A stretch of DNA of 38,173 bases. It comes from Alphaproteobacteria bacterium. Lineage in GTDB: Bacteria > Pseudomonadota > Alphaproteobacteria > M2410. A program made the translations under genes and the position numbers. This document shows, piece after piece, positions 1-38,173 of the stretch; within the stretch, counting starts at the first letter, position 1, and each line of letters begins with the position of its first letter. The notes beneath the pieces are model-generated. The model ran no database searches and was not told where the DNA came from. It saw only the letters and a list, made by a program, of their open reading frames with translations. The DNA is taken from NCBI GenBank assembly GCA_030614785.1, contig JAUWTJ010000036.1, positions 1-38,173 on the forward strand, given 5' to 3'.

Positions 1-60
1 AATACACTGGAAGAGCTGAAACCGATGATCGAGAAGGAAAGACCGGGGCTGCTGGTGTGA
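1..60 (+). CDS. C-terminal end of an unidentified protein (partial)
   Basis: Frame 1 is open from the window edge and ends in TGA at 58-60, giving 19 residues (NTLEELKPMIEKERPGLLV). This is too short for a family assignment. The next gene starts 31 bases downstream on the same strand, so the two may share an operon; homologues of that phosphotransferase often sit beside acyl-CoA dehydrogenase genes, but nothing in these residues shows that. Confidence 0.5.
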   Translation, partial: NTLEELKPMIEKERPGLLV

Positions 61-91
61 AACATGATCTATATCAGGAGGGTTACACTCA

Positions 92-1135
92 ATGACCGAC
101 GGTCAAGCCGAAGGCTACGACATCCCGGCAGTAGAAGCCTGGATCAGGGAGAACGTTGAAACCCTGACGCCCCCCTTTGAGTGGACCCGCCTTGAGGGCG
201 GCCACTCCAATCTGACCTACAGGCTCGAGGATGTGAACGGGAAAAGCGCAGTGATCCGCCGCCCGCCCCAGGGCGTGCTCCTGCCCAAGGCGCATGATAT
301 GGGCCGCGAGTGGTCGCTGATTTCCGCGCTCGGGCCAACGCCCGTGCCGGTGCCCGAAGCCATCGGCTTTTGCGAGGACCCCGATGTGACCGGCGCCTGG
401 TTTTACATCATGGGGCTCATTGATGGCCGCCCGCTTTATACTCGGGAGGAAACCGAGGCCTGGATCCCGCTGGAAAAGCGTGAGGCCATGGCCTTCAATA
501 TGGTCGATGTCCTTGCTGATCTTCATTCTCTTGACCCGGATGAAATCGGTCTGGGGGATCTTGGTAAAAAGGATTCCTACGTCGGTAGGCAACTCAAGAC
601 CTGGTATCGCTCCTGGGAGGCTTCGGTCGAGCCGGCTCAAATGGATGATCCGCGCGCCCATGCCTTGCGGGACTTCTTCCTTGAGCACCTGCCGGACCAG
701 GGCAAGGCTCGTGTGGTCCACGGCGATTATGCGCTGCACAATGTGCTCTTCGGGCCGGATGCGCGCGTTGCCGCTGTTGTCGATTGGGAGATTTCAACCC
801 TCGGCGACCCGCTCGCGGACCTTGCATACTTCCTCAATGTCTGGCCCGAGACCGAAGAAGAGCGTGAGCTGAATTTAGGCGGCGCAGGCGCGCCGGGCTT
901 CCCGCCCAGGAGTGCGCTGGCCGCCCGTTACGAAGAGCGAACCGGACGCAATCTTGATTATCTCGACTATTACGTCGGATTCAATCGCTGGAAGTCCGCC
1001 GCCATCATCCACGGCGTCTATGCCCGCTATATGGCGGGGCAAAAGAGCACCGAAGGCGTCGATATGGCAGACCTGCGCGAACGCATTGTCAGGACGCTTG
1101 ATTTGTCGGAAGAGGCCGTCAATCGGTTGAAGTAG
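92..1135 (+). CDS. Phosphotransferase family protein (APH fold, ACAD10/11-like)
   Basis: A 347-residue aminoglycoside-phosphotransferase/choline-kinase fold protein. The Brenner-type catalytic loop HGDYALHNVLF is visible at residues 210-220 (catalytic Asp212, Asn217), followed by the metal-binding DWE at 231-233 where kinases have DFG. The N-terminal lobe carries the EGGHSNLTYRL glycine-rich stretch near residue 35. The ATG is preceded by AGGAGG with good spacing. Known relatives form the N-terminal domain of eukaryotic ACAD10/11, which phosphorylates hydroxyacyl-CoAs, and bacterial stand-alone versions usually lie in fatty-acid catabolism loci. A role with hydroxyacyl-CoA substrates is therefore an inference; the fold and kinase chemistry are secure. 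Confidence 0.88.
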   Translation: MTDGQAEGYDIPAVEAWIRENVETLTPPFEWTRLEGGHSNLTYRLEDVNGKSAVIRRPPQGVLLPKAHDMGREWSLISALGPTPVPVPEAIGFCEDPDVTGAWFYIMGLIDGRPLYTREETEAWIPLEKREAMAFNMVDVLADLHSLDPDEIGLGDLGKKDSYVGRQLKTWYRSWEASVEPAQMDDPRAHALRDFFLEHLPDQGKARVVHGDYALHNVLFGPDARVAAVVDWEISTLGDPLADLAYFLNVWPETEEERELNLGGAGAPGFPPRSALAARYEERTGRNLDYLDYYVGFNRWKSAAIIHGVYARYMAGQKSTEGVDMADLRERIVRTLDLSEEAVNRLK

Positions 1136-1221
1136 ATGTGGCGCATGTCGAGTGACAGGCTCTCATTTTCATGAGGCCCCCCATATCCGCTCTTTACACT
1201 GTCCGGACTCAGAGCGAAAAT

Positions 1222-2451
1222 TCAGTCATTTTCATCCAGCCTGCGACGCACGGCCGTTGACAGTTCTGCGAGAGTGTAAGGTTTGTTCAACCGGTTGGCA
1301 TCCAGCCTGGCGATAATCTCGTTGCCACTGTTTGTGAACTCCCCACTGACTTTTGCAGAGCCGCTGGTCATCAGGATCTTCAGAGAGGGACGGATCTGCT
1401 TTGCCGTCAGCGCCAGGTCATAGCCATCCAGCTTTCCTGGCATGATGATGTCGCTGAGCAGAAGATCGATGTCCGGGTCGGCCTTGAGGATTTCAAGGGC
1501 CTGCGCTGCGTTGCCGGCGCAGAGGGTGTGATAGCCAAGCTCTTCAAGCTGCGTGACGGCAAGATCAACAAGGAGGTCCTCGTCATCAACAATCAGAACG
1601 GTTTCTGATCCACGGGAGAGTTCGGCGGTCGCAGCCTCGTCCGGCATTGTCACATCAATTGCACTGCCCTGCGCCCGGGGCAGAAAGACGCTGAAGGTGG
1701 TGCCCTCCCCGGGCTCGGAATAGACCATGATGAAACCACTCGAATGCTGAACAAATGTGTCGACCATGCTGAGGCCGAGGCCTGTTCCCTTGCCCGTTTC
1801 CTTGGTCGAGAAAAACGGATCAAAGATCTGCTCACGGATCTCTTCTGACATGCCGGTGCCCGTATCGGAGACGGAGATCGCGACATAGTCGCCAGGACGG
1901 CCCTCCGGATATTGGCTCACATAGTTTTCATCGAGCACCTTGTTTGCGGTTTCAATGGTAAGAACACCGCCGTCTGGCATCGCATCGCGGGCATTGATGG
2001 CAAGGTTCAGGATCATGTCCTCAAGTTCGGCAGGATCAATATCGATCAGCCAGAGGTCCTCCGACAGATCAGCCCTGATCTCGAAGGCGGCCGTCAGAGG
2101 TGTGGCAATAATGTCTTTCAGACCTGAAATGAAGTCGTTGGCCGCCGTGCGCTGTTTCCGACGGGGTTGCGCACGGGAAAGCCCGAGGAGCTTTGCTGTC
2201 AGCTCGGCGTTTCGGTGTGCGGCGGCCAGAGCCTTGCCGAGGCGCTCTCTCGACTTCTCGTCAAGCACGACAGCTCTCTCGACCATCTCTATGTTGCCGA
2301 TGATCACGCCGAGCATATTGTTGTAGTCATGGGCGATGCCGCTGGTCAGTTGGCCAATCGCTTCCAGTTTCCGGGAACGGTTGAGGGCTTTTTCTGTAAC
2401 CTTCCCGGCATCATCGGCGAAAGAGAAGACATCGGTGAAGTTGTTCGTCAC
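1222..2451 (-). CDS. Soluble hybrid histidine kinase with C-terminal receiver domain
   Basis: From a GTG at 2451 this encodes 409 residues. The order is a short coiled-coil lead-in (about 1-30), a HisKA helix with GIAHDYNN (phospho-acceptor His41), a HATPase_c domain (N box [16 protein letters not shown] boxes DTGTGM and GKGTGLGL), then a receiver domain with an acidic pair in VDDED, phospho-acceptor Asp about 334 in SDIIMPG, TS and Lys in NKPY. No membrane segment or PAS/GAF sensor is present. The frame stays open upstream to 2688, but that extension is Ser/Arg/Pro-rich and overlaps a convincing small ORF in another frame, so I reject it; no ATG lies between that ORF's stop (2504) and the kinase homology. 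It is the last gene of the luxR-luxI unit, and its signal may come from a partner protein. GTG start is tentative. Confidence 0.85.
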
Positions 2452-2503
2452 AGTTTGGAGCTCATTTTTGTTCGCAGCAGGACGCTCAGTGAATCCGGGA
2501 CGT

Positions 2504-2728
2504 CTATCCGGCCTTCTTTTCGCGAGAGACCTCCGGGTTCCAGAGAGTGACCGAAGTCTCGAGGGCATACTGTTCTGCAACGAACTGGATGCCCTCTGAA
2601 AACCCGTCTTTGCCCAGCAACCTGGCTGATTCGGCCATGTACTGGAGACCGAAGACAATGCCTGCGTGGGTCGGCTCATAGGATTCAAGAAGGCGAGTGA
2701 GGTGGTCCTGGGTCAATTTCGGTTCCAT
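2504..2728 (-). CDS. Small protein of unknown function between luxI and the hybrid kinase
   Basis: A 74-residue ORF whose ATG (2728) sits one base after the luxI stop codon, so translation is probably coupled to luxI. The product is mostly predicted helix, acidic and soluble: it begins MEPKLTQDHLTRLLESYEP and contains a conserved-looking core around YMAESARLLGKDGF. It has no signal peptide, membrane helix or known motif. Residue composition is protein-like, unlike the alternative kinase-frame reading of the same DNA. I do not recognise a family. Position suggests a role with the LuxI synthase upstream or as an input/adaptor for the sensor-less kinase downstream. It could instead be the original N-terminal module of the kinase, separated by a frameshift. 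Confidence 0.6.
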   Translation of the reverse strand: MEPKLTQDHLTRLLESYEPTHAGIVFGLQYMAESARLLGKDGFSEGIQFVAEQYALETSVTLWNPEVSREKKAG

Positions 2729-2729
2729 C

Positions 2730-3344
2730 TCAAGCCACCAGTCGTTCGATGATACCTGGCTCTGACTCGCCATGTACTCGCTTGGCAAACTGAAGATAAT
2801 CCTGCGTTATAGGCTCGGTAATGATGGCGATATGATCCTCTCCATCAAGCTGCAGGACGTCGCCGAGTGGAATAAAGTTGAGCGACCTTTTGTTGCCGAG
2901 CCCCTTGCCCAGGATTGACAGTTGGCCGAAGTAAATGGCCTGGTCCGCTCCCATATTGAGAAGGCATTCCATATAGCCAATTGACACCAGCGCATGAACC
3001 TCCTTCCAGTCACTTCCGGTAAGCCTGGGGTCCACGACGTATCTGCTATTTTCATAGATCTTCGGTGAACGCGGAATCTTGTTGCCGAGAAATTCGGGCC
3101 AAAGCGTATCAAGCATGTAGGGGGTTGTAGTTGGTAGTAGCCGGCAACAGCCCCTGGCCTTTCCATACCGGTCTCGGACAAGAATGTAGTGCGCACGCGG
3201 ATTGTCGAACTGATCGAATTCCATATCCTCATGCTGTGAGACACCCTGCCAGTGGTATTGGTCAATAAAGACGTCTTTGCGCAATCGAGCCTGATCGTGG
3301 AATGAAGCTGCGCTTATTGTCTTGAATGTAAATATTTCAATCAT
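2730..3344 (-). CDS. luxI: LuxI-family acyl-homoserine-lactone synthase
   Basis: 204 residues from the ATG at 3344, chosen over an upstream in-frame ATG at 3386 because AGAAGGGG lies just before it and homology begins at MIEIFTF. All hallmark autoinducer-synthase positions are present: Arg22, Phe26, Trp32, Asp44, Asp47, Arg68 (GCCRLLPTT), Glu98 and Arg101 (YENSRYVVDP). The family joins S-adenosylmethionine with an acyl donor (acyl-ACP or acyl-CoA) to make an N-acyl-homoserine lactone in the cytoplasm. The gene follows luxR by 73 bases on the same strand and is followed without a gap by a 74-residue ORF and a hybrid kinase. Acyl chain specificity cannot be read from the sequence. Confidence 0.95.
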   Translation of the reverse strand: MIEIFTFKTISAASFHDQARLRKDVFIDQYHWQGVSQHEDMEFDQFDNPRAHYILVRDRYGKARGCCRLLPTTTPYMLDTLWPEFLGNKIPRSPKIYENSRYVVDPRLTGSDWKEVHALVSIGYMECLLNMGADQAIYFGQLSILGKGLGNKRSLNFIPLGDVLQLDGEDHIAIITEPITQDYLQFAKRVHGESEPGIIERLVA

Positions 3345-3417
3345 TGTCGTCCCCTTCTGAAAAAGAAGACAAATATCTACAGTCATAATTTCGCAGTTGG
3401 AAGTATGAGACTATATA

Positions 3418-4146
3418 CTATTGATCCCACGGTCGGAACCAGTCGGGGGCGAGAACCCCCAATCCGACAAGCTTGAGCACGGTTCTTACACGGCCATTCT
3501 CCCCAAGCTTTTGATAGGATTCGCTCAACCGTTTTGAGACGGAAATATCAGCGACCCCACAAATTTCTGCAGTTTCGCTGATGGTCTTGCCCTGCGCAAT
3601 CCACCCCAGGTATCGCAATTCGGCGGGTGTCAGTGCGCCGTCAGGCTCGCCGTCCGATAACTCCTGTCGCTGGGCGTGGTAGAGGTTCGAAATAGCATTG
3701 AGCGCGGCCATCTCAGGCTTTGTGGCCTTATCGGGGCGTCCGGCAAATGAAACGGCGTAGAACTGTCCTGGCCCGCGAAGGCTCAGTGACACCCCGTTTG
3801 TGAGCCCCGCCTCCTCGCTCTCGCGAAGACATTGCCGCCCCCTCTTGGCAGAAGTCTCCAGGCTCTCAATCCAGGCAAAAGGGCTACTCCTGTATGGCAG
3901 AAGGGAAAACACCGGATCGACCTGTGCGTAATCTTCATCTACGTAATGAGACCACCACCCGTTGCACACGGTTGTGGAAATAAAGGTCTCATCCATCTTG
4001 CCGCGCTGCAAGGCGTTACCGTAGGTAACAAACGGGAAACCAAAAAATCGATCAGCAACATTCAGGAACAATGCATCAAGTTCCGCTGTATCCAAAACCC
4101 CCTGCGATTTGTCCAGGTATCGGGTAAATCCCTCCGCCGCATGCAT
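3418..4146 (-). CDS. luxR: LuxR-family quorum-sensing transcriptional regulator
   Basis: 242 residues, the usual LuxR length. The N-terminal autoinducer-binding domain has the conserved ligand-pocket set (Trp64/65, Tyr68, Asp77-Pro78, Trp92, Gly near 114). The C-terminal LuxR/GerE helix-turn-helix runs from about LTPAELRYL (172) to 230, with the recognition helix around ISVSKRL. AAAGGA precedes the ATG at suitable spacing. It is expected to bind the lactone made by the adjacent LuxI and regulate luxI and other targets. The gene and its upstream region are AT-richer than most of the window, which may indicate acquired DNA. No convincing lux box could be found by eye. Confidence 0.93.
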   Translation of the reverse strand: MHAAEGFTRYLDKSQGVLDTAELDALFLNVADRFFGFPFVTYGNALQRGKMDETFISTTVCNGWWSHYVDEDYAQVDPVFSLLPYRSSPFAWIESLETSAKRGRQCLRESEEAGLTNGVSLSLRGPGQFYAVSFAGRPDKATKPEMAALNAISNLYHAQRQELSDGEPDGALTPAELRYLGWIAQGKTISETAEICGVADISVSKRLSESYQKLGENGRVRTVLKLVGLGVLAPDWFRPWDQ

Positions 4147-4560
4147 TGTTGATTTCCTTTAAAATCCCCCGACCAGGGAATCGTCTCTCGGTCAAAGTCT
4201 AGCACTGCCAATTCCTCAATAGTACGATGATTTATCATTTAAACATAAAACTATCAAAATAGTCCCGGCCCTGAATTTAATCAAACAGACCCGCGGCATG
4301 AAGTTTTGTATCTAACATATTGTTTTCATACGTCTGGAGGCCTGATTGCATCAGCGTCGTTCAGGTTTACTCAATGCCTTGAGCAGAAGCTTCGTAAGGC
4401 CGAGAGTGCTGTATGTCTTCTCCTGGCTACTTTGAAACTCAACCAGGGGCCTCCTCGTACGTGTGCTTCACCCTCAGCAATGAACTTTCATGGCGGTTGG
4501 AATAGCTGAGACAGCTGACAGTCCGGGGTGATTCGCACAGCCTCCACCAATCTCTCAGAC
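4147..4560. other. AT-rich intergenic region upstream of luxR
   Basis: About 410 bases without a supportable gene. The luxR-proximal part (4200-4330) is distinctly AT-rich and contains the short palindrome ATGATTTATCAT (near 4226-4240), which would suit a promoter for luxR on the minus strand. Short ORFs on both strands here have unnatural composition. The distal part borders the UPF0016 remnant. Confidence 0.5.
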
Positions 4561-4776
4561 GGCTGAGAAATGTCCCCACATCGTCCACAGTCCGATGGCA
4601 ACAAAGCCGATGCCGGCGATCAGTTGCAACGGGACCCTGCTGAGATAGGCCTCGGCAAAGGTGCCCAGTGTCACAGCGATTGCCGTGGAGGCGATCAGAG
4701 CCCCGGCGGCGGCGAAAAAGACCAGCAAAGGGCTGAGCTGTTTGTCGGATGCAATCAGGATGGCGTCGGGTTGGGG
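4561..4776 (-). pseudogene. C-terminal remnant of a UPF0016 (TMEM165/GDT1-like) membrane protein
   Basis: On the minus strand a frame reads about 70 residues ending in TGA near 4561. It starts around PDAILIASDKQLSPLLVFF, passes a hydrophobic helix (GALIASTAIAVTLG), an AYLSRVPLQLIAGIGF segment and ends GLWTMWGHFSAV. This matches the pattern of the second half of UPF0016 proteins, membrane transporters implicated in Mn/Ca handling: acidic/Lys motif, Ala/Gly-rich helix, then IAGxxFxxxGxWT. A TGA lies in frame immediately upstream (about 4777) and no start codon or N-terminal half is visible, so only a fragment survives. Family identity is from memory of the pattern, not a search. Confidence 0.5.
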
Positions 4777-4887
4777 TCAGGCCCGTGCAGGAGATGGGCA
4801 AAAAGGGGTTGGCTTCAACATCAAACTGCGTATGCTATCAGGTAGTATGACCAAACAGTCGAAAACATATCAAAGGAAGAGGCCACC

Positions 4888-5187
4888 ATGACCAGTCCCG
4901 AGTTAGTAGTTTTGGTAAGGTTCAAGTCAGCGCTGGGCATGGATGAGGTCCGCAAGGTCATCGACGCTCGCAGCGGCGAGTTCAAGGCGCTCTCCGGCCT
5001 GACGCAAAAATATTACCTGCAGGATGCCGCCACCGGCGAATATGGCGGGCTCTATCTGTGGAAATCGCAAGGTGATTTTCTCGAGTACCGCGACTCAGAC
5101 CTCAGAGCCAGCATCGGCGCCGCCTACCAGACACAAGGCGACCCGCGCATAGAAGTCCTGAACGTCATCAAGACATTGCGGGAGTAG
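4888..5187 (+). CDS. YdhR-like putative monooxygenase (dimeric alpha/beta barrel)
   Basis: 99 residues, matching the usual size of YdhR-type ferredoxin-like dimeric barrel proteins (E. coli YdhR is about 100). The central GLTQKYYLQDAATGEYGGLY stretch (about 37-56) followed by LWKSQGDFLEY is typical: the beta strand with GG-Y and a Trp-containing strand. AGGAAGAGG precedes the ATG. Some relatives act on aromatic compounds, but the physiological substrate is unknown. The gene sits alone between two remnants. A decayed copy of its C-terminus lies at 10068-10131. Confidence 0.75.
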   Translation: MTSPELVVLVRFKSALGMDEVRKVIDARSGEFKALSGLTQKYYLQDAATGEYGGLYLWKSQGDFLEYRDSDLRASIGAAYQTQGDPRIEVLNVIKTLRE

Positions 5188-5188
5188 C

Positions 5189-5578
5189 TTTGGCGCGCGC
5201 CCCTCACTCCACCCCGCGCGCTATTACGCCGCCGAGCCGTCGTGGTCCTATGGCCAAATTGGACTGGGGTTTGGCTACCGCAAGGAACTCCCCAGGGGGT
5301 TCTCTGTAGAGATACGGCCGGATATTACTTATCGGTCCTATGACAGGCCCCATGTGACCTTTGGCAAACAGAGGCAAGATCTTGTCGCTTCACTGTCCCT
5401 GGAATGGACAAAGCGCGACTGGCGTCTCTACGGGTTCGCGCCAACGACGGGGTATCAGTATACAGAGGCTTTCTCCAATCTGGAGATTTTTAGCTACAGT
5501 CGCCATTCGGTCAACTTTGGCATGGCGCGAAGTTTCTGGTTATGTGCTCATCAGCTCACGCCGGCAAGCCAGGTCCGC
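5189..5578 (+). pseudogene. C-terminal remnant of a Slam/DUF560-like outer-membrane beta-barrel protein
   Basis: Frame 2 is open from about 5186 through 5617 and reads like the last 120 residues of a surface lipoprotein assembly modifier (DUF560) barrel: alternating aromatic strands, GFGYRKELPRGFSVEI, a TYRSYDRP strand, WRLYGFAPTTGYQYTEAFSN, and a terminal NLEIFSYSRHSVNFGMARSF (native proteins commonly end in a similar R-x-F). Everything N-terminal (TPR region and earlier strands) is missing, because the upstream DNA is the YdhR-like gene. No start codon or ribosome site exists at the beginning. The frame past about 5545 is antisense to tdh and probably not original. Identity is pattern-based. 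Confidence 0.55.
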
Positions 5579-6604
5579 TCACGTCCAGTCGAGAATGACC
5601 TTGCCGGACTGTCCTGACCGCATGGCATCAAAGCCCTGCTGGAACTCTTCGATCGGGAAACGGTGGGTGATGATCGGCGACAGGTCGAGGCCGGTTTCCA
5701 GCATGGCGGTCATCTTGTACCAGGTCTCGAACATTTCGCGTCCATAGATGCCTTTGACGAAGAGCCCCTTCAGGATCATCTCGTTCCAGTCCATCTTGAT
5801 CGGCCCCGGCAACAAGCCAAGCAGGGCGACCTTTGCCCCGAAGTTCATGGCTTTCATGAGATCCGCGATGGCCTGTTCGTTGCCCGACATCTCAAGGCCG
5901 ATGTCGAACCCTTCGGTCATCCCCAGCTCGGGCATGACATCGTCGATCCTTTCATTCGCCACATTGACGACCCGGGTCGCGCCCATCTTCCTGGCAAGGT
6001 CCAGGCGATACTCATTGATATCGGTAACGACCACATGACGGGCACCAACGTGACGACAGATTGCCGTCGCCATAATACCAATCGGTCCCGCGCCGGTGAT
6101 GAGAACATCTTCTCCAACGAGATCGAAGGAAAGGGCGGTGTGTGCCGCATTGCCGAACGGATCAAGGATCGCGCCCATTTCATCGCTTATGGAATCCGAA
6201 AGCGGAAAGGCGTTGGTCGCAGGAATTGCGAGATAGTCTGCAAAACAGCCGGTGCGATTGACGCCAACTCCAACAGAATTCCGGCACAGGTGCCGCCGCC
6301 CGGCGCGGCAATTGCGGCAATGACCGCACGTTATGTGACCTTCTCCGGAAACCCGGTCGCCCACCTCGAGACCCTCGACCTCACTGCCGATTTCGACGAT
6401 CTTCCCCGCGAACTCATGGCCGATGGTCATGGGAACCGGAATGGTCTGCTGGCTCCATGTGTCCCAGTTGTAGATGTGAACATCGGTTCCGCAAATGGCC
6501 GTCTTCGAGATCTTGATCAGAACATCGTTGTGGCCCACTGCCGGGACGGGAGCGTCCTCCATCCAGATGCCAGTTTCAGCCTTTGTCTTTGCAAGGCAGC
6601 GCAT
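5579..6604 (-). CDS. tdh: L-threonine 3-dehydrogenase
   Basis: 341 residues, the same length as E. coli Tdh and with identical numbering of key residues: catalytic zinc ligands Cys38 and His63-Glu64, structural zinc cysteines 93, 96, 99 and 107, and an NAD-binding Rossmann motif GAGPIGIMA near 170. It oxidises L-threonine to 2-amino-3-ketobutyrate with NAD+ in the cytoplasm. It starts 13 bases after the kbl stop codon, with CGGAG upstream of the ATG, so the pair is an operon in the order kbl-tdh. Its 3' end overlaps the antisense tail of the Slam-like remnant. Confidence 0.97.
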
Positions 6605-6617
6605 TAGGCGGTCTCCG

Positions 6618-7808
6618 TTAGTCTATAATACCAAGGTCTCTGCCAATTCTGGCAAAGGCGCTGACGGCGTGTTCAAGATGCCGGGGTTCGTGGATCGCGG
6701 ACAATTGCGTGCGAATGCGCGCCTGCCCCTCGGGCACCACCGGGAATGAAAATCCGATAACGTAGATGCCTTCCTTTAGCAAGGCATCGGCCATCCGTCC
6801 GGCGAGTTTTGCATCGCCCAGCATGACCGGCGCAATGGGATGGTCATCGCCCGACACCGTAAAGCCGAGATCCTGCATTTCCTTGCGGAAGAACCGTGTG
6901 TTGTCCCTGAGCTTGGCGCGCAGGTCGCCGCTTTCCTCCAGCAAGTCCATAGCGCGCAGCGAGGCGCCGACGACAACAGGGGCAAGAGCATTGGAGAACA
7001 GATAGGGGCGTGACTTTTGTCTCAACCAGTCAACGATATCCCGGCGCGCCACTGTGTATCCGCCAGAGCCGCCGCCCAGCGCCTTGCCGAGCGTGCCTGT
7101 GATGATATGAACCCGGCCCTCCACGCCGCACAGCTCCGGTGTGCCGCGCCCGTGCGCGCCAATGAAGCCGACAGCGTGAGAATCATCGACCATGACCATC
7201 GCATCGTACTTTTCCGCCAGATCGCAAATCGCCGGCAGGTTGGCGATCACGCCATCCATCGAAAAGACGCCGTCCGTTGCGATCAGACGGAAGCGCGCGT
7301 CCCGGGCCGCCTTGAGGTTTTCTTCAAGTTCGCCCATGTCATTGTTTGCATAGCGATACCGCTTGGCCTTGCACAGCCTGATGCCATCGATAACGCTGGC
7401 ATGATTGAGCGCATCACTGATGACGGCGTCGCGTTCATCCAGCAGGGTTTCGAACAGGCCGGTGTTGGCATCAAAACAGGACGAGTAGAGAATGCAGTCT
7501 TCCATCTTGAGAAACCCGGCGATGCGCTCCTCGAGCTCTTTGTGGATTGTCTGTGTGCCGCAGATAAAACGCACCGACGACATGCCGTAGCCATAACGCT
7601 CCAGCGCTGCCTGACCGGCCTTGATCAGTTCCGGATGGTCCGACAGCCCGAGATAGTTGTTGGCGCAGAAATTGATCACTTTACTGCCATCGGCCAGCTC
7701 AATCTCGGCCTGCTGCGGCGAGGCAATGATCCGCTCGCTCTTGTACAGCCCTGCATCGCGGACGGCTTGCAATTCGGTCGCAATAAATTGGGCGTAGTCA
7801 TCAATCAT
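6618..7808 (-). CDS. kbl: Glycine C-acetyltransferase (2-amino-3-ketobutyrate CoA ligase)
   Basis: 396 residues, an alpha-oxoamine synthase of PLP fold type I. The PLP-binding lysine is Lys242 in [11 protein letters not shown], and [10 protein letters not shown] (208-217) supplies the Asp/His that contact the cofactor ring. It cleaves 2-amino-3-ketobutyrate with CoA to glycine and acetyl-CoA, removing the unstable product of Tdh. Paired with tdh immediately downstream, this makes the threonine-to-glycine route. It is divergent from fhs across a 389-base region, which suggests coordinated control of glycine and one-carbon supply. Confidence 0.97.
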
Positions 7809-8197
7809 GGGAGTATCTCTGTTGTGTGCTGGAAAAGGCCCGAATTGGCGCTGCGCCTGTATAGCACCTAACCCTCAAGGCCGCCAACTCTCACACGGGT
7901 TTCTGTGTCGACACTATGGTATCCAGCGTGCCGATCAGTTTTCGGGTCACAAACGCAATTCAGATTTGACCCGTGCCGTGTTCAGCAGATCGGCATTCGA
8001 CATTGAACACCGTTAGGACTGTCATCAGCCTTGCATGCGGGGTCGTAAGGAAACAATATCCGACCAGGACGTGATATAGGGGGGCAACCCTCTGCTCCTG
8101 ACAGGTTCGATTGATACCCGCACAGGACAAGACAGGCATAAACGCTGGCACAAATACAGGCAGCAAGGCTGGCTGACCACGATATTGGGGAAGCATT
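7809..8197. promoter_or_regulatory. Divergent intergenic region between kbl and fhs, with an inverted repeat
   Basis: 389 bases with no gene. It must hold both promoters. A perfect 7-bp inverted repeat CGGGTCA (7943-7949) / TGACCCG (7967-7973) separated by 17 bases lies near the middle and could be an operator. The fhs-proximal 150 bases include a G-rich/C-rich pair (GGGGGGCAACCCTCT, near 8080) that may fold. I could not match the leader to a known riboswitch. Confidence 0.4.
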
Positions 8198-9952
8198 ATG
8201 AATGACAAAACACCGACCGATTCGATTGCCCCGGCAGATCGTGTTCCCCAAACCCGGGGCGACACCCTGCCTCCCCCCGGCACGCCGGATATTGAGATCG
8301 CACGCGCGGCCCGGATGCTTCCGATCCTGGATGTTGCCCGGGAGCGCCTTGGCCTCGAGGCTGAAGCTCTGGTCCCCTATGGCCATTACAAGGCCAAACT
8401 CTCACTGCCCTGTGTGGACAGCCTGAAAGAGCGGGCTCCGGGCAAGCTGGTGCTGGTCACGGCCATCACACCAACGCCGGCTGGCGAAGGCAAGACGACG
8501 ACGAGTGTCGGCCTTAATGATGCTCTGAATGCCATCGGCTTGAAGTCATCTGCTTGTCTGCGCGAACCCTCCCTTGGTCCGTGTTTCGGCATGAAGGGCG
8601 GCGCCGCCGGTGGCGGACGCGCGCAGGTCATTCCCATGGATGACATCAACTTGCATTTCAATGGCGACTTTCATGCCATTACCGCCGCCCACGGGCTCAT
8701 GTCCGCCATTCTTGACAACCATATTTACTGGGGCAATGAGCAGAAGATTGACTCCAGAAGGGTCAGCTGGAAGCGCGTGGTCGATATGAACGATCGCGCC
8801 TTGCGCAATATCACCATTGGTCTTGGCGGTCCGGCTCACGGTATTCCGCGTGAAGACGGTTTCAACATAACCGTGACGTCTGAAATCATGGCGATACTCT
8901 GCCTCGCAGAAAATCTGGTCGACCTTCAGGAACGATTGGGCAAGATTATTGTGGCACAGCGCCGCGACAAGTCACCGGTGACCGTCGATGACCTTGGCAC
9001 CGCCGGCGCCATGGCGGTACTTCTCAAGGACGCAATGGCGCCCAACCTGGTGCAAAGCCTGGAGCACAATCCGGTGTTTATCCACGGCGGTCCTTTTGCC
9101 AACATCGCTCACGGCTGCAATTCGGTCATAGCGACCCGTGCGGCACTGGCGCTGAGCGATGTTGTGGTGACAGAGGCCGGTTTTGGTGCTGACCTTGGCG
9201 CAGAGAAGTTTCTCAACATCAAGTGCCGCCAGTCGGGATTGTGGCCCGATGCCGTTGTGCTCGTCGCCACGGTCAGGGCGCTCAAGATGCACGGCGGTGT
9301 CTCGAAGGGGAGCCTGGCGACCCCGACCCCGGATGCCGTAAGGGCGGGAGCCTCCAATCTCAAGCGACATGTTGAAAATATGAAAGCGTTCGGGCTCACG
9401 CCGATTGTCGCCATCAATCAGTTCGGGGCGGACACGCCCGAAGAAGTCGAGGCCGTCATGTCCATTTGCAAGAGCCTTGGTGTCGAGGCGATCGTGGCGC
9501 GTCACTGGGCCGAAGGCAGCGACGGCTGCGCCGATCTTGCCCGCGCGGTCGCAAGACGGCTGGAGGAACCCGTTGCCCGGGGGGCGTTTACTTACGACGA
9601 TGACACTCTGCTTGCTGATAAAATACGAGCAATCGCCTCGCGGATTTACCGTGCCGGAGAAGTCGAGATTATCCCCTCGGCCCTGCGCCAGTTGAAAGAA
9701 TTTGAAGACCTCGGGTACGGCCACCTGCCGGTTTGCATTGCCAAAACACAGTTCAGTTTTTCCGCCAATCCGAGCAAAATCGGCGCCCCGACCGGCCACT
9801 CCCTCTTTGTCCGCGAGGTCAGGTTGTCGGCTGGAGCCGGTTTCGTGGTCGCCATGTGCGGCGACATCATGACCATGCCAGGCCTGCCGCGCCACCCTGC
9901 AGCCCTCGACATCGGCTTTGATGAAGAGGGTGAAATCATCGGTCTGTCTTAA
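8198..9952 (+). CDS. fhs: Formate--tetrahydrofolate ligase
   Basis: 584 residues. The ATP-binding P-loop is [13 protein letters not shown] (91-103), followed by the family-typical [20 protein letters not shown] stretch and, near the C-terminus, [12 protein letters not shown]. It ligates formate to tetrahydrofolate at the expense of ATP to give 10-formyl-THF. The core is the usual size of about 557 residues; the extra 25 or so N-terminal residues (Pro/Asp/Thr-rich, no targeting signal) are an extension. GGGGAA precedes the ATG. It is divergent from kbl-tdh and metabolically linked with folD in this window. Confidence 0.97.
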
Positions 9953-10067
9953 CGGATCGGGACCCGGTTATGGCTGTGCCGTTTTACGGAGCATGAAAGT
10001 GATGCCGGCCGACCGGAAACCCGGATGATGCGGCGCCTTGCCGGCGAAAGCGGACAGTCAAGTTGTC

Positions 10068-10131
10068 ACCTGCCAGACAGAAGGCGACCCGCTCATGGAA
10101 GCCCTGAACGTCATCAAGACGCTGAGGGAGG
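10068..10131 (+). pseudogene. Relic of a second YdhR-like gene (C-terminal end only)
   Basis: About 62 bases here match 5126-5187, the 3' end of the intact YdhR-like gene, with roughly 8 mismatches by eye. They read CQTEGDPLMEALNVIKTLRE versus YQTQGDPRIEVLNVIKTLRE. Nothing recognisable of the gene precedes it, and the frame continues past the old stop position. It is a duplicated and mostly deleted copy, located between fhs and the PEP-CTERM gene. Confidence 0.65.
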
Positions 10132-10151
10132 ACATAGAACGTAGGGGCCAA

Positions 10152-10844
10152 TCAGACAGCGCGTCTTGTCCGCCTTCTCGCCACACCAAAGCCGAGGAGG
10201 CCGAGGACCAGGAGAGTCAATGTGGCGGGTTCCGGAACGTCGGCTGAAGGAGGCTGTGCGAATGTACTGGCTCCACTGCCCACGATATCAGGCCCGTTAC
10301 CCCCGACGTTGGTGACGGTCAGGGGATTGAAATCGGTCAGCATGTCGAGGAGCGATCCGTAGGTCACGATGATAGCCGTGTCTGCCGATTCACCTTCCTC
10401 ATTGAAGACGTTCCAGTAGCCCGTGCCATCAGAACCTGAACCGACAATATCGGCGCCGTTACCGCCGACGTTGGTAACGGTCAGGGGATTGAAATCGGTC
10501 AGCATGTCGAGGAGCGATCCGTAGGTCACGATGATAGCCGTGTCTGCCGATTCACCTTCTTCGTTGAAGACATTCCAGTAGGTCGTGCCATCAGAACCTG
10601 AACCGACAATATCGGCGCCGTTACCGCCGACGTTGGTAACGGTCAGGGGATTGAAATCGGTCAACATGTCGAGGAGCGATCCGTAGGTCACGATGATAGC
10701 CGTGTCTGCCGATTCCCCTTCTTCGTTGAAGACATTGAAATATATTGGACCAGCAATCGCCGCCTGACCGGAAAAGGTCAAAAGGAGCATGAAGAGAATG
10801 CCTGCCAGTCCTTTGTTCATCGGCCGTGATTTCAGAATGCCCAT
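10152..10844 (-). CDS. PEP-CTERM sorted protein with three tandem 54-residue repeats
   Basis: 230 residues from the ATG at 10844 (preceded by GGGGGGAAG; the longer upstream reading lacks such a site). An N-terminal signal peptide (MNKGLAGILFMLLLTFSGQA, cleavage after about AIAG) leads into three nearly identical copies of a unit that begins NVFNEEGESADTAIIVTYG and ends VGGNGADIVGSGSDG. The C-terminus is a classic PEP-CTERM anchor: VPEPATLTLLVLGLLGFGVA followed by RRRTRR. In the family, an exosortase recognises PEP, cleaves and attaches the protein at the cell surface, often with exopolysaccharide. The repeat itself is not one I recognise. No exosortase gene lies in this window. Confidence 0.85.
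   Translation of the reverse strand: MGILKSRPMNKGLAGILFMLLLTFSGQAAIAGPIYFNVFNEEGESADTAIIVTYGSLLDMLTDFNPLTVTNVGGNGADIVGSGSDGTTYWNVFNEEGESADTAIIVTYGSLLDMLTDFNPLTVTNVGGNGADIVGSGSDGTGYWNVFNEEGESADTAIIVTYGSLLDMLTDFNPLTVTNVGGNGPDIVGSGASTFAQPPSADVPEPATLTLLVLGLLGFGVARRRTRRAV
10258..10743 (-). repeat. Three tandem 162-bp coding repeats
   Basis: The same DNA string recurs with exact 162-base spacing (for example aggggattga at 10321, 10483 and 10645). The copies differ at only a few bases, so the repeat is in frame, encodes 54 residues and arose by recent duplication or is being homogenised. Boundaries are approximate. Confidence 0.9.
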
Positions 10845-11225
10845 TTGATCTTCCCCCCGCCTGGTATCGCCTTGTCTCAATGCACTCGTTGGAGTAACCC
10901 GGAGGCATGGCAGCAACAACCATGCCAACAGACGATTGTCTGAATTCTGCGTTATTTTGGAGGCGAGGCAACCTGGTTGTAAAGAATCCCGACACATTGT
11001 GGGTCTCGCCCTCGTTCATGCCGCGCTGACGTGACCCCCGAAAACAGTGTGGCTTAGCGTCAGCCTCGGCTAATTTGAGACGCAATAAAATTGCTCCTTG
11101 CACGTCTGCTTTACCCTCTGAGGCGGACGCTGGTCGCAAGGTTTCTCCTCAGTCCACAGTATGCCCAGGACCCGGTCTGGATACCCTGGGCGAGCCCGGG
11201 CATGACAGCAAACCGGGAGCCGGCG
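10845..11225. other. Intergenic region between mutB and the PEP-CTERM gene
   Basis: About 380 bases. It should hold the promoter of the PEP-CTERM gene (minus strand) and the 3' end of mutB. A small hairpin CCTGGG-CGAG-CCCGGG lies at 11185-11200, just past the mutB stop, within a stretch (about 11170-11210) resembling common alphaproteobacterial intergenic repeats; it lacks a T-run, so terminator function is uncertain. No gene seen. Confidence 0.4.
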
Positions 11226-13406
11226 TTACTCCACCCCCAGTGCCACACTCAAATCTTCCAGCAGCTTGACCGCCGCATCGGCAATCACCGTGCCCGGAGG
11301 GAAAATCGCTTTGGCGCCTGCTGCATAAAGCTCGTCAAAGTCTTGCGCCGGAATAACCCCGCCGACGACGATCATGATGTCGTCTCGGCCGAGCGCGGCC
11401 AGCGCCTTTTTCAGCGCCGGGATAAGTGTCAGGTGTCCGGCGGCGAGCGACGAGGCGCCGACCATGTGGACATCGTTTTCGACCGCCTGCTGCGCCACTT
11501 CCTCGGGGGTCTGGAACAGCGGGCCGATATCGACGTCAAAGCCGAGGTCGGCAAACGCCGTGGCGATGACCTTCTGGCCGCGGTCGTGGCCGTCCTGGCC
11601 CATCTTGGCGACAAGAATGCGGGGCCGGCGACCCTCATGGGTCTCGAAGGCTTCGACGAGGGTTCGAACCCGTTTGATATTTTTTGAATTCTTGTTCACG
11701 GCTTGTGCATAGACCCCGCTGATGGTTTTGATGTCGGACCGGTGACGACCATAGACCTTTTCCAGCGCATCGGAAATCTCTCCGACCGACGCCATGGCGC
11801 GCGCTGCATCGACGCCGAGCGCCAGCAGATTGCCTTCCCCGCTCGCCGCTGCCTTTGTCAGAGCCTCCAGCGCCGCATCGCAGGCCGTCTGGTCGCGCGA
11901 GGCGCGCAGTTTTTTGAGCGAGGCAATCTGTTGCGCCCGCACAGCGGAATTATCCACCTTGCGCACGTCAAGCACAGCCTCGTCGCTCACCTGGTATTTA
12001 TTAACGCCGACCACGGTCTGGGTCCCGGTGTCGATCCGCGCCTGTGTCTTGGCCGCGGCTTCCTCGATCCGCATCTTCGGAATGCCCGCCTCAATGGCCT
12101 TGGCCATACCGCCCATCTCTTCCACCTCATTGATGTGGACGAGGGCGCGGGCGGCAAGATCGTGGGTCAGCTTTTCAACATAGTACGAGCCCGCCCAGGG
12201 ATCGATAATGCGGCAGGTGCCGGTTTCCTGCTGGATCAGGATCTGCGTGTTGCGCGCGATCCGCGCCGAAAAATCCGTCGGCAGGGCGAGCGCTTCATCA
12301 AGCGCATTGGTATGCAGCGACTGGGTGTGGCCCTGCGTCGCCGCCATCGCCTCGATGGCTGTGCGTGTCACATTGTTGTAAACGTCCTGTGCCGTAAGGC
12401 TCCATCCGGAGGTCTGGCAGTGGGTTCTGAGCGACAGTGACTTCTCGTTCTTCGGATTGAACTCGTGGATCATCTTGGCCCAGATCAGGCGCGCGGCGCG
12501 CATCTTGGCGATCTCCATGAAGAAGTTCATGCCGATGGCCCAGAAGAATGACAGGCGCGGCGCAAAGGCGTCAACATCAAGGCCGGTCTTGATCCCGGCA
12601 CGGACATATTCCAGACCGTCGGCCAGCGTATAGGCCAGCTCCAGGTCCGCGCTCGCGCCAGCTTCCTGCATGTGATAGCCGGAGATCGAGATCGAATTGT
12701 ATTTCGGCATGTTCTTTGATGTATAGGCAAAGATGTCCGAGATAATGCGCATTGATGGCGTCGGCGGGTAGATATAGGTGTTGCGCACCATGAACTCTTT
12801 CAGAATATCGTTCTGAATGGTGCCGGAAAGTTTTTGTGGGCTCACGCCCTGTTCTTCGGCTGCGACAATATAAAGCGCAAGGATGGGAAGCACCGCGCCG
12901 TTCATGGTCATCGAGACGGACATCTCATCCAGAGGAATGCCTGCGAAGAGCGTGCGCATGTCGTAGATGCTGTCGATGGCAACCCCTGCCATGCCGACAT
13001 CGCCGGCAACACGCGGATGATCAGAATCATAGCCGCGGTGGGTGGCAAGATCGAAGGCCACCGACAGGCCTTTTTGCCCCGCCGCCAGATTGCGTCGGTA
13101 AAACGCATTGGAATCCTCGGCGGTCGAGAACCCGGCATATTGCCGGATCGTCCATGGCCGCGTGGCATACATCGTCGGGTAAGGCCCGCGAATAAACGGT
13201 GCAAAACCGGGGTATGTATCAAGATAATCGAGGCCTTTCACGTCCTCGGCGGTATAGAGCGCCTTGACCGGAATGCCCTCCGGCGTCTCCCATGTCAGGC
13301 CTTCGGTGCCGCGAATCGCGCTGCTGGCGTCTTGCCAGGCGGAGGCATCAGGCGTGGGCGCGGCGCCTTCAAGGTCAAGTTTGGTGAAATCGGGGATCTG
13401 GCTCAT
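11226..13406 (-). CDS. mutB: Methylmalonyl-CoA mutase, large (catalytic) subunit
   Basis: 726 residues. The N-terminal TIM barrel binds the substrate ([20 protein letters not shown] near residue 95). The C-terminal cobalamin-binding domain (from about 590) has the B12 motif GQDGHDRG and [11 protein letters not shown], with base-off His. It interconverts (R)-methylmalonyl-CoA and succinyl-CoA, the end of propionyl-CoA assimilation. The ATG overlaps the mutA stop codon by 4 bases (ATGA), with AGGAG upstream, so the two subunits are translationally coupled. Also named scpA in some genomes. Confidence 0.97.
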
Positions 13407-15322
13407 GCGGGAACTCCTGCTGCGTCTTGCGCTTCTGCGAGCGCCTCGAGGACATTCGTCCCGACATGGATAAAGTGTGAAATTCCGGCGGCCTCATAAG
13501 CCGCGCGCGCCTCGCCCGGATTGCCGGCCAGGAAAATCAGTTTGGCTCCAGCCTCTTTCAGAGCCTTGCCAAAGTCTGCGGCATGCTCCCCGTAAAGATC
13601 ATCACTCGAGCACAGGCAGGCAATGGATGTCCCGCTGGCCTTGAAAGCTTTTACGGCTTCTGCAGCGCTGGTGTAACCCTCGCCCGGTAAGGCCTGGACG
13701 CCACCTGATTCAAAAAGATATTGAGCAAATCCCGCCCGCGCCGTGAAGTCGGCAAGGTGGCCAATATTGGCAAGGAAAATCGACGGCGCCGCGCCGCTTG
13801 CCCTGGCGTGAGCGTCGGCCCGGTCGCGCAAGACTTCAAAGGGCTCCGCCAGACGCCTTGCCTCAAGCGCCTCAACTTGAATGACAAATTCCGGCGTCGA
13901 AATATCAGGTTGACTGCGCGGCTCCAGCGCCATTTGCGCCTCGGCAATGTCGGGAAATTCAGAGACGCCGGTCAGCGTGATCTTGCGTGTTGCGACGTCG
14001 CGCGCCTGCGCGGCGCCGAGCTCTGCAAGGCGGCTGTGGACCCACCCGGAAGTCAGGGCTGCAGCCATGCCGCCGAGCGCTTCAATGTCCTGAAAATGGC
14101 GCCACGCCGCCGCTGCCACGTCATCAGTGAGACGTTCGAGCGCAAACGACCCGCCCGCAGGATCCATCACCCGGCCAAGGTTTGTCTCCTCTGCGAGGAG
14201 GACATGGATATTGCGCGCAACCCTGCGTGCCAGTTCATGGGGCAACCCGAGGGCGTGAGTGAACGGCAGAATTGAAATCGCATCCGCGCCGCCAAGCGCT
14301 GCGCTAAACCCGGCAATCGCCGTGCGCAGGATATTGGTGTGCGGATCACGCTGCGCCATGACGCGGCTTGCGGTCTCAACCCCGAGAACCATCGCCGCGC
14401 TGTTTTGCGCGCCGCCTGAGGCGGTAGCAATGCGCGCCCACAAGGTCCGTGCCGCCCGCAATTTAGCGATGGACACAAACAAATCGGTATCTGTCGTCAG
14501 CGTGAAGGAAATCTGCCTTGCTGCATCATCAATGGAAAGTCCTGCCGCCTCAAGGGCGCGCAGATAGGCAACACCCGTTGCCATGGCAATTCCCAGAGAA
14601 AGAGCCGGCGAGGCTCCTGCCGCATCATAGCCGCGCATGTCAACGCTCATGGTACGGAAGGTCTCGGTCATACCGGCTGTCTGCTGCGCAACAGAGCCGG
14701 CAAAGGCGAGGCTTTCCTCAAGGTTTTTGGTGAGGCCACCGCGTGTTGCCAGAGCTCCAAGCGGGTCAAGGCCAATGGCGCCTTTGACAACCTTCGGCCC
14801 GCCGATCATCGCCACAAAGCGCGACACCATGCCGGCATCCTCGCCGCCGGTAATCGAAACAGAAATCAGCGACAGGTCGACCCCCTGCATCAGGGCCTCC
14901 ATGTCCGCCTTGTCCTTGATGGTCAGGCCGCCCTGAGTGTGATCGGCGATAACCAGATCAAGATGGCTGACGCCGCCTTCCAGGCCCTCGAGGATGATCG
15001 CATTGGTCTTTACAAGGTCGGGATGCTCGACGCGCAGGGTGATATCCCATGGTCGCGAAAGCTCGTGCGCCGCCGCCCCGCCGCGCGTGAACGGCATCTG
15101 GCCGGGCAAGCCGATCTCACCGGAGGCGTCCGCAGCGCCGTAAAGCGGCTTAACGGCGATGCCATCAGCGGTTTTCTTCACCAGGCGCTTGTCAAAATCC
15201 GCCCCCTTCAGGGTCTTGTCCACAAGGCCGCGCCACGCCGCCTCGTCGATCGCCGGAAAACCCCCGTCGTCCCTGAGGTCAAGGTTCAGGGCCTGCCCTG
15301 TGCTGTCGGCTGTTTCGCTCAT
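13403..15322 (-). CDS. mutA: Methylmalonyl-CoA mutase, small subunit
   Basis: 639 residues, homologous to MutB throughout but with a degenerate C-terminal B12-like domain: it lacks the DGHDRG motif, as expected for the non-catalytic partner of the alpha/beta heterodimer. The barrel region is recognisable ([20 protein letters not shown] near 90; [20 protein letters not shown]). It starts the mutA-mutB operon; AAGAAG precedes the ATG. No epimerase or MeaB chaperone gene is within the window. Confidence 0.95.
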
Positions 15323-15564
15323 TGCATTCTTCTTGTTGTTATTGTTTAGGCCAGAGCCTCGCGCCCCGGCCAGTTGGCCACCGGCACTCTAACGGATAAT
15401 GCTGCACTGCGAAAAGCCTGTTTCTCGGGTCAGAGCCGAAGCGGACTTAATTTCCTTGCGAGCATGAAATTGTATGTGAGTTACCACAAGAGTTGTGCTC
15501 CGGTTGCAATGTGGCTAACTTGGGGCTGAGTTGGGGTGGGGTATATCAGTTGGGGGTGGCAAGC

Positions 15565-17535
15565 ATGCCAAAAATATTTGCTTTATTGACAGTTCTCGTT
15601 GGATCCTGGGGGCTGTCCGCCGCCGCTGTAGAAGCTGCGCCGCCGCCGCTTGAGGCCTTCGGCAAGCGACCAATGATTTCGGACGTCAAGATGTCACCAG
15701 GCGGCACCCATTACGCGGCCCTGCAATGGATGCAGGGTCAGGAAGTCCTTGTCATCTACAGTCCGTTTAGCAAGGACCCTGCAGAGCGCGTGCGCATGCT
15801 GGCGCTCGATGTCGACAAGAGGACCGAGGAAAAAGTCGAGTCCATCTTCTGGCTCAATGATGAAACCGTTGGCATGGTTTTCGAATTCGAAGGGTTACGA
15901 GGCCAGACACCAACTCTGGAAACCCGCCTTGTCGCAGTTACATCCGATATGACCGATATCCGGCAGATCCCGCGTCCTCTGAAACCGGCATTCTCCCGCC
16001 CTTTGAAAAAAACTTTGAAGGTCGCCCAGTTACAGCACAACATCATTGACTATATGGAGAGCGATCCGAGCCGCATCCTTATGGCGCTTGACCCCGAGGG
16101 CTATGGCTGGACGCTGAATGTTTACGAGGTTGTCCTGGCAAATGGTGGTATTGCAAGAGTAACAATGGGTGACCATAACGTCGCCTGGTATATGACTGAT
16201 CAGCAAGAGCGCGTGAGACTGCGGGCGTCCTACACTGACAACACGGTTGAAATCCAGTTTCGCAAACCGGACAGTTCCGCCTGGAACGTACTTTTCGAAA
16301 AGAAACGTGACGACACCTTCGAGTATTGGCCCGAGGCCTTTGGCTCTGATCCAAACCGCCTTCTCGTCAGCCATACCCCGAAGAGCGGGTATGACGAGAT
16401 TCTCGAGTATGACTTGGTGACAAAATCTGTTGTCGGCCCGGCCTATGCCCCGTCAGGGGTGGGCATCAGAGGGGTCGCCCAGGATCGCTACACACGCAAG
16501 GTGATCGGCTACTACTACGCCGATGACTATCAGAAAATTCATTACACGGACCCTGAACTTCAGGCTTTGCAGAAGGCAATCGACAAGGCTTTGCCGGATA
16601 AGCAAAATTGGATTTCCAGTTACGACCGCAAGAGATCGATGTTTATTATTTTTGCCTCTAGCCCAAAGGATCCCGGCACCTACTACATGTATCTGAAGGA
16701 CCGAAAGCAACTGGCGAAAATTCTTGACCGTAATGCCATTGCTGTCAGCCCGCTTAATCTTGGCACTATGAAATCCATTACCTACACCGCGCGGGACGGG
16801 ACGCAAATTCCCGGATATCTGACAACACCGCCGCGCGGGACCGCCCCTTACCCGCTGATCGTCATGCCGCATGGCGGTCCAACGGCGCGGGATTATCTGG
16901 CCTGGGATTATTGGGTCCAGTTTCTTGCCAGTCGCGGCTACGCGGTCCTGCAGCCCAACTTCAGAGGCTCAACCGGCTATGGCAAGGACTTTCGCCGCGC
17001 AGGCTATGGAGAATGGGGTCTGCTGATGCAGGACGATGTGTCAGATGGCGCCAGAGCGATGATCGAGCAAGGTATTGCCGACTCGAGCCGCATGTGCATT
17101 GTCGGCGGCTCCTACGGCGGTTATGCAGCGCTCATGGGTGCGATTGCGACACCGGATCTCTTTCAGTGTGCGGTGAGTTTTGCCGGAGTAACAGACATTC
17201 GGCGAATGTTAGCGGAAGGCAGGCGTTATAAATTCGCGTCAAACAATCCGCCCAATGTTGGCGATCGCTTCGACGACAAAGGTCAATTGCGTGACACTTC
17301 GCCGATCAACAACGTCGATGCAATCAAGATTCCGATCCTTTTGATCCATGGCGACAAGGATCTGTCCGTTGACGTCTCGCACTCCGAGCGCATGGCAAAG
17401 GCGCTCAAGAAGGCCAAGAAACCCTACAAGCTGGTAATTTTCAAGGATGGCAATCATCACCTTCAGCTTGAGAAGCATCGCATCAGTTTTCTGCGAGAAC
17501 TTGAAGCCTTCCTGGACGAGCAAATTGGAGGATAA
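15565..17535 (+). CDS. Exported S9-family serine peptidase (prolyl oligopeptidase type)
   Basis: 656 residues from the ATG at 15565, chosen because a signal peptide begins there (MPKIFALLTVLVGSWGLSAA) and GGGGGTGG precedes it; the in-frame ATG at 15493 would add an unsuitable 24 residues. The middle is a beta-propeller-like region and the C-terminal alpha/beta hydrolase carries the triad: Ser in GGSYGGYAAL (near 17110), Asp in HGDKDLSV, His in DGNHHL. The HGGPTARDYLAWDYW oxyanion segment is present. It probably trims short or proline-containing peptides in the periplasm. A truncated tandem paralogue follows 3 bases downstream. Confidence 0.92.
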   Translation: MPKIFALLTVLVGSWGLSAAAVEAAPPPLEAFGKRPMISDVKMSPGGTHYAALQWMQGQEVLVIYSPFSKDPAERVRMLALDVDKRTEEKVESIFWLNDETVGMVFEFEGLRGQTPTLETRLVAVTSDMTDIRQIPRPLKPAFSRPLKKTLKVAQLQHNIIDYMESDPSRILMALDPEGYGWTLNVYEVVLANGGIARVTMGDHNVAWYMTDQQERVRLRASYTDNTVEIQFRKPDSSAWNVLFEKKRDDTFEYWPEAFGSDPNRLLVSHTPKSGYDEILEYDLVTKSVVGPAYAPSGVGIRGVAQDRYTRKVIGYYYADDYQKIHYTDPELQALQKAIDKALPDKQNWISSYDRKRSMFIIFASSPKDPGTYYMYLKDRKQLAKILDRNAIAVSPLNLGTMKSITYTARDGTQIPGYLTTPPRGTAPYPLIVMPHGGPTARDYLAWDYWVQFLASRGYAVLQPNFRGSTGYGKDFRRAGYGEWGLLMQDDVSDGARAMIEQGIADSSRMCIVGGSYGGYAALMGAIATPDLFQCAVSFAGVTDIRRMLAEGRRYKFASNNPPNVGDRFDDKGQLRDTSPINNVDAIKIPILLIHGDKDLSVDVSHSERMAKALKKAKKPYKLVIFKDGNHHLQLEKHRISFLRELEAFLDEQIGG

Positions 17536-17538
17536 CCT

Positions 17539-17739
17539 GTGAAGGCTGTGCGCCGAATTGCCATCGGACTTGTTCTGATTGTCTCTACAGGGCTGTCTGC
17601 TGCCGCCGCCGCGCCGCCGCCGGTCGAGGCCTTTGGCAAGCGACCGATGATATCAAGTGTGGTTATGTCGCCGGGTGGAACTCACTATGCGGCCTTGCAG
17701 TGGATTAATGACAAACCCTTCGGGCGCAGCACCTGTTGA
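17539..17739 (+). pseudogene. Truncated tandem paralogue of the S9 peptidase
   Basis: 66 codons encode a signal peptide and the mature N-terminus of a second S9 peptidase: PPPVEAFGKRPMISSVVMSP and GGTHYAALQW align almost residue for residue with the preceding gene. Nucleotide differences are largely at third positions, so both copies were once under selection. The reading breaks off at WINDKPFG and meets TGA at 17737-17739; the other roughly 590 residues are absent. Deletion of the rest, joining it to unrelated DNA, is the simplest explanation. Confidence 0.8.
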
Positions 17740-17873
17740 GCTGGGCGGGCATCCTGAAACCTTGAAACCCGAAGGGGTTCCTGCGGTTCCACTCCTTCTT
17801 CAGCTCAAAATACGCCCAAAAGCACTCAGGGCAGAATAGGTCAAATTAGGGGGTCCTGACCCCGGCGTCGGGT
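17740..17873. other. Junction region with a REP-like palindrome
   Basis: 134 bases after the truncated peptidase. A palindrome GGGGTC-CT-GACCCC (17850-17863) resembles REP-type elements and could terminate the convergent FliL-like gene. On the minus strand 17740-17831 is open and contains a C-x-x-C pair (FCPECFWAYFELKKEW), possibly the end of another lost gene; I cannot identify it. Confidence 0.35.
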
Positions 17874-18386
17874 CTATTTTCTTTGAACCATGATCTGCTT
17901 GTAGATGACGCGGGCGCGCTTGCTGCCGGTGACGGTGTGGGTTTCGCGGTTCAGATAAAGCTCCAGACGGTCCAGATCAACCGGGCGATCGAGGCGAACT
18001 TCATTCACCGCAAACTCGGTCAGCCCGGTCCGATAGGCATCCATCAGTCGTGGCATCAACTGATTGATCCGTCCCGCTTCGGCCATATCCGGGGCCTCGA
18101 GATAAAATTCCACCATCAGGATGCCCTTGATCCTGGCCTGATGGATGATGGTGATGGGCATCGGCGCAATCGGCACCATCTTGTCCATGTTGCCTCCGCC
18201 GCCGCCACCTTTATCCCCGCCGCTGGAGGCCAGTGCCTCCTCCGGATGGAACGACAACCCCAGCACCAGTATCAGGGCCAGCATCAGGGGTGACATCAGC
18301 CCCCGCACAAGGCGTCGCACCCGACCGGCAGAAAGCCGGGCACTTTCAGGGAAAAATCTCATGCACAGGGCCTCTGATTTCCTCAT
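17874..18386 (-). CDS. Membrane-anchored protein, tentatively FliL-like
   Basis: 170 residues from the ATG at 18386 (AAGG eight bases upstream); an ATG at 18362 with GAGG upstream is nearly as good. An N-terminal basic segment precedes one hydrophobic helix (LMSPLMLALILVLGLSF), then a glycine-rich linker (SGGDKGGGGGG), then a C-terminal alpha/beta domain of about 95 residues (ILMVEFYLEAPDMAEAGRIN, PRLMDAYRTGLTEFAV, ending RARVIYKQIMVQRK). That topology and the end of the domain recall FliL, the flagellar stator-associated protein, and an FlgC-like gene lies nearby on the other strand. Sequence similarity is weak by eye; it could be another single-pass periplasmic protein. Confidence 0.5.
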   Translation of the reverse strand: MRKSEALCMRFFPESARLSAGRVRRLVRGLMSPLMLALILVLGLSFHPEEALASSGGDKGGGGGGNMDKMVPIAPMPITIIHQARIKGILMVEFYLEAPDMAEAGRINQLMPRLMDAYRTGLTEFAVNEVRLDRPVDLDRLELYLNRETHTVTGSKRARVIYKQIMVQRK

Positions 18387-18489
18387 GCCATTAACCTTTG
18401 TAGCTGGTGTCCTCATAAGCTGACTATAGCGGACAAGCGTTAAGGGGAGGTGGACCCGGCAATTGATGGCGCCAGGTCTGGATTCGTGT

Positions 18490-18521
18490 TTTGCAAATCG
18501 ATTTGCAAATCGATTTGCAAA
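18490..18521. repeat. Nested palindromic tandem repeat of TTTGCAAATCGA
   Basis: Two exact 12-base units plus a third partial copy (TTTGCAAA) stand head to tail. Both TTTGCAAA and ATCGAT are self-complementary, so the whole 32 bases form one perfect palindrome with three identical centres. It lies about 105 bases upstream of the FliL-like start and is typical of a multi-site protein-binding array. Confidence 0.85.
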
Positions 18522-18633
18522 ATGCAACGACCGACACAGAGATACTCTCCAAAGTTGCTCAGAAGGCAAATTATGGAAAAAATATGAGAGATTGCGCGCC
18601 CCGCGTGCCTGGCACGGTCTTTGCGAAGACTAT

Positions 18634-18715
18634 GTTGCTCTGGCGTAAATTAGAGCAACAGAGCTTCGAGCGGAGCAGATCCAGTCGCGACCCCTTCATA
18701 GGATCTGTTCCGCTC
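18634..18715. repeat. Double-hairpin intergenic element (RIME-like)
   Basis: Two adjacent inverted repeats: GTTGCTCT (18634-18641) with AGAGCAAC (18652-18659), perfect; and GAGCGGAGCAGATCC (18668-18682) with GGATCTGTTCCGCTC (18701-18715), 15 bp with a single G/T mismatch. The tandem-hairpin design resembles alphaproteobacterial intergenic mosaic elements. No other copy is evident in this window. Confidence 0.65.
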
Positions 18716-18881
18716 TACTTTATCCTGACAATCAAATCCTCTGCAAATTGGTTAAGGCTCCTGATCGGACCTGATCAATCTTGATCGGCCCAGTTCGCTC
18801 GCGCGCATGGTCCCGGGCAGACGGTCTTTGACAGGGCGGCAACCCTCGCGTCAAACCATTAAGACAAATTGAAATATTTCG

Positions 18882-18897
18882 TTTACGTTTCCTTAAC
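18882..18897 (+). promoter_or_regulatory. Candidate CtrA-binding site upstream of the FlgC-like gene
   Basis: TTTA-N7-TTAAC (18882-18897) matches the CtrA consensus TTAA-N7-TTAAC at 8 of 9 positions. A second near match, TTAA-N7-TGAA, lies at 18859-18873. Both are within 135 bases of the FlgC-like start. CtrA controls flagellar and cell-cycle genes in alphaproteobacteria. The match is by eye only. Confidence 0.4.
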
Positions 18898-18989
18898 AAT
18901 GATCCGGATGCGGATGGTTAAATTACATAAACCATTGTTTTTACTTGAGAAAACTTGACACGTCGAAGGTGCCGTCGTAGGCTTCGGCC

Positions 18990-19391
18990 ATGAACATTGC
19001 ATTAACATCTTCCGTAGCCGGAATGAATGCCGCCGCTGATCGCCTCGCGATCCGCGCCGGCAACGTGGCGAACGTTTTGACCCCGGGCTATAGAGCTTCC
19101 GAAGTGGTGCAGCAATCCACTGGCAGCGGTCCTGTGGTATCCGAGCGTTTGCCGGTGGATCAAGTCACCACTCAGGCATCCGGCGGGGCCGACGCGCCTG
19201 CGCCATCGCAGCAGTTATCGTTGCCCTTTGGCGATTTTCCTGAGGATCGACCGCCAGAAAACCGTTCTGATGTTTCGCTGGAATATGAGATGACGGATAT
19301 GATGCGCGCCGAGCACGCCTACAAGGCCTCCGCTAATGTTGTGCGGACCATCGGCCAGATGCAGGACACGCTGCTCGATATTTTCAGCTGA
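18990..19391 (+). CDS. Orphan flagellar basal-body rod protein, FlgC-like
   Basis: 133 residues, the size of FlgC. The N-terminal helix has the rod/hook family signature (SSVAGMNAAADRLAIRAGNV, ANVLTPGYRAS, compare ASNIANxxTxGY). The C-terminal helix has the FlgC/FlgE-type heptad pattern (EYEMTDMMRAEHAYKASANV, then IGQMQDTLLDIFS). The middle is Pro/Gln/Ser-rich and variable. It stands alone rather than in a flgBC-fliE operon, which is odd for a true FlgC; it may be a paralogue. The candidate CtrA site upstream and the FliL-like gene nearby fit a flagellar link. Confidence 0.75.
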   Translation: MNIALTSSVAGMNAAADRLAIRAGNVANVLTPGYRASEVVQQSTGSGPVVSERLPVDQVTTQASGGADAPAPSQQLSLPFGDFPEDRPPENRSDVSLEYEMTDMMRAEHAYKASANVVRTIGQMQDTLLDIFS

Positions 19392-19426
19392 TCACTGCCT
19401 GGATCACTGGCTGAATACTCGCCTGA

Positions 19427-20578
19427 TCAAATCACCTGAAGTCGTCTGGGGTCGAGGGCTTCAAGCGTGACGCCCGTTTTGGCGCAGGCCGGCGGCAGAC
19501 CGCAGCCCCGGATCAGCTCTGCAGCCACCTCTGACACCGCCGGGGACGTCTGGATGCCATAGCCGCCCTGTCCCGCCAGCCAGAAAAATCCTTCCTGAAG
19601 CGGGTCAAACCCGACCACCGGCATGCGGTCCGCGACGAAGCTTCGCAGGCCCGCCCACTTGTGTTCAAACCGGCGCACTCGAATGCTGGTGGCGCGCTCA
19701 AGCCGATCGACCGCCTGCGCCAGGATCAGCTCATCGGGCGCTGCATCGCACGGCGGGCTCGGATCTTCGTCGGCAGGGGACAGCCAGATCATGCCGCCGC
19801 TGGGCTTGAAGTAAAACGCCTCGTCGACATCCAGAACCAGAGGCCAGCCCGAGATATCGCCCTCAATACCGTCGGCCTTTGCCGGGTCGATCACACACAC
19901 GGAGCGGCGCAGCGGCTCAAGACCGATGTCCAGAGCACCCGCGAGCGTTCCGATCTGTCCGGCCCAGGCGCCTGCGGCATTGACCACCAACCCGGCCTCG
20001 ATCGTCTCGCCGCCTGCTGTAAGCCTCCAATGCCCGTCCCGGTTTTCAAGCGCTGTCACTTTGTGTCGGGGCCACACCTCAACACCGCCCCTGCGTGCGC
20101 CGCGCAAATATCCCTGCAGCAGTTCATGGACATTGATCGCCTGGCTGTCCGGCTCGAAGACGCATGCCGCGACGGCGTCCGGGTTGAGCACGGGCACGCG
20201 CGACAGGGCAAAGGCCCGGGTTTGTTTTTCGATATTTGGTGCCAGCGCCCGGGTTGATTGATAATGCTCCTCAAGCGCGACCAGCTGATCCTCGCGGGCG
20301 ATAAAAAGCGCACCGCAGGGCTCAAGCAAGGGCGTCTCCGAAAAAGTCTCCGGCGGTGAATAGAAAAAATCGCGGCTCGCAATGGTCAGAGTACGGATAG
20401 CTTCATTGCCATAGGATTCAGAAAAAAACGCTGCCGAGCGCCCGGTTGCATGGTGCCCCGGATGGTCTTCTGCCTCCAGAAGGACAATAGAACGCTTCCC
20501 CGGCTCTTGAGCCAGCCTCCAGGCCAGGGATGCACCGGCGATGCCGCCGCCAATAATGACAATATCGAAAGAGTTCAT
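19427..20578 (-). CDS. FAD-dependent amino-acid dehydrogenase (D-arginine dehydrogenase-like)
   Basis: 383 residues of the DAO/glycine oxidase superfamily. The FAD-binding dinucleotide fold opens at DIVIIGGGIAGASLAWRLA (5-23), followed by HHATGRSAAFFSESYGN (42-58), which closely resembles the D-arginine dehydrogenase DauA of Pseudomonas. WLAGQGGYGIQTSPA near the C-terminus closes over the flavin. It probably oxidises a D- or secondary amino acid to the imino acid, donating electrons to the respiratory chain. The gene is monocistronic and faces the FlgC-like gene end to end. Confidence 0.82.
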   Translation of the reverse strand: MNSFDIVIIGGGIAGASLAWRLAQEPGKRSIVLLEAEDHPGHHATGRSAAFFSESYGNEAIRTLTIASRDFFYSPPETFSETPLLEPCGALFIAREDQLVALEEHYQSTRALAPNIEKQTRAFALSRVPVLNPDAVAACVFEPDSQAINVHELLQGYLRGARRGGVEVWPRHKVTALENRDGHWRLTAGGETIEAGLVVNAAGAWAGQIGTLAGALDIGLEPLRRSVCVIDPAKADGIEGDISGWPLVLDVDEAFYFKPSGGMIWLSPADEDPSPPCDAAPDELILAQAVDRLERATSIRVRRFEHKWAGLRSFVADRMPVVGFDPLQEGFFWLAGQGGYGIQTSPAVSEVAAELIRGCGLPPACAKTGVTLEALDPRRLQVI

Positions 20579-20665
20579 AGCTTCTGGTTACCGAATAAGA
20601 GACTAGGGCGCCAGCCTCTTGTGCCGCTATGTCTCAACCGAATTCTTGAAGTCTTGAAGATGAAA

Positions 20666-21052
20666 TCAGAGGGCAGTAACCGTGCGCAGGAGGTCGAGCA
20701 GGACCTCCATGCGAAATGGCTTTTCAAGGGTTCGCTCTGCGCCGAGGGCATCCGCCGCCCGCAGCAGCACAAAATCACGGGTGTCTACCTTCGGGCCTTT
20801 AAGGCCTCCTGTCATGGCGATGATGTGGAAACGCCGGGCATAGGTTTTGTGAAGTTGGGTTATGAGCTCAATACCATCCATGTCCGGCATGGCCAGGTCC
20901 GTCAGGATGATATCAGCAGAGTTGGTTGCAAGATGGCTGAGCGCCTCCTTTCCGTTACCGGCTTCGGAAACCATATAGCCTTCGCTGGCTAGCCCCTCTG
21001 CGATAATGGCTCGAAGTGTCCTGTCATCATCGACCAGTAAAATGGATGTCAT
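20666..21052 (-). CDS. Single-domain response regulator (CheY-like)
   Basis: 128 residues consisting only of a receiver domain: acidic pocket DDD at 8-10, phospho-acceptor Asp52 (LTDLAMPDMDG), Thr81 and Lys111 (LEKPF). No output domain follows. AAAGGG precedes the ATG. Such proteins shuttle phosphate in phosphorelays or bind targets directly. A hybrid kinase is encoded 18 kb away, but no partner is adjacent. The region just upstream contains competing inverted repeats. Confidence 0.93.
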   Translation of the reverse strand: MTSILLVDDDRTLRAIIAEGLASEGYMVSEAGNGKEALSHLATNSADIILTDLAMPDMDGIELITQLHKTYARRFHIIAMTGGLKGPKVDTRDFVLLRAADALGAERTLEKPFRMEVLLDLLRTVTAL

Positions 21053-21081
21053 AGTTCAGCCCTTTCAGTCCGGGCAGTTTC

Positions 21082-21145
21082 GCAAAAACCAGGGCTCCTG
21101 GAGAAATAAACATATCTCACGTTGTCGTGAGCCCTGAGGTTTTGC
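21082..21145. promoter_or_regulatory. Overlapping, mutually exclusive inverted repeats upstream of the response regulator
   Basis: A long inverted repeat pairs 21082-21097 with 21129-21145 (core CAGGGCTC/GAGCCCTG, perfect; the flanking GCAAAA/TTTTGC extends it). Inside it, CTCACG-TTGT-CGTGAG (21116-21131) forms a compact perfect hairpin that uses the same GAG bases, so both cannot form together. It lies 30-93 bases before the regulator's ATG on the minus strand. Confidence 0.5.
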
Positions 21146-21225
21146 ATCATCTGGCAAGCGCCTTGACATGCGGCAGGCGAGTTGGATCAAGTAGGGTCAA
21201 TTGAACGCAACGGAGGGTTTGACCG

Positions 21226-21885
21226 ATGAGCGATATGAAGCTGTATGAAGCCATGAGCACGATGCGGGCCGTGCGCAAATTGCGGCCGGACCCCATCCCG
21301 GGCGAGGTGCTGGCGCGTGTCTTTGAAGCCGCGACATGGGCGCCAACAGGCGGCAACCGGCAGCCATGGCGCATGATCGCCGTGACAGGCGGAGCCGCAA
21401 AGGCTCGCCTTGGCGAGCTCTATAAGGCAAGATGGAACGACTACGCGGCGCTGCACAAGAAGGGCTCATCCGGTCTGCCTGATGAGAAGCGGGCGGCCGA
21501 AGAGCGCACCCTTGCCGCCGGTGATCATCTGGCCGACCATATGAAGCAGCTGCCAGTTCTGGTCATTGTCTGCTTCAACCCGAAATATCTGGCGGTCACC
21601 GATGCCTCGCTGGACCGCGTTTCAGTTGTCGGCGGCGGCTCAATCTATCCGGCGGTGGAAAATCTGCTGCTCGCCGCCCGCGCCGAGGGGCTCGGCTGTG
21701 TCCTTACCACGCTCTTGTGCATGGAAGAGGTGGCGGTGAAGGCGCTGCTCGGCATCCCTGAAGACTGGGCAACCGCAGCCATGATCCCGCTGGGCTATCC
21801 GGTCGGCAAGGGCCACGGACCGATCACGAGAAAACCGGTCTCCGAGCTCTTCTTCGCGGACACATGGGGCGAGCCTCACGTCTGA
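21226..21885 (+). CDS. Nitroreductase-family FMN oxidoreductase
   Basis: 219 residues. The N-terminal FMN-phosphate motif is MSTMRAVRKLRPDPIP (about 8-23), followed by AATWAPTGGNRQPWR (34-48), which binds the flavin, and AARAEGLGCVLTT (about 147-159) plus GIPEDWATAAMIPLGYPVGK, all typical of the family. GGAGGG precedes the ATG. It reduces an unknown substrate (quinone, nitro compound or halogenated aromatic) with NAD(P)H. It converges on the sulfite dehydrogenase cytochrome gene, with 16 bases between the ends. Confidence 0.9.
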   Translation: MSDMKLYEAMSTMRAVRKLRPDPIPGEVLARVFEAATWAPTGGNRQPWRMIAVTGGAAKARLGELYKARWNDYAALHKKGSSGLPDEKRAAEERTLAAGDHLADHMKQLPVLVIVCFNPKYLAVTDASLDRVSVVGGGSIYPAVENLLLAARAEGLGCVLTTLLCMEEVAVKALLGIPEDWATAAMIPLGYPVGKGHGPITRKPVSELFFADTWGEPHV

Positions 21886-21901
21886 TTTGAAAGATGCCGG
21901 G

Positions 21902-22441
21902 TCACTTCACATCCGGCCTCGGGTCGGGCACGAAATTATCCCGGTTCGGCATTTCCATTGCCGTCAGCGTTGCTGCATTCATCGGCCGATCTGCCGGGTA
22001 AATACCGCCTTCGGCGAAGATATAGGCAGCCAGTCCATAAATCTCGTCGTCGGACAGCGAGCCCGGCGCATTGAACGGCATGGCGCGGCGCACATAGTCA
22101 AAGAACGTCGGTGCGTAAGGCCAGTGCTGTGTCACAGTCTGGCCTGCCCCGATCAAGGGTCCGCCCTGGACGCCTTCGACGCCGCGCAACGTCTCGCCGT
22201 GACAGGCGACGCAGTGTTCGGCGTAGACGAGGGCACCTTGATCCCGGGTGCCTTCGCCGGGCGGCAGGCCTGCACCGTCATAACGCACGTCCGTGTCCCA
22301 GGCCGCGATCAACTCGTGAGGCGCCGGGCTGCCAAGTTCCGGAAACTGCTCGCCGGTTGCGGCTCCGCTTTCGTCACTGCACGCGGTCAGCGCCAGGGCG
22401 CCCAGAGCGGCCATCAGGATCCTTCGCTCACGCATGAACAT
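21902..22441 (-). CDS. Lipoprotein cytochrome c, electron acceptor of the SoxC-type dehydrogenase
   Basis: 179 residues. An N-terminal lipoprotein signal ends in the lipobox LTAC (Cys21); a single haem-binding CVACH at 77-81 follows, with a likely axial Met in AMPFNAPGSLSDDEIYGLAA. The start overlaps the end of soxC by 14 bases, so it is co-translated. In relatives, the Mo protein passes electrons from sulfite to such a cytochrome (SoxD or SorB). Here only one haem site is present, unlike the dihaem SoxD of Paracoccus, so SorB-like function is equally plausible. Confidence 0.85.
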   Translation of the reverse strand: MFMRERRILMAALGALALTACSDESGAATGEQFPELGSPAPHELIAAWDTDVRYDGAGLPPGEGTRDQGALVYAEHCVACHGETLRGVEGVQGGPLIGAGQTVTQHWPYAPTFFDYVRRAMPFNAPGSLSDDEIYGLAAYIFAEGGIYPADRPMNAATLTAMEMPNRDNFVPDPRPDVK

Positions 22442-23741
22442 TGGTCACATTCCCTTCTGCGTCGATGGCCCAGCTCTGGATGCCGTTATTGTGGTCCTTC
22501 GAATTGACACCGCGCACATCAACCAGCGCCGTGATGGTTGGCTGCACATAGCCGGTCTCATCGGTGGCGCGCGATTGCAGGATGGCGGGCTTGCCGTCCC
22601 AGCGCCAGCCGAAGGTAAAGCGCGTATGAGCCATGGACAGGACCGGCGCGACAAGATTTGCCCGCGCCCACGTTTTGCCGCCATCGGCGGAGACCTCGAC
22701 GCCGGTAATCTTGCCGCGGCCGGACCAGGCAAGGCCAGTGACCTCGTAAGTGCCGGGGATCGGTAGTTTCATGGTGCCAGACGGAAAGGTGATGACGGAC
22801 TTGGCTTCCATCTCCCAGGTGAAATAGCGCGTTGTCCCGTCGGCCAGCGTGTCGGCATAGGTGGTAACCTCCGGCCGGGTGAAGCTCGGCTTGTCGGTCA
22901 CGTCAAGGCGGCGCAGCCATTTGATCGACATATTTCCTTCAAAGCCCGGCAGAAGGAGACGCAAGGGATAACCCTGTTCCGGGCGGATCGCCTCGCCGTT
23001 CTGCGCGTAGGCCAGGATCGCATCGTCCATCGCCTTGTCGATCGGGATCGAGCGGGTGTGCATGCCGGCGTCCGAGCCCTCGCCCAACAGCCAGTTTGCG
23101 CCATCTTCAAGACCGACTTCGCGCAGCAGGGTTGAAAGCGCGACGCCGGTCCATTCGGAATTGGAGGTCAATCCATGCGTGCCCTGGACATGTGGCATGC
23201 TCGGCCTGGCATATTCCATGCCGCCATTGCCCGCGCACTCAAGAAACGCGGTCCGTGTGACGGAGGGAAAGCGGTAGAGGTCAGCCATGGTGAAAACCTT
23301 GGCGCGTTTCACCTTGCCGTGGATGAGTAGCTTGTGGCGCGCCGGATCAATCGTCGGCACCCCGCCTCGGTGGACCTCATAGTGAAGCCCCGAGGGCGTG
23401 ATCGTGCCATGAGTACCGGCCAGCGGCGTGAAGGAACCCGACACCCCTGGTTGCGGCAAGGGAAATTCCCAGCGCGATACCGTCTCGAATTGCGAGCGCA
23501 GGCCATAGCCGCCACCGGATGCGGGGCCGGGCTGGCTCGTTGGATCATCAAGGACTGCATGTTGCGAAGCGCCCTGGGTGGCCTCTGCTCCCGCCCTGCC
23601 GGCGAACAATCCGGTCCCGGCCAGAGCCGCGCCGCCGAGCAAGAGCGCCCGTCTGCCTGGATCGGGAAACATGCCCTCCTTGCAGTCGCAGTCTTCCGCC
23701 GTGCCAATGACGTCAAGGACTTCGGGCTTTTCGTCTTTCAT
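22428..23741 (-). CDS. soxC: Molybdopterin sulfite dehydrogenase, SoxC type
   Basis: 437 residues. A twin-arginine signal (GRRALLLGGAALAGTGLFAG, about 29-48) targets the folded protein to the periplasm. The sulfite-oxidase fold carries the Mo-ligating Cys169 in FLECAGNGG, and the C-terminal Mo-co dimerisation domain contains GKITGVEVSADGGKTW. It oxidises sulfite (or the sulfane sulfur of a SoxYZ conjugate) and passes electrons to the overlapping cytochrome c gene. AGGAG lies before the ATG. No soxYZ, soxAX or soxB is in the window, so a stand-alone sulfite-detoxifying role is more likely than a full Sox pathway. Confidence 0.92.
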   Translation of the reverse strand: MKDEKPEVLDVIGTAEDCDCKEGMFPDPGRRALLLGGAALAGTGLFAGRAGAEATQGASQHAVLDDPTSQPGPASGGGYGLRSQFETVSRWEFPLPQPGVSGSFTPLAGTHGTITPSGLHYEVHRGGVPTIDPARHKLLIHGKVKRAKVFTMADLYRFPSVTRTAFLECAGNGGMEYARPSMPHVQGTHGLTSNSEWTGVALSTLLREVGLEDGANWLLGEGSDAGMHTRSIPIDKAMDDAILAYAQNGEAIRPEQGYPLRLLLPGFEGNMSIKWLRRLDVTDKPSFTRPEVTTYADTLADGTTRYFTWEMEAKSVITFPSGTMKLPIPGTYEVTGLAWSGRGKITGVEVSADGGKTWARANLVAPVLSMAHTRFTFGWRWDGKPAILQSRATDETGYVQPTITALVDVRGVNSKDHNNGIQSWAIDAEGNVTNVHA

Positions 23742-23758
23742 ACGTTTCGCTCCTTGCT

Positions 23759-23776
23759 GATATTTCGATAAATATC
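23759..23776. promoter_or_regulatory. Candidate operator upstream of soxC
   Basis: Perfect inverted repeat GATATTT-CGAT-AAATATC, 17 bases before the soxC ATG. On the soxC strand, another GATATTTT half-site immediately precedes it. AT-rich palindromes of this shape are typical targets of ArsR-family repressors, some of which (SoxR, BigR) control sulfur-oxidation genes. No such regulator gene is in the window. Confidence 0.5.
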
Positions 23777-23915
23777 AAAATATCATTGATCCGTCAAACG
23801 GAGGCAGATCCGATGCTTGATGGTGATGCCTGATCGTGACGCTTGATCCGGCGAAAAACCATCTATTTAGTCTCTCTGAACGCAAGAAGGAGAATCCAGG
23901 GGGGAATGTCTGACA

Positions 23916-24842
23916 ATGGCTGATGAGCAGCTGCCTGAGCTGACGCGTCACTACGAGCATTTCATCTGGAATTCTGCCAGATGGGAGGACTTCAAACATC
24001 GTGACGACGACATTTTAATCTGCACCGCCTACAAGGCCGGTACAACATGGATGCAGCGCATCTGCTCGCTGCTGGTCTTTCAGACGCCGGAGCTTGAACA
24101 GCCGCTGACGACCTACTCGCCCTGGCTCGAGATCAACGGGCAGCCAATCGAGAAGTTGCGCGCCGACTACGAGGCACAAACCCACAGGCGCTTCATCAAG
24201 ACTCATACTCCCCTTGACGGTCTGCCGTATCGCCGCGAAGCGACCTATCTTTTCGTCGCCCGTGATCCACGCGATATCTTCATGTCCATGCTCAATCACA
24301 TGGACAATTCCAACGATGCGGCGGGCGAGGTTCTCCAGGCGAACTCGACCCGTTCGCGGGTTGAGCTGGACGAGATACCAACGGATCTTGCGTCCATGCT
24401 GCGCGCCTGGCTCACCACGGGCTGCTTTGACTGGGAAGATGACGGCTGGCCCTTCTGGTCGTTGTTTTCCCATGCAACAAGTTTCTGGAAATTCCGTACC
24501 CTGCCGAATATTCACTTTGTCCACTACGGCGATCTGCTTCGTGATCTTGATGGCGAAATGCGGCGGATTTCCGGCGTTCTCGGGATTCCCGTGAACGAGG
24601 AAATCTGGCCGTCTCTGGTTGAGGCCGCGCGCTTTGACGCGATGAAGGGCGCTGCGGATCAGATGGCGCCGGATGTCGATTGGGGTGGCTGGAAAGACAA
24701 CAGCCGCTTCTTCAACCAGGGCGGATCCGGCAAATGGCAGACCGCATTTTCGGATGACGATCTCGCATTTTATGAAGAAGCGGTCGCAAGAAAACTTCCC
24801 GAGGATCTCAGGCGTTGGCTCCACGAGGGCAGCAGAGTCTAG
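23916..24842 (+). CDS. Sulfotransferase (cytosolic, PAPS-dependent type)
   Basis: 308 residues. The 5'-phosphosulfate loop is YKAGTTW (39-45), followed by RRFIKTHTPLDGLPY with the lysine/histidine of the active site, and the 3'-phosphate motif VARDPRDIFMSMLNHMDN. A Gly/Lys-rich end segment FFNQGGSGKWQTAFSDDD corresponds to the family RxGxxGDW-K region. It transfers sulfate from PAPS to a hydroxyl or amine acceptor. There is no signal peptide. AGGGGGGA precedes the ATG. The acceptor is unknown; it is divergent from soxC, so a link to sulfur metabolism or to modification of a glycan from the cassette downstream is only a guess. Confidence 0.9.
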   Translation: MADEQLPELTRHYEHFIWNSARWEDFKHRDDDILICTAYKAGTTWMQRICSLLVFQTPELEQPLTTYSPWLEINGQPIEKLRADYEAQTHRRFIKTHTPLDGLPYRREATYLFVARDPRDIFMSMLNHMDNSNDAAGEVLQANSTRSRVELDEIPTDLASMLRAWLTTGCFDWEDDGWPFWSLFSHATSFWKFRTLPNIHFVHYGDLLRDLDGEMRRISGVLGIPVNEEIWPSLVEAARFDAMKGAADQMAPDVDWGGWKDNSRFFNQGGSGKWQTAFSDDDLAFYEEAVARKLPEDLRRWLHEGSRV

Positions 24843-24952
24843 CATCGGCTTTTTTCACAAAAATATAGTTCGATTGGGGATTGTCAGACCCGGTGCAAAG
24901 GTCTAGGACTTCTCGCAATCAGGGGTAATTATTTTTGTCGAAGGAATGGTGC

Positions 24953-25087
24953 ATGTCCCACGTATCGAATTCCGAACAGAAAAATGGGCGCAAGCCCGGA
25001 AAAACCAAAGAGGCCGTCCTCCTCTTCGTGGCCGGCTATCTCACGGTTGCCGTCGTTGCCGTCGGCAGCTTTCTGGCGCTGGCCTGA
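24953..25087 (+). CDS. 44-residue single-pass membrane protein, unknown function
   Basis: A short ORF with AAGGA seven bases before ATG. It has a basic hydrophilic N-terminus (NGRKPGKTKE) followed by one hydrophobic helix of about 22 residues (AVLLFVAGYLTVAVVAVGSF) and ends LALA. The charge pattern predicts N-terminus in. It lies 206 bases before the glycosyltransferase cassette on the same strand. I do not recognise it; the clean ribosome site, compact helix and composition make it a credible small protein. Confidence 0.5.
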   Translation: MSHVSNSEQKNGRKPGKTKEAVLLFVAGYLTVAVVAVGSFLALA

Positions 25088-25293
25088 CGCCGCCAGCCCG
25101 ACACACTTAGCTCCCCGTTTACTTCTGAAATTATGGTCTTCATGATGTCCCGTCAGGTCCCGGGGGCTGGAGTTCGGGCAGATTATCAAAGTCTTAATGC
25201 CGGTACCGGGGTTTCGAGGGTTGCTTAACGGTCATTAAAGGCTGTTGAGCTAGGGTTAGCGCACTGTAAACATGGCAGAGCAATGCGCCCCCG

Positions 25294-26352
25294 ATGACAC
25301 AAGAGATCAGCTGCGAGAGTGCAGAAAAGGAAAGCTACACGCTCTCCATCCTCATTCCTGTTTTTAACGAGGAAGCCGGGCTGGAGGAATTGCACAACCG
25401 CGTCTCCTTTGTGATCGAGGATCTGGGTTGCAGCACGAAAATCATCACAGAAATCATTTATGTCAACGATGGCAGCCGCGATGGTTCAAAAGGCGTCATT
25501 GATCGTCTCCGGGCGCAGGACAGCCGCATCACCCTCGTCAATCTCAGCCGCAATTTCGGCAAGGAGGTCGCGCTAACCGCCGGCCTCGACAAGGCTGTTG
25601 GCGACGCGGTTATAATTCTTGATGCTGACCTGCAGGATCCGCCGGAACTTATCCCTGAATTTATTCGGCTATGGCGCGACGAGGGATACGACAACGTCTA
25701 TGGCCAAAGGACGCGGCGCGACGGGGAGACATGGGTCAAGCGTTTGACGGCCTTCGGGTTTTACCGCGTGATGCGCCGCCTTGGCGATGTTGATATGCCA
25801 ACCGATACCGGAGATTTTCGTCTGCTGAGCCGCCGGGCGGTCGATGCCCTGTGCGAGCTTCGTGAGCAGCATCGGTTCATGAAAGGGCTCTTCGCCTGGA
25901 TCGGGTTTCCGTCCATCGGCGTGCCCTACGTGCGCGATCCGCGTCATGTCGGTGGCAGCAAATGGAATTATCTGAAGCTCTTCGGGCTGGCGGTGGAAGG
26001 CATCACCTCTCATTCCTTTTTGCCGCTGCGCGTCGCTGGCCTGATGGGACTGTGCACAGCGATGGCGGCGTTCTGCTACGGCGCTTTCATTGCCGTGCGC
26101 ACGATACTGTTTGGCGACCCGGTGGCCGGTTACCCGTCGATGATGACCGTGGTGCTCTTTCTGGGCGGCATCCAGCTCCTGTCGCTCGGGATCATCGGGG
26201 AATATGTCGGGCGAACCTATAACGAGACCAAGAAACGCAGTCTTTACTTCGTCAGTGAGTACAGCCCTTCGGCCCTTGCGAAATTCGGGGCCAAATCGGG
26301 GGCCAAAACCAGGACTGAAACTGCGGGCCTTGAGAAGAGACGTCCGGGATGA
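25294..26352 (+). CDS. GT2 glycosyltransferase, GtrB/DPM1-like polyprenyl-phosphate type
   Basis: 352 residues. The GT-A domain has YVNDGSRDGS (about 54-63), NLSRNFGKE, and the metal-binding LDADLQDPPE; two C-terminal membrane helices (around 245-270 and 285-310) are separated by a short loop, and the tail is basic. This is the architecture of enzymes that load undecaprenyl phosphate with one sugar on the cytoplasmic face. Its stop overlaps the next gene by 4 bases. Together with the GtrA-like gene in the cassette it suggests flipping and transfer of a sugar for glycan or O-antigen modification. Confidence 0.9.
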   Translation: MTQEISCESAEKESYTLSILIPVFNEEAGLEELHNRVSFVIEDLGCSTKIITEIIYVNDGSRDGSKGVIDRLRAQDSRITLVNLSRNFGKEVALTAGLDKAVGDAVIILDADLQDPPELIPEFIRLWRDEGYDNVYGQRTRRDGETWVKRLTAFGFYRVMRRLGDVDMPTDTGDFRLLSRRAVDALCELREQHRFMKGLFAWIGFPSIGVPYVRDPRHVGGSKWNYLKLFGLAVEGITSHSFLPLRVAGLMGLCTAMAAFCYGAFIAVRTILFGDPVAGYPSMMTVVLFLGGIQLLSLGIIGEYVGRTYNETKKRSLYFVSEYSPSALAKFGAKSGAKTRTETAGLEKRRPG

Positions 26353-28010
26353 GCCTCTCGTCGCGCCTCATGTCACTGGGTTTCCTCGGGGTTCTGTTTG
26401 CCCTGACGGCGGTCAAACACGTCTTCCTGCCGTTCAATCATGATAACGCCGTTCACCTGAAGGCCGCCCGGGTTATCCTCGATCATAGCAGTCTCTATCA
26501 GAATTTTTTCGAAACCAATCCTCCACTGTTTCCCTATCTGACGGTTCTTCCGGTTTTCCTCGCGCAAGTGACGGGTGGGTCAGAGGTTTTGTTTTACGAT
26601 GGGCTCGTTTACGCCCTGGCGATCCTTGTGCTTGTCCTGGTGGGACGGGATCTGAACAAGGCGGGCATGCTCAAAACTTCTGCTGACAGGATACTGATCC
26701 TGGGGTCCTGGGTAGTCATTCTGGCCGGGTTTCAGGCTATGGATTTTGGCCAGCGCGATCACCTGATCGGCCTTCTGGTTCTACCCTATGTCGTCGATCT
26801 GGCCTTGCGGTCACAAGGGCCGGGCAGGGTGAGTTTACGATTACATGTTGCCTTCATACTGGCCATGGCGATCGCGATCAAGCCACAGTTTCTGCCCGTC
26901 TGGGCCCTTGGTGAGGCCTGGATCATGTTCCGATCGAGATCGATCAGGGCAGCGGTAAATTCAGGCAATGTCTTGATCGTTCTGACGGGGCTCGCCTACC
27001 TGCTTTTGACGTGGTGGCTCGAGCCGACGTTCTATACCCAGATTGTGCCTCTGGTCCGTGAAACCTATGGCGCCTACGGCCAGCCGGTCAGCGGCGCGGT
27101 GATTGTGTTCTGGATTGATCTGACCATTCTGCAGGGTCTTGTCTTCCGGCTGCAGTCCAGGATTGGCGACCCGCAGACCCGGGCCTTTCGCAGAGACCTC
27201 GTGGCGGCACTGTGCCTTGCCGCTCAGGGCGCCTTTCTGGGTTATCTGCTTCAGGCGCATTTCACCTATCACTTGTGGCCTTTCATCATGCTGTCGTGCG
27301 CGACGCTGCCCTTTGCCCTGTCAAACTACAAGGCGCAGGATACTGCGGCGCCAGGGACGGCGCGAGGGGTGGATGTTACCTTTATCACAAGCCGGCTGGC
27401 GCCGTGTGTTCTGGTGATCACCCTCGTTATCGCGACGCCGCTGTGGATTTGGCAGGGTGCTTTCTCAAGGGTTTCAACCGAGGCAGAGCTCGCTGCTCCC
27501 CCGTGGAGCGAGACCTTCGTTGATCTGGCAAACCTGGTTTCGCTCATCGACCGGCTTGCTGCAGATGAGCCCTACGCGATCCTCTCGGGTCAGGTTCATA
27601 TCGGGTTCCCGGCGGATCATTATACCACGGCGCGCGGGTCCATGCGGTATCACACGCTGTGGCCCTTGCCCGGTCTCGTCGGCAAGACCGGCGAAAAACA
27701 CACTCAGCTTAAGGATAAAATCCGCACCCAGGTGGCAGAGGATCTGGCCGCGCAGCGTCCGGCCCTGATCCTCATAGATGTCAGTGAAGAAAAGAAATAT
27801 TTTCCGCAAGACGATCACGGCAAGACGTCGTTTGACTATGTGGAATTTTTTGGTCAGTCCGAGGCCTTCAGAAAGGCGTTCTCGCATTATGCTTCGTGCG
27901 GCACCTTTGCCTACCAGCAGCACAGTCTTCGGATCTATATCGACAAGGTTCAGGATCCCGCGCGCCGCCGCCAGGATATCTGTCGGTCCGTCAGAACCGA
28001 AGGACCTTAA
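26349..28010 (+). CDS. Polytopic GT-C-type glycosyltransferase-like membrane protein
   Basis: 553 residues with about nine or ten hydrophobic helices and a soluble C-terminal portion from about 400. An acidic residue in the first periplasmic loop (FNHDNAVHLKAARVILDH) followed by FFETNPPLFPYLTVLP matches the GT-C fold (GT39/ArnT-like), in which that Asp acts on the lipid-linked sugar. It probably uses the polyprenyl-phosphate sugar made by the preceding GT2 enzyme on the periplasmic side. Acceptor unknown. Overlaps the GT2 gene by ATGA, so they are coupled. Confidence 0.75.
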   Translation: MSLSSRLMSLGFLGVLFALTAVKHVFLPFNHDNAVHLKAARVILDHSSLYQNFFETNPPLFPYLTVLPVFLAQVTGGSEVLFYDGLVYALAILVLVLVGRDLNKAGMLKTSADRILILGSWVVILAGFQAMDFGQRDHLIGLLVLPYVVDLALRSQGPGRVSLRLHVAFILAMAIAIKPQFLPVWALGEAWIMFRSRSIRAAVNSGNVLIVLTGLAYLLLTWWLEPTFYTQIVPLVRETYGAYGQPVSGAVIVFWIDLTILQGLVFRLQSRIGDPQTRAFRRDLVAALCLAAQGAFLGYLLQAHFTYHLWPFIMLSCATLPFALSNYKAQDTAAPGTARGVDVTFITSRLAPCVLVITLVIATPLWIWQGAFSRVSTEAELAAPPWSETFVDLANLVSLIDRLAADEPYAILSGQVHIGFPADHYTTARGSMRYHTLWPLPGLVGKTGEKHTQLKDKIRTQVAEDLAAQRPALILIDVSEEKKYFPQDDHGKTSFDYVEFFGQSEAFRKAFSHYASCGTFAYQQHSLRIYIDKVQDPARRRQDICRSVRTEGP

Positions 28011-28019
28011 GAGGATATC

Positions 28020-28769
28020 ATGGAACGCGCAGCATACGAAAATATGGCGAGCATTGAGGGTCGGCACTGGTGGTTCGTCGGACGGCGCGCCATCCTGACC
28101 GATGTGATCAAGAAATTGGCTAACGGCAAGCGCCTCGCCATTCTTGAGGTCGGCTGCGGCACCGGCGGCAATCTTGAAATGCTCGGGGGCTTCGGGGATG
28201 TGACCGGTGTTGAGCCGGACGGCGAGGCGCGCAGCTTGTCTGCGGCAAGGTCAAGCGCCACTGTAGTCGGCGGCAGATTGCCGGATGGTCTGGCGCTGGA
28301 GCCCGGGAGCTTTGATCTGCTGGCCGCCTTTGATGTGCTTGAGCACCTCGACGATGATAGCGCAGGTCTAAAGGCCGCCGCCGCCTGCCTCAAACCCGGC
28401 GGCACGGCGGTGCTCACCGTCCCGGCGTTTCCCTCCCTGTGGTCCTATCATGACGAACAGCATCATCACAAAAGACGCTATACAAAAGTTGGTTTCGAGG
28501 CGCTTGTGCGCTCCGCAGGTCTCGAGATTGACAAGCTCTCCTATTTCAATACATCGCTTTTTGTTCCGGCATTTGTCGTCCGTATGATGAAAAAATACTC
28601 AGGCGGCGCGAAGGCCGATATGGAAACCGTTCCACCGGGGGCTCTCAATGCTGTGCTGACGCAAATTTTCGCGCTTGAACGGTTCGCCCTGCGCAGGATG
28701 TCCCTGCCTTTTGGTCTGTCGCTGATCGCTGTCGCCAGTGTTCCTTTAGCAAGAGTTCCGGAGGCCTGA
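28020..28769 (+). CDS. Class I SAM-dependent methyltransferase
   Basis: 249 residues. Motif I is LEVGCGTGGNLEML (about 41-54) with the acidic VEPDGE end of strand two, followed by FDLLAAFDVLEHLDDD and an LKPGGTAVLTVPAF post-motif. N-terminal GRHWWFVGRR is common in methyltransferases of glycan loci. The C-terminal part may contact the membrane. It starts 9 bases after the GT-C gene and ends 4 bases before the GtrA-like gene, so it belongs to the same cassette and probably methylates a sugar or lipid carrier product. Confidence 0.85.
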   Translation: MERAAYENMASIEGRHWWFVGRRAILTDVIKKLANGKRLAILEVGCGTGGNLEMLGGFGDVTGVEPDGEARSLSAARSSATVVGGRLPDGLALEPGSFDLLAAFDVLEHLDDDSAGLKAAAACLKPGGTAVLTVPAFPSLWSYHDEQHHHKRRYTKVGFEALVRSAGLEIDKLSYFNTSLFVPAFVVRMMKKYSGGAKADMETVPPGALNAVLTQIFALERFALRRMSLPFGLSLIAVASVPLARVPEA

Positions 28770-28773
28770 CCCT

Positions 28774-29142
28774 ATGAGCAAGCTCTTCCGGTTTCTCGTC
28801 GTTGGATTTGTTGCAACCGTGACGCATTTTCTTGTCGTAATAGGCGCGGTGGAATTTTTGCAGGCGGACGCCACAAGTGCCAATGCCATGGCCTGGGCGA
28901 CCGCGCTCTTTGTTTCCTATTTCGGCCACTATCGCTGGACCTTCACAGCGACCGGCGCCCACCTTGAGCACCTGCCGCGCTATATCGTGGTTTCTCTAAC
29001 AGGGCTCTCGCTGAACCTGAGCACGGTCTGGCTGCTCAACAGCCAGCTCGGCGCACACTATCTGGTGGCAACGACCCTCGGGGTTACCCTGTCGATCATC
29101 GTAACCTTCACACTCAGCCGCCTGTGGGCTTTCGCGTGCTAA
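28774..29142 (+). CDS. GtrA-like membrane protein (putative polyprenyl-phosphate-sugar flippase)
   Basis: 122 residues with four hydrophobic helices. The family pattern is visible: KLFRFLVVGFVATVTHFLVV at the N-terminus, SYFGHYRWTF in the loop after helix two, and TLSRLWAFAC at the end. GtrA proteins move undecaprenyl-phosphate sugars across the membrane and are usually partnered with a GtrB such as the GT2 gene here. Its stop overlaps the stop of the convergent SDR gene by 4 bases. Confidence 0.88.
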   Translation: MSKLFRFLVVGFVATVTHFLVVIGAVEFLQADATSANAMAWATALFVSYFGHYRWTFTATGAHLEHLPRYIVVSLTGLSLNLSTVWLLNSQLGAHYLVATTLGVTLSIIVTFTLSRLWAFAC

Positions 29143-29876
29143 AGCACAATCCCGCCATCAACAATAATCGTCTGACCGTAAATATAGGACGCCATGGGGG
29201 ATGCCAGAAAGAGGGCGGCGTTGGCCATGTCCTGCGGCGTGCCGAGACGCCGCGCCGGGATCGCGCGCAGGGAGCCCTTGAGGCGCTCGGGACTATCGGT
29301 GGTGATTTTGGTCAGCTTGGTATCGACCAGTCCGGGCGCAATCCCGTTGACATGGATACCATCGCGCGCCCACGCCTTGGCCAGCGCCTTGGTCAGACCG
29401 ACTGCAGCGGATTTGGACGCCGCATAGGCCGGGTTGCCCATTGTCGCCTGAAACCCCGCCGTCGAGCTGACGGTAATGACCGAGCCTTTGGCGGCGGCGA
29501 TGAGATCATGGCAGCGCACCGCGCAGGCCATCAGGCTGGTCAGGTTGACATCCATGACATGCTCAAAGCCCTCCATCTCAAACTCGCCGCGCCCGTAGAT
29601 CACGGTCCCCTGGCTGAGCACCAGAACATCGAGAGTGTCGAACGAAAGCGGTGCATCGTCCACATTTTGCGATGAGCTGACATCGACCTGCGTATAGGTC
29701 AACCCTTCAAGGTCGCTGCCTTCCTCGCCGTCATAGTCAGCCGCGCTAGCCCTGGTGCCCCAGATATGAACTGCGGCGCCGCGCCCCCGAAAGCCCTGCG
29801 CGATGCCATTGCCGATGCCGCTTGAGCCGCCCACAACGAGCACCGTTTTATCTGTGAAGTCGAGAAGATCTGTCAT
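29139..29876 (-). CDS. Short-chain dehydrogenase/reductase
   Basis: 245 residues of the classical SDR type. The cofactor motif is VVGGSSGIGNGIA (about 14-26), catalytic Ser in VSSTAGF and the YAASK pair, followed by VNGIAPGLVDT. It is an NAD(P)-dependent oxidoreductase; the substrate cannot be told. The gene is divergent from yggT and converges with the glycan cassette. Confidence 0.9.
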   Translation of the reverse strand: MTDLLDFTDKTVLVVGGSSGIGNGIAQGFRGRGAAVHIWGTRASAADYDGEEGSDLEGLTYTQVDVSSSQNVDDAPLSFDTLDVLVLSQGTVIYGRGEFEMEGFEHVMDVNLTSLMACAVRCHDLIAAAKGSVITVSSTAGFQATMGNPAYAASKSAAVGLTKALAKAWARDGIHVNGIAPGLVDTKLTKITTDSPERLKGSLRAIPARRLGTPQDMANAALFLASPMASYIYGQTIIVDGGIVL

Positions 29877-30067
29877 GTTTCCGTGCCCTGTTTGCCCTGT
29901 TTGTTTAATCCCGGTGTTTTCATCAGGATTTCAGGCCTTGGCGCAAATGGCAAGAGGGGTGCCGACAAGGAGCAAGGGCCGAATCGGCTGGGCTGGGCGG
30001 GGGTTGCAGTTGCCCGCATCAATCGCTACATGTCCTTTTAGCCCGCCAATCAAGGAGAAACGGCAAA

Positions 30068-30349
30068 ATGATGTCTCCCTTCCAAGCCATAGACCTGCTG
30101 GTTCGTCTCTACGTCTGGATCATCATCGCTGATGTCATCCTGAGCTGGTTGATCAACTTCCAGGTGATTAACAGCGGCAGTGCCTTCGTGCGCAGCGTCC
30201 ATACGTTCACCTTCAAAATGACCGACCCGGCCTACAAAAAGATCCGCAGTATCATTCCGCCCATTGGTGGCCTCGATCTGTCGCCCATCGTTCTCATCGT
30301 CGGCGTGCAGGTCGCCTGGTGGTTGCTGGCTTCAATGTTGTTTCAGTAA
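30068..30349 (+). CDS. YggT-family integral membrane protein
   Basis: 93 residues with two hydrophobic segments (LLVRLYVWIIIADVILSWLI and PIVLIVGVQVAWWLLASML) flanking a conserved loop TDPAYKKIRSIIPPIGGLDL, which is the YggT signature. AAGGAG lies upstream. YggT proteins are linked to osmotic shock resistance and cell division. It is followed by a DUF167 gene and folD, an order common in proteobacteria. Confidence 0.93.
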   Translation: MMSPFQAIDLLVRLYVWIIIADVILSWLINFQVINSGSAFVRSVHTFTFKMTDPAYKKIRSIIPPIGGLDLSPIVLIVGVQVAWWLLASMLFQ

Positions 30350-30367
30350 GCCGCTGAGGGTCTGCAG

Positions 30368-30685
30368 ATGCCTCTTCGCCAGGACCAGAAGGGTGCGCGC
30401 CTCGCCTGCCGGGTGACGCCGAAATCCTAATCCAACGCGGTTGCCGGGCTCTATGTCGCCTCGGACGGCAAGGTCGCTCTGAAAGTTCGCGTCACAGCGG
30501 CACCGGAGAACGGCAAAGCCAATAAAGCACTGATAAAAGTGCTCGGCAAAGAGACAGGACTTGCGCCCTCGACCATGCGCGTGATAGCCGGTGAGCAGTC
30601 ACGCAACAAAATGATTCTGATCGAGGGAGAGCCAAAAGGGCTTGAAGAAACACTGACAGCCTGGCTCGGACAATTTAATGAGTGA
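30368..30685 (+). pseudogene. DUF167 (YggU-family) gene interrupted by an in-frame stop codon
   Basis: The frame from ATG at 30368 reads 20 residues (GARLACRVTPKS at the end), meets TAA at 30428-30430, then continues uninterrupted for 84 residues to TGA at 30683-30685. The joined sequence matches DUF167 (VRVTPKxSxNAVxGL, then VRVTAAPENGKANKALIKVL, then EQSRNKMILIEG). The stop falls at the usual Ala/Ser in the PKAS motif. Either a real nonsense mutation or a base error. It overlaps folD by 8 bases. DUF167 function is not known. Confidence 0.8.
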
Positions 30686-31580
30686 AGCCAAACGTATTAG
30701 TGGAACAGAGTTTGCCGAAGGCCTGCGCGCCCGTGTCGCCGAGGCCGTCGCAAGCCTGAAAAAAGACCATGATTTGACCCCCGGTCTTGCCGTGGTTCTC
30801 GTTGGCGACGATCCGGCCAGTCAGGTCTATGTCAGGAACAAGGGTATCAAGACCCGCGAAGCCGGCATGGAAAGTTTTGAACATCTCCTGCCCGCCGACA
30901 CGCCTGAGGCCGACGTCATCGCGCTTGTCAAAAATCTCAACGCCAACCCCTCCGTCCACGGTATCCTGTGCCAGCTGCCGATGCCGGGTCACATCGATGA
31001 AAAGAAAGTCGTTGAAACCATTGATCCGGCCAAAGACGTCGATGGTCTTCACCCGATGAGTGCCGGCAAGTTGATGCTGGGTCAGGACGGGCTTGTCCCT
31101 TGTACGCCGCTGGGCACCGTGATGCTGGCAAAGGACACGCTTGGCGACCTCACAGGCAAACATGCCGTTGTTATCGGGCGCTCGATCCTGGTCGGCAAGC
31201 CGGTCGCCCAATTGCTGCTCGCTGAAAACTGCACCGTCACCATGGCCCATTCTCGCACGCAGGATCTACCCGGCCTCTGCCGCACCGCAGATATTCTCGT
31301 TGCCGCCGTCGGCGTGCCGCAGATGGTCAAGGGAGACTGGATTAAGCCTGGCGCACTGGTGCTGGATGTCGGCATCAACAGGATTGATGCGCCCGAGCGC
31401 GGTGAAGGCAAGACACGCCTCGTCGGCGACGTGGATTACAAGGCCGCCAAAGAGGTGGCCGGGGCGATCACCCCTGTCCCCGGCGGCATCGGCCCCATGA
31501 CCATCGCCTGTCTCCTGCGCAATACGGTGACGGCCGCTTGCCGCATCGCCGGCGTGCCTGTACCCTCTGCGCTGAACTAG
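30678..31580 (+). CDS. folD: Bifunctional methylenetetrahydrofolate dehydrogenase/cyclohydrolase
   Basis: 300 residues. All catalytic positions are visible: Tyr51 and Lys55 ([14 protein letters not shown]), Gln99 in [10 protein letters not shown], Asp122 in [10 protein letters not shown], and the NADP-binding GRSILVGKP. The C-terminal [10 protein letters not shown] motif is intact. It converts 5,10-methylene-THF to 10-formyl-THF via methenyl-THF. Its start overlaps the end of the broken DUF167 gene by 8 bases. Metabolically it meets the product of fhs and consumes one-carbon units from glycine cleavage. Confidence 0.98.
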
Positions 31581-31610
31581 AAATACCCGGCTACCGACAG
31601 GAGATTGATG

Positions 31611-32615
31611 ATGGAACAGCGACAACTTGGAAATCTCTGGCCGGTCAGTGCGCTGGCGCTTGGCGGCGGCGGGCTTGGCCAGATCTGGGGCGAGACCACG
31701 CGCGAGGAGGCCATCGCCACGGCGCGCGAAGCCGTTGATCTGGGCATAACTCTGCTCGACATGGCGCCGTCCTACGGCAAGGGCGAGGCGGAAAGCGTCA
31801 TCGGCGAGGCCTTTGATGGCAAGCTGCCGGATGGTGTGCGGATCACCACAAAGTGCATTGTTGGCACTCTCAGCCCCGAGGACATGCTGACAAAGATCGA
31901 GCGCTCAATCGTCCGCTCCCTGAAGACCATGAAGCGCGAGCAGGCCGATCTCTTCTTTCTGCATTCACAGATCTTGCCCGATGAATATCAGCTGGCCGGT
32001 TATGAGGACATTCAGCACCTCTGGACAGTCACCTGGTCGTGCTACGAAGAGGCCGTGCTGCCTGCCCTTGAGAAGTTGAAAGCCAAGGGGCTTATTGCCA
32101 ATTGGGGCATCACCGGTGTTGGCTTGCCCTCAACGATCTTGAAAGCGCTACACCACGAGATCAAACCCGCCGCCGTTCAGGCCATCGCCAATTTGATGGA
32201 CAGCCCCGGCGGTATCAGGCGCTATGAAGAGCCGCCCGAGCCGCGTAATATCATCCGGACTGCGATCAACAATGATGTCGGTGTGATCGGTATTCGTGCC
32301 GTCCAGGCTGGCGCGCTCACCGCCAAAATGGATCGGCTTCTCGACACCACGGATCCCGACATGATGGATTACATTCGCGCCCAGCCTTGGCGCGATCTTT
32401 GCGCCGAACTGGGCGAAAACCCGGCGGTCCTGGCTCACCGCTATGCGCTGGCCATGGAGGGCGTCGACGTCGTCGTGACCGGCGTCAAGAACCGTCAGGA
32501 GCAAAAGGAGCTGGTCGAGGGATTGGCCAAAGGGCCATTGGATCCCGAAATCATCAGCAAAATCGACGCCCTGCGCCTCAACTTCTACCGCCCGAAGATC
32601 CCCATGGAAGTTTGA
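31611..32615 (+). CDS. Aldo/keto reductase
   Basis: 334 residues from the ATG at 31611, best spaced after CAGGAG (in-frame ATG at 31608 and TTG at 31605 are alternatives). The (beta/alpha)8 barrel catalytic tetrad is present: Asp and Tyr in LLDMAPSYGKGEAES, Lys in TTKCIVG, His in FFLHSQ. The NADP-binding end is recognisable in VVTGVKNRQEQ. It is an NADPH-dependent carbonyl reductase of unknown substrate, 30 bases after folD on the same strand. Confidence 0.9.
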   Translation: MEQRQLGNLWPVSALALGGGGLGQIWGETTREEAIATAREAVDLGITLLDMAPSYGKGEAESVIGEAFDGKLPDGVRITTKCIVGTLSPEDMLTKIERSIVRSLKTMKREQADLFFLHSQILPDEYQLAGYEDIQHLWTVTWSCYEEAVLPALEKLKAKGLIANWGITGVGLPSTILKALHHEIKPAAVQAIANLMDSPGGIRRYEEPPEPRNIIRTAINNDVGVIGIRAVQAGALTAKMDRLLDTTDPDMMDYIRAQPWRDLCAELGENPAVLAHRYALAMEGVDVVVTGVKNRQEQKELVEGLAKGPLDPEIISKIDALRLNFYRPKIPMEV

Positions 32616-32727
32616 TCGCCGCCTTGCAGCGTGCGAGTTGATCTGTTGCCTCAAATACACCGGTCAGATAACCTGACAGGCTCTTGGCTGTGCGGGGGCA
32701 TTGCTGCGAAACAGGGGAAAAGACAAA

Positions 32728-33831
32728 ATGAAGGCCAAAACCTGCGAAAAAGGGAAGGGCACCGGGCGTCTCATCTCTGTTGGTTTGGTGTTGCTTGCGC
32801 CGCTGGTCGCGCTCACCGGTCTGTCCGGGCCAGCCCTTGCCGAAGACGTGCAGCTTCAGGACCCCGCCAAAGTCGTAGCCGAGATGACCATGACCGTCCA
32901 CGGCGGCAACGAAATCTCCGCACCGGTCTATGTCAATGGCAAGGGGCCGTTTGAATTTGTTGTGGATACCGGCGCCACATCCAGCGGGATCTGGAATTCC
33001 GTGGTGCAGCAAAACGCCCTCGAGAACAACCATGTCGAAACCATCACGGTCTCTGCGGCGGACGGTCTCGTCCGCTTGAAAATTCTTGAATTTGGCTCTG
33101 TCCGCGCTGCCGTCTTTGCCCTCGACCCGGCTCATTTGATGGAGTATCCCGATTACTATTCCTATTATCGCCGCCCCCTCTCGGGTATTCTTGGGGCAGA
33201 CTATCTGACAAATCACGTTGTGGTCTTTGATTTTCCCCGCGACATGATGGTGCTCTATCCGAAGATGACGAACCTGACGCGCAGCATGCCAGGATATTTC
33301 GATTCCATTCCCTTGCGGTTTGAAGGTGAGCAGAAAGCCCTGTTTGTCAAAGCCGGTATCAACGGCAAGAGGCTCAACGCACTGGTTGATACCGGCGCCA
33401 GTATGACCACAATCCTGACGTCGGAGCACAGGAAACTGGGGGTCAGCCTCGAAGGCGCACAGCAAGTCACCATGACCGGCGTCAACGGCAATCCGATTCG
33501 CGGCTATATCGTGCGCCTCCCGGCGCTGAAAGCCGGCTCAAAGATCTGGCGGGATGTCGAGGTTGTCTTCGCACAGTTCACCGTCGGGCGCGCCGATCGG
33601 TTTTCCATGCTGCTCGGCATGGATCTGATGGGCCGCACGCCGTTTGCCGTTGACTACGGCCGCAAGCGTCTGCTGTTGGCCAAACCGGAAAAGGTCAACA
33701 TGGTGTCGCGCCGGGATCCGCGCTCTCAAGCACTCGTCGAAGCGCCGGAAGAATTGCAATGTTCGTTTCCTGCAGCAGCACGCGAAGGTCTGCCTTGCGT
33801 CGCCGCGACACGGCCTCCAGAACGCCGGTAA
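32728..33831 (+). CDS. Exported protein with two retropepsin-like aspartic protease domains
   Basis: 367 residues from the ATG at 32728 (AGGGG upstream). A signal peptide (LISVGLVLLAPLVALTGLSG) ends at ALA. Two tandem retropepsin-like modules follow: VVDTGATSS with Asp80 and its ILGADYL, then ALVDTGASMT with Asp221 and LLGMDLMG. Each DTGA/ILG pair is the family core, and two in one chain could form an intramolecular active site. The last 45 or so residues (SRRDPRSQALVEAPEELQ onward) are basic and low in order, and lie antisense to the GH20 gene; they look like read-through past an original end. Substrate unknown. Confidence 0.8.
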   Translation: MKAKTCEKGKGTGRLISVGLVLLAPLVALTGLSGPALAEDVQLQDPAKVVAEMTMTVHGGNEISAPVYVNGKGPFEFVVDTGATSSGIWNSVVQQNALENNHVETITVSAADGLVRLKILEFGSVRAAVFALDPAHLMEYPDYYSYYRRPLSGILGADYLTNHVVVFDFPRDMMVLYPKMTNLTRSMPGYFDSIPLRFEGEQKALFVKAGINGKRLNALVDTGASMTTILTSEHRKLGVSLEGAQQVTMTGVNGNPIRGYIVRLPALKAGSKIWRDVEVVFAQFTVGRADRFSMLLGMDLMGRTPFAVDYGRKRLLLAKPEKVNMVSRRDPRSQALVEAPEELQCSFPAAAREGLPCVAATRPPERR

Positions 33832-35659
33832 GATCGTTTGTGCGCGGCGGCATCAGCGCATTGAGCGGCAGGTCATGGGTGGCAGGACGGCCTTCAAGCA
33901 CCTCAAGGCAGGACTTTGCGATTTCGCTTAGCGCATCCGCCAGTGGCTGATTTTCCTGTAGGCTTGGGAGCCGGGCGGTTTCTGAGCGAAAGGCGTCCCT
34001 GAGCCCGACAAGACGTTTCAATTCAACAATAAGAGGGGTCCTGTCGCCCGCCAGCGCCGCATCAACCAGTGCTTCAAACCTGTGCATGGCGTCTGTCTCG
34101 GGCAGCAATGTTTCAATCAACCGCGAAAATGGCGCGGTGACATCGTGCGGCGCTTCTGCCCGGTTCATCACAAAGTAATAGACCAGCGGCGCGGTATAGT
34201 CCCGCAGGAGTGCAACAGAAGGCGGAATGTTGCCGCCGCAAAGGCGCTCCGCCAGCCGCTTCGGCGCGTCAAGGTCAGCGCAGCCAAGCCTCTCCATCCG
34301 GTCCTGCGCTGCCATGATCCGCAGCCACGGCGACGGCACATCGGAAGTGCCCTGCGGCGACCAGAAGCGCGCGGCGAGAGCAAGGGCGCCAGGCCAGATA
34401 ATGGCTTCCACATTGTCCGGGTTCATCACCTCGGTCCAGACGCAGGCTTCCGCGCCAATCACATTGCGCCGGGGATCCTCCGGCTCCGGATCAATGGCGT
34501 AGTAGTCCTCGGCTCTCAGAAAATGATCAAGATAATAGCTTGTCGAAACAATGAGCGGGTAGCCATCGAAAATCTTGTTCGAGGCCGGCGTCATCCAGGG
34601 CTGAATAACGGTGTCTTTTGGCGGCGCGCCTTCGGCAACTTCCTCCCAGCCAATGGCCTTCTTGCCGTGTTTCTTCAATTCCTTCAAAACCCGGGCGGTG
34701 AAATGCGCCTGCAGCGCCCTGTTGTCTGCCAGGTCCCTGGCTTTCATGAAAGCCTGCACCCCCTCGTCCGCATCCCAGGCCTTGCCGGTCACCTCGTCGC
34801 CGCCGAAATGCCAGTACGGGTCGGGGAAGAGCGCGGCCATCTCGCCGATAAAGTCCTCAAGGAAGCGGTCCATGTGTGCCGACGCCGGGTTCATTTCATC
34901 GTCAAAGACCCCGGAGGTCTTGCGCAGTTCTGTTCGCGGTTTTCCGGTCGCAAGCTCCTGGTAGGCGAGGGTGAAACATGTCGAATGGCCCGGCATGTTG
35001 AATTCAGGGACAAGGCGGACACCGCGCTCGGCGGCAAACGTGATCAAGTTCGCGATCTCGTCCTGAGTGTAGTATTCGCCGTTTGAAGCAATCGTGTGCA
35101 GGCGTGGAAAGTTTTTGCTTTCAACACGAAAGCCCTGGTTGTTGGAGAGCCCGAGGTGCAGCACATTCAGCTTGGCCCGCCCCATGCCATCCACCATGCG
35201 TTTGACCAACTCAAGCGGCATGAAGTGCCGCGCCACATCAAGCATCAGCCCGCGCCACTTGAAGCGAGGTTCATCACTTATGGTGCAACAGGGAAAGACA
35301 ACCCCGTCTCCATCCGGGCGCGCCAGCTGCAGGAGCGTCTGGAGACCATAGTAGATACCAGTTCGTCGATGTGCAGAAATCCGAATGCCCTGCGCGCTGA
35401 TTTCAAGTTCGTAACTTTCATTGTCGCCGAAGGTCGGCAGGTCCTTTCCTGTGTCTAAACAATCAATCTCAATATGTGCAGGACCAGACGGAAGAGGCTG
35501 CTTGACAAGGACCGTTGCAGTCAGCCTTTCCAAGTTTGATATCAAGTTTGTTGACAGGCTTCCGAAGCCCGGTGCCGAGACCTCGACAACCCCCTGGAGC
35601 CGGAACTCGCCAGGAGAAATTGTCAGGCTTTTCGGTGTCGGCAACAGCGTCGGTTCCAT
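33695..35659 (-). CDS. GH20 beta-N-acetylhexosaminidase-like protein with altered conserved residues
   Basis: 654 residues from ATG 35659. An N-terminal GH20b-type domain precedes the barrel (LMLDVARHFMP at 138-148). The catalytic acid/base pair is intact: Asp288-Glu289 in HFGGDEV. However, the strand usually written SDDQGWR is SNNQGFR (Asn173, Asn174), the preceding His is Gly170, and the usual PEIDMPGH is PEFNMPGH (Asn221). Family chemistry is removal of terminal GlcNAc/GalNAc with neighbouring-group assistance. No signal peptide, so cytoplasmic. Starts 14 bases after ppa. Its 3' end overlaps the convergent retropepsin gene by 137 bases. Confidence 0.85.
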   Translation of the reverse strand: MEPTLLPTPKSLTISPGEFRLQGVVEVSAPGFGSLSTNLISNLERLTATVLVKQPLPSGPAHIEIDCLDTGKDLPTFGDNESYELEISAQGIRISAHRRTGIYYGLQTLLQLARPDGDGVVFPCCTISDEPRFKWRGLMLDVARHFMPLELVKRMVDGMGRAKLNVLHLGLSNNQGFRVESKNFPRLHTIASNGEYYTQDEIANLITFAAERGVRLVPEFNMPGHSTCFTLAYQELATGKPRTELRKTSGVFDDEMNPASAHMDRFLEDFIGEMAALFPDPYWHFGGDEVTGKAWDADEGVQAFMKARDLADNRALQAHFTARVLKELKKHGKKAIGWEEVAEGAPPKDTVIQPWMTPASNKIFDGYPLIVSTSYYLDHFLRAEDYYAIDPEPEDPRRNVIGAEACVWTEVMNPDNVEAIIWPGALALAARFWSPQGTSDVPSPWLRIMAAQDRMERLGCADLDAPKRLAERLCGGNIPPSVALLRDYTAPLVYYFVMNRAEAPHDVTAPFSRLIETLLPETDAMHRFEALVDAALAGDRTPLIVELKRLVGLRDAFRSETARLPSLQENQPLADALSEIAKSCLEVLEGRPATHDLPLNALMPPRTNDLTGVLEAVSRRRKADLRVLLQETNIAILPALRRVLESADPGATPC

Positions 35660-35673
35660 CACACCCCCCACGA

Positions 35674-36207
35674 TCAAGCCTGGTCTTTCGCCTGGCTGAT
35701 CGAGGCCAGGATCATCGCGCGGGTCGCGTCGGCGTCCTCCCAGCCCGTCAGCTTGACCCACTTGTTGGGCTCAAGATCCTTATAGTGGGCAAAAAAGTGG
35801 GAGATCTGATCGAGCAGGATCTGCCGCAGATCCTTGTAGGACTGAATGTTGGAGTAATAGGGGTGAAGCGCGTCGGCTGGCACCGCGATAACCTTTTCGT
35901 CCATGCCCGCCTCATCTTCCATCACCAGCATCCCCACAGGGCGCGAGCGGATGATCGCACCCGGAATGACCGGCGTTGGCCCCGCGACCAGAACATCGAC
36001 CGGGTCACCGTCGGCGGCCAGCGTATGGGGAATGAAGCCGTAGTTGCACGGATAGAACATCGCGGTATGCAAAAAGCGATCAACGAAGATCGCGCCGCTT
36101 TCCTTGTCGAGTTCATATTTCACCGGCGCGCCGCCGAGCGGCACTTCGATCATCACGTTCACTTCATCCGGCGGATTGGTTCCAACGGAAATTTTCGACA
36201 TGTCCAT
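35674..36207 (-). CDS. ppa: Inorganic pyrophosphatase (family I, soluble)
   Basis: 177 residues from the ATG at 36207, matching the family size in alphaproteobacteria; the longer reading to 36303 would run back into GH1. Active-site motifs are visible: [35 protein letters not shown] and DGDPVDVLV (Mg2+-binding Asp residues), then KDL and [12 protein letters not shown]. It hydrolyses pyrophosphate to phosphate in the cytoplasm. AAAGAG precedes the start. It sits 13 bases after GH1 and 14 before GH20 on the same strand, an unusual place for a housekeeping gene. Confidence 0.96.
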
Positions 36208-36220
36208 GGTGCGGCTCTTT

Positions 36221-37543
36221 CTATTTGAGACGCCGCGATTGAACCACATCGCGGTACCAGTTGTAAGAGGCCTTGGGCGTGCGGGCTTGCGTCCCATAGT
36301 CAATGCGCACCAGCCCGAAGCGTGGTGCGTAGCCCCGGGTCCACTCGAAGCTGTCGGTCAGTGACCACGCGAAGTAACCTTTCAACCTGGCGCCCTTGTC
36401 CATGGCATCAAGACAGGCATTGAGGTTTTCAGCCAGATAATTGATCCGGTCGGGGTCTTCGACAGAGCCATTGAGTTCAGGCTTGTCGGCAAAGGCGCCG
36501 CCGTTTGCGGTGATGTAAAGATCAAGCCCGGGACAGGTCTGGCTCATGTGCGCCGCCAGTTTGCCGATCCCTTCGGGCCAGATTTCGAGCCCCGTCTCGG
36601 TCAACGGCGCGCCGTCCGGTGGCCCGGCCTCGCGGTAGCCCCGGGGGGTGTCCGCGGCCCGGATGCGCTTGCGGGTATAGTGATTGAGCCCGAGAAAATC
36701 CAGAGCGCACAACGTTTTGCCCAGGTCGCCGTCGTGGATGAACGGCAGCAGGCGCTCATAGATCGCTTCGGGGTAGGTGCCGTGCAGCAGCGGATCGAGA
36801 ACCGCCCGCTCATGCCAGTCTCTCGCCTTTTCGCAGGCCGCAAAGTCCTCTTCCTCTTGCCGCGCCGGCTCTATCCATGGCGCCTCGATGGCGGTGCCGA
36901 TGCGCAGTTCGTGCTTCAGGCTGCGCAGCGCTTCGGCCCCCAGACCCGCAGCAAGGTTGAGATGATGCATCGCTGCATGATGCATATCGGCGGGCGAAAG
37001 GTCCCGGTGCCGCGTACCAAGCACATTGGTCAGAGCGGCGCTGGTCGACGGTTCGTTCATAAGGATGTGGTTTTTCACCCGGTCCGCAATCCGCGCGCCC
37101 ATCTCGCCGACATAGTCAGCATACCAATAAGCCACGTCGCGCGACGCCCAGCCGCCCTTGATATGAAGCTTCTGCGGTAAATCGAAATGATGGTAGCAAA
37201 CCCACGGCGTAATGCCGCGCTCAAGTGCCGTGTCGATCAGCCGATCATAAAAATCAACGCCTTCGCGGTTGATCGCGCCCGAGCCACCGGGAAAAATTCG
37301 CGGCCACGAAATCGAAAACCGCCACGCATCAAGCCCGAGTTCGGCCATCAGGTCGATGTCTTCGCCATACCGGTGATAATGATCGCACGCCACATCGCCG
37401 TGATCATCGCCCGCAATATTGCCCGGCAAGTGGCAAAACCGGTCCCAGACGCTCTCCCCGCGCCCGCCCGCGCGCACCGCCCCCTCGGTCTGATAGGCCG
37501 AGGTCGAGACGCCGAAAATGAAGTCAGAAGGAAAGTCGGGCAT
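36221..37543 (-). CDS. GH1 beta-glucosidase homologue lacking the nucleophile glutamate
   Basis: 440 residues covering a full GH1 barrel: Gln18/Glu20 (QTEG), [12 protein letters not shown] (74-85), acid/base Glu164 in LMNEPS, NHYTRKR, and the C-terminal [15 protein letters not shown] aglycone and sugar-binding Glu/Trp. The nucleophile motif usually ITENG reads YITANGG: Ala346, codon GCA at 36508-36506, one base from GAA. With the nucleophile gone, normal retaining hydrolysis is not expected, while sugar binding residues remain. It may be a binding/regulatory pseudoenzyme, use a different mechanism, or reflect a base error. GGAG precedes ATG at good spacing. Confidence 0.9.
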
Positions 37544-37633
37544 ATATCAAGCTCCGGGGTGTGTTATGATTGCGGAGTACCATATAGTTGCAAACATCTC
37601 CTCGCTCACATGGATTAGCTGAGTTTATAGATC

Positions 37634-38173
37634 ATGCCTCAAAATGACAAAATGAATTTGACAGAAATCTACGACAAGAAGTTTGAAGAGTGGTGGAAAG
37701 AAGGTTGGGATTGGGACAATCTGTCACCTGAACAAAAGGAATATTGGATTGCCGAAAAGGACCATCTTATTGCATTTGCTGGAAAACAGTGGACAAGATT
37801 CCATCTGCCACTTCGCGATATAGACGGTAATGCTAGTCCAAAGAACCGGGGGTTCAAAGACCCGGAACTGCGATGGTCGGATTCAAAACATCAAAAGCTA
37901 TTGGATGATATTTCTGCTCGCCTAACGGAATCAAGAAGGAGTCTGCGTGACACTGCGAGACTTTCAGGGATCGTTGTTTCCGAGTCTCTGGAGATTAGTG
38001 AGGCGGTGATTGAGAGATCGGTCCTTTTGGAATCAGCCCGTTTTGAGAAGGCGATAAACTTTTACGGCGTTTCATTTCAGGAGTCTGTCAATCTTCGAGA
38101 TTCCTCGTTTTACGAGCTTGCCGACATGAGAGGGTGTGCTTTTCTTGGTTCTTTGACACTAAGTCGATCATTG
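37634..38173 (+). CDS. Pentapeptide-repeat-like protein (start only; runs off the window)
   Basis: Open frame of 180 codons with no stop before the window ends. The N-terminal 60 residues are Trp/Glu/Lys-rich (KKFEEWWKEGWDWDN), followed by a helical section around residue 90, then from about 130 a run of repeating hydrophobic/Phe-centred units (ESARFEKAINFYGVSFQESV, then NLRDSSFYELADMRGC), the pattern of pentapeptide or related right-handed beta-helix repeats. Base composition is AT-richer than the rest of the window, suggesting a different origin. It is divergent from GH1 by 90 bases; ribosome site is weak. Confidence 0.55.
   Translation, partial: MPQNDKMNLTEIYDKKFEEWWKEGWDWDNLSPEQKEYWIAEKDHLIAFAGKQWTRFHLPLRDIDGNASPKNRGFKDPELRWSDSKHQKLLDDISARLTESRRSLRDTARLSGIVVSESLEISEAVIERSVLLESARFEKAINFYGVSFQESVNLRDSSFYELADMRGCAFLGSLTLSRSL

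Follow-up and report, generated by a model that had tools for sequence, protein, structure and literature searches.

A GH1-fold bacterial protein with a probable natural loss of its catalytic nucleophile

The gene described here encodes a GH1-fold protein in which the glutamate that serves as catalytic nucleophile is replaced by alanine (Ala346). We propose that this is a real GH1 protein which has lost its nucleophile naturally and no longer performs retaining hydrolysis, being now either a cytoplasmic pseudo-glycosidase that binds a sugar or a partner, or a former beta-glucosidase under relaxed selection, and we give this reading a probability of roughly two in three. The protein is probably no longer an ordinary beta-glucosidase, and the loss of the nucleophile is probably both real and natural. 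The window, by which we mean the whole stretch of DNA analysed, is one whole contig of 38173 bases from a draft genome (3.86 Mb, 148 contigs, 99.1% complete) that is probably alphaproteobacterial, judging by its genes and their relatives, and the features on which the argument turns are collected in Table 1.

Table 1. Positions in the window of the GH1 gene, of its altered and kept pocket residues, and of the genes beside it.
Feature	Position	Strand	Basis
GH1-fold protein, Glu replaced by Ala346 at the nucleophile	36221..37543	-	ORF, PF00232, TIGR03356, SD-like start
Codon 346, GCA (Ala), ITENG nucleophile position	36506..36508	-	reading frame, alignment
Glu164, acid/base, NEP motif (ILMNEP), kept	37052..37054	-	alignment; coordinates computed from residue number
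Trp74 for conserved Tyr, adjoining Arg75	37322..37324	-	alignment
Phe120 for invariant Trp of HW motif, His119 kept	37184..37186	-	alignment
Glu220 for Asn, catalytic-face end of barrel strand beta5	36884..36886	-	alignment, model
Leu319 for MGW tryptophan	36587..36589	-	alignment
Ser398 for Asn in DNFEW; Glu400 and Trp401 kept	36350..36352	-	alignment
Inorganic pyrophosphatase	35674..36207	-	PF00719; start about 14 bp past GH1 stop
GH20 beta-N-acetylhexosaminidase, HFGGDE motif intact	33695..35659	-	start about 15 bp past pyrophosphatase stop

Membership of the GH1 family is clear over the full length of the protein. The reading frame of 440 aa is intact with no internal stops, it starts at an ATG with an SD-like GGAG upstream, and its codon-position GC profile is similar to that of the neighbouring genes; no signal peptide was evident by eye in the translated protein. 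PF00232 (GH1) matches end to end (425 bits, positions 4-451 of 453, Pfam), and TIGR03356, ‘GH1 family beta-glucosidase’, scores 503.2 bits, above the curated cut-off of 478.5 (NCBIfam). This means that an annotation model calls the protein a GH1 beta-glucosidase although its catalytic nucleophile is missing. At the two positions that mark enzymes of the TIGR03356 type, the acid/base Glu of the NEP motif on strand beta4 is present (Glu164), while the nucleophile Glu of the [I/V]TENG motif on strand beta7 is Ala346. A structure model built from 42 aligned sequences is a confident (beta/alpha)8 barrel (mean pLDDT 92.4, pTM 0.92), with lower confidence only near residues 171-180, directly after the acid/base strand, and its top structural matches are ordinary GH1 beta-glucosidases with Z about 55. 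From this model the protein is predicted to fold normally. The GH1 fold is thereby combined with the apparent natural loss of at least one catalytic Glu, which is the combination that characterizes a GH1 pseudo-glycosidase.

The nucleophile codon is read in the context TAC ATC ACC GCA AAC GGC GGC (YITANGG), giving the motif ITANG instead of ITENG. The sequence-only reading that preceded this analysis had placed the replacement of Glu by Ala at this codon, and the placement was exact. The column is Glu in 136 of 136 full-length aligned relatives. When these 136 were joined by 80 more distant places to give a wider set of 216, Glu was found in 215, the one exception being L165, which has Arg and is considered below. 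The same reading had described Glu164, Gln18 and the FEW region as kept, and the alignment bears this out: F399-E400-W401 is retained, and all the -1 residues other than the nucleophile are present (Gln18, His119, Asn163, Glu164, Trp393, Glu400 and Trp401).

In the GH1 mechanism ordinary double displacement is impossible without the carboxylate of the nucleophile, and the loss seen here would make double-displacement (retaining) hydrolysis impossible for this protein. That normal retaining hydrolysis is lost, as had been supposed, is also suggested by analogy with a structural relative, the BglA of Halothermothrix orenii. Its -1 subsite comprises Gln20, His121, Asn165, the acid/base Glu166, the nucleophile Glu354, Trp401, Glu408 and Trp409, and its nucleophile mutant E354Q has undetectable activity on cellobiose or lactose (PMC4322223); the correspondence between the two proteins was assigned by motif. 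We therefore picture a protein that is presumably expressed and whose -1 site may still bind a beta-glycoside or a free sugar via Gln18, His119, Asn163, Trp393, Glu400 and Trp401, such that the bound sugar would be held and not cleaved. Its role would then be that of a cytoplasmic pseudo-glycosidase binding a sugar or a partner, or it may be a beta-glucosidase on which selection has relaxed in this lineage.

The nucleophile is not the only residue of the pocket to have changed. Seven further substitutions at near-invariant positions of the alignment (Y74W, L117Y, W120F, P180R, W319L, N398S and N220E) had been missed by the sequence-only reading; L117Y, P180R, W319L and N220E are rare changes. 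Invariant columns, 29 in all, were defined on the 136 other sequences, with a leave-one-out count for each sequence. Four of them are broken in the query (Y74W, W120F, E346A and N398S), compared with one in each of 8 other sequences and none in the remaining 128, and at near-invariant columns the query has the most violations of any sequence. Since the other 25 of the 29 invariant columns are retained, some constraint on the protein is still favoured. In the wider set, Phe stands for Trp120 in 25 of 216, these being distant GH1s with the nucleophile Glu, and where Glu346 is present, Phe sometimes replaces Tyr74, and Asn398 can give way to Cys, Leu or Val. The changes at Trp120, Tyr74 and Asn398 alone therefore do not imply that catalysis has been lost.

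These substitutions bear on whether Ala346 could be an error of sequencing or assembly in a divergent, active GH1 enzyme, a possibility that had been raised from the outset and that we consider improbable. GCA is one base from GAA, and the assembly, a draft in 148 contigs, is the single genome of its species, both of which would suit an error. Against it, the same gene holds independent pocket changes that cost two bases each from the consensus residue (Y74W, L117Y, W120F and N220E) or three (W319L), and every Glu346 sequence of the 136 departs from one invariant column at most, so that the changes fit a real loss better. The multi-base changes are not explicable as a slip of sequencing, and a one-base error as the whole explanation was rejected on their cost. 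The suspicion of error is thus weakened but keeps its footing in E346A itself, which like N398S is a single-base change. A remodelled pocket would be the expected setting for a real loss of the nucleophile, although multi-base changes elsewhere do not prove that E346A is real.

A second alternative is that the loss is recent, the gene being a beta-glucosidase gene that decays under relaxed selection, with E346A as one neutral hit in a protein that has no function. We regard this as unlikely, yet it is the more serious of the two. The end branch of the query is 1.39 against a median of 0.29 and among the three longest, the gene is without a match in three genomes of the same family (each only 80-87% complete), and the excess of violations at near-invariant columns is also what decay would produce. 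Speaking against decay are the intact frame of 440 codons with its normal codon-position GC, the SD-like start and tight gene row, and the retained invariant columns, which take in all the other -1 residues. Divergence along a long branch was rejected as the sole cause of the broken columns, since L136 and L126, whose branches are similar or longer, keep Tyr74, Trp120, Glu346 and Asn398. The order that we find most likely is a pseudo-glycosidase that may still hold sugar, then decay under relaxed selection, then a base error at codon 346.

The search for relatives covered 84,980 species genomes together with 385 from the class and 398 from the phylum, and across these the best identity to any relative was 46-47%, with no orthologue above 47% found in the species, class or phylum sets. 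A scan of viral contigs gave no relative of the protein, and a search of plasmid proteins gave only GH1s of less than 60% identity. A degenerate DNA pattern for ITANGGA had 10 other matches in the 385 class genomes, none of them in a GH1, the sole GH1 match being that of the window itself. Orthologues with Glu at this position had been named beforehand as evidence that would tell against the loss; homologues at up to 47% identity do all have Glu, but a true orthologue was not found. Two further points stand against the pseudo-glycosidase reading. Ala346 is found in the query alone and is common to no orthologue, and the gene is the only GH1 of its genome and hence not a spare duplicate, spare duplicates being the usual source of pseudoenzymes.

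The gene stands first in a tight row on one strand, in the order GH1-pyrophosphatase-GH20. GH1 and pyrophosphatase are probably on the same transcript, and the whole row looks like one transcription unit. On the other side of the GH1 gene, a divergent pentapeptide-repeat protein (37634-38173, + strand) runs off the contig end, with a GC content of 0.446 against 0.577 for the rest of the window.

The GH20 enzymes use substrate assistance, in which the 2-acetamido group acts as internal nucleophile, and the row raises the idea that the GH1 protein has changed its chemistry and turns over without the usual nucleophile, using the 2-acetamido group of a substrate as in GH20, a relocated Glu220, or a small anion or activated donor. 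The acid/base Glu164 and Asn163 are kept, Ala346 and Phe120 would both cut bulk near the -1 sugar, judging from GH1 structures, and in the model Glu220 would be a carboxylate gained at the catalytic-face end of beta5; the gene row shared with a GH20 N-acetylhexosaminidase also points this way. That Glu220 could reach C1 is a supposition, however, and Asp occupies that column in 5 normal Glu346 enzymes of the wider set. Family searches of the genome gave no NagA- or GH18-family match, so that an N-acetylglucosamine pathway is not supported. The relative G001 has its GH20 homologue (45%) beside neither a GH1 nor a pyrophosphatase, which lends no support to conservation of the row. Nothing found here speaks positively for a natural glycosynthase, an activated-donor transglycosylase or a sensor, the last two of which the sequence-only reading had suggested; for a glycosynthase-like or substrate-assisted enzyme the support is confined to the kept acid/base, the gained Glu220 and the GH20 neighbour. 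Changed chemistry in general is very unlikely, a shade below even an error at codon 346, and its specific form, a catalytic GH1 beside a GH20 working by N-acetylhexosaminide substrate assistance or through a relocated Glu220, is the least likely of all.

We return to the preferred reading, that of a natural pseudo-glycosidase or a relaxed former beta-glucosidase, and to how such a protein compares with known systems. It resembles the TIGR03356/GH1 beta-glucosidases (such as BglM-G1 5ns6, Td2F2 and H. orenii BglA) in its full-length match, its fold and its -1 ligands, and its identity to bacterial beta-glucosidases of the ordinary kind is about 45%, but it differs from them in lacking the nucleophile Glu and in its changes at Tyr74, Trp120, Trp319 and Asn398. 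Engineered GH1 glycosynthases, in which the nucleophile of an otherwise active enzyme is changed to Ala, Gly or similar and activated donors are needed, are altered at the same residue. There the change is designed, whereas in the query it is natural and accompanied by more changes in the pocket.

The closest natural parallel is the KL2 domain of beta-Klotho, in which Ala889 takes the place of a catalytic Glu and which is reported not to be a true hydrolase (PMC10628560). The likeness lies in the kind of change, both being GH1 folds in which Ala occurs naturally at the site of a catalytic Glu, and is no evidence of shared descent from a pseudoenzyme. Beta-Klotho is an animal membrane receptor with tandem domains, unlike the bacterial, single-domain protein described here with no evident signal peptide, and it was absent from the best 50 matches when structures were compared, though the two may resemble each other all the same. 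A bacterial case of natural nucleophile loss in GH1 was not found described in a limited search of the open-access literature.

Among the sequences compared, L165 (L231:5035-6402, on G018:C1), from another alphaproteobacterium, is likewise a natural bacterial GH1-like protein without the nucleophile Glu. Unlike the query it has lost both catalytic Glu residues, with Arg at the nucleophile and Asp at the acid/base; it is 28% identical to the query, its C-terminal third is much more degenerate, PF00232 matches only its first two thirds, and it adjoins an oxidoreductase-like ORF. If the loss in the query is real and fixed, the Klotho-type GH1 pseudoenzymes would have a counterpart in bacteria, and the protein would show, as a natural experiment, the fate of a GH1 pocket after hydrolysis has been abandoned. 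It could also serve as a naturally occurring scaffold in work on glycosynthases or sugar binding.

Several other genes of the window were recorded in passing, all on the minus strand. They include a quorum-sensing pair at 2730-4146, consisting of an autoinducer synthase (PF00765) and a LuxR-type autoinducer-binding regulator (PF03472), and a molybdopterin oxidoreductase and cytochrome c pair at 21902-23741 that is like sulfite or sulfane dehydrogenase (SoxCD-like). A PEP-CTERM protein at 10152-10997 carries three near-identical repeats of ~53 aa (YWNVFNEEGESADTAIIVTYGSLLDMLTDFNPLTVTNVGGNGADIVGSGSDGT).
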